From Lysobacter sp. KIS68-7 (GTDB taxonomy: Bacteria; Pseudomonadota; Gammaproteobacteria; Xanthomonadales; Xanthomonadaceae), in the NCBI RefSeq assembly GCF_021284745.1, contig NZ_CP089925.1, positions 2,603,001 through 2,667,000 on the forward strand: a stretch of DNA of 64,000 bases. Direction: 5' to 3'. The notes below the pieces were generated by a model. That model had not been told where the DNA came from. It did no database searches and saw only the letters and a list, made by a program, of their open reading frames with translations. Made by a program: the position numbers and the translations under genes. Every line of letters starts with the position of its first letter. Within the stretch, counting starts at the first letter, position 1. Shown in pieces: positions 1 through 64,000 of the stretch.

Positions 1-2342
1 ACGTTGGTGCCTGCGCGCAACGCCTCCGGTGACAGGCGCACGGGGAAAAACGCGAGTTCCTCCGCCCCCGAGCGCGGCTTCAACACTTGCTTGTCGAAGT
101 TCTCGCGATGCATCTCGCGCCCGTTGAGGTAGACGATCGCGCCATCGTCGACGCGCAGGCGCAGCGTGAGATCGCGCAGCAGTTGCGGGTCCTGGACGTC
201 GAAGCGCTGGCGGAAATACGCGACCTTCGTGCCCGGGGCGACGCCGGTCATCGCTTCGAGCTTCGGCGCGAAGCCCAGCGGCGCAGGCGCTTCGGACCAA
301 CCCGCATCGTCGAAGTCGGGCGCGGTCCAGCCGGTCGGTGCCTGGTCGCTCACCCGCCACGTGCTGCCCGCCTTGACCAGGTTGCGTTGCGAGACGTCGA
401 GCTCGAACCGCACGCCACCGACGACATCGCGCGCCTTTCCATCCGTGCGCTGCTGCACGACATCGAACAGTAGCGGCTCCTTCGCCGGTTTGAAATCGGG
501 ACGCAGGTGAAACACGAGCTGCAACGGGAATCGCTCTCCGGGTTTCAGCACGATGCCGTCCAATACATCGTCGAAACCGCGCAAACGCAGCACGACTGTG
601 TCCTGCTGCATCCGCTGCGCCTGTTTCAGCGGCTCCCTCCCCTGCCCCGCGATCCGACGGAACAGCTCCGCCGGCATGCCCACATCGATCGCTTCCACGA
701 CCTCCCCGAGCGGCGCAAACCCCTTCACTTCGCGGAACTGCAGCGCTGTCGTCATCGGTGCGTCGGTGTCGTTCGCCATCATCATCGCCATCGCGGCCTG
801 TGCGCCGCTGAAGGCATCGACCACCTGGATGTTCCGCCATGCCAGGTTGTTGCCATTGCGCACGTTGGTGGTGACGTTCGTTCCCTCGGTGGTCGATATC
901 GGCGTGATGCGCGCCAGCAGGCCGTACTGGCTGTCTCCGAGGCAGGAATAGTTCGCCGGATTCGGCGGGTACCACGGGACTTCGAGGATCGTCGCCTGAC
1001 CCGGCGCAAGCACGGGAATGGTGAGCGGCGCGGCGTCGTAGATCGGCGGCGAGAGCACCGAACGATCCATGCTGTTCTTCGTCACGATGAAACCACCCGC
1101 CGAGCTCCACGGATCGATCGGCGATCCCGTCGGCACCACACCGCTCCACGGGCGCAGGCCGTTGACCATCACCGCGCTCGTCGCGGAAGACCCGTACGCG
1201 GTGGCAGCTTCGAAGCGCGTCGTGTTCCCGCGTTGCCAACGCGACCACAGTTGGTCGACCTTGGTATGCAGCAGGAAGAAGAACGGATCGCGCGCCGCGG
1301 ACGCAACGACCGCCATCGAACCACCCGTCCCACCGATGTAGCCGTGGTTCGCGTCATGGTTGGGCGTGGTTTCGAGCTGCACGCTGAAGTTTTCCGCCGC
1401 ATTCGTGCCGCGGTAGTTGGCCCAGCCCATCATCGTCGTATCCGACACCGACGCGGGCGAGCCGGTGCGCAGGTTGCGCACGACGCTCGCGCCTTCCGAC
1501 GCGATGGGTTCCAGCGCAGGCGACAGCGGCGCCCCCATGCTCGTACCGCCGGTCCCGCGACCGGAGTTGCCCATGAACGTCGACGTGAACAGATTCACCC
1601 CGCCCGTGCTGTTGGTCGGATCCGTCGTCCATTGCCAGTACATCAATTTGACCCGCGGATCGGCTTCCTGCAGCAGGAGCTCCAGGCGATTGAGGAACTC
1701 GCGATGCCACGGCAGGAATGCGGGGTTGTGGTGCTCCGGCGCACGCACGTGGATCTGCTGTTGCTTCGTCCAGTAGTCGTAGCCGGTGAGCAGCGCGAAG
1801 GAAGGTGTCGTGGCGATCGCGATGTAGGCATCGCGCAAGCGCGTGCGTTGCGTGTCCGTCGCAGCAGCCGCGTTGACGCGCGGCTTGGTGATCTCCGCGC
1901 CCGTGAGTCGATTGGCGCCGCATACGACGGGATAGGCATCGACCCACCCCGACGACCAGGCCGGTCCCGCCGCACCTTTCGACCAGTACACATGCAGTTG
2001 CTCGGTGCCCGCCGATGACGACGTCCCACGATTGCGCACGCGCACGTAGACGTAGTTCGGCAAGGCAAACCGTGGATTGCGATACTCGGGACTCTGGTGC
2101 GCCGCAGGCGTCCAAGGGGGCGACGCCGGGTTGAACGGCGTCGGGCGCCAATTGGGGTCGGGGCTGTTGCGGACCCAGATGTCCTGCGAGACCCACATCG
2201 GCCCGCTGTCGGGATTGGGCTGCACGCCGGTATCGGCGGGTGTGTCGCGAATGTACAGATCAGCTTGGGCGAAGGCCGCGTTCGCTGCGCACAGCGCGAA
2301 CGCGGCGACGACGAGTTGCTTCACCCTCAAGCGCTTGCACAT
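1..2342 (-). CDS. Secreted tyrosinase-family copper protein, partial (C-terminus beyond window)
   Basis: The frame stays open from an ATG at 2342 (Shine-Dalgarno AAGGAG just upstream) to the window edge, about 780 codons. A signal peptide (residues 1-24, ending ANAAFAQA) is followed by a beta-rich stretch. A type-3 copper (tyrosinase) domain comes next, with CuA ligand candidates H198, H204/H205 and H213 in PEHHNPAFLPWHREF, and CuB candidates H329, H333 and H359 (NHDANHG, then FFFLLHTKVDQLW). After about residue 640 a jelly-roll-like domain begins (GWSEAPAPLGF, DDGAIVYLNG), of the kind appended to extracellular enzymes. Family members oxidise phenols, or act as hydroxylases or catechol oxidases, using a dicopper centre. 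The substrate here is unknown. The length well exceeds classical tyrosinases, so the appended domains are the notable part. Confidence 0.85.
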   Translation of the reverse strand, partial: MCKRLRVKQLVVAAFALCAANAAFAQADLYIRDTPADTGVQPNPDSGPMWVSQDIWVRNSPDPNWRPTPFNPASPPWTPAAHQSPEYRNPRFALPNYVYVRVRNRGTSSSAGTEQLHVYWSKGAAGPAWSSGWVDAYPVVCGANRLTGAEITKPRVNAAAATDTQRTRLRDAYIAIATTPSFALLTGYDYWTKQQQIHVRAPEHHNPAFLPWHREFLNRLELLLQEADPRVKLMYWQWTTDPTNSTGGVNLFTSTFMGNSGRGTGGTSMGAPLSPALEPIASEGASVVRNLRTGSPASVSDTTMMGWANYRGTNAAENFSVQLETTPNHDANHGYIGGTGGSMAVVASAARDPFFFLLHTKVDQLWSRWQRGNTTRFEAATAYGSSATSAVMVNGLRPWSGVVPTGSPIDPWSSAGGFIVTKNSMDRSVLSPPIYDAAPLTIPVLAPGQATILEVPWYPPNPANYSCLGDSQYGLLARITPISTTEGTNVTTNVRNGNNLAWRNIQVVDAFSGAQAAMAMMMANDTDAPMTTALQFREVKGFAPLGEVVEAIDVGMPAELFRRIAGQGREPLKQAQRMQQDTVVLRLRGFDDVLDGIVLKPGERFPLQLVFHLRPDFKPAKEPLLFDVVQQRTDGKARDVVGGVRFELDVSQRNLVKAGSTWRVSDQAPTGWTAPDFDDAGWSEAPAPLGFAPKLEAMTGVAPGTKVAYFRQRFDVQDPQLLRDLTLRLRVDDGAIVYLNGREMHRENFDKQVLKPRSGAEELAFFPVRLSPEALRAGTN

Positions 2343-2476
2343 GGCAGCTCTCCTTGCGCCCCTGCCTTAAGGAAGGACGCAAGGCATCGCCCGAATGGGT
2401 CACGTCGTGCGATGCCAAGGGTGCCAGTCGCATTCATGTCGAGAGCTTTCGTAGCAGCGACGCGGCGATCTCCGCG

Positions 2477-3416
2477 CGCGTCGGTGGGAGCGGTCCTCCT
2501 AAAGTGCCTCCCCCGTCCATGGGGACGGCGGAGCAAGGGAATCCAATGATCAAACAATTGATGGCGGCCATGCTGGCGGCTGCGTGCCTGTACGTGTCCA
2601 CGGTGTCCGCACAGGAAAGCGATCCCATCGACGAGTTGCCTTGGCAGCCCGGCCCGACGACGGGGAAGATCGGCAACCACGCCACGGTCGAAGTGCCCGT
2701 GGGCTACAAGTTCCTCGGCCCGGTCGGCGCGAAGGAATTCAACCGCCTCACCCAGAACCCGGACCCGGGCATGGATGAGTACCTGCTCGCCAAGCAGGAC
2801 AACCAGTGGATCGCGTTCTTCTCCTTCAGCGACGTGGGTTACGTGAAGGACGAAGACAAGCTCGATGCCGACGATCTGCTCAAGAGCACGACCGAAGGCA
2901 CCGAGGTATCGAACAAGGAACGCAAGGAGAACGGCTGGCCCACGCTGCACGTCACCGGTTGGGCGTTCAAACCGCAATACGACAAGGACCTGAAGTCGCT
3001 CGAGTGGGCGATCCGTCTCAAGGGCGAAGGCCAATCGGAGGAAAGCATCAACTACAACACGCGCCTGCTCGGTCGCCGCGGCGTCATCGAGGTGTTGGTG
3101 TTGACCTCGCCGCAGGACCTGCAGGCGAGCGTGGTCGACTTCAAGACCAAGCTTCCGGGCTTCGCCTTCAATCCGGGCGAGAAGTACGCCGAGTTCCGTG
3201 ATGGCGACCGCATCGCCGAGTACGGGCTTGCGGCGCTCGTCACCGGCGGCGCGGCGGCGATGGCCGCAAAGAAGGGACTGTTCGGCGTGATCGGCCTGTT
3301 CCTGCTGAAAACGTGGAAGCTGGCGCTCATCGGCATCGTGGCGGTCGGCGCGATCGTGATGAAGCTCTTCCTGAAGAAGAAGCCGGGCACGGTGGAGTGA
3401 GCGACGGCACCGCGCT
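2477..3416 (+). repeat. 940-bp direct duplication, copy 1
   Basis: Bases 2477-3416 match 5625-6564 at high identity with equal length and no indels seen. The repeat starts in the promoter region (CGCGTCGGTGGGA) and covers a whole DUF2167 gene. It ends after the first seven codons of what is, in copy 2, the next gene (GACGGCACCGCGCT). Similarity stops abruptly at 3416, inside the stop codon of the minus-strand TPR gene. Confidence 0.9.
2546..3400 (+). CDS. DUF2167 membrane-anchored protein, copy 1
   Basis: The protein has 284 residues. The ATG at 2546 is preceded by AAGGGA at good spacing and gives a signal peptide (MIKQLMAAMLAAACLYVSTV, cleaved near SAQ). The centre carries the family's GYKFLGP, WIAFFSFSDVGYV and GWAFKPQYD blocks. 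Two hydrophobic segments follow near the C-terminus (about 230-275), then a basic tail, so the bulk is predicted outside the cytoplasm. The biochemical role of DUF2167 is not established. About nine in ten residues match the second copy at 5694. Unlike that copy, it has no operon partners downstream: the next gene is convergent. A TAAAGT at 2500 may be its -10 box. Confidence 0.88.
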   Translation: MIKQLMAAMLAAACLYVSTVSAQESDPIDELPWQPGPTTGKIGNHATVEVPVGYKFLGPVGAKEFNRLTQNPDPGMDEYLLAKQDNQWIAFFSFSDVGYVKDEDKLDADDLLKSTTEGTEVSNKERKENGWPTLHVTGWAFKPQYDKDLKSLEWAIRLKGEGQSEESINYNTRLLGRRGVIEVLVLTSPQDLQASVVDFKTKLPGFAFNPGEKYAEFRDGDRIAEYGLAALVTGGAAAMAAKKGLFGVIGLFLLKTWKLALIGIVAVGAIVMKLFLKKKPGTVE

Positions 3417-5574
3417 AAGGCATCAACGACAAGCGCTCTGCCGCCAACGTTTTTGCCAGCCCCTCCCGCTGCGCCCGGTACATCCGATGCAACTCCGCAT
3501 TCCGCGCAACGATGCGCGGATCGTCCGCGATCCCCAACCAACGTTGCCGCGCTTCGCGACCCACTTGTTCGGCGTACGGCGCGGCGATCTCGGCGCGGAC
3601 CAGCGCTTCGCGATCCGAACCCAGGAACGCGAAATACCGTGCATTCCATGGCTTGCGCATCCACGTCTCGCCTCTGAACGCAGTCACGGTGGCCAGCAAC
3701 TCGGCGCGTCGCGCGTTCCAGTCGCCCGGATCGGCCAGGCACGGCGCCAGCGTCGAGAGTCGCCGGATCTGGGCGTTGACCGAAACGCCATTGGGGACCA
3801 GTGCACGAAAGCCGGCCACGTCGTAGTGCGCAGGCAACACGCCCGCCCGCACGAGCGCCTGGCGCATGTCCTCCGTCCGCCCGAGTTCCACCGATGCCAG
3901 GCAACCAGCACCCACCGCGTCGGTCCAATCCCAGCGACGTTCTTCGGCGGCGCGCGGGATCAGCGCGATGGCACCGTCATACGCCGCCTGCGCGTGACCG
4001 CGCGAGTGATCGAGCACCACGCGCGTGCTCTCCGCGAACAGGTTGCCGGGCGCGAGGCGCTGCGACAGCGCGAGCCACGCATCGGCGGCCGCGGGCTCCC
4101 CCAGGTCCTCCAGCGACGGCGCCATGTCCGCGGCGATCTCGTGGTCGTCCGGGTCGATGCGATGGGCGATCAGCGACCAATGGACGAACCCGGCGGGATC
4201 GTTCCGGAATGCCGCGACGTTCCCCATGGACGTCGCGGCATTCGGATTCCGGGGTTGCAGTTCCCAGGCGCGCTGCGCGCTGGCCTGCGCCTCGTCGAGC
4301 CGCCCCATCCACGACAGTGCACTGGTCTTGAAGAAAAGCAGCGAACCGTTGAGCGGATCCAGTCGCACCACCGACTCGATCTCCGCGAGCGCCGCTTCGA
4401 ACTCCATGTCGTACATGTGCAGCCGCGCCTGGGACATGCGCAGCCCCATGTCGTTGGGCGCACGCGCGATCGCCTGCGCCAACAGGCGTCGCGCGAGGTC
4501 GCCGTCGCCCGCTTCTTCCGCCTGCACGGCCCGGAATCCGAGCAACTGGCCGTTGTCCGGATCGATGCGTGCGATGCGATCGAGCCAGGGCCGCGCACGC
4601 AATGCGGCGGTGCGCCGCGAAATCTTGCCGGTCTGCGCCATCGACATCCACACGCGCACCAGGCCGACCATCGCGTCCAGGTAATTCGGATCGCGCGCGA
4701 GTGCCTGTTGCATCGCGCGCTCGGCGATGTCGAGCGAACCGAAACTGTCGATCGCGATCTGTTGCAGGCCGTGGACGTAGGCATCGTAGGCGGCCACGTC
4801 ATGCGTGCCGCCCTGCACGATCGCGGCGCGCTCGCCCGGCAGCACCTCGCCCACCAGCGCCCTGGCGACCTCCGAGGCGATCTCGTCCTGGATCGCAAAC
4901 AGATCGGACATGCGGCGGTCGTAACTGCGCGACCACACTTCCGAGCCATCATCGGTGCGCACCAATTGCGCGGTGATGCGGACCATCTCGCCGGAACGTT
5001 GCACGCTGCCTTCCACCACGGTCGCCACGCCGAGCAATCCGCCGATGTGGCGCACGTCATCCTGCTTGCCGCGGAAGGAAAACGAGGAAGTGCGCGCAGC
5101 GACCTTGAGCTTCGGCACCTGCGCGAGCTTGTGCAGCAGGGTCTCGCTCAACCCATCGGAGAAGTATTCGTCGCCGGGGCGCGAGGACAGATTGAGGAAC
5201 GGCAGCACGGCCGTGGACGCGTCGCCAAGCCGCGCATGCGATCCGCGCAGGCCGACGTCGCCGGACAGCACATGCACGAACCAGCCAAGGGTCGCGGCGA
5301 CCAGCAGGGCCGCAATGCCGAACACGCGCTTGTTTCCTTTCGGCGCACGCTCGAGCCGCAAGCCACCGGGCGTCAGTTCCATCAGCCACGCGAGCACCAC
5401 CGCCACCGGCAGTCCCAGCAACGCGAGCAAGGTGATCAGGCGCGGCACCCAGTCGGGCAAGCCCAGCTGCGGCGCCACCGTCGCGCCGACCTGGATGACC
5501 AGCCAGGCGACGACCAGATAGCCCGCCGCGACCTTGAAGACCTTGCGACGCCTCAGCTCCGCGAACAGCGACAT
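3415..5574 (-). CDS. TolB/FlgO-like TPR membrane protein
   Basis: The protein has 719 residues. A short cytoplasmic start (MSLFAELRRRKVFKVAAGY) leads into two membrane segments (about 16-34 and 43-65) and a third near 85-105. A domain resembling the TolB/FlgO amino-terminal fold follows (STAVLPFLNLSSRPGDEYFSDGLSETLLHKL, described here by its edges at about 119-150, through to EVWSRSYDRR near 220). The remainder is tetratricopeptide-type helical repeats. Related proteins often carry an N-terminal winged helix or adenylate cyclase domain; neither is present here. It is probably a periplasmic or envelope scaffold. It lies entirely between the two 940-bp repeats on the opposite strand, and its TAG stop (3415-3417) straddles the copy 1 boundary. 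Confidence 0.8.
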   Translation of the reverse strand: MSLFAELRRRKVFKVAAGYLVVAWLVIQVGATVAPQLGLPDWVPRLITLLALLGLPVAVVLAWLMELTPGGLRLERAPKGNKRVFGIAALLVAATLGWFVHVLSGDVGLRGSHARLGDASTAVLPFLNLSSRPGDEYFSDGLSETLLHKLAQVPKLKVAARTSSFSFRGKQDDVRHIGGLLGVATVVEGSVQRSGEMVRITAQLVRTDDGSEVWSRSYDRRMSDLFAIQDEIASEVARALVGEVLPGERAAIVQGGTHDVAAYDAYVHGLQQIAIDSFGSLDIAERAMQQALARDPNYLDAMVGLVRVWMSMAQTGKISRRTAALRARPWLDRIARIDPDNGQLLGFRAVQAEEAGDGDLARRLLAQAIARAPNDMGLRMSQARLHMYDMEFEAALAEIESVVRLDPLNGSLLFFKTSALSWMGRLDEAQASAQRAWELQPRNPNAATSMGNVAAFRNDPAGFVHWSLIAHRIDPDDHEIAADMAPSLEDLGEPAAADAWLALSQRLAPGNLFAESTRVVLDHSRGHAQAAYDGAIALIPRAAEERRWDWTDAVGAGCLASVELGRTEDMRQALVRAGVLPAHYDVAGFRALVPNGVSVNAQIRRLSTLAPCLADPGDWNARRAELLATVTAFRGETWMRKPWNARYFAFLGSDREALVRAEIAAPYAEQVGREARQRWLGIADDPRIVARNAELHRMYRAQREGLAKTLAAERLSLMP

Positions 5575-5624
5575 CGCGCTCTCCGGCCCGGGTCAGGCGC
5601 GGGCGGCCTCTTGTTCCAACGCGG

Positions 5625-6564
5625 CGCGTCGGTGGGACCGGTCCTGCTAAAATCCCTCCACCGGCCGTGGGGACGGCCGAAGAAGGGAATCCGGTGATCA
5701 AACATTTGATGGCGGCCACGCTGGCCGCTGCGTGCCTGTTCGTGTCCACGGTGTCCGCACAGGAAAGCAATCCCATCGACGCGCTGCCGTGGCAGGCCGG
5801 TCCGATGACGGGGAAGATCGGCAACAACGCCACGATCGAGGTGCCGGCGGGCTACAAGTTCCTCGGCCCGGCGGGCGCGAAGGAGTTCAACCGCCTCACC
5901 GAGAACCCGAGCCCGGACGTGGATGAGTACCTGCTCGCCAAGCAGGACTACCAGTGGATCGCGTTCTTCTCCTTCAGCGACGTGGGGTACGTGAAGGACG
6001 ACGAGAAGCTCGACGCCGACGACCTGCTCAAGAGCACGACCGAAGGCACCGAGGAGTCCAACAAGGAGCGCAAGGAGAACGGCTGGCGCCCCGTGCACGT
6101 CACCGGTTGGGCGTTCAAGCCGCAATACGACAAGGGCCTGAAGTCGCTCGAATGGGCGTTCCGCCTCAAGGGCGAGGGCCAGTCGGGCGAGAGCATCAAC
6201 TACAACACGCGCCTGCTCGGTCGCCGCGGTGTCATCGAGGTGTTGGTGCTGACTACGGAACAGGACCTGCAGGCGAGCGTGGCCGACTTCAAGACCAAGC
6301 TTCCTGGCTTCGCCTTCAATCCGGGCGAGAAGTACGCCGAGTTCCGCGACGGTGACCGCATCGCCGAGTACGGCCTCGCGGCGCTCGTCACCGGCGGCGC
6401 GGCGGCGGTGGCCGCGAAGAAGGGACTGTTCGGCGTGATCGGCGTGTTCCTGCTGAAGATGTGGAAGCTGGCGCTCATCGGCATCGCGGCGGTCGGCGCG
6501 GCCGTGAAGAAGTTCTTCCAGAAGAAGCAGCCGGGCACGGTGGAGTGATCGACGGCACCGCGCT
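5625..6564 (+). repeat. 940-bp direct duplication, copy 2
   Basis: This is the partner of 2477-3416. It is probably the ancestral locus, because here the repeat continues without a break into the overlapping downstream genes, whereas in copy 1 it is cut off. A TAAAAT at 5648-5653, TAAAGT in copy 1, is a candidate -10 element carried in both copies. Confidence 0.9.
5694..6548 (+). CDS. DUF2167 membrane-anchored protein, copy 2
   Basis: The protein has 284 residues and aligns end to end with the 2546 gene. The homologous start codon is GTG at 5694, with AAGAAGGGA upstream. An alternative GTG at 5667 would add nine residues before the signal peptide and is less likely. It has the same architecture: signal peptide, conserved central block (GYKFLGP, WIAFFSFSDVGYV, GWAFKPQYD), two C-terminal hydrophobic segments and a basic end. 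It heads a three-gene operon whose members overlap by ATGA-type junctions: a polytopic membrane protein (6545) and a membrane-tethered J-protein (7204). The context suggests membrane-associated protein handling, but the function of the family is unknown. Confidence 0.88.
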   Translation: MIKHLMAATLAAACLFVSTVSAQESNPIDALPWQAGPMTGKIGNNATIEVPAGYKFLGPAGAKEFNRLTENPSPDVDEYLLAKQDYQWIAFFSFSDVGYVKDDEKLDADDLLKSTTEGTEESNKERKENGWRPVHVTGWAFKPQYDKGLKSLEWAFRLKGEGQSGESINYNTRLLGRRGVIEVLVLTTEQDLQASVADFKTKLPGFAFNPGEKYAEFRDGDRIAEYGLAALVTGGAAAVAAKKGLFGVIGVFLLKMWKLALIGIAAVGAAVKKFFQKKQPGTVE

Positions 6565-7207
6565 CGCGCTCGTCGCCGGTGCGATCGCGTTGTACGTGTA
6601 CGACGCGAGCCTGATGTTGTTCCGCGACGAGGTCGTGTTCACGCATGGCGCGCGCGGTTGGCGCGCCACGCTGGGCAGCGGGCTCGTGCTCGGCGGGCGT
6701 TACCTGGTCGTGCCGGGCGCATGGGCGCCCGGGCGGCCGATCTTTCGCGCAGGCTGGTCGGACACGGTGCCGCGCGACCGCCCGCGTGCGCCCATGCGCG
6801 CGGTGTTGCAGGCGCTGCGTCCGTTGCAATGGGCGAGCCGCACGCTGGCCGTGTTGCTGTTCGTCGGCATGCCGCTCGGCTTGTTCCTGCAGGTGGGCCC
6901 CAGGTGGATGCTCGCGCTCCTCGTGGGCCTGTACGGCATCGCGGCGGCGTGCGTTGCGTGGACGTGGCGATGCCGGCGTGTGTTCGGCCTCGACCGCAAG
7001 GCCTTCGCCGCACTCGCCTTCGACGTGCTCGCCTGCCCGCCGTTCGCGATCAACATCGTGATGAAACTGACCCTGCACATCGGCTTGCCGAATCCGCCCG
7101 GGGATTTCGCGCGTCGCCTGCTGCCCGCGACCGATTGCGCGGCGCTGCTGCAAGCGGCCCACGCGCGCATGTACCCGGATGCATCGAACGAGGAGACACT
7201 GCGATGA
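6545..7207 (+). CDS. Hypothetical polytopic membrane protein
   Basis: The protein has 220 residues. The GTG at 6545 overlaps the TGA of the DUF2167 gene (GTGA), which implies translational coupling. Hydrophobic segments lie near 5-22, 45-60, 100-118, 122-142 and 155-175, so it is integral to the membrane. It ends with a short soluble tail rich in Ala and Arg. No motif is recognised. The first seven codons also occur as a remnant at 3397-3416 after the other DUF2167 copy, which supports this start and shows where the duplication broke. Its stop overlaps the ATG of the next gene. Confidence 0.75.
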   Translation: MIDGTALALVAGAIALYVYDASLMLFRDEVVFTHGARGWRATLGSGLVLGGRYLVVPGAWAPGRPIFRAGWSDTVPRDRPRAPMRAVLQALRPLQWASRTLAVLLFVGMPLGLFLQVGPRWMLALLVGLYGIAAACVAWTWRCRRVFGLDRKAFAALAFDVLACPPFAINIVMKLTLHIGLPNPPGDFARRLLPATDCAALLQAAHARMYPDASNEETLR

Positions 7208-7539
7208 CGTTCACCGAAGGCGGCGCGATCGTGAGCGGTCTGGTCGTCGGGTATTGGTTGATCTCGGTGTTCCTGCCGAACGTGCGCGACGAGTCGGATG
7301 CGTCGTCGGACGACGTCGACCCGCCCACCCCGGCCCCACCGGCCTGGCATGACGTGCTCAACGTCGCGCCGCACGCCTCGCGCGCGGAGATCGACCTGGC
7401 GTATCGCCGCGCGATCGCGCAATACCATCCCGACCGCGTCGCCAACCTCGGACCGGAGATCCGCGCCGTCGCCGAAGCGAAATCGCGACAGATCAACGAA
7501 GCCTACGACCAGGCGATGCGCAGCACGGTCGAACTCTGA
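7204..7539 (+). CDS. Membrane-tethered J-domain protein
   Basis: The protein has 111 residues. The ATG at 7204 overlaps the previous stop (ATGA). Residues 6-24 form one membrane segment, residues 27-46 an acidic Pro-rich linker, and residues 47-108 a J domain (WHDVLNVAPHASRAEI) with the catalytic tripeptide H75-P76-D77 (QYHPDR). J domains stimulate DnaK-type Hsp70 ATPases, so this one should recruit Hsp70 to the membrane face. No Gly/Phe or zinc region is present, which places it with specialised (type III) J-proteins rather than DnaJ. Its co-translation with a DUF2167 protein and a polytopic protein suggests that they form one unit. Confidence 0.85.
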   Translation: MTFTEGGAIVSGLVVGYWLISVFLPNVRDESDASSDDVDPPTPAPPAWHDVLNVAPHASRAEIDLAYRRAIAQYHPDRVANLGPEIRAVAEAKSRQINEAYDQAMRSTVEL

Positions 7540-7547
7540 CGCAACGA

Positions 7548-7571
7548 AAAGCCCCGCCGAAGCGGGGCTTT
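7548..7571. terminator. Bidirectional rho-independent terminator
   Basis: A perfect 10-bp stem AAAGCCCCGC / GCGGGGCTTT surrounds the loop CGAA, with A-rich and T-rich flanks on both sides. It serves the J-protein operon on the plus strand and the OmpA gene (stop at 7592) on the minus strand. Confidence 0.9.
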
Positions 7572-7591
7572 CATCGAGCGAAGCGCGAAGC

Positions 7592-8386
7592 TTACTTCGT
7601 GTCGCCAACGACGCCCTTGCTGACGACGACCTTCACGTCCACCTTGCGCGCATTGGCATTGCTGCCACTGCCGGCATCGGCCGCGACGCCCATGCCATCA
7701 CCCTGCTGCACGCGCCCGGGCTGCAGGCCACCGGTGGTCTGCAGGTAGTGCGCCACGGCATCCGCGCGCGACTTGCTCAGGCGCTGGTTGGTGGCGGCGT
7801 TGCCGGTGGAGTCGGTGTAGCCCTGCATCACGACGACGTAGTTCTTCACGTCCTTCGCTTTCTTCGCGAGCGCATCCAGGTCGGACTTGCCCTTCGAGGA
7901 AATCTTCGTGCTGCCCGAGTCGAACAACACCGAGGCCTCGGCGACCGCTTCGAGCTTGCCGAAGTCGTCCATGCGCTTGCCCATCGCATCGACCTTCGTC
8001 GACGTCGGCGCAACGCCGGCCTGCACCTGCTGCGCCGTGCGGAAGTCATCCGAACGGAACGAGATCGCGGTGGCCTGCTGTTCTTCGCCCTGCGCGACCA
8101 GGTCGGCCACGATGGGCAGCCCCGGAATCAGCGAACTCGGCTGCATGCGATCGAAACGCACGGCCGCCAGACCTTCTTTTTTCTTGATCTCGGTGGTCGA
8201 GGTCAGGGTGACCTTGTGGTCGACGTTGTTCGCGTCACGCACGGTGACGACGTTGCCGTCGATCGCGGTGATCAGGCCCTTGACCGTGCTCTTGTCGCCA
8301 TCGGCGGCGAGGGCGGAGAACGCGGCCAACAAACCGAACAACGCGGCGATCCACAGCGAATGCTTCGTACGCTTCCTGTCGGACAT
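7592..8386 (-). CDS. OmpA-family outer-membrane/peptidoglycan-binding protein
   Basis: The protein has 264 residues. The ATG at 8386 is preceded by AGGAGGG. Residues 1-27 are a signal peptide (LWIAALFGLLAAFSALAAD). Residues 30-110 form a small beta-domain resembling DUF5666 (VKGLITAIDGNVVTVRD). Residues 150-255 are an OmpA C-terminal domain (ASVLFDSGSTKISSKG, then VVMQGYTDSTGNAATNQRLS, RADAV), which binds meso-diaminopimelate of peptidoglycan. No beta-barrel or lipobox is seen, so it is probably periplasmic or peripherally attached. A conserved Asp and Arg of the peptidoglycan pocket appear in GYTDSTG and RLSKSRA. Confidence 0.85.
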   Translation of the reverse strand: MSDRKRTKHSLWIAALFGLLAAFSALAADGDKSTVKGLITAIDGNVVTVRDANNVDHKVTLTSTTEIKKKEGLAAVRFDRMQPSSLIPGLPIVADLVAQGEEQQATAISFRSDDFRTAQQVQAGVAPTSTKVDAMGKRMDDFGKLEAVAEASVLFDSGSTKISSKGKSDLDALAKKAKDVKNYVVVMQGYTDSTGNAATNQRLSKSRADAVAHYLQTTGGLQPGRVQQGDGMGVAADAGSGSNANARKVDVKVVVSKGVVGDTK

Positions 8387-8835
8387 GGCCAGAGCCCTCC
8401 TGGCTGGGATGGGAGGGCAAGCGTCGCGCGCGCAAGCGGCGGCGGCAATTGGACGTTCGGGACACGGCGCCGCGAATGGATGAGCTTCGCTTGCGCCCTG
8501 CACTCGAATGGACCACCGCGAGTACTTCGCACATCTCGAGGCGGCGCGCGAGCGAGACGATCGCGACGTTGTGCAGGTTGGCGAGCGAAGTAATCCCGCA
8601 GCGTGTTCATGTTGCTCAGCAGCGCTACATCGTCACGACGCAACGATCACCCTGAATTGCACGCGACGAATTTTTTACGTTTTGACCGACGAAACGCGTC
8701 GCCGACGTTGCATGCATCAGGACATGTCGTATCACGACGACGACACATTGCTCACTCGCAGCGGAATAGCGTCGCCTCCCGAGGAATCGGATGTCGGACG
8801 ACACCGACTGCAACGATGCTGAATGGCGGTGCCGC
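8387..8835. other. Intergenic stretch without a recognised gene
   Basis: This 449-bp stretch lies between the divergent OmpA gene and the large cytochrome gene. No frame gives a recognisable protein. A possible sigma-70-type promoter for the cytochrome gene is TTGCAT (8708-8713), a 16-bp spacer, then TATCAC (8730-8735). An AT-rich patch (8670-8685) may hold other promoter elements. No repeat or RNA gene was seen. Confidence 0.5.
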
Positions 8836-11800
8836 ATGAACGCTCGACGTAGTTTGGTGTTGTTCGCGGTCGGCGTGGCGTCGGGCACGTTGCTCGCCGC
8901 CGCGGGGGACATCATCGTTTCGCCGACGGCGGGCATCGCGCCGGAGTTCGCCTTCAAGGCGGACGTGCCCATGCAATCGCTGAAGGACGTGCCGACCTGG
9001 CCCGAGATCGAGCAGATGCTCGACAACCCGTATGCCGTCGGCGCCTGCCCTGCGGATGGCTCCGGGCAAGCGTCGCTCGGCAACGGACAGGGCTTCGCTG
9101 CACTGTGCTCGACGGCGGCGCGCCGGCGCTCCTTCCTGCCGCACGGCTGTACTTACGATCCCACGACGGGTCTGCCGCCCTGCAACGATGCATTGCTTCC
9201 GCGCTTTGCGGTGCATCCGCTCAACTACAACCCGCTGACCGGCGAGCAATTGCGCGTGCTCGATCCTGCTTTCCCGGGCGTGGCGAACTTCGCGAACCGC
9301 GGGGCGATTTCCTCCGGTGCCTCGCGCATTGCCGCAGGCGCGATGCCTGCCATCGACTACAACAGTCCCCTCGCCTCCGACGGCTCTGATCCGGGCGAAC
9401 CCGCCGGTTACGCGGTGGCGGCGGTTTGCGGCAACGACCCGCGCCTGGGCTGGGTGGAAACGCGCCCCGGCTGCGCAAACAACATCGGCCGCCTGTTCGA
9501 TCCGACGTTCCGCGCCGGCACGACGCAACCGCGCGGTGTAGTGTTGCGCCTGGCCAAGCCTTCGATCGGACAGGCCTATTTGTTCAATTCGCCCGGCCAG
9601 ATCGGCGCCGCGCCGCAAAACCTGCGCCCGTCCATCCCGAGCGATTACATCCGCAACCGCGCCTTTGCCCAGGTGCTGGGCAAGGCGCTGTTCTGGGACA
9701 TGCAGGTGGGCAGCGACGGCGTGCAGGCCTGCGCGACCTGCCACTTCTCCGCCGGCGCCGATACGCGCCTGCGCAACCAGATCAACCCGGGCATCCTCGC
9801 CGGCGACACCGAACTCGGCATCTTCCGCAACCGCCATCCGGATACGCCGCCGAACACCACCGACGATGTCGACGTCAACCGCGACCTCGCCGCGAGCGAC
9901 TTCCCCACGCACCGGCTGACCAACAACAGCCTCCCCGGCGAACCGCTGCTCAATCCGGGCAACGTCACGCGCGACACCAACGATGTCGTGTCTTCGATGG
10001 GCGTGCGCCTGCGCCGTTTCATCGACATCCCGACGCCGGGCACCACTGCGTTTGGCGGCGCGAACAACGGCGTGCGCGCGCTGCTACCGGACCAGGGCGC
10101 CTTCATCCTCGACGAGATCCCGATCTATCGCGGGCGCCGTCGCGTCGAACCGCGCAATGCGCCCTCGATGATCAACGCAAGCCTGAACTACGACAATTTC
10201 TGGGACGGCCGCGCGCGCCACGACTTCAACGGCGGCAGCGTGTTCGGCGCCTCCGATCCGCAGTTCCATGTCTTCGTCGACAACGGCGGTGCACTCGTTC
10301 GCACGCGCCAGCTCATCCGCTTCTCGAGCATCGCGTCCTTGATGGTCGGCCCGGCGATGTCGGATTTCGAAATGTCCTTCCGCGGGCGCAACTGGGACAA
10401 GCTCGGCAAGAAACTGCTGCAGGGCGACGGCAGCGCCGCGCGTCCGAACGTGGTGCCGCTCGCCAACCAGTTGGTGTCGACCAGCGACAGCATCCTCGGG
10501 CCCTGGTCCAACCAGGGCGGCTCGCAGTGCGTCGCGCTCGGTCGCCCCACCGCAGTCGGCCGCCCCGGCCTGTGCCTGAGTTACCGCGAGCTCGTGCAGA
10601 ACGCCTACTTCCCCACGCTGTGGCAGAACGGCGCGCAACACCTGACCGGCTTCGCGGCACCGTGCACGAGCGCGGTGGACGGCGTGCTGACACCCACGGG
10701 ATGCGATCCGTTCGACGGCTTCGTCGAAGCAGTCACCAATGGCGCAGCGGTGCCGACCGACCGCAACCAGTTCACGCAGATGGAAGCGAACTTCAGCTTG
10801 TTCGCGGGGCTGGGCATGCAGGCCTATGCCGACCTGCTGATTTCCGACGACACGCCGTTCGATCGCTTCCTCGACGCGAACCCGCAGGCCTTCCGCGCCT
10901 TCAGCGGCGCCGCGATGCCGCTGTGCACGACCACCGGCAACCGCCAACCGTGCCTGACGCAGGTCGAAGGCTTCAACCGGCCGCTGCCCCCCGACGGCGT
11001 GCCCGATCGCCTGCTCGGCCTGGACATGTTCTTCGGCACCAACCTGAGCAACCGCAACACGAGCTTCCGCTCTGCGCGCTGCGGCAATTGCCATTCCGGC
11101 GGTACGCTCACCAACAATGCCCTCGCGCTGGCCTCGCGCATCATCGAGCCCGACTTCGAACGCGAGTTCAGCACGCCGGGCACCAAGCTGGATCGCAAGC
11201 CGCTGGGCGAACCGCGCGTGGTGACGGGCTTCATGCTCGAAGCGATGGTCAACAGCAACGCGCAGGGCGCGGTACAGCGCCAGTTGATCTCGCCGCGGAT
11301 CCTCGCCACGGGCGGGCTGTCGACGCCGCAAGGCGCGGCCTTCTTCGACATGGGGATGTACAACATCTCCGTGCGGCCGTTCGACGAAGACCTGCTGCGC
11401 GGCGGCAACGACGCGTTCGGTTGGCCCTTGTCGCTCGCCGCGCTGGGGCTGAAGAACCTCGGTGGCGTCGCCATGGTGCCTGGCACGCGCCTGCCCACCT
11501 TCAATCCGAACTTCAGTGCCGCGTGCTCACCCCGTTGCACGACCGGCGGGCTGTTCGCACCCACGGCGCAGGACCAGCGCATCAATCCGGGCGCCAGTGC
11601 GCGCATCCTGCGTCCGCTGCTGCCGCCCTCGCTCGCGCCGTGGATCCCACCCTTGACGCTGGGTCGCGCACATCCCGAACTCGACGAAGTCGAAGGCGGC
11701 TTCAACACGCAAACTTCGGTGCCGGTGATGGACAGCCTGCTCGACCAGACCGGCCCGTTCAATCCGAACGCGCGGCTCAACCAACAGTTCAACGCAACGC

Positions 11801-12345
11801 AAGGTCCGCTGCTGGGCACCTTCCCCGCCGTCAACCGCATCGGCGAGATGGGCAGCGCGAAGGTCCCGCAATTGCGCAACGTCGAACTCACGGGCCCCTA
11901 CATGCACAACGGCGGCAAGCTGACGCTGCGCCAGGTGGTGAACCTCTACGCGCACGGCACCGATTTCCCGCGCACCAACATCAACCATCGCGATTTCAAC
12001 GCGATGGACCTGGACCGCTCCGGCGACGTGGTGCTCTCGACCCGCCACCGCGTGTCGCTGACCTCCTTCATGCTCGCGCTCACCGATGAGCGCGTGGCGC
12101 GCGAACAGGCCCCGTTCGATCGTCCGGAACTGTTCCTGCCGGTCGACGGCCGTGCGCCCGACAACACCGGCGGCCGCAGCGGCTTGCTGTCGCAGAGCGT
12201 CAACACGAGCACCTGCGGCACGGCGCTGTGCTTCCGTCGCCTGGTGCCGGTCGGCGCCGGCGGCAACGCGGCGCGCCTGCCTGCCTTCCTCAACGTGAGC
12301 AACACGCCGCGCAACGGCACCAACAACGACCACTTCGACCAATGA
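8836..12345 (+). CDS. Large dihaem cytochrome c peroxidase/MauG-type exported protein
   Basis: The protein has 1169 residues. The ATG at 8836 was chosen over 8791 because it begins the signal peptide (MNARRSLVLFAVGVASGTLLAAA). There are two c-haem motifs, C299-A-T-C-H303 inside a peroxidase-type block (LGKALFWDMQVGSDGVQACATCH is its surrounding at 281-303) and C749-G-N-C-H753. The C-terminal VPQLRNVELTGPYMHNGG is the usual closing block of this superfamily. Normal CcpA/MauG proteins have about 330-400 residues, so this one is roughly three times longer, with long insertions before and between the haems. It acts in the periplasm or beyond. The reaction could be peroxide reduction or oxidation of another substrate. 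It overlaps the next gene by ATGA. Confidence 0.82.
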   Translation: MNARRSLVLFAVGVASGTLLAAAGDIIVSPTAGIAPEFAFKADVPMQSLKDVPTWPEIEQMLDNPYAVGACPADGSGQASLGNGQGFAALCSTAARRRSFLPHGCTYDPTTGLPPCNDALLPRFAVHPLNYNPLTGEQLRVLDPAFPGVANFANRGAISSGASRIAAGAMPAIDYNSPLASDGSDPGEPAGYAVAAVCGNDPRLGWVETRPGCANNIGRLFDPTFRAGTTQPRGVVLRLAKPSIGQAYLFNSPGQIGAAPQNLRPSIPSDYIRNRAFAQVLGKALFWDMQVGSDGVQACATCHFSAGADTRLRNQINPGILAGDTELGIFRNRHPDTPPNTTDDVDVNRDLAASDFPTHRLTNNSLPGEPLLNPGNVTRDTNDVVSSMGVRLRRFIDIPTPGTTAFGGANNGVRALLPDQGAFILDEIPIYRGRRRVEPRNAPSMINASLNYDNFWDGRARHDFNGGSVFGASDPQFHVFVDNGGALVRTRQLIRFSSIASLMVGPAMSDFEMSFRGRNWDKLGKKLLQGDGSAARPNVVPLANQLVSTSDSILGPWSNQGGSQCVALGRPTAVGRPGLCLSYRELVQNAYFPTLWQNGAQHLTGFAAPCTSAVDGVLTPTGCDPFDGFVEAVTNGAAVPTDRNQFTQMEANFSLFAGLGMQAYADLLISDDTPFDRFLDANPQAFRAFSGAAMPLCTTTGNRQPCLTQVEGFNRPLPPDGVPDRLLGLDMFFGTNLSNRNTSFRSARCGNCHSGGTLTNNALALASRIIEPDFEREFSTPGTKLDRKPLGEPRVVTGFMLEAMVNSNAQGAVQRQLISPRILATGGLSTPQGAAFFDMGMYNISVRPFDEDLLRGGNDAFGWPLSLAALGLKNLGGVAMVPGTRLPTFNPNFSAACSPRCTTGGLFAPTAQDQRINPGASARILRPLLPPSLAPWIPPLTLGRAHPELDEVEGGFNTQTSVPVMDSLLDQTGPFNPNARLNQQFNATQGPLLGTFPAVNRIGEMGSAKVPQLRNVELTGPYMHNGGKLTLRQVVNLYAHGTDFPRTNINHRDFNAMDLDRSGDVVLSTRHRVSLTSFMLALTDERVAREQAPFDRPELFLPVDGRAPDNTGGRSGLLSQSVNTSTCGTALCFRRLVPVGAGGNAARLPAFLNVSNTPRNGTNNDHFDQ

Positions 12346-12929
12346 ACCGTGCAGCGCTGGTCCTGGCGGGCGGGATCCTGGTCGGACTGCTGGCCACGAT
12401 GGCCTGGCGCCACGTGCACGAGCGCACCGGCGCGGCGGCGTCGGACGAAATGCCCATTACGAGCGCGACGCCACTGCAGGCGACGGACGACGACGAAGAG
12501 GATGCGTCGCCTGCAGGGAGCGAGGATGGCGCGGCCGCAGGCATGGGAACGCCGAAGACACCGGCGACCAAGCTGGTCGTCGCGTTCAAGATGGATCCTG
12601 CGATCACGCGCGGCTTGTACCTCGGCGATCGTTGGGTGTCGCCACCGAGCTATGCGTTCTCGCAGGAAGGCGACCGTTACGTGGTGCGCGCGCGTGCGCA
12701 ACTCGTCGATGGCAGCACCGGCGAACGCGTGGACCTGGACACGGCGCAATGGGCCACGACGGATCCGGACATGGTCGGCATCACGCCGGGCAGCAATGGC
12801 GAGGTCGAGATCGCCGTCGATCGCCCGGGCACGGCGCAGCTGCGCATCAAGGCGGCCGGCGAAGAGAAGATCGTCCAGGTCGCGTCGAAGAAACTCCCCG
12901 ACGCGATGGAAGTCGATTTCAGGCAGTAA
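12342..12929 (+). CDS. Exported/anchored Ig-like protein, partner of the large cytochrome
   Basis: The protein has 195 residues. Its ATG overlaps the stop of the 1169-residue cytochrome gene, so the two are translationally coupled. A membrane anchor or uncleaved signal (residues 4-20, LVLAGGILVGLLATMAW) precedes an acidic Ala-rich linker (about 30-70). A beta-rich domain follows (VVRARAQLVDGSTGERVDLDTAQWATTD is its middle, at about 110-137). This resembles bacterial Ig-like repeats in its pattern of W-x-T-T-D followed by V-x-x-x-x-x-G. No enzyme motif is seen. Coupling suggests it tethers or assists the cytochrome; that is inference. Confidence 0.65.
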   Translation: MNRAALVLAGGILVGLLATMAWRHVHERTGAAASDEMPITSATPLQATDDDEEDASPAGSEDGAAAGMGTPKTPATKLVVAFKMDPAITRGLYLGDRWVSPPSYAFSQEGDRYVVRARAQLVDGSTGERVDLDTAQWATTDPDMVGITPGSNGEVEIAVDRPGTAQLRIKAAGEEKIVQVASKKLPDAMEVDFRQ

Positions 12930-12930
12930 G

Positions 12931-13971
12931 TCAGGGGCGCGCGGGGCTGCGCGGCCGGCGGATGCGCGAGCGATTGCTGCGCAAGGCCGCCACCGCCTTC
13001 GGCAAGGCCCCACCCCGCTCGCGCTCGCGTGCGAACGCGACGACGCGATCGCGCCCGCGCGACTTCGCGAGATAGCACATCTCGTCCGCGCGATAGAGCA
13101 GTTCGTAGGCGCTGAGCTTCCCGTCGGCGAACTCCAACTGCCCGATGCTGGCGCCGATGCGGAAGATCTCGCCCTGCCATTCGAACTGGTAGTTGGCGAT
13201 GCCGCGCCGCACCTTCTCGGCGACGTAGGCCGCCTGCTCCGCCGTCGCATCCTCGAGCAGGATGCCGAACTCGTCGCCGCCGAGCCGCGCGAGGGCATCG
13301 TGTTCGCGCAATTGCGTGCGCAACAGCTTGGCGAGCTGGCGCAGCAACTCGTCGCCCGCTGCATGGCCCGCGGTGTCGTTGACCGGTTTGAAGTGATCGA
13401 GGTCGAAGTACAGCAAGGCGTGGCGGCAGCCCTGTTCCTTCGCCGAGATCACCGCACGACGCAGGCGGGATTCGAAGGCGCGCCGGTTCGGCAGGCCCGT
13501 CAGGGGATCGTGGTGCGCCTGGTGCGTGAGCTCGTCGGTGAGGCGCTTGGCCGCGGTGACGTTGCGGAAGGTGATCACCGACCCGAGCACGCGGCGTTGT
13601 TCGTCCACGATGCTCGACACGCTGCCGTCCACCAGCACCACGTGGCCGTCGCGCCGCCGCAGCATGGTGAAGTGCCAGCTCGCGTCGGGCGCCAGCGGGT
13701 CGATGCCGTTGCCCTGCTCGTCGACGATGCGCACGACATCGCCCAGCGGACGTTCGAGCGATTCGCCCTCGGTCCAGCCGGTCAGGTGCGCCGCCACCGG
13801 GTTGAGCAGGACGACGTTGCCCTCCAGGCTGACGATGACCACGGCGTCGGAAATCGCGCGCAGCGCGGCATCCGCGAACCGGCATTGCTGCCGGCACGCG
13901 GCCAGTTCGCGCTGGGCCAGGCTCAGCGCGTCGTTCGCCGCGTCCTGCGGCGCAGCCATCTCTACTTCCAC
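12931..13971 (-). CDS. PAS-GGDEF diguanylate cyclase
   Basis: The protein has 346 residues. After a short helical lead, residues 33-145 form a PAS sensor domain (ALRAISDAVVIVSLEGNV, then a PAC-like SVITFRNVTAAKR). Residues 152-320 form a GGDEF domain with the intact active site G231-G-D-E-F235 and the substrate loop DPLTGLPNRRAF. An RxxD inhibitory site (R222-E-H-D225) lies five residues before GGDEF, so product feedback by cyclic di-GMP is expected. No membrane segment is seen, so it is cytoplasmic. It would make c-di-GMP from two GTP. It is convergent with the gene ending at 12929, with one base between. Confidence 0.92.
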   Translation of the reverse strand: MEVEMAAPQDAANDALSLAQRELAACRQQCRFADAALRAISDAVVIVSLEGNVVLLNPVAAHLTGWTEGESLERPLGDVVRIVDEQGNGIDPLAPDASWHFTMLRRRDGHVVLVDGSVSSIVDEQRRVLGSVITFRNVTAAKRLTDELTHQAHHDPLTGLPNRRAFESRLRRAVISAKEQGCRHALLYFDLDHFKPVNDTAGHAAGDELLRQLAKLLRTQLREHDALARLGGDEFGILLEDATAEQAAYVAEKVRRGIANYQFEWQGEIFRIGASIGQLEFADGKLSAYELLYRADEMCYLAKSRGRDRVVAFARERERGGALPKAVAALRSNRSRIRRPRSPARP

Positions 13972-14188
13972 GGTTCGGGGGATCCGGGGGCTGGTCGGTG
14001 GTCCGAATCTAGGGACGGCAATGCAAAGGTCAGGTGACGTTCATGCCGATCAAAGCGCCAGTGGGTTCACATGGCGCCCCCTTCACATTCCCGACTGGGG
14101 AAACGATGCGGCCCATGACGATTGGTCCATGCATTTCCCCTGCCGCTGCGCGCTATGTTGGCGCCTCCTCGACCCCAGAGCTCCTCCA

Positions 14189-16294
14189 ATGCAGCGCAAT
14201 GCCCCGCTGATCCCCTTGGTCCTCGCCTCCGCGCTCGTCGTGGGTTGCACCCAGAAGGCGCCCACCGCGCCCGAAGGCGGCACGAAACCCGCGGCCGCCA
14301 CCACCGCCAATGCCACGCCCACCATCGGCGTCGACCTCGTCGGCGTCGACAAGAACGTGAAGCCGGGCGACGACTTCGAGGAATACGCCAACGGTGGTTG
14401 GCGCAACAAGACCGAGATCCCGGCCGACCGCGCGGCCACCGGCACCTTCCTGACCGTGTTCGAACTGGCCGAGAAGCGCAACGCCGAAATCATCCAGAAC
14501 ATCGGCAAGGACAATCCGGCCGCCGGCACCGACGCGCGCAAGATCGCCGACTTCTACGCCGCCTACATGAACGATGGCGCCATCGAATCGCGCGGCCTGG
14601 CCGCCATCGACCCCGACCTCAAGGCCATCGACGGCATCGCCGACAAGACCGCGCTCTCGCGCGTGCTCGGCGAACAGGTGCGCGCCGACGTCGACCCGCT
14701 CAACTCCACCAACTTCGACACCGAGCACCTGTTCGGTGTGTTCGTCGCGCAGAGCATGAGCGAGCCGAACACCGTCGTGCCCTACGTGCTGCAGGGCGGC
14801 CTCGGCATGGGCAACCGCGATTACTACCTCGCACCCGACAAGGAGATGCAGGCCAACCGAGACGCCTACCTGGCCTACGTGCAGAAGTTGCTCGAACTCT
14901 CCAACACGCCGGATGCAGCGGCCAAGGCGAAGTCGATCCTCGCCCTGGAAATGAAGATCGCCAAGGCGCAGGCGGACCTGATCACCAGCGAAGACGTGCA
15001 CAAGGCCAATAATCCTTGGGCCGCGGCCGACTGGTCGAAGAAGGCGCCGGGCATCGACTGGCCGGTGTTCTTCGAAGCCGCCGGCCTGAAGGGCCAGCCG
15101 ATCGTGTACGCGTGGCAGCCGGAAGCGACCGCGAAGCTCGCCGCGCTCGTCGCGTCGGAACCGCTGGAGACCTGGAAGGACTACCTGCGCTTCCACACGA
15201 TCAACCACGGTGCGGGCCTGCTGCCCAAGGCCTATGCGGATGCTTCGTTCGACTTCTACGGCAAGCAGTTGCAGGGCACGCCGAAGCAGCAGGATCGCTG
15301 GAAGCGCGGCATCGCCGCGACCAACAACGACCTGGGCGACGCGGTCGGCAAGATCTACGTGGACCGCTTCTTCCCCGCCTCGTCGAAGGCCGAAGTCGAA
15401 AGCATGGTGAAGGGCATCGTCACCGCGTTCGACGAACGCCTGGCGGGCCTTGACTGGATGACGCCGGAAACCAAGGCGAAGGCGCGCGAGAAGGTCACGC
15501 ACATGCGCGTGATGGTCGGCTATCCCGATAGCTGGCGCGATTACTCGACGCTCGAGATCAAGCCCGACGACGCGCTGGGCAACCGCCTGCGCGCTGAGAA
15601 GTTCGAGTACGAGCACCAGCTCGCGAAGCTCGGCAAGCCGGTCGATCGCAACGAGTGGTGGATGACGCCGCAGACGGTCAACGCGGTGAACCTGCCGCTG
15701 CAGAACGCGCTGAACTTCCCCGCCGCGATCCTCGAAGCGCCGTTCTTCGATCCCAAGGCCGACGCCGCTGCGAACTACGGTTCGATCGGTGCCGTGATCG
15801 GCCATGAGGTCAGCCACAGCTTCGACAACACCGGTGCGGAGTTCGACGCCGAAGGCGGCCTGCGCAACTGGTGGACGAAGGAAGACATGGCGCACTTCAA
15901 GGCCGCGTCCGATCGCCTCGTGAAGCAGTACGACGCGTACGAGCCGCTGCCGGGCATCCACCTCAAGGGCCAGCAGGTGCTGGGCGAGAACATCGCCGAC
16001 GTCGCGGGCCTCACCGCCTCGTATATCGCCTACAAGAAGTCGCTCAATGGCAAGGAAGCGCCGGTGATCGACGGGCTGACGGGCGACCAGCGTTTCTTCC
16101 TCGCCTTCGCGCAGGCCTGGCGCACGAAGGTGCGCGACGCCGCGCTGCGCGCCGCCATCATCGGCGACGGCCACGCGCCCGCCCGCTACCGCGCGCAGAC
16201 GGTGCGCAACATCACGCCGTGGTACGACGCCTACGGCGTCAAGGCCGGCGAGAAGATGTACCTGGCGCCGGAGGATCGCGTGCAGGTGTGGTGA
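14189..16294 (+). CDS. M13-family zinc metallopeptidase lipoprotein (neprilysin/PepO-like)
   Basis: The protein has 701 residues. The start at 14189 gives a lipoprotein signal ending LVVGC with Cys20. The N-terminal domain (about 45-430) carries family landmarks (DDFEEYANGGWRNKTEIP, LGLLPKAYADA-like middle). The catalytic domain holds H539-E-V-S-H543 with the third ligand at E600 (ENIADVAGL), and a C-terminal YRAQTVRNITPWYDAYGV block that binds the peptide carboxylate. All catalytic residues are present, so it should cleave peptides in the periplasm or at the outer membrane. No ribosome site is obvious, and a TATGTT box lies about 30 bp upstream. Confidence 0.93.
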   Translation: MQRNAPLIPLVLASALVVGCTQKAPTAPEGGTKPAAATTANATPTIGVDLVGVDKNVKPGDDFEEYANGGWRNKTEIPADRAATGTFLTVFELAEKRNAEIIQNIGKDNPAAGTDARKIADFYAAYMNDGAIESRGLAAIDPDLKAIDGIADKTALSRVLGEQVRADVDPLNSTNFDTEHLFGVFVAQSMSEPNTVVPYVLQGGLGMGNRDYYLAPDKEMQANRDAYLAYVQKLLELSNTPDAAAKAKSILALEMKIAKAQADLITSEDVHKANNPWAAADWSKKAPGIDWPVFFEAAGLKGQPIVYAWQPEATAKLAALVASEPLETWKDYLRFHTINHGAGLLPKAYADASFDFYGKQLQGTPKQQDRWKRGIAATNNDLGDAVGKIYVDRFFPASSKAEVESMVKGIVTAFDERLAGLDWMTPETKAKAREKVTHMRVMVGYPDSWRDYSTLEIKPDDALGNRLRAEKFEYEHQLAKLGKPVDRNEWWMTPQTVNAVNLPLQNALNFPAAILEAPFFDPKADAAANYGSIGAVIGHEVSHSFDNTGAEFDAEGGLRNWWTKEDMAHFKAASDRLVKQYDAYEPLPGIHLKGQQVLGENIADVAGLTASYIAYKKSLNGKEAPVIDGLTGDQRFFLAFAQAWRTKVRDAALRAAIIGDGHAPARYRAQTVRNITPWYDAYGVKAGEKMYLAPEDRVQVW

Positions 16295-16316
16295 TCGCAC
16301 GCGACAGGCAATGAAA

Positions 16317-16343
16317 AAACGGGCCGCGCGAGCGGCCCGTTTT
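16317..16343. terminator. Bidirectional rho-independent terminator
   Basis: A GC-rich stem CGGGCCGC / GCGGCCCG with loop GCGA is extended by A and T runs (AAAA ... TTTT). It lies between the convergent M13 peptidase gene and the OmpA lipoprotein gene and serves both. Confidence 0.9.
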
Positions 16344-16372
16344 CGTTTCGGCGCGTTCGACGCGAGGTGCGA

Positions 16373-17053
16373 TCAGCTGCCCTGCTCGACCGGCACCAGC
16401 GTGATTTCCACGCGGCGGTTCTGCGCACGGCCCGACTCGGTGTCGTTGCTCGCGATCGGGCGCGATTCGCCCGCGCCAACCGTCATCACGCGCTGCTGCA
16501 TCACGCCGTGCGAACCGAGGTAGCCGGCAACCGCATTCGCGCGACGCTGCGACAGCGCCTGGTTGTACGAATCCGAGCCGACGCTGTCGGTGTGGCCGGC
16601 CACTTCGATGACGGTCTGGTTGTACTGCGTGAGCGTGGACGCGACGTTGTCCAGCACGGGCTGGAACTGCGGCTTCACCGTGGCGCTGTCGAAGTCGAAG
16701 GTCACGTTGCCCGGCATGTTGAGCGTGATGTTGTCGCCTTTGCGCACCACGTCCACGCCGGTGCCGGCCATCTGGCGGCGCAGTTCGGCTTCCTGGCGAT
16801 CCTGGTAGGCGCCGACGGAACCGCCCGCGAGGGCACCGATGCCTGCGCCGACGAGCGCGTGCTGGCGGCGTTCCACTGCGTCATCGCCCGTGAGCAGGCC
16901 CGCGGCCACGCCGATCGCCGCACCGATCAGTGCACCACGCTGCGTGCGGTTCGGATCGTCCGGGGCATTGGTCTGGCCGGTATAGCTGGCGCAACCGGAA
17001 ATGGTGATCGCAAGGCCGGCCGCGACGAGGCCGGCGATCATGGACTTCTTCAT
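16373..17053 (-). CDS. OmpA-family lipoprotein with glycine zipper (YiaD-like)
   Basis: The protein has 226 residues. The lipobox ITISGC has Cys21, so the protein is lipid-anchored. Residues 40-85 form a glycine-zipper segment (ALIGAAIGVAAGLLTG and ALVGAGIGALAGGSVGAY). Residues 105-220 form an OmpA C-terminal domain (NVTFDFDSATVKP, VAGHTDSVGSDSYNQ, LSQRRANAV, GESRPIASN, RRVEI) expected to bind peptidoglycan. The domain order matches YiaD-type outer membrane lipoproteins. It is a monocistronic gene with a shared terminator at its 3' end. Confidence 0.9.
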   Translation of the reverse strand: MKKSMIAGLVAAGLAITISGCASYTGQTNAPDDPNRTQRGALIGAAIGVAAGLLTGDDAVERRQHALVGAGIGALAGGSVGAYQDRQEAELRRQMAGTGVDVVRKGDNITLNMPGNVTFDFDSATVKPQFQPVLDNVASTLTQYNQTVIEVAGHTDSVGSDSYNQALSQRRANAVAGYLGSHGVMQQRVMTVGAGESRPIASNDTESGRAQNRRVEITLVPVEQGS

Positions 17054-17180
17054 TACGTAACTCCTTGGCGAGGGGGTGCCCTTGTTCGAACAGGCTGAAT
17101 ACGGTCGCCAAGCTAATGCAGTTGTGCGTGCAGAGGCAGTGGTCGCGCACTCGCGCGTTCAAGCGCGAGTCAGTCGACGA

Positions 17181-18620
17181 TCACACGATCAATGCATCCG
17201 CGGCGACGGAGCTGAGCTCGTTGTCCCAATCGCCCATCAACGCGAGATACAGCATCTTTTCGAACTCGGGCCCGAACCGGCGGATCACGTCGTCCGGATC
17301 CGGAATGAGCTTCGCATCCGCGATCAACCCGAAATGCACGCGGCCGTTGTAACTGAGGATCGAAACGCCGAGGCCGATCGACCCCGTCTGCGGCACCCAG
17401 AACATCATCTCGCGCACGGTGCAGCCGGCCATGTACAGCGGTTGCTGCGGGCCGGGCACATTCGTCGCGACGGCCGTCGCCTTGCGGCTGAACAACTCCA
17501 GCGCCAGCGATTGCACCGCCGGAGGTGCGACACCCAGCGCGGCGAGCAGTCCGTACGCGACGATCGCCTGGCGCGACGCTTTCAATTGGTGCATGCATTC
17601 GCCGACGAACTCCAGGCGGCGAATCGGATTGGATTCGCCCACCGGCAGGTCGAGGAACACCAGACCGAAGTGGTTGCCGAGTTTTTTCGCGTGTTCCAGC
17701 GGGCGCAGGTTGACCGGGACGGTCGCGCGCAAGGTGACGCCCTGCAGGTCCGCGCCGCGTTCGAGCATGTAGCTGCGCAACGCGCCGGCGGCCGCGGCGA
17801 GCAGCACGTCGTTGACGGTGAAGCCGCAGGCGCGTCCCACCGCTTTCACTTCATCCAGGTCGAGCGGTTCGGCCCACGCCACGCGCTTGGTCGTGCCCAG
17901 CGCGCCACGCAGCAACGACGGCGGATCGTCCGGCAAGGCGAGCGCCTGCAACAGTTCGCGCGCGATCTCGCCGCCTTCCTTCGCCAGCAAGGCACCAAGC
18001 GAAGGATCGCGATAGATCGCCATGCCCTGCCCCACGAGCTTGCCGCCGAGTTTCATCGCACGCTCGGCTGCGCCCACGCGACGCGCGACGGGCGCGGCCT
18101 GTTCCTTCAGCCAGGCCTTGGACAATTCCTTGCCCCTGGTCGGCGCGGTGTCGGTGAGCGAGAGCAACACCTGCACCAGGGCCATGCCGTCCGCATAACT
18201 GTGGTGGATGCGCGCGATGAGCGCGGAACCGCCGTCGTACTTTTCAACGAGATGGAATTGCCACAGCGGCTTGCCCGCATCCAGCGGACTGGATGCGAGC
18301 TGGCTCACAAAGCGTTCGAGCGCGCGCTTGTCGCCCTTGCCCGGCAGCGCGGTGAGCTGCACGTGCCAGTCCAGGTCGAAGTGTTCGTCGCGCTGCCAGT
18401 ACGCGCCCGCGGGCGTGTCGATCGGCTTCTGCCGGAAGCGCTTGTAGGCGAGGAAGCGTTCCTTCACCACCTGCCGCAGCGCCGCCAGCGACATCGGCTC
18501 GGCGAACATCAGCACGCCGGTGATCATCATCGGGTTGGTGCCGCGTTCCATGCGCAGCCACGCGGTGTCGACCCGCGACATCGGTTCGCGACGCATGCGC
18601 CTGCGCGCTGTCTTCGCCAT
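17181..18620 (-). CDS. Wax ester synthase/diacylglycerol acyltransferase (WS/DGAT)
   Basis: The protein has 479 residues, a usual length for the family. The ATG at 18620 was chosen because the sequence before it is not family-like. The condensing motif H139-H-S-Y-A-D144-G is intact (IHHSYADGMAL). The C-terminal half contains the conserved NDVLLAAAAGALR, VPVNLR and ATNVPGPQQPLY blocks. The enzyme transfers acyl groups from acyl-CoA to fatty alcohols or diacylglycerol, making wax esters or triacylglycerol, usually at the inner membrane. It is followed 52 bp upstream on the same strand by a membrane metallopeptidase-like gene. Confidence 0.93.
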   Translation of the reverse strand: MAKTARRRMRREPMSRVDTAWLRMERGTNPMMITGVLMFAEPMSLAALRQVVKERFLAYKRFRQKPIDTPAGAYWQRDEHFDLDWHVQLTALPGKGDKRALERFVSQLASSPLDAGKPLWQFHLVEKYDGGSALIARIHHSYADGMALVQVLLSLTDTAPTRGKELSKAWLKEQAAPVARRVGAAERAMKLGGKLVGQGMAIYRDPSLGALLAKEGGEIARELLQALALPDDPPSLLRGALGTTKRVAWAEPLDLDEVKAVGRACGFTVNDVLLAAAAGALRSYMLERGADLQGVTLRATVPVNLRPLEHAKKLGNHFGLVFLDLPVGESNPIRRLEFVGECMHQLKASRQAIVAYGLLAALGVAPPAVQSLALELFSRKATAVATNVPGPQQPLYMAGCTVREMMFWVPQTGSIGLGVSILSYNGRVHFGLIADAKLIPDPDDVIRRFGPEFEKMLYLALMGDWDNELSSVAADALIV

Positions 18621-18672
18621 CGGCGGGCCCTCACGTGGGGGCCGCCAGTGGATCACGGGGCCTCGATAAGGG

Positions 18673-19383
18673 TCAACGCGTCGCGGCGAGCGCGGCGGTC
18701 GCGCGTGACCGGCGCGCGGCCCACCCGCAGGCCAGCACGAGCAACGCGGCCACGCCCGCTTCCACCGCCCAGACCGACCACGGCACGCCAAAAAACGCCG
18801 GCAGGGACTGCGTGCCCGCGATCCAGTCGCCATAGAGCGCGCGATCGACGAAGGGCACGGGCAACACGGGCAGCATCGGCAACAGGAACGCGCCCGCAAA
18901 GACGCGGCCGCGATGGCGCGGCGCGAGCGCGCGCCAACACACGATGCACGGCGGCAGCGACAAGGCGATGACGGTGGCGGTCGCGATCCAACGTCCGGCA
19001 TCCGGCGATACCAAATCCCACAACACACCTTCGTCGCCGCCGCCCATCGCCGCCGTGAACAGGCGGAGGAACGGTTTGTTCGCGATCACGAGCGCGAATC
19101 CCCACCAGGGATCGCGCCCATTTCGCATGGCCGCGATCACCCAGCCCATGCCGATCCACATCAGCAGGTAGCTCAAGGCGGGCCCGACCGCGGTCGTCCA
19201 GGGCCAGCGCGTCCCGCAGTCCGCGTCGTTGGCGAACAGCGACAGGCTCATGCGCCCTACCTGCCCGCAGATCAGCGCGCCGCTCGCGTGGTGCGAGAAC
19301 TCATGGGCGAAGGACGCCAGCCAGGCCAGTGCGACCAGCGCGACGAAGTGCCGCGCATCGAAGGGAAAGCGGTACGAGCCCAT
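18673..19383 (-). CDS. Integral membrane HExxH protein (site-2-protease-like)
   Basis: The protein has 236 residues. The first membrane segment carries H27-E28-F-S-H31 (FAHEFSHHASG), placed as in M50 site-2 proteases, and there are about five more hydrophobic segments. A second M50 motif (DG in the later helix, as NxxPxxxLDG) is not clear. A possible counterpart is PVPFVDRALYGD near 180. It is therefore a putative membrane zinc peptidase, not a proven one. It lies between alr and the acyltransferase gene on the same strand. Confidence 0.65.
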   Translation of the reverse strand: MGSYRFPFDARHFVALVALAWLASFAHEFSHHASGALICGQVGRMSLSLFANDADCGTRWPWTTAVGPALSYLLMWIGMGWVIAAMRNGRDPWWGFALVIANKPFLRLFTAAMGGGDEGVLWDLVSPDAGRWIATATVIALSLPPCIVCWRALAPRHRGRVFAGAFLLPMLPVLPVPFVDRALYGDWIAGTQSLPAFFGVPWSVWAVEAGVAALLVLACGWAARRSRATAALAATR

Positions 19384-19446
19384 GGCGCGTCCATCCGGTG
19401 GGAAGCGACATCGGATGCGGCGACCACGCCCGCGGTTGCGCCCGGC

Positions 19447-20538
19447 TCAGGCCTCGGTGAAGCGCACGCGCCGCGTGATCGAACAGACGAGTTCGTAACC
19501 GATGGTGCCGGCGCGGGCGGCCACGGATTCGACCGGCAGGCCTTCGCCCCACAGCACGACCGGGTCGCCGGGCTTCGCGTCGGGCTGGCCGCGCAGGTCG
19601 AGCGTCATCAGGTCCATCGACACGCGACCGATGATGTCGGTGGGCTTGCCGTTCAACAGCACCTGCGTGCCCGAGGGCGCGTGGCGTGGGTAGCCGTCGC
19701 CGTAACCGATCGCGGCCACGCCGATGGGCATGTCTTCCGGGCACGTCCATGTCGCGGAATAACCGATGCGTTCGCCCTTGCGCACGCGGTTCACTGCGAT
19801 CAGGCGCGTGCCGAGCGTCATCGCCGGGCGCAGGCCGAAGTCGCCGCCGGTCGTGCCGTCGACCACGGAGATGCCGTACAACGCACCGCCCGGGCGCACC
19901 CAGTCGGCATGCGCATCGGGCCAGCCGAGCACGGCCGCGGAATTGGCGAGCGAGCGCTGCCCCGCGAGGCCCGCGGTCGCATCGGTGAACACCTGCATCT
20001 GGGCTTTGGTCTGCGCACCGGCGCCCGGCCCGTCGGCGAATTCGTCGGAACTGGCGAAGTGATTCATCAGCACGATGTCGTCGGCCACCGAGGGCATCGC
20101 CTGCAGGCGCGCATACGCATCGCGCACGGCCTCGGGCGCGAAGCCCAGGCGGTGCATGCCGCTGTCGACCTTCAGCCAACAGCGGACGGGATCGCCCTCC
20201 GGGGCCTGTTCGAGCATCGCGAGCTGGGTCGCGTGGTGCACGACGGTGTCGACGTTGAGCCGGCGCAGCTGGGGAATGTCGTCGGCGGCGTCGAAGCCGG
20301 AGAGCAGGACGATCGGTTGCGAGAGACCGGCGGCGCGCAGGCGTTCGGCGTCACCGAGGGCGGCGACACCGAAGGCGTCGGCGCCCTGCAGCGCGCGCGC
20401 GACGCGCTCCAGGCCGTGGCCGTAGCCGTCGGCCTTGACCACCGCCATCACCCGGCTGCGCGGCGCGCGGGCGCGCACCTGCGAGAGGTTGTGGCGGAGG
20501 GCGTCGTTGTGGATGGTCGCGGAGGTGGGTCTGGCCAT
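19447..20538 (-). CDS. alr: Alanine racemase
   Basis: The protein has 363 residues. The PLP lysine is K35 in VVKADGYGHG, the opposing catalytic tyrosine is Y260 in RIGYSATW, and R130 supports the cofactor. It interconverts L- and D-alanine in the cytoplasm, supplying D-Ala for peptidoglycan. It stands downstream of dnaB on the same strand, a common gammaproteobacterial order, with one small gene between them. The first residues (MARPTSATIHNDALRHNL) fit the family start. No second racemase is seen in the window. Confidence 0.96.
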   Translation of the reverse strand: MARPTSATIHNDALRHNLSQVRARAPRSRVMAVVKADGYGHGLERVARALQGADAFGVAALGDAERLRAAGLSQPIVLLSGFDAADDIPQLRRLNVDTVVHHATQLAMLEQAPEGDPVRCWLKVDSGMHRLGFAPEAVRDAYARLQAMPSVADDIVLMNHFASSDEFADGPGAGAQTKAQMQVFTDATAGLAGQRSLANSAAVLGWPDAHADWVRPGGALYGISVVDGTTGGDFGLRPAMTLGTRLIAVNRVRKGERIGYSATWTCPEDMPIGVAAIGYGDGYPRHAPSGTQVLLNGKPTDIIGRVSMDLMTLDLRGQPDAKPGDPVVLWGEGLPVESVAARAGTIGYELVCSITRRVRFTEA

Positions 20539-20557
20539 CCGGCAATTCTACCGGCGC

Positions 20558-20746
20558 CTAGACGTCGAGCCGAACCACCTTGCACAGGTCGATGCGTTCG
20601 GCATCGACGAAGGGGTCCTGCAAGGCGAGGAGCTGGCGCGCGAGTTCGACCGCCTCGTAGCGGTCGTCGGCGAGGATGTGTTTTCGGATCGGATCCGAGA
20701 CATGGGGTGCATCGAACAGGAATTCGACCGTGTACACGTGTGCCAT
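20558..20746 (-). CDS. Small conserved-looking protein between dnaB and alr
   Basis: The protein has 62 residues (MAHVYTVEFLFDAPHVSDPI...). A perfect AGGAGG sits nine bases before its ATG, and codon use resembles its neighbours, so it is very likely translated. It is acidic and helix-rich in the second half (YEAVELARQLLALQD) with no membrane segment or known motif. It lies 47 bp after the dnaB stop and 19 bp before alr, so it is probably on the same transcript. Confidence 0.7.
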   Translation of the reverse strand: MAHVYTVEFLFDAPHVSDPIRKHILADDRYEAVELARQLLALQDPFVDAERIDLCKVVRLDV

Positions 20747-20793
20747 CGCCGGCGCCTCCTCGTGTGGAAACAGAGCCCCTGGAAAAACGTTCG

Positions 20794-22206
20794 CTACTCG
20801 AAGCTGCCCACCGAATCGTGGGCCAGGTTGTCGAAACGGGTGTACTCGCCGAAGAACTTCAGCTTGATCGAACCGGTCGGACCGTTACGCTGCTTGCCGA
20901 TGATCACTTCGGCCAGGCCTTTGTCCGGCGAGTTTTCCTTGTTGTAGTAGTCGTCGCGGTAGATGAAGACGATCACGTCCGCGTCCTGCTCGATGGCGCC
21001 GGATTCGCGCAGGTCGGCCATCACCGGGCGCTTGTCGGTACGCGTTTCCAGCGAGCGGTTGAGCTGCGAGAGCGCGATCACCGGGACGTTGAGTTCCTTC
21101 GCCAGGCCCTTGAGCGAGCGCGAGATCTCCGAGATTTCCGTCGCGCGGTTCTCGTTGTTGCCCGGCACCGCCATCAGCTGCAGGTAGTCGATGACGATCA
21201 GGCCCAGGTCGTGCTCGCGCTTCAGGCGGCGCGCCTTGGCGCGCAGGACGTCGGGCGACAGGCCCGGCGTGTCGTCGATGAAGATCTTCGCTTCGCGCAG
21301 CAGGCGGATCGCGCTGGTCACGCGGCTCCAGTCTTCGTCTTCGAGCTGGCCGGTGCGCAGGCGCGTGGCGTTGACGCGGCCGCAGGAGGAAATCAGGCGC
21401 AGCGCGAGCTGCGAGGCCGACATTTCCATCGAGAAGACGGCGACCGCCTTCTTCGTCTTCATGGCCGCGAACTCGGCCATGTTCAGCGCGAGCGTCGTCT
21501 TGCCCATCGCGGGGCGCGCGGCAAGGATCAGAAGGTCCGTGGGCTGCAGGCCCGCGGTCATTTCGTCGAATTCGGTGTAGCCCGTCGGCAGGCCGGTGAC
21601 GCTGCCGCCGTTCTCGTAGCGCTTCTGCAGCACGTCGAAGGCTTCGGACAAGGCGGTGGTGACCGAGGTGAAGTCGGTGCGGCCGCGCGCGCCGGCTTCG
21701 GCGATGGCGAAGACGTCCTGTTCGGCCTTGGCCAGCAGTTCCGCGGAGTCGCGGCCTTCGGGCTGGAAGCCGTCGTTGACGATGCCGGTGCCGACGTCGA
21801 TCAGCTGCCGCAGCACGGCCTTGTCGCGCACGATCTCGGCATAGGCCTTGATGTTCGCGGCCGAGGGCGTGGTGCTGGCCAGTTCGATCAGGTACGCGCC
21901 GCCGGCGACCTGTTCGGACAGGCCCATCGACTCGAACCATTCGCCAAGCGTCACCGCGTCGTAGGGCCGGTTGCGTTCGGCGAGTTCGCGGATCGCGCGG
22001 AAGATCAGCTGGTGGTCGCGCCGGTAGAAGTCGTTCTCGACGAGCGCGTCGGCGACTCGGTCGTAGGCATCCGGGGCGAGCATCAAGCCGCCGAGCACCG
22101 CCTGTTCGGCTTCCACCGACTGCGGCGGCACGCGCAGTTGTTCGACCTTGTGGTCGTTGCGCGTTGCAAACGCGCTATCCGAACGCATGCCCTGGCGTAC
22201 GCTCAT
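20794..22206 (-). CDS. dnaB: Replicative DNA helicase DnaB
   Basis: The protein has 470 residues. The ATG at 22206 fits the usual lead before the N-terminal collar (VPPQSVEAEQAVLGGLML, about 27-42). The RecA-type motor has Walker A at 230-237 (ARPAMGKT, K236) and the later VIDYLQLM Walker B and SQLNRSLE blocks. It is the ring helicase that unwinds the chromosome at the fork. It follows the rpsF-rpsR-rplI operon and precedes alr. A hairpin terminator separates it from rplI, so it has its own promoter in the 155-bp gap (22207-22361). Confidence 0.97.
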   Translation of the reverse strand: MSVRQGMRSDSAFATRNDHKVEQLRVPPQSVEAEQAVLGGLMLAPDAYDRVADALVENDFYRRDHQLIFRAIRELAERNRPYDAVTLGEWFESMGLSEQVAGGAYLIELASTTPSAANIKAYAEIVRDKAVLRQLIDVGTGIVNDGFQPEGRDSAELLAKAEQDVFAIAEAGARGRTDFTSVTTALSEAFDVLQKRYENGGSVTGLPTGYTEFDEMTAGLQPTDLLILAARPAMGKTTLALNMAEFAAMKTKKAVAVFSMEMSASQLALRLISSCGRVNATRLRTGQLEDEDWSRVTSAIRLLREAKIFIDDTPGLSPDVLRAKARRLKREHDLGLIVIDYLQLMAVPGNNENRATEISEISRSLKGLAKELNVPVIALSQLNRSLETRTDKRPVMADLRESGAIEQDADVIVFIYRDDYYNKENSPDKGLAEVIIGKQRNGPTGSIKLKFFGEYTRFDNLAHDSVGSFE

Positions 22207-22361
22207 CGACGATCCTGCTCCCCTGTCCTGGTCGGTGATGCTAGTCGCGCACGGGCGACGACCGTTGCAGACAACTCTGTGGATAACCGGTGCAAATCGC
22301 ACGGGTTGAGACGGAAGCGCGCGCTCTGCGCACAATCGCGCGAAACGTTCGCAAATCCGGG

Positions 22362-22393
22362 CGAAAAAAAACGGGCGCCCGGTGGGCGCCCGT
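22362..22393 (-). terminator. Rho-independent terminator after rplI
   Basis: Read on the minus strand, a 10-bp stem ACGGGCGCCC / GGGCGCCCGT with loop ACC is followed directly by eight T residues. This is a textbook terminator for the rpsF-rpsR-rplI operon and insulates dnaB from it. Confidence 0.92.
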
Positions 22394-22415
22394 TCGTGTT
22401 GCGTTGCTGCCTGGC

Positions 22416-22868
22416 TTAGGCGGCTTCGGCGACGACCACGACCTTGACGGTCGTTTCGATGTCGGCGTGCAGGTGGACCAGCACGTCGTACTCGCCGATG
22501 TTGCGGAGCGGGCCTTCGCCCATCACCACTTCCGACTTCTCGACCGGCATGCCGGCGGCGGTCAGGGCTTCGGCGATGTCGCGCGGGCCGACCGAACCGT
22601 ACAGCTTGCCTTCGGTCGACGCGTTGGCGGCGATCTGCACCGACGCGCCTTCCAGCTTGGCCTTGCGGCCTTCGGCGCCGTCCAGCGAGGCCTTGGCCTT
22701 CGCTTCGTATTCGGCGCGCTTGGCTTCGAACTCGGCGACGTTGGCGGCGGTGGCCGGCACGGCCTTGCCCTGCGGCACGAGGAAGTTGCGGCCGTAACCC
22801 GGCTTCACCTTGACCTTGTCGCCGAGGTTGCCGAGGTTGGTCACCTTCTGCAGGAGGATCAGATCCAT
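22416..22868 (-). CDS. rplI: 50S ribosomal protein L9
   Basis: The protein has 150 residues, the usual length. The N-terminal RNA-binding domain is [17 protein letters not shown] followed by the [13 protein letters not shown] loop. A connecting helix rich in Ala, Glu and Lys (about 45-75) and a C-terminal domain ([16 protein letters not shown]) follow. It binds 23S rRNA near the L1 stalk. It is the last gene of the rpsF-rpsR-rplI operon. Confidence 0.98.
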
Positions 22869-22882
22869 TTCTATTTCCTCCC

Positions 22883-23113
22883 TCAGGCGTTGTGGTTGTC
22901 GGTGTACGGGATCAGCGCGAGGAAGCGGGCGCGCTTGACGGCCGACTGCAGCTGGCGCTGGTACTTGGACTTCGTACCCGTGATGCGGCTCGGCACGATC
23001 TTGCCGGTCTCGGTCAGGTACTGGCGGAGCGTGTTGAGATCCTTGTAATCGATCTCCTTGACGCCCTCGGCCGTGAACTTGCAGAACTTGCGGCGGCGGA
23101 AGAACTTGGACAT
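22883..23113 (-). CDS. rpsR: 30S ribosomal protein S18
   Basis: The protein has 76 residues with the family core ([50 protein letters not shown]). It pairs with S6 on the platform of the small subunit. It lies 12 bp after rpsF and 14 bp before rplI, in the standard order. Confidence 0.98.
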
Positions 23114-23125
23114 GGGTGCGGTTCC

Positions 23126-23542
23126 TTAGGCGGCTTCGGCGGTGTCGTCGTCGGCGGTGCCCACGGCACCGTCGTCGTCGCGGCGGCGACGCTCGCCACG
23201 CTCGGGCTTGTCGCCCTTCTCGTCCTTGTTCTTCATGATCAGCGACTGCTCGCTGACCGCATCGTCGCGCTTCATGACGAGGTGGCGGAGCACCGCATCG
23301 TTGAAGCGGAAGGTGTCGACGAGTTCGTTGAGCACGTCCTGGGTGGCCTCGATGTTCAGGAGCACGTAGTGCGCCTTGACGAGGTTTTCGATCGGGTAGG
23401 CCAGCTGGCGGCGGCCCCAGTCTTCCAGGCGGTGGATCTTGCCGTTGCCGTTTTCGATGAGCGACTTGTAGCGCTCGATCATGGCCGGCACCTGTTCGCT
23501 CTGGTCCGGGTGGACCAGGAACACGATTTCGTAATGACGCAT
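23126..23542 (-). CDS. rpsF: 30S ribosomal protein S6
   Basis: The protein has 138 residues. The core [18 protein letters not shown], then GRRQLAYPI and [10 protein letters not shown], is typical. The tail after residue 105 is long, charged and low in complexity ([21 protein letters not shown]), as in S6 proteins that are modified by glutamate addition. It is the first gene of the operon. A good promoter lies at 23667-23695, leaving a leader of about 115 nt. Confidence 0.98.
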
Positions 23543-23666
23543 TGTCGTTCCTTGTGGATGTGGCCGATATGCACGGCCGGACAGCCCCCCGGGGAGTGGT
23601 GCGAGACAGCCACCCGGTGGAGCAAGGGTCCCCGCAGGCGGCCATGGCCGTTTGCGAGGGCGCGAA
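23543..23666 (-). promoter_or_regulatory. rpsF leader, possible S6:S18 autoregulatory RNA
   Basis: The leader between the promoter and the rpsF start is GC-rich and foldable. On the minus strand it holds CCACCGGGTGG and a nearby CACCACTCC, a CCG-bearing hairpin of the type that S6:S18 binds in many bacteria to repress its own operon. The identification rests on position and the CCG loop only, not on a full consensus match. Confidence 0.35.
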
Positions 23667-23695
23667 ATTATGGGGGAATCAGGGGGTTAGGGCAA
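23667..23695 (-). promoter_or_regulatory. Promoter of the rpsF operon
   Basis: On the minus strand TTGCCC (23690-23695), a 17-bp spacer, then CATAAT (23667-23672) make a good sigma-70-type promoter. It lies directly behind the divergently unrelated, co-directional FeS gene. Confidence 0.6.
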
Positions 23696-23707
23696 CCCCG
23701 CCGACGC

Positions 23708-24046
23708 TCAGGCGGCGTCGGCCCGCGTCGTGAAGCTTTCCCCGCAGCCGCATTCGGCGGTCGCGTTGGGGTTGTCGAACACGAACTGCTCGTTGAGGCC
23801 CTGCTTCAGGAAGTCGATCCGGGTGCCGTCGACGAAGGCCAGGCTCTCGGCGTCCACGTAGATGCGCACGCCGCCGGATTCGAAGACGGTGTCGCCTTCG
23901 CGGGCGTCCTTCGCCAGGTCGGCGATGTAGCCCCACCCCGAACAGCCGGTCTTCTTCACGCCGAAACGCAGGCCCAGCGCGGCCGGCGCGGCGTCGAGGA
24001 AGCCACGGACGCGTTCGAGGGCGGCGGGAGCGAGGGTGATGGCCAT
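23708..24046 (-). CDS. HesB/IscA-type iron-sulfur cluster carrier
   Basis: The protein has 112 residues. The ATG at 24046 begins the family-like [17 protein letters not shown]. Cysteine ligands appear as [10 protein letters not shown] (about residue 38) and a C-terminal CGCGESF (about 102-106). CGCGESF is nearer to IscA/SufA than to ErpA. Such A-type carriers accept and deliver [4Fe-4S] or [2Fe-2S] clusters. It is monocistronic and divergent from asnS (111 bp between starts). The three-residue ADAA tail is unremarkable. Confidence 0.92.
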
Positions 24047-24157
24047 GCGGGAAAACTCCTTCAACGTGCGTGCATTGTAATCGTGCCCGGGCGGCGGCAT
24101 CGCTCCGGTACACTTGCCGGTTCAGGAAGTGCGCCCGCACGAAAGAGGAATCAAGGC

Positions 24158-25555
24158 ATGACGGTGGTCAGCGTCGAACACGCGCTCTCGGGCAAGATGC
24201 CCGCCGGTGGCGAAGTCACGGTCCGCGGCTGGGTGCGCACCCGGCGCGATGCGGGTCCGCTCAGCTTCGTGCACGTCAGCGACGGTTCCTGCTTCGCGCC
24301 CATCCAGGTGGTCGCCACCAATGCCCTGCCCAATTTCGAGAGCGAAGCCCGCAAGCTGACCGCCGGCTGCGCCGTCGTGGCGCGCGGGACCCTGGTCGCC
24401 TCGCAGGGCAAGGGCCAGTCCTACGAGATCCAGGCCACGTCCCTGGAAGTGGTCGGCTGGGTCGAAGACCCGGAGACCTACCCCATCCAGCCCAAGGCCC
24501 ACTCGCTGGAATTCCTGCGCGAGGTCTCGCACCTGCGCCCACGCACCAACCTGTTCGGCGCGGTCACCCGCATCCGCCACTGCCTGGCGCAGGCCGTGCA
24601 CCGCTTCTTCCACGAGCAGGGCTTCTACTGGGTCAACACGCCGATCGTGACGACCTCCGACGCCGAGGGCGCGGGCCAGATGTTCCGCGTCTCCACGCTC
24701 GACATGGCCAACCTGCCCCGGGACGCCGCCGGCGCGGTCGACTTCACGCGCGACTTCTTCGGCAAGGAAACCTTCCTCACCGTTTCCGGCCAGCTCAACG
24801 TCGAAGCCTTCTGCCTGGCGCTGAGCAAGGTCTACACCTTCGGCCCGACGTTCCGCGCGGAGAACAGCAACACCACGCGGCACCTCGCCGAGTTCTGGAT
24901 GATCGAGCCGGAGATCGCCTTCGCCGACCTCGACATCGACGCGCGCCTGGCCGAGGACTTCCTCAAGTACCTGTTCCGCGCCGTGCTCACCGAGCGCGCG
25001 GACGACATGGCCTTCATCGCCGAGCGCGTGGAGAAGAGCGCGATCACGCGCCTGGAGACCTTCGTCAACGCGCCGTTCGAACGCATCGACTACAGCGAAG
25101 CGATCCGCCTGTTGCAGGCCTCCAAGGTGAAGTTCGACTTCCCGGTCGAATGGGGCCTGGACCTGCAGACCGAGCACGAGCGCTGGCTCACCGAACAGCA
25201 CGTCGGCCGCCCGGTCGTGGTGATGAACTATCCCGAGCACATCAAGGCCTTCTACATGCGCCTGAACGACGACGGCAAGACCGTCGCCGCGATGGACGTG
25301 CTGGCCCCGGGCATCGGCGAAATCATCGGTGGCTCGCAGCGCGAGGAACGCCTGGACGTGCTGGATTCGCGCATGGCGCAGTTCGGCCTGGATCCGGCGC
25401 ATTACGGTTGGTATCGCGACTTCCGCAAGTACGGCACGGTGCCGCACGCCGGCTTCGGCCTCGGCTTCGAGCGCCTGGTGGTGTACGTCTGCGGCCTGTC
25501 GAACATCCGCGACGCCATCCCCTACCCGCGCACGCCGGGCCATGCGGAGTTCTGA
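24158..25555 (+). CDS. asnS: Asparaginyl-tRNA synthetase
   Basis: The protein has 465 residues. The ATG at 24158 is preceded by AAAGAGG. An OB-fold anticodon-binding domain comes first ([13 protein letters not shown], about 20-32). The class II catalytic core follows, with motif 2 ([23 protein letters not shown]) broken here at its edges 223-245 and motif 3 ([13 protein letters not shown]). The NTTRHLAEF block is of the Asn rather than Asp type. It charges tRNA-Asn directly, so this organism need not rely on transamidation for Asn. It heads a run of co-directional small genes. Confidence 0.97.
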
Positions 25556-25564
25556 CGCCGCACG

Positions 25565-25870
25565 ATGATCCTGTTCTTCGCCCTCCTCTTCGTCGCCATC
25601 GCCATCGCGGGCGCGACTGCTTTCGTCATCTTCTGGCCGCTCGCGCTGGTGCACGTGCGCGACCGCCATCCGCAGGTCGCCGAGGAACTCGGTACCGGCG
25701 CGTTCCTCAAGCCGCACGCGCTGGGTTGGCTGTTGCGCAAGGGCTATCGCGACGCGCGCGATCCGCAGCTGAGCGGGCTCGCGGGGCCGGCGCGCATTTC
25801 CTTGATCGTGATCCTGACGGGCCTCGCGCTCGCGGGCCTGCTGTGGCTTTGGGCGAAGGCCTATGGTTGA
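25565..25870 (+). CDS. Small two-TM membrane protein
   Basis: The protein has 101 residues. Membrane helices lie at about 2-24 (LFFALLFVAIAIAGATAFV) and 77-97 (ISLIVILTGLALAGLLWLW) around a basic soluble loop with GAFLKPHALGWLLRKGYRDARDP. No family is recognised. It starts nine bases after asnS and overlaps the next gene by eight bases, so it is likely cotranscribed. Confidence 0.7.
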   Translation: MILFFALLFVAIAIAGATAFVIFWPLALVHVRDRHPQVAEELGTGAFLKPHALGWLLRKGYRDARDPQLSGLAGPARISLIVILTGLALAGLLWLWAKAYG

Positions 25871-26192
25871 AGACGACGACATGTTGGAAGAAGCGGGCCG
25901 CCCGCACTGGTGGCTGGCCACGCTCGGCCGCACCATCGTCTGGGCCCGCATGCGCGTGCGCGATGCCGGCACGGCGGAAGTGTTCGACAGCGACGGCAAC
26001 ACCCTCGTGTACGACAGTCCCGACAGTGCGCGCGCCGCGTTGATGGACGCCGAGTTCATCGAGTACGAAGGCCTTGACCGCGAGGATGCGATGGACCGCG
26101 GCTTCGACCTCGATGAAGTCGTGCCGCCGCGCGCCGACAGCGACGACGCGCTGCGCATGCAGATGGTCCGGCAACTCTCGCCGAGGCACTGA
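25863..26192 (+). CDS. Small acidic hypothetical protein
   Basis: The protein has 109 residues and is strongly acidic, with WWLATLGRTIVWARMRVRD near the start and a repeated pattern of Asp-rich segments (DSDGNTLVYDSPDSARAALMDAEFIEYEG, at about 42-70). No membrane helix is seen. The ATG at 25863 overlaps the previous gene by eight bases, favouring coupled translation. Function unknown. Confidence 0.7.
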   Translation: MVEDDDMLEEAGRPHWWLATLGRTIVWARMRVRDAGTAEVFDSDGNTLVYDSPDSARAALMDAEFIEYEGLDREDAMDRGFDLDEVVPPRADSDDALRMQMVRQLSPRH

Positions 26193-26198
26193 GCCCGC

Positions 26199-26822
26199 AT
26201 GTACCTGCCGCGCCACTACGCGTCGCACGACCCACGAGCGCTCGATGCGCTGATCGCCGCCGATCCCTTCATCACGTTGATCACTGTGCGCGATGGCGCG
26301 CCGACCGTGAACCACCTCCCCGTGCTGTTCGCACGCGAGGGCGACCGCGTCGTGTTGCGTGGCCACTGGGCCAAGGTGAATCCACAAGCCACGCACGCCG
26401 GCGAAGCGCTCGCCATCGTGCATGGCCCGCACGCCTATGTGTCGCCGTCGTGGTACCCCGACAAGATTCCGCAGTCGCGCGTGCCGACGTGGAATTACGT
26501 CGTGGCGCACCTGCACGGCACGCTCGAACTCCTCGAAGACACCGAGTCGCTCGCCGCCATCGTCTCCGACCTGAGCGACCACAACGAACCGCAGGTCGGC
26601 CAGGGCTGGCGCTACGTGGACGACGATGCGCATCGCAGCCAGCTGCGCGGCATCGTCGGCTTCCGCATGGTCGTCGATCGCTTCGACGTCAAGGCGAAAC
26701 TCAGCCAGAACCATCCGATGCACAACCGCGAGGCCGTGATCGCGCGCCTCGCCGCGCAGGCGAGCGACAACGCGCGCGACGTCGCACGCCTGATGCGCGA
26801 CACCCTCGTCCAGGACGACTGA
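26199..26822 (+). CDS. PaiB-type FMN-binding regulator
   Basis: The protein has 207 residues, the usual family length. Typical blocks are MYLPRHYASHDP, TVNHLPVLF, GHWAKVNPQ, AYVSPSWYPDK, VPTWNYVVAHLHG and KLSQNHP. The fold is a split-barrel FMN-binding domain. In Bacillus, PaiB acts with PaiA on sporulation and degradative-enzyme genes, but most relatives are uncharacterised and may be enzymes. It sits two bases before an SDR gene and may belong to the same transcript. Confidence 0.88.
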   Translation: MYLPRHYASHDPRALDALIAADPFITLITVRDGAPTVNHLPVLFAREGDRVVLRGHWAKVNPQATHAGEALAIVHGPHAYVSPSWYPDKIPQSRVPTWNYVVAHLHGTLELLEDTESLAAIVSDLSDHNEPQVGQGWRYVDDDAHRSQLRGIVGFRMVVDRFDVKAKLSQNHPMHNREAVIARLAAQASDNARDVARLMRDTLVQDD

Positions 26823-26824
26823 AC

Positions 26825-27610
26825 ATGGATCTTTCCCTCAACGGCAAGCACGCGCTGGTCTGCGGCGCCTCCGAAGGCATCGGCCGCGCCGCTGCGCACG
26901 AACTCGCCTTGCTCGGCGCCGACGTCACCCTCCTCGCCCGCCGCGCCGACGCACTCGAAGCGCTCGCCAAGGAACTGCCGCGCAAAGCGGGACAGGAACA
27001 CGGCTGGCTCGCCTCCGACGTGCTCGACACCGAACGCCTGCGTTCGCAGGTGCAGGCGCTCGCCGCGGGCAAGCCCGTGTACATCCTGGTGAACAACACC
27101 GGCGGCCCGCCGGGCGGGCCTGCCAACCTCGCCAACAGCGACGCCTTCGAACGCGCGTTCCGCCAACACCTGCTCGCCAACCAGGCGCTCGTGCAGGCGG
27201 TGCTGCCCGGCATGCAGGCTGCGCACTGGGGCCGCATCGTCAACGTCATTTCCACGTCGGTGAAGGAGCCCATCGCGGGCCTGGGCGTCTCCAACACGAT
27301 CCGCGGCGCCGTGGCCAGTTGGGCGAAGACGCTCGCCGCCGAACTCGGCGGCCATGGCATCACCGTCAACAACGTGCTGCCCGGTTACACGCGCACGCAA
27401 CGTCTCGACCAGATCCTCCGTGACCGCGCACAGGCCACGGGCCAATCCGAAGACGCGATCGCCAAGGGCATGCTCGCGACGGTGCCCGCGGGGCGCTTCG
27501 CCGAAGCCTCGGAGCTCGGCGCCGTGATCGCCTTCCTCTGTTCCCCCGCGGCGGGCTACGTCAACGGCATCAACGTGCCGGTCGACGGCGGCCGCACCAA
27601 GTCGCTGTAA
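26825..27610 (+). CDS. Short-chain dehydrogenase/reductase
   Basis: The protein has 261 residues. The Rossmann signature is GASEGIGRA (about 15-23), the adenine-pocket NNTGG follows near 90, and the C-terminal block INVPVDGG is of the 3-oxoacyl-ACP-reductase type. The catalytic Ser is in VISTSV. Where SDRs normally have Tyr-x3-Lys, this protein reads GVSNTIRGAVASWAK, so the Tyr is replaced. It leads the kynurenine-type gene run (ALDH ten bases downstream) and may act on a muconate intermediate, or may be non-catalytic. Confidence 0.82.
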   Translation: MDLSLNGKHALVCGASEGIGRAAAHELALLGADVTLLARRADALEALAKELPRKAGQEHGWLASDVLDTERLRSQVQALAAGKPVYILVNNTGGPPGGPANLANSDAFERAFRQHLLANQALVQAVLPGMQAAHWGRIVNVISTSVKEPIAGLGVSNTIRGAVASWAKTLAAELGGHGITVNNVLPGYTRTQRLDQILRDRAQATGQSEDAIAKGMLATVPAGRFAEASELGAVIAFLCSPAAGYVNGINVPVDGGRTKSL

Positions 27611-27619
27611 GCTAACGCG

Positions 27620-29041
27620 ATGCGCCTCACCCACTGGATCGACGGCGAATCGCGCGACGCATCGAGCGGCCGCTGGCTCGATGTGCACGACCCCGCCACC
27701 GCGCAACCTTACGCGCAAGTCGCCGCCGGCGACGCGCGCGACGTGGACGCCGCCATCGCCGCGGCGCAACGCGCCTTCCCCGCCTGGTCATCGCTGCCCA
27801 ACAGCGAACGCGCGCGCTGGATGGAACGCCTGGCCGATGCGCTCGAAGCGCGCCTGGATGATTTCGCGAAGGCCGAAGCGCGCGACGGCGGCAAGCCGCT
27901 GAAGCTCGCGCGCGACATCGAAATTCCGCGCGCCGTCAGCAACCTCCGTTTCTTCGCGCACGCCGCCACGCAATTCGCCAGCGAATCGCACCACGGCCAG
28001 GCCGGCCTCAACTACACCCTGCGCCAGGCGCTCGGCGTCGTCGGCACCATCTCGCCGTGGAATCTGCCGCTGTACCTGTTCACCTGGAAGATCGCGCCCG
28101 CGCTCGCGGCCGGCAACACGGTGGTCGCCAAGCCATCGGAGATCACGCCGGCCTCGGCGGCGATGCTCGGGGAACTCGCGGCGGAGATCGGATTCCCGAA
28201 GGGCGTGCTGAACATCGTGCACGGCCTCGGGCCTGACGTGGGCGAGCCGCTCGTCATCGATGCGCGCACCAAGGCCATCTCGTTCACGGGCAGCACCGCG
28301 GTGGGCAAGCGCATCGCCACGCTCGCCGCACCCTTGCTGAAGAAGGTGTCGCTCGAACTCGGTGGCAAGAACCCGACGATCGTCTTCGCCGACAGCGATT
28401 GGGAACGCAACCTCGACACCATCGTGCGCTCGGCCTTCCAGAACAGCGGCCAGATCTGCCTGTGCGGTTCGCGCCTGCTCATCGAACGCCGCATCTACGC
28501 CGAGTTCCGCGACGCCTTCGTCGAACGCGCCACCGCGCTGAAGATCGGCGACCCGATGGAAGCCGACGTCGACTTGGGCCCGCTCGTCTCGCAGGCCCAC
28601 TTCGACAAAGTCGTCGGCGCCATCGAACGCGCGAAGCAGGAAGGCGGGCAAGTGCGTTGCGGCGGACAGGCCTTGCAGCGCCCGGGCTGGTTCGTCGCGC
28701 CGACCGTGATCGACGGACTCGGCCCCGATTGCGCGACCAACCGCGACGAAATCTTCGGCCCGGTGGCGACGCTGCAGTCCTTCGAAGACGACGACGACGC
28801 CCTGCACCGCGCGAACGCCGGCGATTACGGTCTCGCAGCCTCGGTGTGGACGCGCGACCTCGCGCGCGCGCACCGCTTCGCAGCGCAGCTGCATTGCGGC
28901 ATCGTCTGGATCAACACCTGGCTGATGCGCGACCTGCGCACGCCGTTCGGCGGCATGGGTCAGTCGGGCCTGGGCCGCGAAGGCGGGCTCGAGGCGATGC
29001 GCTTCTTCACCGAACCCCGCAACGTAGGAATCGCACTATGA
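27620..29041 (+). CDS. Aldehyde dehydrogenase, probable 2-aminomuconate 6-semialdehyde dehydrogenase
   Basis: The protein has 473 residues. Catalytic residues are N148 (SPWNLP), E246 (LELGGK) and C280 (NSGQIC), with an NAD-binding FTGSTAVGK (222-230). The family length and its position in a row with a RidA-type deaminase and 3-hydroxyanthranilate dioxygenase point to oxidation of 2-aminomuconate semialdehyde to 2-aminomuconate in tryptophan breakdown (compare NbaE/AmnC). A hydroxymuconic semialdehyde role is the alternative. Its stop overlaps the carbonic anhydrase ATG (ATGA). Confidence 0.9.
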   Translation: MRLTHWIDGESRDASSGRWLDVHDPATAQPYAQVAAGDARDVDAAIAAAQRAFPAWSSLPNSERARWMERLADALEARLDDFAKAEARDGGKPLKLARDIEIPRAVSNLRFFAHAATQFASESHHGQAGLNYTLRQALGVVGTISPWNLPLYLFTWKIAPALAAGNTVVAKPSEITPASAAMLGELAAEIGFPKGVLNIVHGLGPDVGEPLVIDARTKAISFTGSTAVGKRIATLAAPLLKKVSLELGGKNPTIVFADSDWERNLDTIVRSAFQNSGQICLCGSRLLIERRIYAEFRDAFVERATALKIGDPMEADVDLGPLVSQAHFDKVVGAIERAKQEGGQVRCGGQALQRPGWFVAPTVIDGLGPDCATNRDEIFGPVATLQSFEDDDDALHRANAGDYGLAASVWTRDLARAHRFAAQLHCGIVWINTWLMRDLRTPFGGMGQSGLGREGGLEAMRFFTEPRNVGIAL

Positions 29042-29703
29042 GCCGTCGCCTGGACGACCTGTTGCGGAACAACAAGGAGTGGGCCGAACAGGTCCGCCGC
29101 GAAGACCCGACCTTCTTCAAGCGCCTGTCCGCGCAGCAGTCGCCGAAGTACCTGTGGATCGGCTGCTCGGATTCGCGCGTGCCCGCCAACCAGATCATGC
29201 GGCTGGATCCGGGCGAGGTGTTCGTCCACCGCAACATCGCCAACGTCGTGGTGCACGCGGACCTCAACTGCCTGTCGGTGATCCAGTTCGCGGTCGATTT
29301 GCTGAAAGTCGAACACATCCTGGTCACCGGCCACTACGGCTGCAGCGGCGTGCATGCAAGCATGACCGGCGCGCGCGTGGGCCTGGCCGACAACTGGCTG
29401 CGGCACGTCGGCGATGTCGCGATGAAGCACGCGGCGCTGCTGGAAGAAGTCGAGCTCGAAAGCCTGCGCCATGCGCGCCTGTGCGAACTCAACGTGATCG
29501 AACAGGTCGTCAACGTCTGCCAAACCACCATCGTGCAGGACGCCTGGGCGCGCGGGCAGAACCTGACCGTGCACGGCTGGTGCTACTCGCTGCTCGATGG
29601 CCGCGTGAACGACCTCGACATGGGCGTGGCCGCACCCGACGAACTCCAGGCGGCGTACGAGAACGCCATCGCCCGCACCCGCATTTCGAAGGCCCGCGCA
29701 TGA
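29038..29703 (+). CDS. Beta-class carbonic anhydrase
   Basis: The protein has 221 residues. Zinc ligands are C43 (IGCSDSR), H99 and C102 (GHYGCSG), with the catalytic dyad D45-R47. It hydrates CO2 to bicarbonate in the cytoplasm. It is unusual in being wedged by ATGA overlaps between the aldehyde dehydrogenase and the deaminase gene of a catabolic operon, so it should be co-translated with them. A plausible reason is CO2 handling after decarboxylation in the kynurenine pathway; that is inference. Confidence 0.95.
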   Translation: MSRRLDDLLRNNKEWAEQVRREDPTFFKRLSAQQSPKYLWIGCSDSRVPANQIMRLDPGEVFVHRNIANVVVHADLNCLSVIQFAVDLLKVEHILVTGHYGCSGVHASMTGARVGLADNWLRHVGDVAMKHAALLEEVELESLRHARLCELNVIEQVVNVCQTTIVQDAWARGQNLTVHGWCYSLLDGRVNDLDMGVAAPDELQAAYENAIARTRISKARA

Positions 29704-30128
29704 GCGATGTGATCCAGGCGTCGTCCGCACCCAAGCCCGTCGGCGTGTATCCGCATGCGCGCCGCGTCGGTGACCTGCTGTTCCTCTCCGGCATCGGCCC
29801 GCGCGATCCCGCAACGAATGCAATCGCCGGCAACGAATATTTCGCCGATGGCCGCGTGCGCAAGTACGACGTCCAGGCGCAGGCGCGCGCCGTGTTCGCC
29901 AATGTGCGCACCGTGCTGGAAGCCAGCGGTGCGCAGTGGGAAGACCTGGTCGACGTGACCGTCTACCTCACCGACATGGCCCGCGACTTCAAGGCCTACA
30001 ACGCCGTGTGGGCCGAACATTTCTCGGATCCCGCGACCGCGCCGTGCCGCACCACGCTGGGCATCACCGCGCTGCCGACGCCGATCGCCATCGAACTCAA
30101 GTGCGTGGCCGCACTGCGCAAGGGCTGA
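29700..30128 (+). CDS. RidA/YjgF-family protein, probable 2-aminomuconate deaminase
   Basis: The protein has 142 residues. The ATG at 29700 overlaps the carbonic anhydrase stop. Family features are [19 protein letters not shown], the substrate Arg in PCRTTLG and IAIELKCVA. RidA proteins hydrolyse enamines and imines. In the 2-nitrobenzoate/3-hydroxyanthranilate pathway a member (NbaF-type) deaminates 2-aminomuconate to 4-oxalocrotonate. The neighbouring dioxygenase (four bases downstream) and ALDH support that role. A general RidA role is the alternative. Confidence 0.88.
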
Positions 30129-30132
30129 CCCC

Positions 30133-30663
30133 ATGCTTCCGAACCCCCTCGACCTGCAGGCCTGGATCGAAGAGCACCGCCATCTGTTGAAGCCGCCCGT
30201 CGGCAACAAGTGCGTGTACGACGGCGATTTCATCGTGATGGTCGTGGGCGGCCCGAACGCACGCACCGACTACCACTGGGACGAAGGCGCCGAGTGGTTC
30301 TACCAGCTCGAAGGCGAAATGATCCTGCGCATCCAGGAAGACGGCGCGGTGCGCGACATCCCGATCCGCGCCGGCCAGACCTTCCTGCTCCCGCCGCGCG
30401 TGCCGCACTCGCCGCAGCGCATGCCCGATTCGGTCGGCCTGGTCATCGAGCGCAAGCGCCTGCCGCACGAACAGGACGGCCTGCTCTGGTACTGCGAGCA
30501 GTGCAACACCAAGCTGTACGAAGAGTTCTTCACGCTGCAGAACATCGAGCAGGATTTCCCGCCCGTGTTCGATCGCTTCTATTCCTCGCGCGAACACCGC
30601 ACCTGCAAATCCTGCGGGCATCTGAATCCCGCACCCGCCAAGTATGTGATGCCCGATACCTGA
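30133..30663 (+). CDS. nbaC: 3-hydroxyanthranilate 3,4-dioxygenase
   Basis: The protein has 176 residues. Iron ligands are H48, E54 and H92 ([10 protein letters not shown] and PHSPQR). A C-terminal rubredoxin-like iron site has C121-E-Q-C124 and C158-K-S-C161, as in bacterial and fungal members. It opens the ring of 3-hydroxyanthranilate to 2-amino-3-carboxymuconate semialdehyde (ACMS). The enzyme for the next step, ACMS decarboxylase, is not beside it. It is the fourth gene of a tightly packed run. Confidence 0.95.
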
Positions 30664-30676
30664 TCGGAGAGTCGCC

Positions 30677-31567
30677 ATGCCCGCAGGCCAGTCCGTCCAG
30701 ACCACGCGACGCGGCGAATTCCGGCGGATCATGCGCGCGCTCGAAAACAAACCCGCGCTGCGCGCGCGCACGCCGGTGGTGTTCTGCGAAGGCGATTCCT
30801 GGTTCTCCACGCCGCTGGCGATGAACCTGCTCGACTGGCTGGTGTTCCCCACGCCGCAGGAAGAAGCGCGCGGCGTGCCGATCGTGGGCCAAGGCGGCCT
30901 GTTCTTCCGCGCCGAGCACAGCGGCGACCTGGCGCTGGACATCTTCAAGCCGCGCAACTTCAACGACCTGATGCGCTGGTATGGCGGCTTCGACTTCGAC
31001 ATCGCCCTGCTCAGCGCGGGCGGCAACGATTTCGTCGGCACGTTCCTGGAGAAGACCTTCGCGCGCCTCGGCCCGATGACGCCGCAGGCTGCGTTCGACG
31101 TGGTGCGTACGAAGACCACGCGCTATGCCGACGTGCGCAACGCTTACGCGTCCGGGCTCGCCCGCATGCTTGCGGTGCGTCCGAACACGCCGATCATCGG
31201 GCACACCTATGCGTATCCCTTGCGCATGGGCGTGGCCGCGGAACTCACGCTCGCCAACATCGGCGCCATCGCATTGATGAAGGACGACATCGGCCCGTGG
31301 ATCGGACCGCCGATGAAGCACGTGTTGCCGACCGTCGCGGAGCAACGCCAGTTCGCCAGGCTGCTGATCGATGGCTTCGTCGAACTGGTGCTGGAACCGC
31401 TCGCGCGCGACCCGCGTTTCGCGGGCCGCTACCGCTTCATCGACCTGCGCACGCAGGCGCCGAACGTAAGCGACTGGTTCGACGAAATGCATCCGACCGG
31501 CGAGACCTTCCATCGCCTGTCGAAACCCTTCGCGGCGGAGATCGCGGCCGCCGCGCCGGGCGCCTGA
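30677..31567 (+). CDS. SGNH/GDSL-type hydrolase
   Basis: The protein has 296 residues. Block I is C-E-G-D-S41-W (nucleophile S41), block III is GGN117D, and block V is D269-E-M-H272-P, so the Ser-His-Asp set is complete. No signal peptide is seen, so it is cytoplasmic. It follows nbaC by 13 bp with GGAGAG upstream, and is probably the last gene of the run. Possible substrates are esters or lactones. A link to the kynurenine genes (for example hydrolysis of an N-acyl or ester side product) is only suggested by position. Confidence 0.8.
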   Translation: MPAGQSVQTTRRGEFRRIMRALENKPALRARTPVVFCEGDSWFSTPLAMNLLDWLVFPTPQEEARGVPIVGQGGLFFRAEHSGDLALDIFKPRNFNDLMRWYGGFDFDIALLSAGGNDFVGTFLEKTFARLGPMTPQAAFDVVRTKTTRYADVRNAYASGLARMLAVRPNTPIIGHTYAYPLRMGVAAELTLANIGAIALMKDDIGPWIGPPMKHVLPTVAEQRQFARLLIDGFVELVLEPLARDPRFAGRYRFIDLRTQAPNVSDWFDEMHPTGETFHRLSKPFAAEIAAAAPGA

Positions 31568-31574
31568 TCGGGGA

Positions 31575-32459
31575 TCAGGCGTAGGTTTCGGCCATCGCGG
31601 GCGGACGCGGTTGGCCGCAGACATCGCGCCAGAAGAAGTACATCACGCCGGTCGTCAGCGGATACATCACCAGCAGCAACGCGACGTACACCGGAATGAC
31701 CAGGACCAGCGCCCAGGCGCTCTGGGCGACCAGGGTGGCGAGCGTCCCCACGATCGCCACCAGGATCCCGAACACGATGCCGATGACGAGAGCCAGCACG
31801 ATGCCCGCCAGCATGAGCACGACGAGCGGCACGACGTTTTTGATGGTGCCGGCCGCGCCGTCGCGAATGCCCTCCAGGGGACCGCGCCCTGCGATGGCGA
31901 CCTGTGCGTAACCGAGGGTGTGCACGCCCATCCAGAACAGGGCGAAGGCAAAGAGCATCAGGAACATCGGCCAGAAGTGCGTCGGCATGGCGAGCCGACC
32001 AGCGGCCTGCGGATTCGTGGCCACCGTCGCGTACGACTCGAAGATTCCAGGACCGAAACCCACGACGATCACAGCGACGACGGCGACGGTCAGCAGGGCC
32101 ATCAGGAGGAGGGAAAACCCGATCAACGGCAGCGCCAAGCCTTGGCGATAGGGCCCGAAGACGTCGGATGCCCGTGCCGGCTCACCGCGCTCGATGCGAT
32201 CGACCATTTGCAGGTAGCCGCCCATCAACGGCGCGAGTGCGATGCCGGCCAGGAGCGACAGGGCAAGCGTGCCCCAGAACACCGGCATGGAATTCGGGTA
32301 GGCCAGGCGCAGCGGCAACGAGACGCACGTCGGCACGAGCGAGAGCAGGAACACGATGAGGCCCGCCCCGATCAGCGTCTTGGGCCGCTTGCCAAGCAGT
32401 TGGAACGAATTCTTCAGCCATGAAATGCCCGCAAACGGTGCGGCAGTGCGCGTCGTCAT
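31575..32459 (-). CDS. BPSS1780-like polytopic membrane protein
   Basis: The protein has 294 residues. The start at 32459 gives a cytoplasmic lead (ISWLKNSFQLLGKRPKTLIGAG) of the type seen in BPSS1780/DUF2189-like proteins. About six membrane helices follow, in paired Gly- and Ala-rich segments (LIVFLLSLVPTCVSL, LALSLLAGIALAPLMGGYL, FSLLLMALLTVAVVAVIVVG and so on). Function unknown. It is convergent with the SGNH gene (8 bp) and lies downstream of cysA, 74 bp away. Confidence 0.75.
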   Translation of the reverse strand: MTTRTAAPFAGISWLKNSFQLLGKRPKTLIGAGLIVFLLSLVPTCVSLPLRLAYPNSMPVFWGTLALSLLAGIALAPLMGGYLQMVDRIERGEPARASDVFGPYRQGLALPLIGFSLLLMALLTVAVVAVIVVGFGPGIFESYATVATNPQAAGRLAMPTHFWPMFLMLFAFALFWMGVHTLGYAQVAIAGRGPLEGIRDGAAGTIKNVVPLVVLMLAGIVLALVIGIVFGILVAIVGTLATLVAQSAWALVLVIPVYVALLLVMYPLTTGVMYFFWRDVCGQPRPPAMAETYA

Positions 32460-32533
32460 GTAGTCCCCAGTCGATCGATGGAATCCCCGAACGCGATTCA
32501 GCCACGGCGAGGGTCCACGAGGCAAGCGCCGCG

Positions 32534-33583
32534 TCAGGCGTCCGCGTCGGGGTAGAGCGATGCCTCCAACGGCCGCACATGCACCCTGTCGCCGACCCGC
32601 GGGAGTTCGGACGCCTCGTCCAGGTCCATCTCCAGCGTGCGCGCCTGCCCTGCGCACTCCAGTTCGGCGGTGATGCGATCGGCGCGTCGGAAGAAATCCA
32701 CGACACGCGCTTCGAAGCCTTCGCCCTCGCCCACCAGTTCCAGGTCGTGCGGCCGCGTCATCAACACGGCAGGCCCTTCGAAGTCGCCGCTTTCGACGGG
32801 CAGTCCGCCTGCATCGCCCTCGAGGAAGAAACGCCCATCCCGCACGCGTCCTTCCAACCGGTTCGCACGCCCGATGAACTCGAACACGAACGGCGACGAA
32901 GGCGCGCGATGGATCTCCTCGACCGTGGCCACTTGCTCGATGCGCCCTTCGCGCATGACGACGACGCGATCGGCCAGCTCCAGCGCCTCCTCCTGGTCGT
33001 GCGTGACGAACACCGTCGTCTGCCCGGTCTGCTCGTGCAGGCGCCGCAACCAGCGACGCAACTCCACGCGCACCTTCGCATCCAGCGCACCAAAGGGCTC
33101 GTCGAGCAGCAGAACGCTCGGATGGATCGCCAAGGCACGCGCCAGCGCCACGCGCTGCTTCTGGCCGCCGGACAACTGGTCGGGATAGCGCGTGCCGAGC
33201 TCGGGCAACTGGATCAGCGTCAGCAACTCTTCAACGCGCTTGTTGATCTCCGCGCGCGGCGGCCGATGGCGACGCGGCCGGCTGCGCAGGCCGAAGGCGA
33301 TGTTCTCCGCCACCGTCATGTGCCGGAACAACGCGTACTGTTGGAACACGAAGCCGACGTTGCGCTCGCGCAGGCGCATCTCGGTGGCATCCGTGTCGCC
33401 GAAGTGCAGCGTGCCCGCATCCGGATGCAGCAGGCCCGCGATCACGCGCAGCAAGGTGGTCTTGCCCGATCCGGAAGGCCCGAGCAGCGCGACGAGTTCG
33501 CCCGATGCGATGTGCAGGTCGACGTCGTCCAGCGCCGCCACGCCGGGGTAATGCTTGGTGATGCCGTGCAGGTGCAGGTCCAT
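32534..33583 (-). CDS. cysA: Sulfate/thiosulfate ABC transporter ATPase
   Basis: The protein has 349 residues. Walker A is GPSGSGKTT (35-43), with the Q-loop in FVFQQYALF, signature LSGGQKQR and Walker B VLLLDEPFGALD. The C-terminal TOBE-type extension (about 240-349) is usual for CysA. It powers sulfate uptake with CysT/CysW and a periplasmic binding protein. It is the last gene of the operon, six bases after cysW. Confidence 0.96.
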   Translation of the reverse strand: MDLHLHGITKHYPGVAALDDVDLHIASGELVALLGPSGSGKTTLLRVIAGLLHPDAGTLHFGDTDATEMRLRERNVGFVFQQYALFRHMTVAENIAFGLRSRPRRHRPPRAEINKRVEELLTLIQLPELGTRYPDQLSGGQKQRVALARALAIHPSVLLLDEPFGALDAKVRVELRRWLRRLHEQTGQTTVFVTHDQEEALELADRVVVMREGRIEQVATVEEIHRAPSSPFVFEFIGRANRLEGRVRDGRFFLEGDAGGLPVESGDFEGPAVLMTRPHDLELVGEGEGFEARVVDFFRRADRITAELECAGQARTLEMDLDEASELPRVGDRVHVRPLEASLYPDADA

Positions 33584-33589
33584 GCGCGC

Positions 33590-34432
33590 TCAGTGTCTCC
33601 GGTGGGCGCGTGCGAGCGCATCGCCATGCCGCGCCTCCAGCCAGAAGCGCACGACCAGCGTGACCAGCGCAAGCGCGGCCAGCAGCGAGGCCACCGCGAA
33701 CGCCGCGGTCGCATGGAATTCGTTGTAGAGGATCTCGATGTGCAGCGGCAGCGTGTTGGTCAGGCCGCGGATGTGGCCCGACACCACCGACACCGCACCG
33801 AACTCGCCCATCGCGCGCGCGCCGCACAGCAATACGCCGTACAACAGCGCCCACTTGATGTTGGGCAGCGTGACGCGGCGGAACACATGCCAGGCGCCCG
33901 CGCCCAGCGAACGCGCGGCCAGCTCCTCTTCCGCGCCCTGCTGTTCCATCAACGGGATCAGCTCGCGCGCGACGAAGGGAAAGGTGATGAACAAGGTCGC
34001 CAACACGATCGCGGGCGGCGCGAACAGCACCTGCACGTTGTAGCGCGCCAGCAGATCGGCGAACCACCCTTCCCGCCCGAACAGCAACACCAGGCACAGG
34101 CCCGCCACCACCGGCGACACCGCGAACGGCAGATCGATCAGCGCCAGCAACACCTGCTTGCCGCGGAACTCGAAGCGCGTGACCGCCCACGCCGTCGCCA
34201 TCCCGAAGAACGCGTTCAAGGGAATCACGATGGCTGCCGTCACCAGCGTCAGCCTGAGCGCGGCGCGTGCATCCGGCTCCACCAGCGCGGCGAACCACAC
34301 GCCCACGCCTTCGCGAAACGCGGCGCCCAGCACCATCGCCAGCGGCATGACGAGCAGGAAGGCGACGACCAGCATCGCGAGTGCGATCAAGGTCCAGTGC
34401 ACCCAGCGCGGCGCTTGCAAGGGATCACGCAT
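33590..34432 (-). CDS. cysW: Sulfate ABC transporter permease CysW
   Basis: The protein has 280 residues with about six membrane helices and the permease EAA-type loop (EELAARSLGAGAWHVFRRVTLP, bounded at about 165-186). The ATG at 34432 is used; a GTG one codon earlier is possible. The GAVSVVSGHIRG and VASLLAALALVT blocks are of CysW type. It overlaps cysT by eight bases, so the permease pair is translationally coupled. Confidence 0.95.
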   Translation of the reverse strand: MRDPLQAPRWVHWTLIALAMLVVAFLLVMPLAMVLGAAFREGVGVWFAALVEPDARAALRLTLVTAAIVIPLNAFFGMATAWAVTRFEFRGKQVLLALIDLPFAVSPVVAGLCLVLLFGREGWFADLLARYNVQVLFAPPAIVLATLFITFPFVARELIPLMEQQGAEEELAARSLGAGAWHVFRRVTLPNIKWALLYGVLLCGARAMGEFGAVSVVSGHIRGLTNTLPLHIEILYNEFHATAAFAVASLLAALALVTLVVRFWLEARHGDALARAHRRH

Positions 34433-35279
34433 CACGGCGCTTCCTGGCGAACAGACGCGGGATCAAGGTGTTGATCGCCAGCAGGCAGAGGAACGACGTG
34501 GCGAGCAACAGCGCCGCGATCGCCACCGCGCCGTCGTAGTCGTACTCCTCCAGGCGGATGATGATCAGCAGCGGCGCGATCTCCGTCTTGAACGGCAGGT
34601 TGCCGGCGATGAAGATCACCGAACCGTATTCGCCCACCGCACGCGCGAACGCCAATGAAAAACTGGTGAGCAGCGCAGGTGCGAGTTCCGGCAGCACGAC
34701 GCGGCGGAAGGTCGTGAAGCGGCTGGCGCCGAGCGACATCGCCGCTTCTTCCTGGTCGCGCCCCAGCGTTTCGAGCACCGGTTGTAGCGTGCGCACCGCG
34801 AACGGAAGTCCGACGAAGATCAGCGCGATCACGATGCCCGGCGTGGCATAGGCGATTTTCACGCCGAAGGGCTCGAACACGCGCCCCACCCAACCGTTCT
34901 GCGCATAGATCGCCGTCAGCGCGATGCCCGCCACGGCCGTGGGCAATGCAAACGGCAGGTCGACCAGCGCGTCCATCAGCCGCCGCCCGGGGAATCGATA
35001 GCGCACGATCACCCACGCGACCAACGCGCCTGCGATCGATGCGATCACCGCCGCAATCGAAGACGCGCCGAAACTCAACGCCAGCGACGCCCGCACGCGC
35101 GGATCGTGCAACACGTGCAGCCACCCTGCCGTCCCGAGCCCCGCCGAGCGCACGACCAGCGCGGCGAGCGGCAACAGCACGATGAGCCCGAGCCAGGCCA
35201 TCCCCAGCCCGAGGCTCAGCCCGAAACCGGGCAGCGGATTGCGCATCCGCCGCCGCAGGTCGGTCGCGATCGTCGACAT
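34425..35279 (-). CDS. cysT: Sulfate ABC transporter permease CysT
   Basis: The protein has 284 residues. The ATG at 35279 overlaps the stop of the binding-protein gene (TGATG). A TTG one codon upstream is not needed. Features are about six helices, the EAA loop (QEEAAMSLGASRFTTFRRV) and the family segment GSVIFIAGNLPFKTEI. It pairs with CysW as the membrane channel. Confidence 0.95.
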   Translation of the reverse strand: MSTIATDLRRRMRNPLPGFGLSLGLGMAWLGLIVLLPLAALVVRSAGLGTAGWLHVLHDPRVRASLALSFGASSIAAVIASIAGALVAWVIVRYRFPGRRLMDALVDLPFALPTAVAGIALTAIYAQNGWVGRVFEPFGVKIAYATPGIVIALIFVGLPFAVRTLQPVLETLGRDQEEAAMSLGASRFTTFRRVVLPELAPALLTSFSLAFARAVGEYGSVIFIAGNLPFKTEIAPLLIIIRLEEYDYDGAVAIAALLLATSFLCLLAINTLIPRLFARKRRDA

Positions 35280-36301
35280 CAACCCCCCGGTCGATAGATG
35301 CGATCGAAGAAGCCGCCGTCTTCGAAGTGCGTCTTCTGCGCCTTCGCCCAGCCGCCGAACGCGCTGTCAATCGTCACCATCGGCACCTTCGGAAACTGCG
35401 CAAGCAGCGCCGCCGGCACCTGCGCCGGTTCGGACGGCCGGAAGTGATGTTTGGCGACGATCTGCTGGCCCTGCGGCGAATACAGGAAGCGCAGATAGGC
35501 TTCGGCCTGCTTGCGCGTGCCGTGCGCATCGACGTTCTTGTCGACCCACGCCACCGGGGGCTCGGCCTTGATGCTGATCGACGGCACGACGATTTCGAAC
35601 TTGCCGCGCGACTGCGGATCGGCCTGCGCCAGCAGCGCTTCGTTCTCCCACGCAATCAGCACGTCGCCGATGCCGCGTTCGACGAAGGTGGTCGTCGCAC
35701 CGCGCGCACCCGTGTCGAGCACGGGCACGTTGGCGAACAGCTGCTTCATGTAGCCGAGCACCTTGTTGCCGTCGCGGTACTGGCGCGAGGCCCATGTCCA
35801 GGCGGCGAGGTAATTCCAGCGCGCGCCGCCGGAGGTCTTCGGATTCGGCGTGATCACCGCGACGCCCGGGCGCACCAGGTCGTTCCAGTCCTTGATCCGC
35901 TTCGGATTGCCCTTGCGCACCAGGAACACGATGGTCGACGTATACGGCGCGCTGTTGTGCGGCAGGCGTGTCTGCCAGTTCGCCGGCAGCAGCTTCGCCT
36001 TGTTCGCGATCTGGTCGATGTCGGCCGACAACGCGAGCGTCACCACGTCGGCGCCGAGGCCATCGATCACCGCGCGCGCCTGCTTGCCGGAGCCACCGTG
36101 CGAGCTGCGGATCTCCAGGGTTTCCCCCGTCTGCTGCCGCCATTGCGCGATGAACGCGGCGTTGACGTCTTCGTACAACTCGCGCGTGGGGTCGTAGGAC
36201 ACGTTGAGCAGCGGCGGTGTCTTCGCCGAAGCGACACCGGCCAGCATGCCGACGGCGAGCGTCGCGCAGAACGCGAGCGACAACGGGAGCGAACGGAGCA
36301 T
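35279..36301 (-). CDS. Periplasmic sulfate-binding protein (Sbp/CysP)
   Basis: The protein has 340 residues. The ATG at 36301 is preceded by GGAAGGA. The signal peptide is cleaved after GVASA (residue 26). Sulfate-site blocks are [42 protein letters not shown] and the C-terminal [10 protein letters not shown]. It delivers sulfate, possibly also thiosulfate, to CysTWA. Sbp and CysP cannot be separated by eye, so no symbol is given. It lies 77 bp after the Rrf2 gene on the same strand and is probably cotranscribed with it. Confidence 0.93.
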
Positions 36302-36378
36302 CGGATTCCTTCCAGCAGGCGCACGGTCGGGCAGGCTCGTCTGCGGGATGTTCGCTGGACGTGATGGCGAGGCGACGG

Positions 36379-36822
36379 TCATGCGGAAACTCCGGGGCCT
36401 TGGGGGGACTGTGTCCGGTCCTGCAATGCCTGCAACGTGCAGGTATCCAGCACGGAGGCGAGCGCTTCGCGCGCTTCGCGCATGAGGCCGCGCACCGCGC
36501 AGCGCTCGGGATCGATGCAGTCGGCGCACGGCGCGTACGCGGTGACGCTCGCGCATCGCACGGGGGCCAACGGACCGTCGATGGCGCGGATCAGATCGCC
36601 GACGAGGATCTGGTCGGCCGGCTTGGCGAGTGCATGGCCACCGGCCTTGCCGCGTGCGCTTTGCACGAAACCGGCGCGGCGCAGATCGACCAGGATGGCT
36701 TCGAGGAACTTCGGCGGCACGTCTGCCTGCGTGGCGATCGCCCTCGCCTGCAACCACTGCCCACGCGCCGCCGCCAGCGCGCACATCGCCCGGAGTCCGT
36801 ACCTGGCCTTGTTGGTGAGCAT
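36379..36822 (-). CDS. Rrf2-family regulator of the sulfate operon
   Basis: The protein has 147 residues. The winged-helix start ([19 protein letters not shown]) and recognition segment ([21 protein letters not shown], at 34-54) are typical. The cysteines C90, C99, C102 and C108 ([19 protein letters not shown], 90-108) resemble the cluster-binding loop of IscR/RirA-type proteins, so it may sense Fe-S or sulfur status. It is upstream of cysP/sbp-cysTWA on the same strand. A palindrome at its own start codon (36822-36844) suggests autorepression. Confidence 0.9.
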
Positions 36823-36859
36823 TTCCTATATCAATGATAGGAAATAAAACCGCTGTCAA
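36822..36859 (-). promoter_or_regulatory. Rrf2 operator palindrome and promoter
   Basis: The 23-bp palindrome is TTTCCTAT, seven bases, ATAGGAAA (36822-36844), perfect in both arms, and it abuts the ATG (36820-36822). On the minus strand a perfect -35 TTGACA lies at 36854-36859. The palindrome then covers the expected -10 region (best fit ATTGAT). Transcription would begin at or within a few bases of the ATG, so the mRNA may be leaderless. Binding by the encoded Rrf2 protein is inferred. Confidence 0.7.
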
Positions 36860-36884
36860 TCCCGAGGCGATGGACGGCGCCTCC

Positions 36885-39527
36885 TCAGGCCACGAGTCCG
36901 AGCATGCGGGCCCGCTCCACCGCGTGTCGGCGCGACCCGGCGGAGAGCTTCGCGAACAGGTTCTTCAGGTGCCACTTCACGGTCTCGCCGCTCACGTCGA
37001 GCGCGCGTGCAATGGCTTTGTTCGGCAGGCCCTTCCCCAGCAGGTCGAGGACTTCGGCCTCCTTCGAGGTGAGCATCGCGATGCGTGACTGCGGACTGCG
37101 CACGGACGCTGCCGGCTCGGGACGCGCGTTGCGCTGTGCATCGGCGAGCAGCTGCGCGGCGAGCGGATGGGCGTCGGCCGCCAGGCGCACGTGGCCGGCG
37201 ATCGAGGCGAGATCCTGCGCCTCGTGCAGCAAGGACATCGCCGTGCGTTCGTCGCCCCGCTTCCAGGCCGCGACACCACGCAGCACCTTCACGCGCTGGA
37301 TGTCGTTGCCGCAGTTGAGCGCTTCGGCGATGGCATCGGCGTCGGCCAGGTGGAGTTCGGCGGCGTCGAGGCGATCGTCCGCGAGTGCGGCGTGGGCGCG
37401 GGCGATGGCGGTGGCCAGGCGGTATTCGGCACGCAGCGGACGCAGGTCCGCATGGTCGAAGGCCGGTGCGAGGCCATCGATCGCATCGAGCAGGCGCACC
37501 ACGGTTTCCCGGCGCGCGCGCGCGGCATGCACGCGCACCTGGTCGGCGAGCGCGATCGCGCGCAGGCGCGGCAGGTCGCGCCGCGCACCGAGCGCATCGA
37601 GGCTTTGCAGGATCGCGAGCGCGGCGTTCTCGTCGCCTTGGGCGAGCGAGGCCGACGCGAGCGTGCGATAGGCCGACAACAGATTGTCGGGAAAACCGCA
37701 GCGCTCGATCACGTCGAGGCGATTGGCGAGCAGCGCCTGCGCTTGTGCGATGTCGCCGCGTTCGTAACGTGCACGCGCCACGATCGACGCATGCAGGCTC
37801 GCGATCATGCCGCGGCGGTTGTCCCGCTCGGCGTGCAGCAGCGCGGGCAGCAGAGAGGCTTCCGCGCGCGCGGGATGTCCGTCCCACAGATGGCTGAGTG
37901 CGCCGATCATGCGACCGAACGCGGCCGCCAGGCGCAGGTTGCCGGCATCGCCGAAGGGCGTCTGCTGCGCGACGAGCGCACGCACCTGCCCCGTTTCGCC
38001 GTGGTGCAGCGCGAGCATCGCGCGCGTGCTGAGGGCGGCCAGGACATAGAGCGGCCCGCCGCCTGCCTCCGTGGGACCGGGCCACTGCTCCAGCAGCTTC
38101 GGCAACAGGCCCAGGCGATCGGCGAAGATCGAAGAGCCCGCGCCGATGCGCAGCGCGATCGCCCGCGATTGCGGCGTGGTGTCGCGCTCGTGGAGGACAT
38201 CGCGCGCGATGACGATGGCTTCGGCGTTGCGATCGCCGAGCGCCAGCACCGAAGCGGCGACCAGGCGCAGGTCCGTATCGCCGTCGAGCATCTGCGCAGG
38301 CAGGCGATCCAGCCATTCGCGTGCTTCGGCGACCTTGCCTGCCGTGGCCAGCGCCCACAACGAGCGCGCAGCGTAGGACTGCGCAAGCGTTTCTTCGCCG
38401 GCGGCGAGCGCATGCGTGGCCGCTTCGTGGAAGCGTTCGCGCTCGGCGTACCAGCGCGAGGCGCGCAGGTGCAGCCCCGAGCGCTCGCGTGCCGACAGCG
38501 CTTCGAAGCGGCTGAGCAGGAAGTCGCGCGCGAGCGGATGCAGCCGCATCCATTGCGTGTGCTCGCCGGTGGTCATCAGCGGCGTTTCGCGCACCAGGCG
38601 TTCGAGGACCGCGCGCGGTTGGCGGCAGCCGGTCACGGTCTGGAACAGGTCGGAATCGAAGTGCTCGAGGATGCAGGCACGCACGAGGAAATCGGCGACA
38701 TCCGGCGGCAGGCGCGACAACAGGGAGGTGACGAAGTATTCCTGCAGCTTGCCGTGGCGCGCCGACAGCCCGCGCGCGGCGCGCGCCGCGTCGGGTTCGC
38801 GTTCGATGGCCGAAATCGCCAGTTGCAGGCCGATGGGCCAGCCTTCGGTGGCGTCGTGCAAGTGCGCGCGGTCGTCCAGCGAAATGCGATCGCCCAGCAC
38901 AGAGGCCAGGATCGCAATCGATTCCTCCAGCCGCAGCCGCAGGTCTTCGGTGGCGAGCGTGCCGCACTGGCCTTTCGCCGCGAGTTCCGACAGCAGCAAG
39001 GGCAACGCGATGCGCGTGCCGATGGCGATGTGCAGGTTCGCCGGCGCGTTGAGCAACAGGTATTGCAGCGCGCCGCGCACGCTGCCTTCGGGCAGGCGCT
39101 CGGCTTCGTCGATCACCAGCCCCACCGGCGTGCCGCGTTCGGCGATGGCGGCGAGCAGCGAAGTCAGCGCGGCGTAGGCATCCGATGTGCTGGCCGAGCC
39201 CTCGTCCGGCAGTTCGTCGAGCACCCCGCCCACGCGGAAGGCGTGGCCGAGCGCCAGCGCGAAGCGCGCGGGATGGTCGGACTCGCCCGCGTTGAACCAC
39301 GCCACGATCGCGCCACTGTCGAGCCACCAGCGCCGCCATTGCAGCAGCAGCGTGGTCTTGCCGAAACCGGCCGGCGCCGTCGCCGTGAAGACGGTGCGGT
39401 CGTGATGGCTGCGCCAGGCATCACGCAGGTGCGCGCGCTCGAGGACGGCGCGCGGCATGCGGGGCGGCGTGGCTTTGAGGACGAATTCGGACACGTTCAT
39501 CTCGTCCGAATCGACGCGGACGCCCAT
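36885..39527 (-). CDS. MalT-like LuxR-family ATP-dependent regulator
   Basis: The protein has up to 880 residues. An ATPase of STAND type comes first, with Walker [10 protein letters not shown] (51-59) and a Walker B-like [10 protein letters not shown] near 150. A long TPR-like helical region follows (about 400-800). A LuxR DNA-binding domain closes it ([22 protein letters not shown], then [16 protein letters not shown]). The ATG at 39527 lacks a ribosome site, and MNVSEFVLK at 39500 is an equally good start. Such proteins activate genes upon binding an inducer and ATP. Target genes are not known; the nearby adhesin gene is a candidate. Confidence 0.88.
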
Positions 39528-39566
39528 CGGAATCGGTCATGGGGGCGCACGCGGCGCCCGGCGAAG

Positions 39567-40058
39567 TCAGCCGTGCCGGCCCGACCAATGGATGTGCGTG
39601 ATCTTCCAGCCGCTGGCCGTACGGGCCAGGACCATGGTTTCGATCACGGTTTCGGAAGGCCCGTTTGCGGTAGCGGCCATGGGGCGGAGGCGTTTTTCGC
39701 TCAGGATCCAGGCCACATCGTTGCTGCCGCGGACGTCGCGGCGCACGAGTTCGCGCTGGACGCTGCGCAGCGCGGTGGAATCGCCCCTGGCCGCACCGTC
39801 GATATAGACATCGCGCAGGCCGAGCACCTGCCCGTTCGACATCACCACCGCTTCGGGCGTCATCAATTGGCGCGCCGTATCGAACTGCCCATTCACGAGC
39901 GCGGACATGAAGCCGTCGACGACTTTCGCGGCCTCGGCCGCGGCAGGCGAAACGCTTGCGGTACTGGCGGCGGGAGAAGCGGCAGGCGGCTGCGCAAAGG
40001 CGCTACCCGCGGTCACCGTGGCGACGGCGAGGGAAAGGGAAAGCAGCAGGGAACGCAC
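39567..40058 (-). CDS. Exported NTF2/SnoaL-like protein
   Basis: The protein has 163 residues. The GTG at 40058 begins a signal peptide (MRSLLLSLSLAVATVTAGSAFA). An Ala/Ser-rich linker leads to an NTF2-like fold (VVDGFMSALVNGQFDTARQLMTPEAVVMS and a final MVLARTASGWKITHIHWS, both described by their ends). This is the DUF4440/SnoaL type, often a small ligand-binding or catalytic cone. It is divergent from the adhesin gene across 175 bp. Function unknown. Confidence 0.75.
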   Translation of the reverse strand: MRSLLLSLSLAVATVTAGSAFAQPPAASPAASTASVSPAAAEAAKVVDGFMSALVNGQFDTARQLMTPEAVVMSNGQVLGLRDVYIDGAARGDSTALRSVQRELVRRDVRGSNDVAWILSEKRLRPMAATANGPSETVIETMVLARTASGWKITHIHWSGRHG

Positions 40059-40114
40059 GTGGAATCCGGATTACGGGGGATGGCGCCATTGGGGACTTTT
40101 GCCGTCCGCGGCGC

Positions 40115-40133
40115 ACCCCCCAACGCGGGGGGG
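40115..40133. promoter_or_regulatory. GC palindrome ACCCCCC-N5-GGGGGG upstream of the adhesin
   Basis: The sequence ACCCCCC, AACGC, GGGGGGG is an inverted repeat about 100 bp before the adhesin start. An almost identical one (ACCCCCC, GACGT, GGGGGGT) lies at 50448-50466, 80 bp before the secreted M4 protease. Both follow the bases CGC and precede a gene with AGGGGAAA as ribosome site. Confidence 0.5.
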
Positions 40134-40233
40134 AGTCGGCACTCCGGGTTCTGCGCAAAGTCGGCCGGTTGGCGCGTCAGGCCCAACGCTCATCGGCCGC
40201 CGCCGAACCGACCATTCCAGGGGAAATTTTTTC

Positions 40234-42798
40234 GTGAAAACCGCTCGTCGTCATGCGCGCAACAAGACCCTCAACCGCGCGCACCTCACCGCCTCCTTGC
40301 TGATGGCCATGGGCCTGGCACCCACGATCGCGATGGCGCAGGACTGCGCCACCGCCACGCCGGGCCAGACCCAGTGCGTCGGCGCGACCGCGACCGGTGC
40401 GTTCGCCACCGCCGTCGGCAACCTCGCCACCGCCAGCGGCGCGAACAGCTCCGCCTTCGGCGTCAACGCGAAGGCCACCAATGCCAACACCGTGGGCGTC
40501 GGCAACAATGCCACCGCCAGCGGCCTGAACGCGGTGGCCATCGGCAACAACGCCGCGGCCACGGGCAACAACAGCAACGCGATCGGCAACGGCGCAAAGG
40601 GCGTCGGCATCTACACCAACGCCTTCGGTTACCTCGCCAACGCGCAGGGTTCCTACAGCAATGCGATCGGTGCGTACACCAACGCCACCGGCAGCAGCAG
40701 CTCGGCGTTCGGCAATCGCGCCACCGCGAGCGGCTCGGCGTCCACGGCCCTCGGCCGTTCGTCGACCGCCTCCGGCCAGAACACCGTGGCCGTCGGCGAT
40801 CGCGCCAATGCGGCCGGCGCCTACGCCACCGCCGTCGGCGCCCGCTCCTCCGCGGCCGGCATCTGGAGCACGGCGATCGGCAAGCAAGCCAATGCAAGCG
40901 GCGCGTACGGTCTCGCCGTCGGTGCCAACACGAAGGCGACCGGCATCCTCTCGACCGCCGTCGGCGCCTGGGGTGCGGAAGCCGCCGGCAAGTACTCGAT
41001 CGCGTACGGCAACGACTCGCATGCCCTGCAGCAGAACTCCCTCGCCATCGGTTCGTATGCCCGATCGCTGGCGAAGTACGCCATCTCCATCGGCACGGGC
41101 GCCTACACCACGGGCGCGTACTCGATGGCGATCGGCAACGAAGCGTTCGCCAACGGTTGGGACGCGACGGCCATCGGCTACAGCGCCGCCGGCATCGGCG
41201 ACGAGTCCGTTGCGATCGGCTCCTACTCGTGGGGCGCGGGCAAGAACGGCGTTGCCATCGGTCTGCTGTCCACCGCAGCCGACGATTACGCCACGGGCGT
41301 CGGCGCGTTCGCGAACGCCTACAGCTTCGCCAGCACTGCGATCGGTACGTACTCCAACGCGTTCGGCCAGTTCAGCAACGCCACGGGCGCGTACGCTTGG
41401 GCGGCCGGCGATTTCGCCAGCGCCACCGGCGCCTACGCCACGGGCCTGGGCAAGATGAGCACGGCCGACGGTGCGTATGCGCAGGCGCGCGGCGAAGCGA
41501 GCGTTGCCAACGGTGCGTACAGCATGGCAGTCGCCGATTTCAGCACGGCCGTGGGTCCGCTCGCCGTTGCCGGTGGTGTGTCGAGCGTCGCGCTCGGCGA
41601 CACGTCGGCGTCCGTCGGCGACTACAGCGCCGCGCTCGGTGCGTACAGCACCGCGATGGGCAACAACAGCGTCGCGCTGGGTTCGTACTCGGTGGCCGAC
41701 CAGGACAACACGATCTCCGTCGGCTCCGTCGGCAATGAACGCCAGATCGTCAACGTCGCCGCCGGTACGCAGGACACCGACGCGGTCAACGTCGGCCAGC
41801 TCAACAACGCGCTGGTCGCCGCGGGCGCCAGCAGCGCCGCGCAGCTCGACACCGTCGCGGCCGCGCTCGGCGGCGGCGCGTCGATCGACTACAACGGCCT
41901 GCTCGCGATGCCGACCTTCGGCGTGCAGGGCAGCAGCTACTACAACGTGGGCGATGCGTTCACCGCGATGGACGGCTACATCAGCGACCTCACCACGCGC
42001 GTGACCTCGCTGGAATCGACCCCGGGCCTCGGCCTGCCGGTCGGCACGGGCAGCGGCCTGGCGCTCGGTTCGGGCAGCAATGCCACCGACACCACCGACA
42101 CCGCGTTCGGCGCGAATGCGAACGTCGGCGCCGACAGCGGCACGGCGATCGGCAGCGGCGCGAGCATCGCGGCGGTGGCGACGGATTCGGTCGCGGTCGG
42201 TGCGAATGCCAGCGTGACCTCGGCCTCCGGTACTGCGATCGGCCAGGGTGCGAGCGTCACGGCGAATGGTGCGGTTGCGATCGGCCAGGGCTCGGTCGCC
42301 AACCAGGCGAACACGGTCTCGGTCGGCAGCGCCGGCAACCAGCGTCGCGTCACCAACGTCGCCGCCGGTACGGCGCCGACGGATGCGGCGAACGTGGGCC
42401 AGGTCAATGCGGGCGTGGCGACGGCAAATGCGTACACCGATGCGTCGTCGGCGCAGACGTTGAACACGGCCAACGCTTACACCGACAGCCGTTTGAAGGC
42501 GTCCAACGATGCATTCACGCAGTTGGCCGATGACGTTGGCCAGCGTTTGCACCACCAGGATCAGCGCATCGATCAGGAAGGCGCGATGAACGCGGCCATG
42601 ATGAACATGGCGATCAATGCGGCGAATGCGCGCAGCGATCGTGGTCGCCTGGGTGTCGGCGCTGGTTTCCAGAACGGTGAGGGTGCGTTGTCGGTCGGTT
42701 ATTCGAAGCAGATCGGTGAGTCGGCTTCCTTCAGCATCGGCGGTGCGTTCAGCAGCGACGATTCGTCGGCGGGTATCGGCTTCGGTATCGATCTGTAA
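40234..42798 (+). CDS. Trimeric autotransporter adhesin (YadA-like)
   Basis: The protein has 854 residues. The GTG at 40234 follows AGGGGAAA. An extended signal peptide (about 1-36, ending IAMAQ) is followed by some 30 head repeats of the 14-residue Hep_Hag/YadA type (AxAxGxxAxAxG, for example SNAIGAYTNATGSS). Neck-like segments with NVAAGTQDTDAVNVGQLN and NVAAGTAPTDAANVGQVN come next, then a short coiled-coil stalk. The C-terminal YadA anchor (about 760-854) ends GIGFGIDL. Three chains would form one 12-stranded barrel in the outer membrane. The start and stop look intact. DNA of the head is repetitive and may vary in copy number. Confidence 0.94.
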   Translation: MKTARRHARNKTLNRAHLTASLLMAMGLAPTIAMAQDCATATPGQTQCVGATATGAFATAVGNLATASGANSSAFGVNAKATNANTVGVGNNATASGLNAVAIGNNAAATGNNSNAIGNGAKGVGIYTNAFGYLANAQGSYSNAIGAYTNATGSSSSAFGNRATASGSASTALGRSSTASGQNTVAVGDRANAAGAYATAVGARSSAAGIWSTAIGKQANASGAYGLAVGANTKATGILSTAVGAWGAEAAGKYSIAYGNDSHALQQNSLAIGSYARSLAKYAISIGTGAYTTGAYSMAIGNEAFANGWDATAIGYSAAGIGDESVAIGSYSWGAGKNGVAIGLLSTAADDYATGVGAFANAYSFASTAIGTYSNAFGQFSNATGAYAWAAGDFASATGAYATGLGKMSTADGAYAQARGEASVANGAYSMAVADFSTAVGPLAVAGGVSSVALGDTSASVGDYSAALGAYSTAMGNNSVALGSYSVADQDNTISVGSVGNERQIVNVAAGTQDTDAVNVGQLNNALVAAGASSAAQLDTVAAALGGGASIDYNGLLAMPTFGVQGSSYYNVGDAFTAMDGYISDLTTRVTSLESTPGLGLPVGTGSGLALGSGSNATDTTDTAFGANANVGADSGTAIGSGASIAAVATDSVAVGANASVTSASGTAIGQGASVTANGAVAIGQGSVANQANTVSVGSAGNQRRVTNVAAGTAPTDAANVGQVNAGVATANAYTDASSAQTLNTANAYTDSRLKASNDAFTQLADDVGQRLHHQDQRIDQEGAMNAAMMNMAINAANARSDRGRLGVGAGFQNGEGALSVGYSKQIGESASFSIGGAFSSDDSSAGIGFGIDL

Positions 42799-42843
42799 GT
42801 AACAGCATTGCGGCCCTATCCGGGGGGACAGTGCCGCGCAGCG

Positions 42844-42875
42844 ACGCCGTGTCGGGGTTCCGGCACGGCGTTTCT
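42844..42875 (+). terminator. Probable terminator of the adhesin gene
   Basis: The stem ACGCCGTG / CACGGCGT has 8 perfect pairs, extendable inward with one wobble, and is followed by TTCTGTTTCTG. It lies 46 bp after the stop. Confidence 0.6.
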
Positions 42876-42900
42876 GTTTCTGTGGTGATTGAAGAGCGAA

Positions 42901-43060
42901 GAGCCTCGGCTCCGGAGGGTCGGACCGCCACGCCCTCGGTTATCGCGCCTGTCGGGTGGCCTACAAGCCGCATCCCTGCCACCGGACACCCGCCCGCCTC
43001 GCCATCCGTGGCGGGGCTTCAGTCGCGACAACCGAGGGCGTGCCGGTCCTTCACCGCGAT
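42901..43060 (+). repeat. 160-bp repeat element, copy A
   Basis: It runs from GAGCCTCGGCTCCGG to TCACCGCGAT. The reverse complement recurs at 48613-48772 at the same length. Inside, CACGCCCTCGGTTATCGCG (42929-42947) and CGCGACAACCGAGGGCGTG (near 43024-43042) form imperfect inverted arms, so the transcript could fold as a long hairpin. No coding capacity was recognised. Confidence 0.85.
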
Positions 43061-43112
43061 TTGCCGGGGTGCTGCGTTCGCCTGATGGTGCAGCCAAACC
43101 GGGCGAACGGGG

Positions 43113-43142
43113 TGACCGCTTTCGACCCAAAGCGGACGTTCG
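43113..43142 (+). repeat. Dispersed palindrome, copy 1
   Basis: TGACCGCTTTCGACCCAAAG continues with CGGACGTTCG. The arms GACCGCTTT and AAAGCGGAC surround CGACCC. This is the reference orientation (+). Confidence 0.85.
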
Positions 43143-43433
43143 GTGTGCGACAGTGACTCTCCATCTAAGGCGGAGTCGACATGGACCACAAGCGGCATTG
43201 CGTTGCCTGACGCCAAACCCGGTTGGTCTTTGGAGGGCCATCTGCGCTTGGTCAACGGCAAATGGGCACGCTTCCGGGTTGACGCTGAAGGCCCCGTCCA
43301 CACCAACAAGTTTGGCGAACTAAAGCGATGGCGCGAGATATTCGGTGGATATGACTGCGAGGAGAGTGCACGGCGCTACATGCAGGAGCACTACGGCCAA
43401 GACCCGTTCAAGGGAAGCCCTGAGACGTATTGA
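43143..43433 (+). CDS. Small hypothetical protein
   Basis: The protein has 96 residues from GTG at 43143, directly after a dispersed palindrome. The start could also lie inside (about residue 20). The body (GWSLEGHLRLVNGKWARFRV, then GELKRWREIFGGYDCEESARRYMQEHYGQ) has normal composition with alternating strands and helices, unlike shadow frames. No motif is recognised. It lies in the repeat-rich sulfatase block. Confidence 0.55.
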   Translation: MCDSDSPSKAESTWTTSGIALPDAKPGWSLEGHLRLVNGKWARFRVDAEGPVHTNKFGELKRWREIFGGYDCEESARRYMQEHYGQDPFKGSPETY

Positions 43434-43520
43434 AAAACCCCGATTGCGAGGTCAGTCCATCCCCACCGAAATTTGCCGCTGCTTGATTAAACGCGACACG
43501 TTCGAGCACTGGGCCACTGT

Positions 43521-43550
43521 TGCGTCCACTTTTGGCCGATAGCGGACACG
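43521..43550 (-). repeat. Dispersed palindrome, copy 2 (TTTTGGCC subtype)
   Basis: GTCCACTTTTGGCCGATAGC followed by GGACAC. It shares the GTCC...GGAC arms but has TTTTGGCC at the core. Confidence 0.7.
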
Positions 43551-43569
43551 CGGCGGCCGGCACCGCACG

Positions 43570-43896
43570 TCACGCGTGCGTCAGCCCCTCCGGTTCCGGC
43601 AACGCCTCGGAGGACGGGTCGAAGTCGATGATGGCCTGCAACTGCTCGCTCTTCGGGCAGAAGTGCGGATACACCTTCAGCACCCGCCAGTTCCCGGCAT
43701 CCCATGCGTAGGTGTACAGAGGGCACTGGGTGCCGCCGTACAAGTCGCAGGACACCAGCCAATCCCCCTGGTCCTCGGGTCCGAATGGATCGGCCGGCAT
43801 GGCCCGGCCCACGATCGTCCCCGTGCTTCCTACGAGGTCCTGGAACACTTGATTGCGTACGAACAGGATTCGTACGCGGCAGCCTACGTAAAGCAC
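43570..43896 (-). CDS. Small hypothetical protein
   Basis: The protein has 108 residues from the start at 43896. It opens with a beta-rich segment (VGCRVRILFVRNQVFQDLVGSTG, 5-27) like an SH3-type barrel. GDWLVSCDLYGGTQCPLYTY follows, then HFCPKSEQLQAIIDFDP. Four cysteines are present but spaced irregularly. No family is recognised, yet composition and codon use look real. Confidence 0.6.
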   Translation of the reverse strand: MLYVGCRVRILFVRNQVFQDLVGSTGTIVGRAMPADPFGPEDQGDWLVSCDLYGGTQCPLYTYAWDAGNWRVLKVYPHFCPKSEQLQAIIDFDPSSEALPEPEGLTHA

Positions 43897-44008
43897 TCCG
43901 CCCCCTCAAAAAACGCGTCTGTCCCCGCGTGCCTTATGGCCCATTCCGCGATTGTCTTCAATGACGTGCCGCACAGAAAGCGGTCCTGATTGGGCTTGCG
44001 GAATTGAG

Positions 44009-44029
44009 TGACCGCTTTCGACCCAATGG
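44009..44029 (+). repeat. Dispersed palindrome, copy 3 (degenerate)
   Basis: TGACCGCTTTCGACCCAATG matches copy 1 up to the loop. The right arm is lost. Confidence 0.7.
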
Positions 44030-44185
44030 TAACTGCGCTGCAACTGCCCAGCTTGAGGAAAGCAACCGCGCGGTACGACGGTGTGTGCCAAATCGAAAAA
44101 TTACTGGCCGGTGGGGCAGCGATTTTTCGGATTCGGCCATGCCCGGCGCGAGCTAACGTGGCTCACCCTCGCGCGGAGCCCCTCC

Positions 44186-45700
44186 ATGGCTGCCAAGAAG
44201 TCCCCTCCGAACATCCTGTTCATCATGGCCGATGACATCGGCTGGTTTAACCCGAGCTGCTACCACGGCGGCGTCATGGCGTACGAAACGCCCAACATCG
44301 ACCGCATCGCGAAGGAAGGCGCGCGGTTTACCGACTTCTATGGACAACAAAGCTGCACCGCCGGCCGCGCAGCTTTTATTACCGGGCAATCACCCATCCG
44401 CACAGGCCTGACCAAAGTCGGCATGCCTGGCGCGACGCTCGGCCTGAGCTTCGAGGATCCGACCATCGGCCAGTTCCTGAAGGGCTTCGGTTACGCGACC
44501 GGCCAGTTCGGCAAGAACCACCTCGGCGACCGCAACGAGCACTTGCCCACGGTGCACGGGTTCGACGAGTTCTTCGGCAACCTCTACCACCTTAACGCGG
44601 AGGAGGAGCCCTACTACGAGAACTACCCGAAGGATCCGGCGTTCCGTGAGAAGTTCGGTCCGCGCGGTGTGCTCAAGTGCAAGGCGAGCGACAAGGACGA
44701 CGCGACCGAAGACAAGCACTTTGGCAAGGTCGGCAAGCAGACAATCGAAAACACCGGCCCCTTGCCGAAGGAGCGTATGGAAACGGTGGACGAAGAGTTC
44801 CTCGCCGGCGCGCTCGATTTCATCGATCGGAAACACAAGGAAGGCGTGCCGTGGTTCTGCTACTTCAACTCCACGCGCATGCACATCTTCACGCACCTCA
44901 AGCCGGCGTCGAAGGGCAAGACGGGCTTGGGCCTGTATCCCGACGGCATGGTCGAGCTCGACGGCTACGTGGGCCAGTTGCTGAAGAAACTCGACGATCT
45001 CGGCGTCGCCGATAACACCATCGTCGTGTTCACCACCGATAACGGCGCGGAAGTCATGACCTGGCCCGACGGCGGCTGCACGCCGTTCCGTGGCGAAAAG
45101 GACACGAACTGGGAAGGTGGCTGGCGCATTCCATGCGTCATGCGATGGCCCGGCGTGATCCAGCCCGGTCGCCTGATCAACGAGATCTGCTCGCTGCAGG
45201 ATTTCATTCCAACGTTCGCCGCGGCCAACGGCGAAGCGGATCTCGTCGAAAAAGTGAAGAAGGGCTACAAAATCGGCGACAAGACCTACAAGGTGCACCT
45301 CGACGGCTACAACCTCATCCCGTTCCTGTCCGGGAAGGAGAAGGAGAGCCCCCGCAAGGGCTTCATTTACTGGAGCGACGACGGCGACTGCATGGCGATA
45401 CGGCTCGGGCGCTTCAAAGTGGTGTTCTCGGAACAACGCTCCACAGGCCTAGACGTGTGGCGCGAACCGCTCTCGCAGATGCGCGTTCCCAAGTTCTTCG
45501 ATCTGCGCGCCGATCCTTTCGAGCGCGGTGAGGAGAGCTTCAGCTACGACCAATGGTTCGTCGAGAACAACTGGCTGCTGTACTCGGCGCCACCGGTCCT
45601 GATGGAGTGGCTATCCAGCTTCAAGGAATTCCCGCCCCGCGCGAAGTCGGCGAGCTTCACCATCGATCAGGCGGTGGAGGCGCTAATGCCGAAATCCTGA
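44186..45700 (+). CDS. Cys-type sulfatase (arylsulfatase) 1
   Basis: The protein has 504 residues from the ATG at 44186. The formylglycine motif is C57-T-A-G-R61 (C-x-A-x-R type). Metal residues D16/D17 are in FIMADDIGW, and the later D/N pair is in FTTDNGAEV. No signal peptide is seen, so it is probably cytoplasmic unless exported otherwise. It hydrolyses sulfate esters after Cys57 is oxidised by a formylglycine-generating enzyme, which is not encoded in the window. About half its residues match the convergent sulfatase at 46417-47928, including the stretches NHLGDR(D/N)EHLPT and HGFDEFFGNLYHLNAEEEP. Confidence 0.92.
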   Translation: MAAKKSPPNILFIMADDIGWFNPSCYHGGVMAYETPNIDRIAKEGARFTDFYGQQSCTAGRAAFITGQSPIRTGLTKVGMPGATLGLSFEDPTIGQFLKGFGYATGQFGKNHLGDRNEHLPTVHGFDEFFGNLYHLNAEEEPYYENYPKDPAFREKFGPRGVLKCKASDKDDATEDKHFGKVGKQTIENTGPLPKERMETVDEEFLAGALDFIDRKHKEGVPWFCYFNSTRMHIFTHLKPASKGKTGLGLYPDGMVELDGYVGQLLKKLDDLGVADNTIVVFTTDNGAEVMTWPDGGCTPFRGEKDTNWEGGWRIPCVMRWPGVIQPGRLINEICSLQDFIPTFAAANGEADLVEKVKKGYKIGDKTYKVHLDGYNLIPFLSGKEKESPRKGFIYWSDDGDCMAIRLGRFKVVFSEQRSTGLDVWREPLSQMRVPKFFDLRADPFERGEESFSYDQWFVENNWLLYSAPPVLMEWLSSFKEFPPRAKSASFTIDQAVEALMPKS

Positions 45701-45741
45701 GATCGGCCACTTAAGAAGACTTGCGAGTATCTCGAAAGGCG

Positions 45742-45771
45742 AGTGTCCGCTTTTGGCCAGAATCGGACAGG
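45742..45771 (-). repeat. Dispersed palindrome, copy 4 (TTTTGGCC subtype)
   Basis: TGTCCGCTTTTGGCCAGAAT followed by CGGACA, 42 bp after the sulfatase stop. Confidence 0.75.
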
Positions 45772-45887
45772 CACCCCATACAAATTGCTGAGCCGATGGT
45801 TTCCTAAAGGATTCAGGCCTGCCGTCACCGCGAAAGGGGAGAAGGTTGAACCCCCCGCAGGTTAGTGCTGCAATTGGCTTCTGCCTT

Positions 45888-46214
45888 ATGCGGTCGGATT
45901 CCGTCGTGTCGCGCAAACGCTTCTCCATCGACATCCAGCCCATCGACCCGCAGGAACTCGACCTGCTGGAATGCCTCGTGCGCATCGATCAGGGGGCGAC
46001 TTTGGACATGCGGGCGGAATCCCTGCTTGAGCGTCTCGTCGATGCAGGGATGGTGGACCGTTCGGAGGACGGCGTTCTTGCGCTCACCCGCGCCGGTGTC
46101 GACAGGTGCCGCTCGATCCATATGCGCGTAGCGTCGGACGCCGAAGCCACCAAAGTGCTTGAGGATCGCGGGATCGCGCTGGCTGCGCTTCGCGCAGCGG
46201 CACGAGAAACTTAG
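45888..46214 (+). CDS. Small hypothetical protein
   Basis: The protein has 108 residues. The ATG at 45888 was chosen over an upstream TTG. It is helix-rich (PQELDLLECLVRIDQGATLD, LLERLVDAGMVDRSEDGVLA, LTRAGVDRCRSI), a layout like a small winged helix with a wing at EDGVLALTRAG. That is suggestive only. It lies between the two sulfatase genes. Confidence 0.6.
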   Translation: MRSDSVVSRKRFSIDIQPIDPQELDLLECLVRIDQGATLDMRAESLLERLVDAGMVDRSEDGVLALTRAGVDRCRSIHMRVASDAEATKVLEDRGIALAALRAAARET

Positions 46215-46235
46215 GGCACCCACCAGGTCGAACCA

Positions 46236-46265
46236 AGTGTCCGTTTTGGGTCGAAAGCGGTCACT
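46236..46265 (-). repeat. Dispersed palindrome, copy 5
   Basis: TGTCCGTTTTGGGTCGAAAG followed by CGGTCACT: the reverse complement of the copy 1 type. Confidence 0.85.
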
Positions 46266-46296
46266 CAAGCGCGCGCGGAACCCGCCGAAGTCGGTC

Positions 46297-46326
46297 GAGT
46301 GTCTGCTTTCTCGGGCAATAGCGGCC
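46297..46326 (-). repeat. Dispersed palindrome, copy 6 (divergent)
   Basis: TGTCTGCTTTCTCGGGCAAT followed by AGCGGCC. The arms are weaker, and it lies 32 bp from copy 5. Confidence 0.55.
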
Positions 46327-46363
46327 TTTTGCGACCAAGCAACCTAACAGTCATGAAGCAGCA

Positions 46364-46386
46364 AAAAGCCCGCGATGCGGGCTTTT
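46364..46386. terminator. Bidirectional rho-independent terminator
   Basis: The stem AAAAGCCCGC / GCGGGCTTTT has loop GAT, with extra A and T on each side. It ends the minus-strand sulfatase gene (stop at 46417). Confidence 0.9.
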
Positions 46387-46416
46387 GCGTGTTAGCGGTC
46401 GGTTGCGCGCGGCGTC

Positions 46417-47928
46417 TTACGCGCTGCCCGACGCAGCCTCTTCCATCTTCGCAAGTACCTGGTCGAGGTTGAAGCTGGCCGCCTTCTGCCGTGGGGGGAA
46501 GTCCTTGAACGTCGCGATGAACTCTCCCACCATCGCCTGCGCAGGCACGAGCATGTAGGCGCGACGGAAGAACCAATCCCAGTACGTGTTCGAGGTGATC
46601 TCCGCGCGTTCGTAGGGGTCCGTCCGCAAGTTGAATGTGTAGGGCAAGCGCAACGGGACGAATGGCGTCTGCCAGACCCTGAGGGTGCCCGGAGTCGTCT
46701 GCTCCAGGAACAGCATCTTCCAGTTGTCGTAACGGATCGCCGCAACGTCGCCTTCGTCGGTGAAATAAATGAACCCCTTGCGCGGGCTCGTCTTTTCCTT
46801 GCCTGTCAGATAGGGCAGCAGGTTGAAGCCGTCGAGGTGGACCTTGAAGGTCTTGTTTCCCACCTTGTGGCCCTTCACCAGCTTTTCCTTGATGTCCGGT
46901 TCGCCGGCAATCGCGCAGATCGTCGGGAACCAGTCGAGATGGCTGACGATTTCGTTCGACTCCGATCCGGCCGGAATCTTGCCGGGATAGCGGACCAGGC
47001 ACGGAATGCGGTACGCGCCCTCCCAGCTCGAGTTCTTCTCATTGCGGAACGGCGTGTAGCCGCCATCCGGCCAGGTGTTCATGTGTGGCCCGTTGTCGGT
47101 GCTGTACTGCACGAACGTGTCGTCCGCGATCCCGAGCTCGTCCAACAAGTCGAGCATCTTGCCGATGCAGTCGTCGTGGTAAAGCATCGTGTCGTGGTAC
47201 TCCGACTGCCAGCGACCCGCCTTGCCTTTCCAATCCGGATGCACATGCGTGAATGCATGCATGTGCGTCGTGTTGAACCATACGAAGAACGGCTCGCCGG
47301 CCTCGTGCGCGGCCTTGATGAACTTCATGGCCGCTTCCATGAACTCCGTATCGCAGGTTTCCATCCGCTTCTTGGTCAGCGGGCCGGTGTTTTCGATCTT
47401 CTGCCCGCCCTTGCCGTCGGCCCAGCAATGCAGCACGCCACGGGGGCCGTACTTCTTCTTGAAGTCCGGGAAGTCCTTTTCGTTCGGGTAGTCCTCGTGC
47501 TCCGGCTCTTCTTCGGCGTTGAGGTGATAGAGGTTGCCGAAGAACTCGTCGAACCCGTGCATGGTCGGCAAGTGTTCGTCGCGGTCGCCCAAATGATTTT
47601 TGCCGAATTGACCGGTCCGGTAGCCCAGCCCCTTGAGCGCCTCGGCGACGGTGATGTCTTCAGGTTGCAGCCCGAGTCCCGCGCCGGGGAGACCCACCTT
47701 GGTCATGCCCGTACGCAGGCCGCACTGGCCCGTAAGGAAGGATGCGCGCCCGGCGGTGCAGCTCTGCTCCGCGTATGCGTCGGTGAAGAGCATCCCTTCC
47801 TTCGCGATGCGGTCGATGTTGGGTGTGCGATACCCCATCATGCCCCGGGTGAAGCAACTCAAGTTCGCCTGGCCGATGTCGTCGCCCCACATCACCAGGA
47901 TGTTCGGCTTCTTTGTCTTGGTTGCCAC
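46417..47928 (-). CDS. Cys-type sulfatase (arylsulfatase) 2
   Basis: The protein has 503 residues. The start codon is GTG at 47928 with GAGGTGA upstream. The formylglycine site is C57-T-A-G-R61, metal residues lie in MWGDDIGQ, and the YSTDNGPH block follows. No signal peptide is seen. It is the paralogue of the 44186 gene and faces it tail to tail across 716 bp. It is slightly better preserved relative to the family pattern (NGPHMNTWPDGGYTPFRNEK). It needs the same maturation, for which no gene is seen here. Its substrate is unknown. Confidence 0.92.
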   Translation of the reverse strand: MATKTKKPNILVMWGDDIGQANLSCFTRGMMGYRTPNIDRIAKEGMLFTDAYAEQSCTAGRASFLTGQCGLRTGMTKVGLPGAGLGLQPEDITVAEALKGLGYRTGQFGKNHLGDRDEHLPTMHGFDEFFGNLYHLNAEEEPEHEDYPNEKDFPDFKKKYGPRGVLHCWADGKGGQKIENTGPLTKKRMETCDTEFMEAAMKFIKAAHEAGEPFFVWFNTTHMHAFTHVHPDWKGKAGRWQSEYHDTMLYHDDCIGKMLDLLDELGIADDTFVQYSTDNGPHMNTWPDGGYTPFRNEKNSSWEGAYRIPCLVRYPGKIPAGSESNEIVSHLDWFPTICAIAGEPDIKEKLVKGHKVGNKTFKVHLDGFNLLPYLTGKEKTSPRKGFIYFTDEGDVAAIRYDNWKMLFLEQTTPGTLRVWQTPFVPLRLPYTFNLRTDPYERAEITSNTYWDWFFRRAYMLVPAQAMVGEFIATFKDFPPRQKAASFNLDQVLAKMEEAASGSA

Positions 47929-48106
47929 GGTGTCACCTCATCCTGAGTGTTGCTGAACCCTCAGAATCGGATCTGCGCCACCCGCCGCTCAAGCGTGGAA
48001 ATTCGGTCCCGGAGTAGGTACTTCTACTGCTCGCGGCTGCCGTTTCAACTCAGCAAGTCCCAAGGCTTGGCTTCCGTCCAGCGGGATTTCAAACAAGTTG
48101 AGCGAA

Positions 48107-48132
48107 TGTCTGCTTTGGGTCGAAAGCGGTCA
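48107..48132 (-). repeat. Dispersed palindrome, copy 7
   Basis: TGTCTGCTTTGGGTCGAAAG followed by CGGTCA, of the same type as copy 5. Confidence 0.85.
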
Positions 48133-48196
48133 CCCAATCTGGGGCCCAAGCTCATCAATCGGGTCTCCCGGGCCTGCAAATGGCTCGCGACGCACT

Positions 48197-48448
48197 CGAA
48201 CGCGTCGCGGACGTCTCCGAGTGGGTCCGGAACCCAATCGAACGCGTCGCCGACGTCTCCGAGTGCGTCCGGAACCCAATCGAACGGGTCGCCGACGCAA
48301 TCGAGTGCGTCCGGAACCCAATCGAACGCTTCGCCAACCCACTTGAGTGCGTCCGGAACCCAATCGAACGCTTCGCCAACGCACTTGAGTGCGTCCGGAA
48401 CCCAATCGAACGCGTCGCCGACGTCTCCGAGTGCGTCCGAAACGCACT
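48197..48448. repeat. 42-bp minisatellite, six copies
   Basis: Six full 42-bp units begin at 48197, 48239, 48281, 48323, 48365 and 48407, with partial units on both sides. Units begin CGAACGCGTCGCCGACGTCT and end TGCGTCCGGAACCCAAT. They differ mainly in positions 7-27. Because 42 is 14 codons and no stop is present, all six frames are open. The plus frame gives VRNPIERVADVSEC-type helical 14-mers, the minus frame DALGDVGDAFDWVP-type 14-mers. There are no unique spacers, so it is not a CRISPR. Confidence 0.9.
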
Positions 48449-48612
48449 CGAACGCGCTCGCGACCCGTTTTTGGCGCACTCGCCGGAGCTGCGGACATTG
48501 CCAGTCCGCTTCAGGACGTATCCGCCTGACGTCGTGCGCTCCCGTCCAGTAGGGATGCGCGAACGCAACGCAGAACTCCGGAGCCACACCGACTAACGCA
48601 GCGCACGCCCCG

Positions 48613-48772
48613 ATCGCGGTGAAGGACCGACACGCCCTCGGTTGTCGCGACTGCAGGGCGGCCATGGATGGCCACCCGGGCGGAGCTCCGTTTGCATGGA
48701 TGCGGCTTGTAGGCGCTCCGACGGGCGCGATAACCGAGGGCGTGGCGGTCCGCCCCTCCGGAGCCGAGGCTC
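48613..48772 (-). repeat. 160-bp repeat element, copy B (inverted)
   Basis: This is the reverse complement of 42901-43060, with the closest agreement at both ends and in the two inner arms. It ends seven bases before the stop codon of the sulfotransferase gene. Confidence 0.85.
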
Positions 48773-48779
48773 TTGGCGG

Positions 48780-50396
48780 TCAGGCCGCCGAAGCTTCGGC
48801 GAGCAAGACACCTTCGTACTCGGCGACCAGATCCGCCAGCAACGCCTCCACCGGCGCCATCCCGGCCGCATAGCGCTTCCACCCACCCACGTTGCGCGTA
48901 TGGATCGGCTGCCGCAGCTGCAGCGTGCTGGCCGTCGTCGTCACCGACTTGTTCGCCAGGATGTCCGTGACACCCTCGACCTCAGGCAACCCCAGATAGG
49001 CCTGCACGCGACGCGCCTCCACATCCGCCTGCGACACCAGGTCCTCGTAACGCACATCGAGGATGCGCCCCGGCGCGATCGCATGCCAATGCCGCATCAA
49101 GCGCGCGTAATTACGGTAATGCACCGCCAACTCATCCAGCGCATAGCTGTACGGATAGTACTTGTGCGCGAACAGCTCCTTCAGGTTCGAGAAGCAACTG
49201 TCCATCGGATGCCGGCGCAGGTGGATGATCTTCGCGTGCGGCAGCGCCTTGAGGATCGCACCGCACCACTGGAAATTCATCGGATGCTTGTCGACGAAGA
49301 ACGCCGCACCCTCGGCGCGCCACGCGGACTTCGCCAGGTAGCGACGACCGAGCAGCGCCGGATCCAGGCGCGCCACGTATTCGCCGATCCACGGCTCCAG
49401 CGTCAGCGACAGCCGATGGTTGTTCACCCACTGCATCTGCTGGCGGAAATCGTTGAGCTCGCCGCAGGTCCTGATCTGCGGATGGTTGCCGAGGATGCGC
49501 TCCAGCAGCGTGGTGCCGGTGCGCGGCATGCCGACGACGAAGATCGGCGTCGCGCCCCCCAGCACTTCCCCGCAGCCATCGAGGAAGCCCGCCGGCGTCG
49601 ACGCGATCAGCGCGTCATAGGCGGCCGTTTCCTGCGCGACATCGTGGTGCGTGACGCTGCGCCGCGCACGGGCACCGTCCATCAGCGCTTCCCACGCCGC
49701 TTCGGTGTCGCCGAGCGTGTCGAGTTCCTTGAACAACGCGAAGTGCAGGAACGTCGTGTCGTCGTGGCCAAGCTCGGGGTGCGCGAGCGCTGCACGCATG
49801 CGCGCGACGCGCTCCCGCCCGCCTTCTTTCCTGCCGAACTGCGCACAGGACCAATGGGCGTGGCCGAAGTTCGGGGCCTTGGCGACGCTTTCCTCGCAAG
49901 CCGCCACCGCCGCATCGATCGGGCCGGTGAAGCTCCGCACGATGCCCAGGACGTGTGCGGTGAACGCATCGTCGGCACCGTTGGCGCGCGCCAGTTCGAC
50001 GCAGCGCAGGGCGCTCGGCTGGTCCTCCAGATTGCTGTACAGGCGCGCGAGTTCGAGCAGCACACCGGCGTTCGCCGGGTGTTCGTGGTCGATGAGACCG
50101 AGCGTGGCGTGCGCGAGATGGTGCTCACCCACTTCCAGCAGGCCCTGGACGATCTCGAGGATGTCCCCCGCCGACGCGTTGTCGGCGCGCTGGCTGGCCG
50201 AGAACGCATTGAGCGTGGCCTCGCGGGTCAGTCCCGCCAGATGGCAGGTCCTGGACAACATCGCGTAGGCCAGCGGCGCGTGCGGGGCGGCCTGGATCAG
50301 CTGCACGCACAAGGCCTCGGCCTCGGGGTAGCGCTGCTCGCGGAAGTGTTCGACGGCCTGCTGCCACACGGCCTGGAGATCGGGTTGCTGTTGCAT
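48780..50396 (-). CDS. TPR-sulfotransferase
   Basis: The protein has 538 residues. Residues 5-240 are TPR-like helices. Residues 284-530 form a PAPS-dependent sulfotransferase domain with the 5'-phosphosulfate loop VVGMPRTGTTLLE (287-299) and the 3'-phosphate block HLRRHPMDSCFSN. This two-part layout matches the bacterial TPR-sulfotransferases. It would move sulfate from PAPS to an unknown acceptor, possibly a glycan or peptide. The two sulfatases just downstream would do the reverse chemistry. No signal peptide is seen. Confidence 0.9.
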   Translation of the reverse strand: MQQQPDLQAVWQQAVEHFREQRYPEAEALCVQLIQAAPHAPLAYAMLSRTCHLAGLTREATLNAFSASQRADNASAGDILEIVQGLLEVGEHHLAHATLGLIDHEHPANAGVLLELARLYSNLEDQPSALRCVELARANGADDAFTAHVLGIVRSFTGPIDAAVAACEESVAKAPNFGHAHWSCAQFGRKEGGRERVARMRAALAHPELGHDDTTFLHFALFKELDTLGDTEAAWEALMDGARARRSVTHHDVAQETAAYDALIASTPAGFLDGCGEVLGGATPIFVVGMPRTGTTLLERILGNHPQIRTCGELNDFRQQMQWVNNHRLSLTLEPWIGEYVARLDPALLGRRYLAKSAWRAEGAAFFVDKHPMNFQWCGAILKALPHAKIIHLRRHPMDSCFSNLKELFAHKYYPYSYALDELAVHYRNYARLMRHWHAIAPGRILDVRYEDLVSQADVEARRVQAYLGLPEVEGVTDILANKSVTTTASTLQLRQPIHTRNVGGWKRYAAGMAPVEALLADLVAEYEGVLLAEASAA

Positions 50397-50398
50397 GA

Positions 50399-50419
50399 CG
50401 GACTACCGGGGGTAGTCCG
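50399..50419. promoter_or_regulatory. Perfect 9-bp inverted repeat at the sulfotransferase start
   Basis: CGGACTACC, GGG, GGTAGTCCG begins two bases before the start codon (50394-50396, minus strand). The leader hairpin or operator would cover the ribosome site. Confidence 0.55.
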
Positions 50420-50447
50420 CAGTTCACCACCCCACCCTGCCCCACGC

Positions 50448-50466
50448 ACCCCCCGACGTGGGGGGT
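50448..50466. promoter_or_regulatory. GC palindrome ACCCCCC-N5-GGGGGGT between sulfotransferase and M4 protease
   Basis: This is the second copy of the palindrome seen at 40115-40133. It stands 80 bp before the M4 protease ATG and 52 bp before the divergent sulfotransferase ATG. Confidence 0.5.
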
Positions 50467-50545
50467 ACCGGCCGCCGGTCGACTAGCCCGAGTCTTGCCC
50501 GGTCGCGTCCTTCGCGTCGTCCGAAATCTTTACCTAGGGGAAACC

Positions 50546-52219
50546 ATGTCGCCGCTTGCCAAGGCCCTGTCCGTGGCCATTTTCATGTCTGCCGCCGGCC
50601 ACGCCGCCGCGGCCGACACCGCTACTCCCGCCACCCGCGCCCTTGGCGTGATCCGTTCGAATCCGGCGGCCACGCGCCTGTCGGCTTATGACAATTTCCA
50701 GGTGCGCGGCGTCATCGTCGATCGCGACGGCACCGAGCACGTGCGCATGGACCGCACCTACCAGGGCCTGCCGGTCGTCGGCGGCGACCTGGTGGTGCAT
50801 TCGAAGGCCGGTGTGCTCAAGCGCACCAGCGTGACGCAGGCCGCGCCGCTCAACCTGTCGGTTACGCCGACCATCACGGCGCAGTCCGCCATCACCGCCG
50901 CCGGCGTGCAGTTCGGCACCAAGTTCGACACGGTGCCGAAGTCCGGCCTGGTCGTCTACGCGCGCACCGCCAAGCCGAAGCTCGCCTATGAAGTGCTGTA
51001 CACCGGCACGAAGGCCGACGGCACGCCCACGCGCATGCACTACTACGTCGACGCCGCCAACGGCGCGATCCTCGAGAAGTTCGACGACATCGAAACCGGC
51101 ACGCTGCCGGGCACCGGTGCGCAGACGGGCACGCCGCCGACCACGCCGGTCACCACGCCGGCCATCGGCCCGGGCAACTCGCTGTTCGCGGGCAACGTCA
51201 CGCTGAACACGCAGTTCAATGCCACGCGCCACATCTACGAGCTGACGGATACCACGCGCGGCAACACGCACATCAACGATATCGGCAACGGCTACCGCGG
51301 CGCGGGCACGCTGATCGTCGACGCCGACAACAAGTGGGGCAACGGCGCGACCAACGACCGCGTGAGCGCGGCCGTCGATGCCGCCTACGGCTTCGCGAAG
51401 ACCTGGGACTTCTACAAGACCGCCTTCGGCCGCAACGGCATCCGCAACGACGGCGTGGGCGCGTACGGCGCCGTCCACTACTCGGTCAACTACGTCAATG
51501 CGTTCTGGAACAATGGCTGCTTCTGCATGTCCTTCGGCGACGGCAACGGCACCACGGTGCGCCCGCTCGTGTCGATCGACATCATCGGCCACGAAGTCAG
51601 CCACGGCGTGACCGCAGCCACCGCCAACCTCGTCTACAGCGGCGAATCCGGCGGCCTGAACGAAGCCACGTCCGACATCATGGGCACGATGGTCGAGTTC
51701 TTCGCCAACAACCCGAACCAGCCGCCGAACTACCTGATCGGCGACGAGATCTTCATCACCCCGGCCTGGAACAACTACATCCGCGCGATGTTCAAGCCGC
51801 GCCTCGGCCCCGACAAGACCTCGCCGGACTGCCTCCCGAGCGCGACCACGCCGTCGAACGGGATCACGTACCAGAACTTCACGATGATGGATCCGCACTA
51901 CAACTCGGGCGTGGCGAACCACTTCTTCTACCTGCTCGCCGAAGGCGCCGTGGTGCCGGCCGGTTACGAAGCCGGCACGCCGGCCAACCTGGGCCCGAGC
52001 AACCTGGTGTGCAACGGCAACGTCGGCCTGGTCGGCATCGGCCGCGACAAGGCCATGCAGATCTGGTACCGCGCGCTGACGACGTACTTCACCTCGAGCA
52101 CCAACTACGCCGCCGCGCGCGTGGCCACCGTGAACGCGGCCGGCGATCTGTTCGGTGCGGGTTCGGCGGAACAGAACGCTGTCACCGCGGCGTGGGACGC
52201 CGTGTCGATGTCGCCCTGA
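50546..52219 (+). CDS. Secreted M4 (thermolysin-type) metalloprotease
   Basis: The protein has 557 residues. The ATG at 50546 follows AGGGGAAA. The signal peptide ends near AAAADT (residue 23). An FTP/PepSY propeptide occupies about 35-210 (YQGLPVVGGDLVVHSKAGV lies in it). The catalytic domain has H349-E350-V-S-H353 and the third zinc ligand E373 (GGLNEATSD), with the later active-site block HYNSGVANHFFYLL. All residues for activity are present. It would be exported, self-processed and degrade external proteins, as in predatory or lytic relatives. A terminator follows. Confidence 0.95.
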   Translation: MSPLAKALSVAIFMSAAGHAAAADTATPATRALGVIRSNPAATRLSAYDNFQVRGVIVDRDGTEHVRMDRTYQGLPVVGGDLVVHSKAGVLKRTSVTQAAPLNLSVTPTITAQSAITAAGVQFGTKFDTVPKSGLVVYARTAKPKLAYEVLYTGTKADGTPTRMHYYVDAANGAILEKFDDIETGTLPGTGAQTGTPPTTPVTTPAIGPGNSLFAGNVTLNTQFNATRHIYELTDTTRGNTHINDIGNGYRGAGTLIVDADNKWGNGATNDRVSAAVDAAYGFAKTWDFYKTAFGRNGIRNDGVGAYGAVHYSVNYVNAFWNNGCFCMSFGDGNGTTVRPLVSIDIIGHEVSHGVTAATANLVYSGESGGLNEATSDIMGTMVEFFANNPNQPPNYLIGDEIFITPAWNNYIRAMFKPRLGPDKTSPDCLPSATTPSNGITYQNFTMMDPHYNSGVANHFFYLLAEGAVVPAGYEAGTPANLGPSNLVCNGNVGLVGIGRDKAMQIWYRALTTYFTSSTNYAAARVATVNAAGDLFGAGSAEQNAVTAAWDAVSMSP

Positions 52220-52300
52220 TAACAACAACAAGCCCCAAGGCATCGCCCACGTGCGGGGAGGCACGTGGTCGATGGTGGATCGTCGACCGGTGACGACGCC

Positions 52301-52339
52301 TGGCCCGCCTCTACCTGAAGGGAGGCGGGCCAGCTTTTT
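52301..52339 (+). terminator. Rho-independent terminator after the M4 gene
   Basis: The stem TGGCCCGCCTC / GAGGCGGGCCA has a 10-nt loop and is followed by GCTTTTTA. Confidence 0.9.
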
Positions 52340-52408
52340 ATCGGAACACCGCGCTCGGGTAACCTGCGCCCCGGGGGCCGCGTGACGCGGCCAGGGGGAG
52401 AGACGGGA

Positions 52409-52741
52409 ATGCTGGGATTGCTCGCGGTGCTGTTGGTCTTCGCGCTGGTCGCGGTCGTGCCCGTCATGATCGGTGCGCGCATGGTCGGTGCGAACAACAC
52501 CGGCTTCGGGTCGGCGCTGTTCGGCGTGATCATGCTGGCCTGTCTGTCGGGCGCGGTGAAGCTGTTCGGATTCAGTGACGTGCTCGCCTTCGTGGTGGGC
52601 GCCGGCGTCGGCGGGCTGTTGTTGTCGGCCATCCTGGGCACGACGTTCTGGCGCGCGTTGGGTGTGTCGGTGATCGCGACGGCGATCCAGGTCGGCGCGA
52701 TCGTGCTGTTTGCGGGGGCGCTTCTCGCCAGCAGAGCCTGA
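52409..52741 (+). CDS. Small polytopic membrane protein
   Basis: The protein has 110 residues from ATG at 52409 (AGGGGGAGAG upstream); a GTG at 52382 is the alternative. Four hydrophobic segments (LLAVLLVFALVAVVPVMIG, FGSALFGVIMLACLSGA, LAFVVGAGVGGLLLSAILG, ALGVSVIATAIQVGAIVLF) cover nearly the whole chain. No family is recognised. It is the last chromosomal gene before the integrated element. Confidence 0.7.
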   Translation: MLGLLAVLLVFALVAVVPVMIGARMVGANNTGFGSALFGVIMLACLSGAVKLFGFSDVLAFVVGAGVGGLLLSAILGTTFWRALGVSVIATAIQVGAIVLFAGALLASRA

Positions 52742-52791
52742 GGGCGGCCGCTGGGCAGGCCGAATCGACCGGCGTCCGGTAATCTGTACGG

Positions 52792-52851
52792 ATGCTCAAG
52801 ATCGACACCCACGCCCATTTCTGTTTCCACGTGCGTCTGCAGGTGTCCTGA
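52792..52851 (+). pseudogene. 5' stub of a probable metal-dependent amidohydrolase at the element junction
   Basis: The ATG at 52792 begins MLKIDTHAHF, then CFHVRLQVS and a stop. The first ten codons are the standard opening of amidohydrolase-2 family enzymes, with the metal-binding D-x-H-x-H pattern (ACMS decarboxylase is one such). Similarity ends near 52821, 143 bp before the integrase gene. A TAATCT (52780) could be its -10. The simplest reading is a gene interrupted by the element. A short match by chance is the alternative. Confidence 0.5.
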
Positions 52852-52928
52852 GCCTTCGCGCAACCCTATTTTTACAGCGTTTTTCGACGCTACACGTGTC
52901 CCACCGCTCCATTGCATCAACCCGCAAA

Positions 52929-52956
52929 TAGGGGTGACAATCGGGGTGAAACAGGG
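52929..52956 (+). promoter_or_regulatory. Three helically phased GGGG(T)GA repeats before the integrase
   Basis: GGGGTGA at 52929 and 52941 and GGGGA at 52952 are spaced 12 and 11 bp, about one helical turn, just before the integrase ATG. They could be integrase arm sites or an autoregulatory site. Flanking GTGTCCC and GGGACAC form an outer inverted pair. Confidence 0.45.
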
Positions 52957-52964
52957 GACACACC

Positions 52965-54197
52965 ATGCCGCTTTCCGACACTGCGATTCAAGCGTTGAAG
53001 TGCCGCGCGGGGGCGCGTTTCACGAAGTACCACGATCGAGACGGCTTGTTCGTCTATGTGTTCCCGTCGGGTACGAAGTCGTTCGTCCTTCGCTACCGAA
53101 TCCACGGCGCCGAACGCTCGTTCTCCCTGGGCCGATACCCGACGGTGACGCTTAAGAGGGCCCGTGAACGCGCCACCGCGATCCGTGGGCAAATCGCAGA
53201 CGGTGTCGACCCGGTGCAGGACAAGCGTCGCCGGATGGCCGCTGCGGCAGCGCACGACGCGGCGCGCTTCACTGCACTCGCCGACGACTGGCGCAAGCGC
53301 CAAACGTGGACGTCCGCAGTGCGGGCGCAATACGACCGCCTCTTCGAGCGAGACATCCTCCCCGCTCTCGGTCGCCTGCCGGTGGCTGACGTCGCAATCG
53401 ACGACGTGCAATGCCTCGTCGATAGCGTCGCTGAACGGGGCAAGGTCGTCGCAGGCCACGTGCTGCTGTTGGTCCGCGGGGTTCTCAAGCACGCCGTCGC
53501 AAAGAAGCTGGCCCCCTACAACGTAGCCAGAGAGGTCCAAGCGCCGAAGCGCGAGCGCGGGGCGAAGAAGTCGTACCGACATCTTGAAGCAACGGCCGAC
53601 GTTCGCATGCTCATCGAGCGCATCGAGGGCTACAACGGAAACCTGGAAACGAAGATCGCGTTGATGCTGCTCGTGCTGACCTTCGTACGGCCGAGCGAGT
53701 TGCGCGAAGCCACATGGCCGGAATTCGACCTGGATGCAATCGACGCCGATGGACAGGCCGCGCCGTCCTGGAGCATCCCCGGCGAACGAATGAAGCGCGG
53801 CCGACCCCATGTCGTGCCGTTGAGTACGCAGGCCGTTCTGTTGCTTCGCAACTTGAAGGAATTGACGGGCCATGCCCGCCACTTGTTCCCGAACGCCCGT
53901 GACTCTGACAAGCCGATGGCGCGGAATACGTTCATCCGCGCGCTGCGGGACTACATGCGCATCCCGACGACCGCTCACGGCGTTCGTCATTTGGCGAGTA
54001 CGACGCTCAATTCGCAGGGTTGGAACCGGGACTGGATCGAGCTTCAGCTCGCGCATTGGAACGAAGGCGTGCGCGGGGCCTACAACAAGGCGCAATGGCT
54101 TCCCGATCGACGCCGCATGATGCAGGCATACGCCGACTGGCTCGACCGGGTTCGCACCATCGAGCCGAACGTTATCCCGCTTCGACGAGCGAGCTGA
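52965..54197 (+). CDS. P4-type tyrosine integrase
   Basis: The protein has 410 residues. The N-terminal arm-binding DUF4102 domain is FTKYHDRDGLFVYVFPSG (about 19-36). The core-binding domain spans about 100-190. The catalytic set is R242 (VRPSELR), H338-G-V-R341 (TAHGVRHLAS), H364 (AHWN) and nucleophile Y373 (GAYNKA). It is therefore complete. It integrates and excises the P4-like element whose other genes follow on the same strand. No tRNA gene lies at its side; the left junction instead seems to lie in an amidohydrolase gene start. Confidence 0.95.
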   Translation: MPLSDTAIQALKCRAGARFTKYHDRDGLFVYVFPSGTKSFVLRYRIHGAERSFSLGRYPTVTLKRARERATAIRGQIADGVDPVQDKRRRMAAAAAHDAARFTALADDWRKRQTWTSAVRAQYDRLFERDILPALGRLPVADVAIDDVQCLVDSVAERGKVVAGHVLLLVRGVLKHAVAKKLAPYNVAREVQAPKRERGAKKSYRHLEATADVRMLIERIEGYNGNLETKIALMLLVLTFVRPSELREATWPEFDLDAIDADGQAAPSWSIPGERMKRGRPHVVPLSTQAVLLLRNLKELTGHARHLFPNARDSDKPMARNTFIRALRDYMRIPTTAHGVRHLASTTLNSQGWNRDWIELQLAHWNEGVRGAYNKAQWLPDRRRMMQAYADWLDRVRTIEPNVIPLRRAS

Positions 54198-54201
54198 CGT
54201 T

Positions 54202-54255
54202 ACACCCGACATTCTTGCGCATTTTTTTTGGCGCTCCCTACAGCGTGTCGGGTGT
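54202..54255 (+). promoter_or_regulatory. Long hairpin after the integrase gene
   Basis: ACACCCGACA (54202-54211) and TGTCGGGTGT (54246-54255) are perfect 10-bp arms around a 34-nt loop that includes eight T residues. It could act as terminator, operator or replication-linked structure. Confidence 0.5.
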
Positions 54256-54294
54256 CGCGAGGACGTGTTTCGCGTAACTCCTTGATTCTGTTCG

Positions 54295-54354
54295 CCGACA
54301 TTCTGTCGGGTTCCCGATTCGAGATGCGTGTGTTCTGTTTCGCACGTCGAAACA
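54295..54354 (+). promoter_or_regulatory. Cluster of palindromes before the AlpA-like gene
   Basis: CCGACA-TTC-TGTCGG at 54295-54309 repeats the CCGACATTC word of the hairpin at 54202. TGTTTCG-CACGT-CGAAACA at 54336-54354 is a 19-bp perfect inverted repeat, flanked by GTGTG and CACAC, 14 bp before the AlpA-like ATG. Both are good operator candidates. Confidence 0.55.
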
Positions 54355-54368
54355 CACACAGGTACGTC

Positions 54369-54659
54369 ATGCAATCGCTTCCCGAATACGGCTTCGTCCG
54401 CCTCTCCCAGATCATCGGCCGCTGCGAGGTCACGCAGGAGAAGGCCGATGCAAATCGCGCTTCCGGCAAGGGCCGCCAACGCGCATGCAGCGGCATCGCG
54501 CCCATCATCCCGCTCTCGGCGACAGCGTGGTGGCGCGGCGTGAAGAGCGGTCGCTTCCCGAAGCCGATCAAACAGGGGAAGTCGACGCTCTGGAACGTCG
54601 CGGAGATCCGAGACCTTGTCGAACGCCTCGCCTCCAACGACGCTGAGGCGCACCGCTAA
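54369..54659 (+). CDS. AlpA-like excisionase/regulator
   Basis: The protein has 96 residues from ATG at 54369. GFVRLSQIIG, then a longer charged insert (about 22-45, with RASGKGRQRA) and the helix-turn-helix part LSATAWWRGVKSGRFPKPIK make up a typical AlpA fold (phage P4 regulator that controls integrase and excision). The insert between first helix and HTH is longer than usual. Its stop overlaps the ATG of the primase gene (TAATG). Confidence 0.85.
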   Translation: MQSLPEYGFVRLSQIIGRCEVTQEKADANRASGKGRQRACSGIAPIIPLSATAWWRGVKSGRFPKPIKQGKSTLWNVAEIRDLVERLASNDAEAHR

Positions 54660-56896
54660 TGTCGGCCGAGAGTTCGAACCCCCTGCCGGATGCCCCGGCC
54701 GCAGCGAAGATGGCGCTTCTTGGGACGCCGATGGATGTGGCGCTCTACTACGCGAGCCTCGGATTCCGCGTACACCCGCTGCGTGTCACCGGCGACGAAA
54801 AGAACATGCGCGCGCCCCGACTGCCGGAGTGGCAGAAGCATGCAACGACTGATGTGCAACAGGTGGCTTCGTGGTGGACCGAAACGCCGGGCGCAGGTAT
54901 CGGCATTGCCACTGGTTGCGTGCACGGTCTCGTCGTCCTCGACGTCGACATGAAGAACGGGAAGGACGGAGAAGCTGCCCTCTTCGACCTGGTCGCGCAG
55001 CACGACCACCTGCCTAACACGCTGACGGTCTGCACGCCTTCCGGTGGCCGCCACCTGTACTTCGTCGGCGGAATGGGCTTGCCCAACAGTGCGAGCAGCG
55101 TCGGCGTCGGCTTGGACGTTCGCGGCGACAACGGCTACGTGATCGCCCCCTCGCCCGCCGTCATCGGTCGCGACTACGCCTGGTCGAATTACCATACGCT
55201 TGCGACGGCCCCCGAGTGGCTGATCGAAATCGCGCGCCGTCCGAAGTCGAAACGTGATCAAGCCCGCACCCCGAGCGAGGGCATCCTGCCCTTGGGCAGC
55301 CGCAACGACGCACTCTTTCGCGAGGGTTCGCGCCTTCGCCGCGTCGGCGCTGGCGTCCACGAAATTGAGATGCATCTCAAGTCGGTGCCCGTCGAGGGGG
55401 AGATGGATGACGGCGAGATCGAGCGGATCGCGTCGAACGCCGCCCGTTATGCGCCGGTCTCGTGGGCCGGAGCAAACGACCCGTGCACGGACCTCGCGAA
55501 TGCGTATCGTCTGACCAACCTCTACGGCGATCGCCTCTTGTACGTCGAGGGTATTGGTTGGCACGTGTGGAAGGAGGGGCGCGGACCCTGGCGGCACGAT
55601 GATCTCGGGGCACGCAACATCGCCCATGGGCTCGGCGCAGTCATCGCGAGCGAAGCCGCGGACATGGCGCATTGGGTGGCAAGCGCGTCGGACGATGTCA
55701 CGCGCGGCGCTCGCCAGCGACAGATGGACAACCTCTTCCGCTGGGCATCCCGAACTGAATCCGCGCAGGGCATCGAGAACGCCATGAAGATGGCGCAGGC
55801 GAAACTTGCGTGCAAAGCGGAGGAACTGGACGCCAATGCGATGCTGCTCGGCTTGCCGTCCGGAGTGCTGGAACTCGACACGATGGTGCATCGCGAACAT
55901 CGCCAAGCCGACCGGCTCACGCGCGTAACGGGCACCGATTACGATCCCGGGGCCCTCGCGCCGACCTGGCGTCAGTTCATCGCCGAGACCATGTGCGGCA
56001 ACGACGCGCTTGCGGACTACCTGCAACGACTCTTCGGCTACGCGCTGTCGGGTCGCCAAGGCGAGCACCTGCTGCCGATCCTGCACGGCAACGGTGCAAA
56101 CGGAAAGAGCACCCTCCTCGGGGCACTGCAACTGATGATGGGCGAATACGCGAGCACCGCCGCGCCCGGCCTGTTGATCGCGAAGAACGGCAACGAACAT
56201 CCGACCGGCCTGGCCGACCTGCAAGGCCGACGCTTGATCGTGGTGAGCGAAACGGGCGAAGGCGGTCGCCTGAACGAAGAGCAGGTCAAAGCATTGACCG
56301 GCGGCGACCGCATCGCAGCCCGCCGAATGCGCCAGGACTTCTATCACTTCGACCCGACGCACCTGTTCGTGATGCAGACCAACTACAAGCCCCACGTCGC
56401 AGGCACGGACAACGGCATCTGGCGCCGCCTCCGGCTGATTCCGTTCGACGCGCAGATCCCGCCGGAACGCCGCGATGCCGCTCTGCCGGAAAAGCTAAAG
56501 GCGGAACTGCCCGGCATCCTCGCGTGGGCGGTCGAGGGGTGGCGAAAGTATCGCGACGGCGGCTTCGAAACCCCGGAAGTCGTAACCGCCGCAACGAACG
56601 AGTACCGCAGTTCGTCCGACCAAATCGGCGCTTTCATCGACGAATGCTGCGAAACTGCCGACTGGCTGACCGCCACGTCGCACGACCTCTATCGCGCCTA
56701 CAGCGAGTGGTGCTCGGACGTCGGAGAGTACGCGCGCTCGAACCGCGAATTCGGCGTGCGTCTGGGCGAGCGGGGATTCAAGCAATCGAAGGGCACTGGC
56801 GGCGTGCGCCGTTGGCGCGGGCTATCCGTCGGTGCAGCGAATGGGGTGAACGGGACAAAGTCGGCAAGCTCCCGTTACTACCCTGCCCGGCTGTAG
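54659..56896 (+). CDS. Prim-pol/P4-family primase-helicase
   Basis: The protein has 745 residues. The N-terminal primase-polymerase domain (about 22-200) has D95-V-D97 (VVLDVDMKNG) and the later SGGRHLYF. A linker leads to a D5-N/P4-type helicase with Walker A G477-N-G-A-N-G-K483-S-T, Walker B-like RRLIVVSETGEG and the arginine block NGIWRRLRLIPF. It replicates the excised element and coincides in layout with P4-like satellite proteins. It overlaps the AlpA-like gene by one base. Confidence 0.93.
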   Translation: MSAESSNPLPDAPAAAKMALLGTPMDVALYYASLGFRVHPLRVTGDEKNMRAPRLPEWQKHATTDVQQVASWWTETPGAGIGIATGCVHGLVVLDVDMKNGKDGEAALFDLVAQHDHLPNTLTVCTPSGGRHLYFVGGMGLPNSASSVGVGLDVRGDNGYVIAPSPAVIGRDYAWSNYHTLATAPEWLIEIARRPKSKRDQARTPSEGILPLGSRNDALFREGSRLRRVGAGVHEIEMHLKSVPVEGEMDDGEIERIASNAARYAPVSWAGANDPCTDLANAYRLTNLYGDRLLYVEGIGWHVWKEGRGPWRHDDLGARNIAHGLGAVIASEAADMAHWVASASDDVTRGARQRQMDNLFRWASRTESAQGIENAMKMAQAKLACKAEELDANAMLLGLPSGVLELDTMVHREHRQADRLTRVTGTDYDPGALAPTWRQFIAETMCGNDALADYLQRLFGYALSGRQGEHLLPILHGNGANGKSTLLGALQLMMGEYASTAAPGLLIAKNGNEHPTGLADLQGRRLIVVSETGEGGRLNEEQVKALTGGDRIAARRMRQDFYHFDPTHLFVMQTNYKPHVAGTDNGIWRRLRLIPFDAQIPPERRDAALPEKLKAELPGILAWAVEGWRKYRDGGFETPEVVTAATNEYRSSSDQIGAFIDECCETADWLTATSHDLYRAYSEWCSDVGEYARSNREFGVRLGERGFKQSKGTGGVRRWRGLSVGAANGVNGTKSASSRYYPARL

Positions 56897-56950
56897 TCGG
56901 CGGTGTTGGCACGAACCGCCGCGCCGGCTACGGGCGGTGGGATGCACACG

Positions 56951-56990
56951 CCCCCGATGTCCGTATTAGATTGTCGGCGGACATCGGGGG
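56951..56990 (+). promoter_or_regulatory. 13-bp-arm palindrome over the start of the cargo gene
   Basis: CCCCCGATGTCCG (56951-56963), 14 bases, CGGACATCGGGGG (56978-56990). Arms are perfect. The loop holds TATTAGATTG, a -10-like word, and the right arm contains the GGGGGA ribosome site six bases before the ATG at 56997. It could be an operator, or an RNA hairpin that hides the ribosome site. Confidence 0.7.
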
Positions 56991-56996
56991 AACGAC

Positions 56997-58760
56997 ATGG
57001 ATCAAGACTGGTTCGAAATGCGGGCGGAGCGTCGGCGCCCCCACTCCGGCCAAACGTGGATTCCGTTACGTGCGTTGCTCAGCCGCGCGCAGGGCGACGT
57101 GGGCCAGCTTGGATACCTCGAAGACTTCAGCGGGGCACTGTCGATCGCCGTGCCCTCGAACTTTCGAGCCGCCGCAGAAGAGTTGGAATGGGGCGATTCG
57201 GGCCTCGCCAATTCGCACGGCGCGTACGCTTCCCCCGACGGCAGCTACAAGACCGTGGACACCTTTCAATTCGACGACGGCGTCGATGCAGGCGTCCACC
57301 TTGTGCTCGCCCAGCGCAACCCGATTGGCGACGACGTCTGGCATCTGAACCAAGACCTCGTGCTGGCGCTCGGGCTGATCGAAGATGGCGACGCTTGGGT
57401 GCAGCCGGACGAGAACTTTGCGGTGGTCGCCAAGCGGGTTCGACGCGCCGACGCAAGTGTCGCCGCGATACTCATTCGAACTGACTTCTTGTGCGATTAC
57501 CTGTGCGCTCGTGGTCTCGCATTGCGTCTATTGACGTATCGCGATCGTGTGTCGATCGAGGCCAGCGCCGGCCACATTACATGGCCGGGGGGGCAACAAA
57601 ACGACGCGCTCGCAGATGGGCGATTCACAGGCCGCGTGGACCGCATTCATCCTGGAGGCGACCGAGAGGGCGCCACTGTGGCTGTCTTCCATTCATGGCG
57701 CACCGACGTCGACGTTGAGGCCGATGTCCCAATTATGGGACCGGAGACAGATGACGGCACGGATCACACGCACCGGCGTTTTACGCGAGCAGGCCCCGTT
57801 CTACACCGGATTTCGGGTGAGGTGTGGCGTTGTGAGTGGATCGAGCCGGCGGCCCGGAGCCCGTGCGTGCGCGGCGATCACGTGCCTTCGTCGACCTCGT
57901 TTATTGTGAACGCGGCCGGAGACCGTCGAGGCGCCGACGAACTCAATGACGAAGACATCGGCCTATGGCTCTGGTTCGACGCTGCCATCGTGCGAGACCT
58001 GCTCGCTCTACGCGCGGGTCGACTGGAGTGGTACACGCATGACACGGGCGGCCTCGAAGGCGAGCCCGGTTACACGATCCATTTCGGCATCAACGAGGCT
58101 GGCCTCATCAACGTGTACGCGCGCGACGTCGCGCGTCTGTCCGAGTGGCATCGCAGGTTTTGGGCAGGTCGAAATCTTTACCCCGACGGCCGCCTCAGCG
58201 CGGAGCTGGCGATGTCGCATATCGAGGCGCGAGTCGCCGACACCACTGCTCCCGAGCAACGCATCGCGGATTTGCTGACCGGCATTGACGCCGCCGCTCG
58301 CGAGTCGTGGGGGTTCCCGATTTTTCGGCAGCACGGGATCGAAAATCAGCTGCTCGCCTCGCTCCATCGTTTCCGTGGGGTAGACCGGAGCTCGCTGCTC
58401 GAACTGGCCAAGGACGTTGCGCGCCTTACGGCCGATCGCATCGACGCTGAATCACTGCAACGATTCGCGCCTCCCACCGCCCAACTCAAGGGGACTGGCT
58501 CGCTCAAGTCGCTGGAACGCGCGCTCGCCGTTCACGAAGGTGCGGCACGCGCCCGATCCATGATGGGGCCGCTGGCCGGCATCTACGATCTTCGTGTGGG
58601 TGCGGCGCACTTGCCGGGTTCCGAAATCGAAGCGGCATTCGCTCTGGCAGGAATCGACCCCAACGCTTCAAGTTACAACCAATCGCTGCAGCTTTTGACC
58701 GCCCTGGCGCAGAGCTTGGAGTCCATTGAGGCCTCTATTCGAGCCAGTGGCCGAACGTAG
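56997..58760 (+). CDS. Cargo protein of unknown function with HEPN-like C-terminal motif
   Basis: The protein has 587 residues and its family is not recognised. The N-terminal two thirds are mixed alpha/beta with paired similar segments: residues 83-105 (YKTVDTFQFDDG, VDAGVHLVLAQRN) and about 280-330 (SFIVNAAGDRRGADELNDED). The region after 410 is helical. Near the end, IYDLR533-VGAAH538-LPGSE gives R-x4-H followed by helices (YNQSLQLLTALAQSLESIEAS), the layout of HEPN RNases. It is the only gene after the primase in the P4-like element, a place where such satellites often carry anti-phage genes. Its start is covered by a palindrome, as expected for a gene kept tightly silent. Role as defence or toxin is inference. 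Confidence 0.75.
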   Translation: MDQDWFEMRAERRRPHSGQTWIPLRALLSRAQGDVGQLGYLEDFSGALSIAVPSNFRAAAEELEWGDSGLANSHGAYASPDGSYKTVDTFQFDDGVDAGVHLVLAQRNPIGDDVWHLNQDLVLALGLIEDGDAWVQPDENFAVVAKRVRRADASVAAILIRTDFLCDYLCARGLALRLLTYRDRVSIEASAGHITWPGGQQNDALADGRFTGRVDRIHPGGDREGATVAVFHSWRTDVDVEADVPIMGPETDDGTDHTHRRFTRAGPVLHRISGEVWRCEWIEPAARSPCVRGDHVPSSTSFIVNAAGDRRGADELNDEDIGLWLWFDAAIVRDLLALRAGRLEWYTHDTGGLEGEPGYTIHFGINEAGLINVYARDVARLSEWHRRFWAGRNLYPDGRLSAELAMSHIEARVADTTAPEQRIADLLTGIDAAARESWGFPIFRQHGIENQLLASLHRFRGVDRSSLLELAKDVARLTADRIDAESLQRFAPPTAQLKGTGSLKSLERALAVHEGAARARSMMGPLAGIYDLRVGAAHLPGSEIEAAFALAGIDPNASSYNQSLQLLTALAQSLESIEASIRASGRT

Positions 58761-58781
58761 GTTAGCGACACGCCCCCCGAG

Positions 58782-58810
58782 TGACCGCTTTCGACCCAAA
58801 GCGGACATTC
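58782..58810 (+). repeat. Dispersed palindrome, copy 8
   Basis: TGACCGCTTTCGACCCAAAG followed by CGGACATTC, 21 bp after the cargo gene stop and the first copy on the right side of the element. Confidence 0.85.
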
Positions 58811-58856
58811 GACCGGAAGCAGGCGTGTGTTCTGCCTTGGAACAGCCGGTGGGCTG

Positions 58857-59915
58857 CTAAGGCCGACCCATAGTCCAACTGTCTACATCGACAATCGCAT
58901 CGACAAAATCCTGCGGCGCTTCTTGCGGCAAGTTGTGCCCGATGCCGCCCGTGATCAGGCGGTGTTCGTACTTGCCGGTGAATCGTTTGGCGTAGCTCTC
59001 GGGCTTCGGATGCGGCGCGCCATTCGCGTCGCCTTCGAGCGTGATCGTGGGAACGGTGATAGCCGGTCCCTCGGCCAACGTCTTTTCCGCGGCGTCGTAC
59101 TTCGCCTCGCCTTCGGCCAGGCCGAGCCGCCAGCGATAGTTGTGCACCACGACGGCGACGTGATCCGGGTTCTCGAAGGCCGCCGCGCTGCGATCGAACG
59201 TCGCGTCGTCGAACGCCCACTTCGGCGAGGCCAGCTTCCAGATCAGCTTCGCGAAATCGTGGGTGTACTTGGCGTAGCCGGCGCGGCCCCGGTCGGTCGC
59301 GAAGTAGAACTGGTACCACCACTGCAGCTCCGCTTCGGGCGGAAGAGGCGTTTGCGCCGCCTGCTGGCTGCCGATCAGATAGCCGCTGACGGACACAAGC
59401 CCCTTCACGCGCTCCGGATGCAGCGCCGCCACAATGCCGGCCGTACGCGCGCCCCAATCGAAGCCGCCGAAGATCGCCTGCCGGATGCCGAGCGCGTCCA
59501 TGAAGGCCACTGCATCCTCCGCCAACGCGGCAGGTTGCCCGTTGCGCGGCGTGGCCGGCGAGAGGAAGCGCGTGGCGCCGTACCCGCGCAGGTACGGAAC
59601 CAGCACCCGGTACCCTCGAGTGGCCAGCGGCGGCGCCACATCGACATAGCTATGGATGTCGTAAGGCCATCCATGCAGCAGCACGACCACAGGGCCGTCG
59701 GCAGGTCCTGCCTCGGCGTACGCGACCTCGAGCACGCCCGCCTTCACCTGCTTGAGCGGGGCCAACGACCCGGATGAGGTTGCCGCCGCCGGCGCCTTCG
59801 CCTGCGCGCGGGGAGCGGCCACGGCGGTTCCGAACACCGGCAATGCCATGCTCATCGCCACGCCAGCGAGCAGGCGGCGACGGTGCTCATCCACGCGCTT
59901 CGTTTGCGCTTTCAT
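58857..59915 (-). CDS. Exported alpha/beta hydrolase (epoxide hydrolase/dehalogenase-like)
   Basis: The protein has 352 residues. The ATG at 59915 follows GAGGAG. Its start has HRRRLLAGVAMSMALP, a twin-arginine-like lead, so Tat export is possible. The oxyanion block is HGWP (81-84). The nucleophile is D153 in GGFDWGA, an Asp as in epoxide hydrolases and haloalkane dehalogenases. The late His is in GIGHNLPQE. The cap region lies about 185-270. Substrate unknown. Confidence 0.85.
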   Translation of the reverse strand: MKAQTKRVDEHRRRLLAGVAMSMALPVFGTAVAAPRAQAKAPAAATSSGSLAPLKQVKAGVLEVAYAEAGPADGPVVVLLHGWPYDIHSYVDVAPPLATRGYRVLVPYLRGYGATRFLSPATPRNGQPAALAEDAVAFMDALGIRQAIFGGFDWGARTAGIVAALHPERVKGLVSVSGYLIGSQQAAQTPLPPEAELQWWYQFYFATDRGRAGYAKYTHDFAKLIWKLASPKWAFDDATFDRSAAAFENPDHVAVVVHNYRWRLGLAEGEAKYDAAEKTLAEGPAITVPTITLEGDANGAPHPKPESYAKRFTGKYEHRLITGGIGHNLPQEAPQDFVDAIVDVDSWTMGRP

Positions 59916-60019
59916 GTCGTGCTCCTCTTCGACGCGGTGTCATCGACGGCGCATTCAACGCCTGTCGTCGTCGAGACGCCGCGATAGGTGCCGAATGAGG
60001 GCCAGGAACACCGCCGCGG

Positions 60020-61099
60020 TCACCATGTACGCACCGGCAACCGCGTGCCGCCCGCGATCGACTGCTGGATCATGGGCGAGCGCAGCATGTCGTGCGGGAA
60101 GCCGAGCGAGATCGAACTGGCGTCTTCCAGGCGCGCCCATTGCGCGGCCGTCAGTTCGACGGACAGTGCTGCGAGGTTGTCCTCGAATTGTTCGATGCGC
60201 CGCGCGCCCACCAGGGTGCTGGCCACGCCCGGGTTGCGCAGCGTCCACGCCAGCGCCACTTGCGCGGCGGAGTAGCCGCATTCCGCTGCGATGGCGACGA
60301 CGACATCCGCAATGTCGAGCGTGCGCGCGTTGAGCGACCCGTAACCGGCCGCGATCGACCTCCGCGTGCCGACCACGCTCGCCGCATCGACGGGGGCCTC
60401 CAGGTCCTCGCGCCTGTACTTGCCGGCCAGCACGCCGTTCGCGAGCGGCGACCACGGCACGACACCGAGGCCCATCTCGCGCGCCATCGGGAACAGCTCG
60501 CGTTCGGGCGTCCGTTCGGCCAGGTTGTATTCGCTCTGCAACGCGATGAAGGGCGCGCTTCCGCGCAGGTCGGCGATGGCCTGCATGCGCGCGGCCTGCC
60601 ATGCCGGAATGTCGGAGACGCCGAGGTATAGCACCTTGCCTTGGCGCACGAGATCATCCATGCCGCGCAGGACCTCTTCGACCGGCGTGGTGTCGTCCCA
60701 CATGTGTAGGTACAGCAGGTCGATGTAGTCGGTGCGCAGGCGCTGCAGGCTTTGTTCGACCGATCGCAGCATGCTCTTGCGGTGGTTGCCGCCCGCATTC
60801 GGATCCGCCGGATCCATGGACATCGTGAATTTGGTGGAGATCACGAGGCGATCGCGCTTGCCCTCCGCGAACTGCCCGAGCAGGCGTTCGGACGAACCGT
60901 TGGTGTAGGCGTTCGCGGTGTCTATGAAATTCCCGCCGCGGTCGACGTATGCGTCGAAGATGCGGCGGGCCTCGTCGTCCGCGGCGCCCCATCCCCAATC
61001 GCCGCCGAACGTCATCGTGCCGAGGGCGAGTGGGGAGATGCGCAGGCCGGAACGGCCGAGCAGGCGATAGGAATCGAGTTGAAGACGTGGGTGGGCCAT
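60020..61099 (-). CDS. Aldo/keto reductase
   Basis: The protein has 359 residues. The family signs are LGTMTFGGDWG, the catalytic D-Y-K-H set with FIDTANAYTNGSSE (Tyr near 65), STKF, DLLYLHMWDD and the NADPH-binding C-terminal STLVGARR. It is divergent from a LysR gene 128 bp away, which suggests it is the regulator's target. The substrate is not inferable from sequence. Confidence 0.92.
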   Translation of the reverse strand: MAHPRLQLDSYRLLGRSGLRISPLALGTMTFGGDWGWGAADDEARRIFDAYVDRGGNFIDTANAYTNGSSERLLGQFAEGKRDRLVISTKFTMSMDPADPNAGGNHRKSMLRSVEQSLQRLRTDYIDLLYLHMWDDTTPVEEVLRGMDDLVRQGKVLYLGVSDIPAWQAARMQAIADLRGSAPFIALQSEYNLAERTPERELFPMAREMGLGVVPWSPLANGVLAGKYRREDLEAPVDAASVVGTRRSIAAGYGSLNARTLDIADVVVAIAAECGYSAAQVALAWTLRNPGVASTLVGARRIEQFEDNLAALSVELTAAQWARLEDASSISLGFPHDMLRSPMIQQSIAGGTRLPVRTW

Positions 61100-61169
61100 G
61101 GGTGGCGCCTCGGTGTTGGGGGAGTCGACACGCTATCGTCCCGCCCCGCCCTTGATTAGCCACGCCACG

Positions 61170-61186
61170 GGGGAATAATTGTCCCC
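61170..61186. promoter_or_regulatory. Palindrome between aldo/keto reductase and LysR genes
   Basis: GGGGAATAATTGTCCCC is an inverted repeat with an AT-rich centre, 41 bp before the LysR ATG and 71 bp before the reductase ATG. It fits a LysR T-N11-A type site in place and form. Confidence 0.55.
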
Positions 61187-61227
61187 GCCCCGGACCTAAT
61201 CCCCTGCCGGGCAACGGGAGTCCGGAC

Positions 61228-62193
61228 ATGGCTCGCGATCTGAATGACACGCTGATGTTCGTCCGCGTCGTCGAGCACGGGAGCTTCATCGCCGCGGCGC
61301 GTGCGCTCCAACTGCCTAAGACCAACGTCAGTCGCAAGGTGCAGGATCTCGAGGAACGCCTCGGTGCCCAACTCCTGCATCGCACGACGCGCAAACTGGG
61401 GCTGACCGAAGCCGGCAAGGTGTACTTCGAGCTCTGCCAGCGCATCGCCCAGGATCTCGATGAAGCCGAAAGCGCCGTCGGCCAGTTGCAAGGTGGACCG
61501 CGCGGATGGTTGCGCGTCACCGCTTCGTACGAAGTGGGGATCGAGTGGATCGCGCCGTTGCTGGACGACCTGCAGACGCGCCATCCCGACATGCGCATGG
61601 AGCTCGTCCTCGAAGCGTTCAACAGCGATCCGCTCGACCTGATCGACAAGGAGATCGACGTCGCGGTGCGCGCGGGCAAGTTACCCGACTCGACGCTCGC
61701 TGCGCGCAGGCTCGCCGTGTTGCACACGCACTTGTATGCGACGCACCACTACCTGGAACGCCATGGCGAGCCCGAGCATCCCGAAGACCTGCGGCACCAC
61801 CGCACGCTCGCGATGGCGAAACATTTTCGCAAGGGCGTCGGATATGCCTGGCCGCTTCATGCCGACAAAGATCACCGCGATGTCTCCATCGATCCTGCGT
61901 TTGTCGCGAACGACCCGGCCGGGCTGCGCGTGGCATTGCTCGCCGACCAGGGGATCATGATGGCCGGCGACATCATGGTCCGACGCTATGCCGATGCGGG
62001 GACGTTGCGTCGCGTCCTTCCTGCGTGGAGCGGGCCCGAGTTCGAGCTCAATGCCGTGTTCCCCCGCGGGCGCGTGCAGTCCCCCAAAGTCCGTGCTTTC
62101 GTGGATTTCTTGGTCGAACGCTTGGTTCTCGACGCTCGAGGGGAGGCATTCGATTCGACGATGCCCGTTCGGAAGCGCCGGACTAAGCGGTGA
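61228..62193 (+). CDS. LysR-family regulator
   Basis: The protein has 321 residues. The N-terminal HTH (MLFVRVVEHGSFIAAARALQ, then PKTNVSRKVQDLEERLGAQLLHRTTRK, at 9-60) is of the common aminoadipate-like group. An effector-binding domain follows (about 90-300). A ribosome site CGGGAG is seen. It is divergent from the aldo/keto reductase gene and probably controls it and itself from the palindrome at 61170. The C-terminus is basic (KRRTKR). Confidence 0.92.
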   Translation: MARDLNDTLMFVRVVEHGSFIAAARALQLPKTNVSRKVQDLEERLGAQLLHRTTRKLGLTEAGKVYFELCQRIAQDLDEAESAVGQLQGGPRGWLRVTASYEVGIEWIAPLLDDLQTRHPDMRMELVLEAFNSDPLDLIDKEIDVAVRAGKLPDSTLAARRLAVLHTHLYATHHYLERHGEPEHPEDLRHHRTLAMAKHFRKGVGYAWPLHADKDHRDVSIDPAFVANDPAGLRVALLADQGIMMAGDIMVRRYADAGTLRRVLPAWSGPEFELNAVFPRGRVQSPKVRAFVDFLVERLVLDARGEAFDSTMPVRKRRTKR

Positions 62194-62219
62194 TGCCCAT
62201 CGTGCTGGCATGCTTCCAG

Positions 62220-62248
62220 TGACCGCTTCCGACCCAAAGCGGACATTC
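62220..62248 (+). repeat. Dispersed palindrome, copy 9
   Basis: TGACCGCTTCCGACCCAAAG followed by CGGACATTC, 26 bp after the LysR stop. Confidence 0.85.
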
Positions 62249-62268
62249 CATCCCCGCTGAACCGAATG

Positions 62269-62535
62269 TCACACGCGCGTTATGCCCGGATGCTTCATGC
62301 GCTCAAGCTTCCACGCCTGGTACATGGGAACGCGCGACTGCTCCCACGGCGGATATCCCTTCATTTCCCGCCACAAGCTTTGCAGAATCGACTCCAGTTG
62401 TCCCCACGGCATTGTCGATAAAGCAGCAGCACTTTTTCCCATTGCCGTGGCGTAATCCCAGTCCTTGCTGGAGAAATCCGCACCATGGTTTGGATCAAAC
62501 CACGGGGGATCAACAATCTCGGTTTCGTCGCTCAT
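62269..62535 (-). CDS. Small hypothetical protein
   Basis: The protein has 88 residues, Trp-rich (six Trp), beginning MSDETEIVDPPWFDPNHGAD and including LESILQSLWREMKGYPPWEQSR. It is acidic at the start and basic at the end, with no membrane segment. Composition suggests a real protein, not a shadow frame. Family unknown. Confidence 0.6.
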   Translation of the reverse strand: MSDETEIVDPPWFDPNHGADFSSKDWDYATAMGKSAAALSTMPWGQLESILQSLWREMKGYPPWEQSRVPMYQAWKLERMKHPGITRV

Positions 62536-62699
62536 GTCTGCTCCGCAATAACTTGGGCCAGAGTGGTAGCCACGGTGGAGTGTCCGGCACCGGGAGGTCC
62601 CGCGGCGTGATCATCGGCGTCGATCGGCGATGTTTCGGCGCGGTTGCGCGCTATGCGCGGTGTGACAGCGAAACCTGACTCATTCATGCGCTCGTAGAT

Positions 62700-63050
62700 T
62701 TGATCATCGCCCGCTCATCGAGTGGGTACGAACATTGTGTCGTGAACGAGCTTGATACAGGTTTGGTCGATGTGCATTTCGTGGGCGGCCCACTCCATGG
62801 AAAGCATGCCCGCCTTGACAGCCCTCCCTTCAAGATGACGGTCGAGCCCTATCCTGGCCAGCGAATCGAATACTGCCGACGCATGGTGGAGACGGTTAGG
62901 GAAGGCACGACTCCAATCGCAACCTACGCGCCTACAGGGATAAGCGACACGGAGTTCACCACGCTGGTGGTGGATGCAGCCAAGCCGCAACCGTCATGTG
63001 CGTGGCAATACAGACGAGTTCGCAGACTTGCACTTCGTGGGAGTCAGTAG
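62700..63050 (+). CDS. Small hypothetical protein
   Basis: The protein has up to 116 residues. The listed start is TTG at 62700; a GTG near 62742 (VNELDTGL) is a shorter choice. The core VDVHFVGGPLHGKHARLDSP resembles the opening of a small beta-rich family with VxFxGGPxHG. The stretch GQRIEYCRRMVETVREG precedes the end. It is uncertain but composition looks real. Confidence 0.5.
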   Translation: MIIARSSSGYEHCVVNELDTGLVDVHFVGGPLHGKHARLDSPPFKMTVEPYPGQRIEYCRRMVETVREGTTPIATYAPTGISDTEFTTLVVDAAKPQPSCAWQYRRVRRLALRGSQ

Positions 63051-63079
63051 CGAGTAGAGCTCCAATTTAAGGACTTGGC

Positions 63080-63111
63080 TGACGTCCGCTTCTGGCCGAA
63101 AGCTGACATCC
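63080..63111 (-). repeat. Dispersed palindrome, copy 10 (divergent)
   Basis: GACGTCCGCTTCTGGCCGAA followed by AGCTGACATC, of the TGGCC subtype. Confidence 0.6.
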
Positions 63112-63118
63112 AATATGG

Positions 63119-63913
63119 TCAAGTCAACTTAGCCTCAGCCCTAGCGCGGCGTTTGAGCAAGTGGCTCCGCGCAAACCGGCGAAGCGGCAACAATGTGCGG
63201 CGGTAAACTGCGGACATTGCGCGGCGGCGCTCAGAGACGCGCCAACCGAAGCCCTGCTCGATTGCGTACAGGCACGGGTTGCAGATGCCGCAGGGATTCC
63301 CATCGCGCGTCGGGCGATGGCAGAACCAGGTAAGGCCCAGAATGTCGAGCCAGCCATGGCGGCGCGCCACGTCGGCTGTGTCTTCCTTCGTCATGTCGAA
63401 CAACGGCATGGAGAAGGCGCCAAAGAGTGCAAGCGCATCGGCGTCCTCGTATTCGGGCGGGACCCGGAACGTTTCCAGGCCGTGCGCATCGGTCACCCGG
63501 ATCGCGCGGCCGTGCAGCACGCCATGCGGGCCGTGAAAGGTGCGTTCCACTGAAAGCTCGACACCATCGAGTCCGCGTTGCTTGCAATAGCGCGCGAGCC
63601 AGTCGTATTGGTCCCCGAGATGGTGGACCACGGCGAGCCGCCGAAATGCGCGCGTCAATCCGGGATCGGGAGCGATATCCCCGAGCGGCACTTCATTCAC
63701 GGGCAGCAACAGTTCGCGTGTGTGCGGATGCTGTTCGAAGAGCGCCTCGCGGATCCGCGCCATCGCCTGGCGCTCCGCGCCGGCCGAGCCGCGCGTGGGG
63801 TCCACGACATACGTCGGCGCCACAGGCAGGCGGTGTTCGAGCAGTAGGAATAAGAGGCGAAAAGTGGAATCCCACCCGCTGGTCCAGAAAACACTTACCG
63901 GCGCCTTGTCCAT
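63119..63913 (-). CDS. QueC-like PP-loop protein
   Basis: The protein has 264 residues from the ATG at 63913 (GGAGGG upstream). The PP-loop is T11-S-G-W-D15-S16 (FWTSGWDSTFRLL). The zinc set is C198, C208, C211 and C214 (FCHRPTRDGNPCGICNPC), the same spacing as 7-cyano-7-deazaguanine synthase QueC. It may make a deazaguanine base, or belong to the QueC-like proteins that act in other systems (including anti-phage Qat and CBASS variants). No queuosine or Qat partner gene is seen in the window. The upstream genes lie outside it. Confidence 0.75.
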   Translation of the reverse strand: MDKAPVSVFWTSGWDSTFRLLFLLLEHRLPVAPTYVVDPTRGSAGAERQAMARIREALFEQHPHTRELLLPVNEVPLGDIAPDPGLTRAFRRLAVVHHLGDQYDWLARYCKQRGLDGVELSVERTFHGPHGVLHGRAIRVTDAHGLETFRVPPEYEDADALALFGAFSMPLFDMTKEDTADVARRHGWLDILGLTWFCHRPTRDGNPCGICNPCLYAIEQGFGWRVSERRRAMSAVYRRTLLPLRRFARSHLLKRRARAEAKLT

Positions 63914-64000
63914 GTGCCCTCCGGGCAACGCGCTGTGCGCCCGTTTGGTTCGTGACGCCAAGGGCGCCGCAAGGCGGCCATCGACGGATGCAAAGCATCG

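Follow-up and report, generated by a model that had tools for sequence, protein, structure and literature searches.

One question raised by this locus is whether the only gene that follows the primase gene of a small integrated element encodes a candidate anti-phage protein, and whether the palindrome located immediately before this gene serves to lock its expression, as an earlier note on the same DNA had proposed. The window (the whole 64-kb stretch of DNA that was analysed) was therefore examined at the level of the gene, its element, its relatives in other genomes and the predicted structure of its product.

The cargo gene, its element and the palindrome before it

The candidate gene is the ORF spanning positions 56997-58760 of the + strand, which begins with an ATG and encodes a protein of 587 amino acids. 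Both the ORF call and the translation were confirmed, and the start codon is supported by the homologues, most of which start within a few residues of the ATG of the window protein. The gene lies after the primase gene (54659-56896) and the following gene (58857-59915) is on the opposite strand, which agrees with the description of the 587-residue protein as the only gene after the primase. Only four evident genes are present between positions 52965 and 58760, all of them on the + strand. The first one encodes a tyrosine integrase of 410 amino acids of the P4/PRK09692 type (52965-54197), with matches to Arm-DNA-bind_3, Phage_int_M, Phage_integrase and phrog_1, and to NF007246 below its cut-off. 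A probable AlpA-like regulator or excisionase (54369-54659) is encoded between the integrase and primase genes; its match to a PHROG excisionase is weak (E 0.044) and its start is not certain, an in-frame ATG having been taken inside the ORF 54228-54659. The third gene encodes a primase-polymerase/D5-type helicase of the P4 family (Prim-Pol, D5_N and DUF5906, TIGR01613 over the cut-off, and phrog_1156), and the fourth one, delimited by the ORF and by the homologue alignment, is the cargo gene, a candidate for single-protein defence.

The sequence matches thus place a P4-type integrase and a P4-family primase in the element. No matches to the psu, sid or delta families were found among its genes in Pfam, NCBIfam and PHROGs (PADLOC was applied to the cargo protein only), no tRNA was found in the 64-kb window, and the longest word common to the tested left and right edges, in the search for an att direct repeat, had 8 bases. 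An empty integration site was not found in the genus, where the flanks of the element were not found together either. The earlier designation as a P4-like element hence stands for the integrase and the primase, but not for psu/sid/delta, an att repeat or a tRNA, and because the P4-type integrase and primase come without packaging-control genes, "integrase-primase element" appears to be a safer name than P4-like satellite.

The gene order (integrase, AlpA-like gene, P4-family primase and one cargo gene) is like that of P4-like satellites, in which, according to the part of PMC9122126 consulted, the E. coli hotspot for defence genes is the interval between psu and int. In the window element, by contrast, the cargo is located 3' of the primase and psu, sid and delta are missing. 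Primase relatives were present in 28 of 297 genomes of the family, the own genome included (E 1e-60). Four of these loci were fetched, one of which (G149, 46% identity) runs on to a terminase large subunit gene; the cargo gene was absent from all four, and for this reason they do not reveal a hotspot 3' of this primase.

The palindrome, CCCCCGATGTCCG-N14-CGGACATCGGGGG, is found at positions 56951-56990 and ends 6 nt 5' of the ATG. Its 13-bp arms (left arm, 56951-56963; right arm, 56978-56990) are perfect (13/13), and the right arm spans a GGGGG run that resembles a ribosome site. Arms of at least 13 bp were not obtained in five Markov-1 random sequences of 64 kb, where the longest arm was 12 and occurred once; elsewhere the window contains one palindrome that is longer (arms of 14, positions 4207-4243) and further ones with arms of 11-12. 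The 40-nt RNA hairpin has a predicted energy of -27.9 kcal/mol (z -5.75). The earlier note had it covering a -10-like word and the ribosome site: the perfect arms and the covered GGGGG run were confirmed, whereas the word is merely TATTAG in the loop of the palindrome and no sigma-70-type promoter site was found in a scan of positions 56700-58900.

A dedicated lock on the cargo gene, either an operator or a hairpin that blocks translation, would fit these perfect arms, the stability of the hairpin and its place over the ribosome-site-like run just before the ATG. However, in none of 32 relatives, the one with 78% identity included, was a palindrome with arms of at least 8 located within 50 nt of the start codon; shorter palindromes upstream of these relatives (arms of 8-10) end at least 56 nt before the start. 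Furthermore, the core ATGTCCG-N14-CGGACAT has the exact arms and spacing of a dispersed REP-like repeat, present at 24 places of the genome within one mismatch (the cargo-gene palindrome counted) versus 1 for a control pattern, and another copy of the repeat, with 2 mismatches to the arms, lies just 3' of the cargo gene (58781-58808). Therefore, the lock is not supported and we consider it unlikely. Since its inner and outer parts are unlike the usual repeat, the palindrome may be a derived copy of it. Judging from the sequences compared, the system does not include it as a conserved element, and it could still influence the expression of this one gene.

The dispersed REP-like palindrome, ATGTCCGCTTTCGRCC...AAAGCGGACAT, is frequent in the genome and was located in the window at positions 43112, 46237, 48106, 58781 and 62219. 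A tandem array is also present in the window (48196-48461), with 6.3 copies of a 42-bp unit that is open in several frames on both strands.

Distribution and neighbourhoods of the family

The cargo protein had no matches in Pfam, PADLOC and NCBIfam, a single insignificant match in PHROG (E 0.37) and only chance-level matches among PDB sequences (best E 0.75), which bears out the earlier impression that it belongs to no recognised family. PADLOC also gave no family for 21 aligned members and two distant members. Some members gave weak matches to named families, which were dismissed as due to chance: RecX_HTH1 (E 0.0079) in two of them, NNH7 (E 0.013) and DUF4031 (E 0.019) each in a single one, and others that were weaker still.

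The relatives have a sporadic distribution that takes in Proteobacteria, Fusobacteria, Cyanobacteria, Actinobacteria and haloarchaea, the host names being the labels given by the search tools. They were found in 9 of 395 genomes of the family, 5 of 369 of the class and 7 of 398 of the phylum, counts that include the own genome in each case and come from overlapping sets (the class and phylum lists share G595 and G656, the latter a marginal match, E 8.9e-4). Within the genus, the search covered 4 other genomes and found the gene in none. Among plasmid records, 17 of 72,556 contained relatives, 12 of the 17 over at least 80% of the query. No relative was present in 50,697 phage records; viral contigs yielded none with the single-protein query and 14 with the family profile. 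Distant relatives of 526-580 amino acids were found in Pseudomonas, Rhodococcus and haloarchaea, and the relative from Streptomyces (276 amino acids) corresponds to the C-terminal part.

A search with one genome per species returned two loci, from Luteimonas and Xanthomonas, with 71% identity, and the two 71% matches of the family set appear to be these same loci. The two copies (L001 and L002) are closely similar (dS 0.14) and yet lie in different neighbourhoods, which suggests a recent transfer between them. Pairwise comparison of four close homologues gave a dN lower than dS in each of the six pairs (dS being near saturation in five of them); the family is under purifying selection. It was not found under six member accessions, nor under the topics HEPN, hotspot, Mu-like, GMT and Avs, in the literature searched, outside which most subscription papers fall, nor in the HEPN passages of PMC12839542. 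The sequence comparisons covered Pfam, NCBIfam, PADLOC, PHROGs and PDB, and the family may already exist under another name among newer systems (e.g. the DS and GAPS series).

The neighbourhoods of several relatives contain known defence genes. The relative with 78% identity adjoins a complete QatA-QatB-QatC-QatD operon and one with 71% identity adjoins E1-E2, JAB and two PycTIR genes, both recognised by PADLOC. Another one is near a CBASS cyclase and a SAVED-HNH effector, and one is inserted in a type I restriction-modification operon, in the order hsdR, one hypothetical gene, the relative and, directly after it, hsdM. Further relatives lie near a type IV restriction enzyme, near an HmaC/DUF499 gene and directly 3' of gmtY/VPA1269/gmtX. 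PADLOC matches were obtained for 17 of 18 neighbours (8/8 and 9/10) at 7 loci that were chosen by eye and without a random baseline; some of these matches are weak (the OLD-like gene of L049) or concern candidate classes only (PDC-S15 in L015). Many other loci, read by eye, lack a recognised defence neighbour.

Phage settings were also seen. In two closely similar Mu-like contigs, whose phage proteins were identified partly in one contig and partly in the other, the relative is flanked by the late transcription activator and the endolysin; in other contigs one relative is beside phage tail genes and one follows an integrase. A survey of the homologues for location on satellites, suggested in the earlier note, hence placed them on plasmids, on phage contigs and at integrase-linked loci, but at none of the four fetched loci of primase relatives.

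Three other features of these loci were recorded. DUF4238 proteins are encoded near four relatives (L018, 3868-4749; L049, 9992-11101; L074, 5876-6889; L077, 5763-6773), the one in L049 being recognised by eye and the rest annotated. In L046 an ORF of 199 amino acids on the - strand (9812-10411) shares 4 bases with the start of the 78% relative, in the manner of an operon partner, and it has no counterpart before the window gene. In L050 (10959-15747) the relative is near apparent TnsB, TniB and TniQ genes, identified by eye, which suggests that it is Tn7-like cargo.

Invariant residues and the predicted C-terminal domain

Conservation was analysed in 43 distinct rows, i.e. the window protein and 42 relatives, which form 19 clusters at 60% identity. 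The broken homologues of three genomes (G350, split in two; G1085, with one TGA; G1008, with one TAG), the 276-residue L077 and the distant L025 and L072 were left out, and the records L047 and L048 were taken as the same as L002 and L001, so that those two relatives were counted once. Only four positions were invariant, F327, N366, R533 and H538, and a set of 22 highly divergent rows had just three invariant positions, N366, R533 and H538. The last two residues (R533, 58593-58595; H538, 58608-58610) are five residues apart within IYDLRVGAAHLPG and form the predicted catalytic motif R533-x4-H538 (58593-58610, + strand). R and H are separated by 4 residues in 38 rows and by 5 in the remaining 5, and the motif is retained in distant branches as LRNHLKGH and LRSSGAAH. 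Because R533 and H538 are invariant in 43/43 rows with a spacing of 4 or 5, the Rx4H motif is not due to chance, as judged from this alignment.

Three regions can be distinguished in the protein. The beta-rich N-terminal region (residues ~1-320; 56997-57956), a putative sensor, was delimited by the strands of the full-length model, and an alpha/beta module in the middle (residues ~320-400; 57954-58196), which includes F327 and N366, by the conservation in the alignment. Within this module D377, W389, N393 and P396 are near-invariant, D377 being invariant across the 19 cluster representatives. The C-terminal region (residues 412-587; 58230-58757) is predicted to be a helical, HEPN-like domain. 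The full-length model, built with 17 rows, was mediocre (mean pLDDT 71.1, pTM 0.50) and showed the beta-rich first half, the alpha/beta stretch and the helical end; the model of residues 412-587, built with 18 rows, was good (pLDDT 87.5, pTM 0.86). The structure prediction proposed in the earlier note thus agrees with a helical C-terminal end. In the C-terminal model the helix 105-124 holds R122 (equivalent to R533), H127 (equivalent to H538) is in the next loop and a long final helix starts at 130. The block 121-130, which contains both residues, has a mean pLDDT of 71, and the confidence is lowest at the motif.

One important point is whether this domain belongs to the HEPN superfamily. As described in the portion of PMC3710099 consulted, HEPN domains have an Rx4-6H motif at the end of helix 3 or the start of the loop to helix 4, "typically" a polar residue (mostly N, D or H) directly after the R, and a conserved acidic residue in helix 2, typically as Ex3[KR]. 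The Rx4-6H motif is present in 43/43 rows, and in the model it straddles the boundary between one helix and the loop that follows (block pLDDT 71). An acidic residue occupies position 480 in 19/19 cluster representatives (D480, 58434-58436, + strand, in the helix 464-481 of the full-length model); the window protein lacks the Ex3[KR] arrangement. The residue after R533 is V534, and this position is N or H in 5 of the 43 rows and polar of any kind in 13.

No HEPN family was matched in Pfam, NCBIfam, PADLOC or PDB sequences by the members and profiles tested. PF05168 was also searched for in the own genome and was not found, a result that bears more on other genes than on the cargo gene. Homology with ApeA was rejected. 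In the profile-profile comparison with HEPN that the earlier note had advised, hhalign against 8 ApeA rows gave a probability of 0.3%, no better than the control with the reversed ApeA alignment, and the N-terminal and middle parts behaved likewise. Foldseek comparison of the C-terminal model with PDB gave 392 rows at E 10 or better; there was no HEPN entry in the best 50 of them, which were mostly helical bundles (best E 0.13, none below E 0.1). Nothing was obtained at E 0.001 or better with the full model (PDB and BFVD) or with the C-terminal model (PDB). The top PDB match of the full model was Avs3 (8dgc), with two chains at E 0.02-0.03 and a probability of 0.98-0.99 (202 columns in the better of the two), the sole high-probability match in the best 50 rows; this fold match of a model was kept as a lead only. 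Judged from the models, the C-terminal domain resembles HEPN in motif and topology, and its membership in the superfamily is not proven, since no HEPN entry appeared in the best 50 of the 392 Foldseek rows and the ApeA comparison equalled its reversed control. The likeness to HEPN RNases put forward earlier is hence sustained by the invariance of the motif and its helix-end position, but not by profile or Foldseek searches.

Proposed function and comparison with known systems

Because the would-be catalytic pair has been kept in distant microbes and some relatives lie beside defence genes, the family looks like an RNA-cutting defence protein. We consider it somewhat probable that the cargo protein is a self-contained abortive-infection protein, directed against phages (or other mobile elements) and with an HEPN-type RNase at its C-terminus. 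The beta-rich N-terminal region and the middle module would probably recognise an infection signal, and would probably keep the C-terminal domain inactive before the trigger. Upon this trigger two C-terminal domains would pair, R533 and H538 of the paired domains forming a metal-independent RNase site of the HEPN type, and the cutting of RNA would stop growth. The cargo would be the only accessory gene of the integrase-primase element, just as its relatives are carried by plasmids and phages. A wider proposal, which we put forward tentatively, is that of a family of one-protein immune receptors that extends across domains (Bacteria and haloarchaea). Here the HEPN-type RNase would be under the control of the beta-rich sensor and of a new middle module (invariant F327 and N366, near-invariant D377 and W389), and the gene would move alone among integrase-primase elements, Mu-like and other phages, plasmids and defence islands.

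The protein might instead act in defence with an R-H pair that is structural or binds a ligand, the main activity residing in the middle module (F327, N366, D377 and W389) or the protein being devoted purely to recognition. F327 and N366 are as invariant as R533 and H538 in the 43 rows and all 19 representatives have D377, no HEPN match was obtained by profile or, in the best 50 of 392 rows, by fold, and the only high-probability match of the full model in its best 50 rows (E 0.02-0.03) is Avs3, a STAND protein. Against this, it would be a specific coincidence for the pair to match HEPN both in its spacing and in its position within a helical C-terminal domain, and we regard such a non-catalytic pair as rather unlikely.

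The location of many relatives on plasmids, phage contigs and integrase-linked loci, some of them within a few kilobases of toxin-antitoxin genes, would also suit a protein that serves the element or plasmid itself, as a stability toxin or in exclusion or regulation, and not in phage defence. However, no partner or antitoxin common to most of the contexts was recognised by eye (DUF4238 recurs in four), and relatives adjoin several different known defence operons, one of them lying between hsdR and hsdM, which makes this role distinctly improbable. A role outside conflict, as ordinary cargo of the chromosome or of metabolism, might be allowed by the lack of a named family; it is very improbable in view of the absence of the gene from 4/4 other genomes of the genus and its presence in only 9/395 of the family (own included), the mobile and defence settings, and the close similarity (dS 0.14) of copies from two genera.

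If the reading as an abortive-infection RNase is true, this is a widespread single-gene defence family unnamed in PADLOC v2, Pfam and NCBIfam, with a defined residue pair and a putative sensor half. Found as it is on phage contigs, on plasmids, on an integrase-primase element and in archaea, the family would be well suited to studies of the infection signal of a one-protein RNase effector, and the invariant middle module points to a second activity.

ApeA has a defence role as a single protein. According to the part of PMC3710099 consulted, it combines a beta-rich ApeA-NTD1 with a C-terminal HEPN domain, so that both proteins have about 300 beta-rich residues followed by a helical C-terminal domain with Rx4H; relatives of ApeA, like those of the cargo family, are also found on plasmids. 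ApeA differs in its HEPN_Apea domain (PF18739), a Pfam match that the cargo protein does not have, and the 8 ApeA rows have 422-496 amino acids and the motif R-[NH]-x3-H. Avs3, a STAND protein that senses terminase (PDB 8dgc), has the weak local fold match to the cargo protein described above (202 columns, probability 0.99, E 0.02), but its chain has 2028 amino acids and no sequence match between them was found. Four HEPN systems are among the 31 validated in the DefensePredictor study, according to the sections of PMC13092281 consulted. One of these, DS-11, consists, as proposed for the cargo protein, of a single HEPN protein that has its own regulatory domain; by its description in that source, it differs from the cargo protein in having CBS domains. 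Tha, a HEPN system of Staphylococcus prophages, is also a single protein on mobile DNA with Rx4H at its C-terminus, as described in the part of PMC11087260 consulted; in a comparison by this description, Tha-1 is unlike the cargo protein in its size (301 amino acids) and in the polar N after the R. It is triggered by a tail protein of the incoming phage (PMC11087260, same part) and, by analogy, this trigger is a possible model for sensing by the cargo protein.
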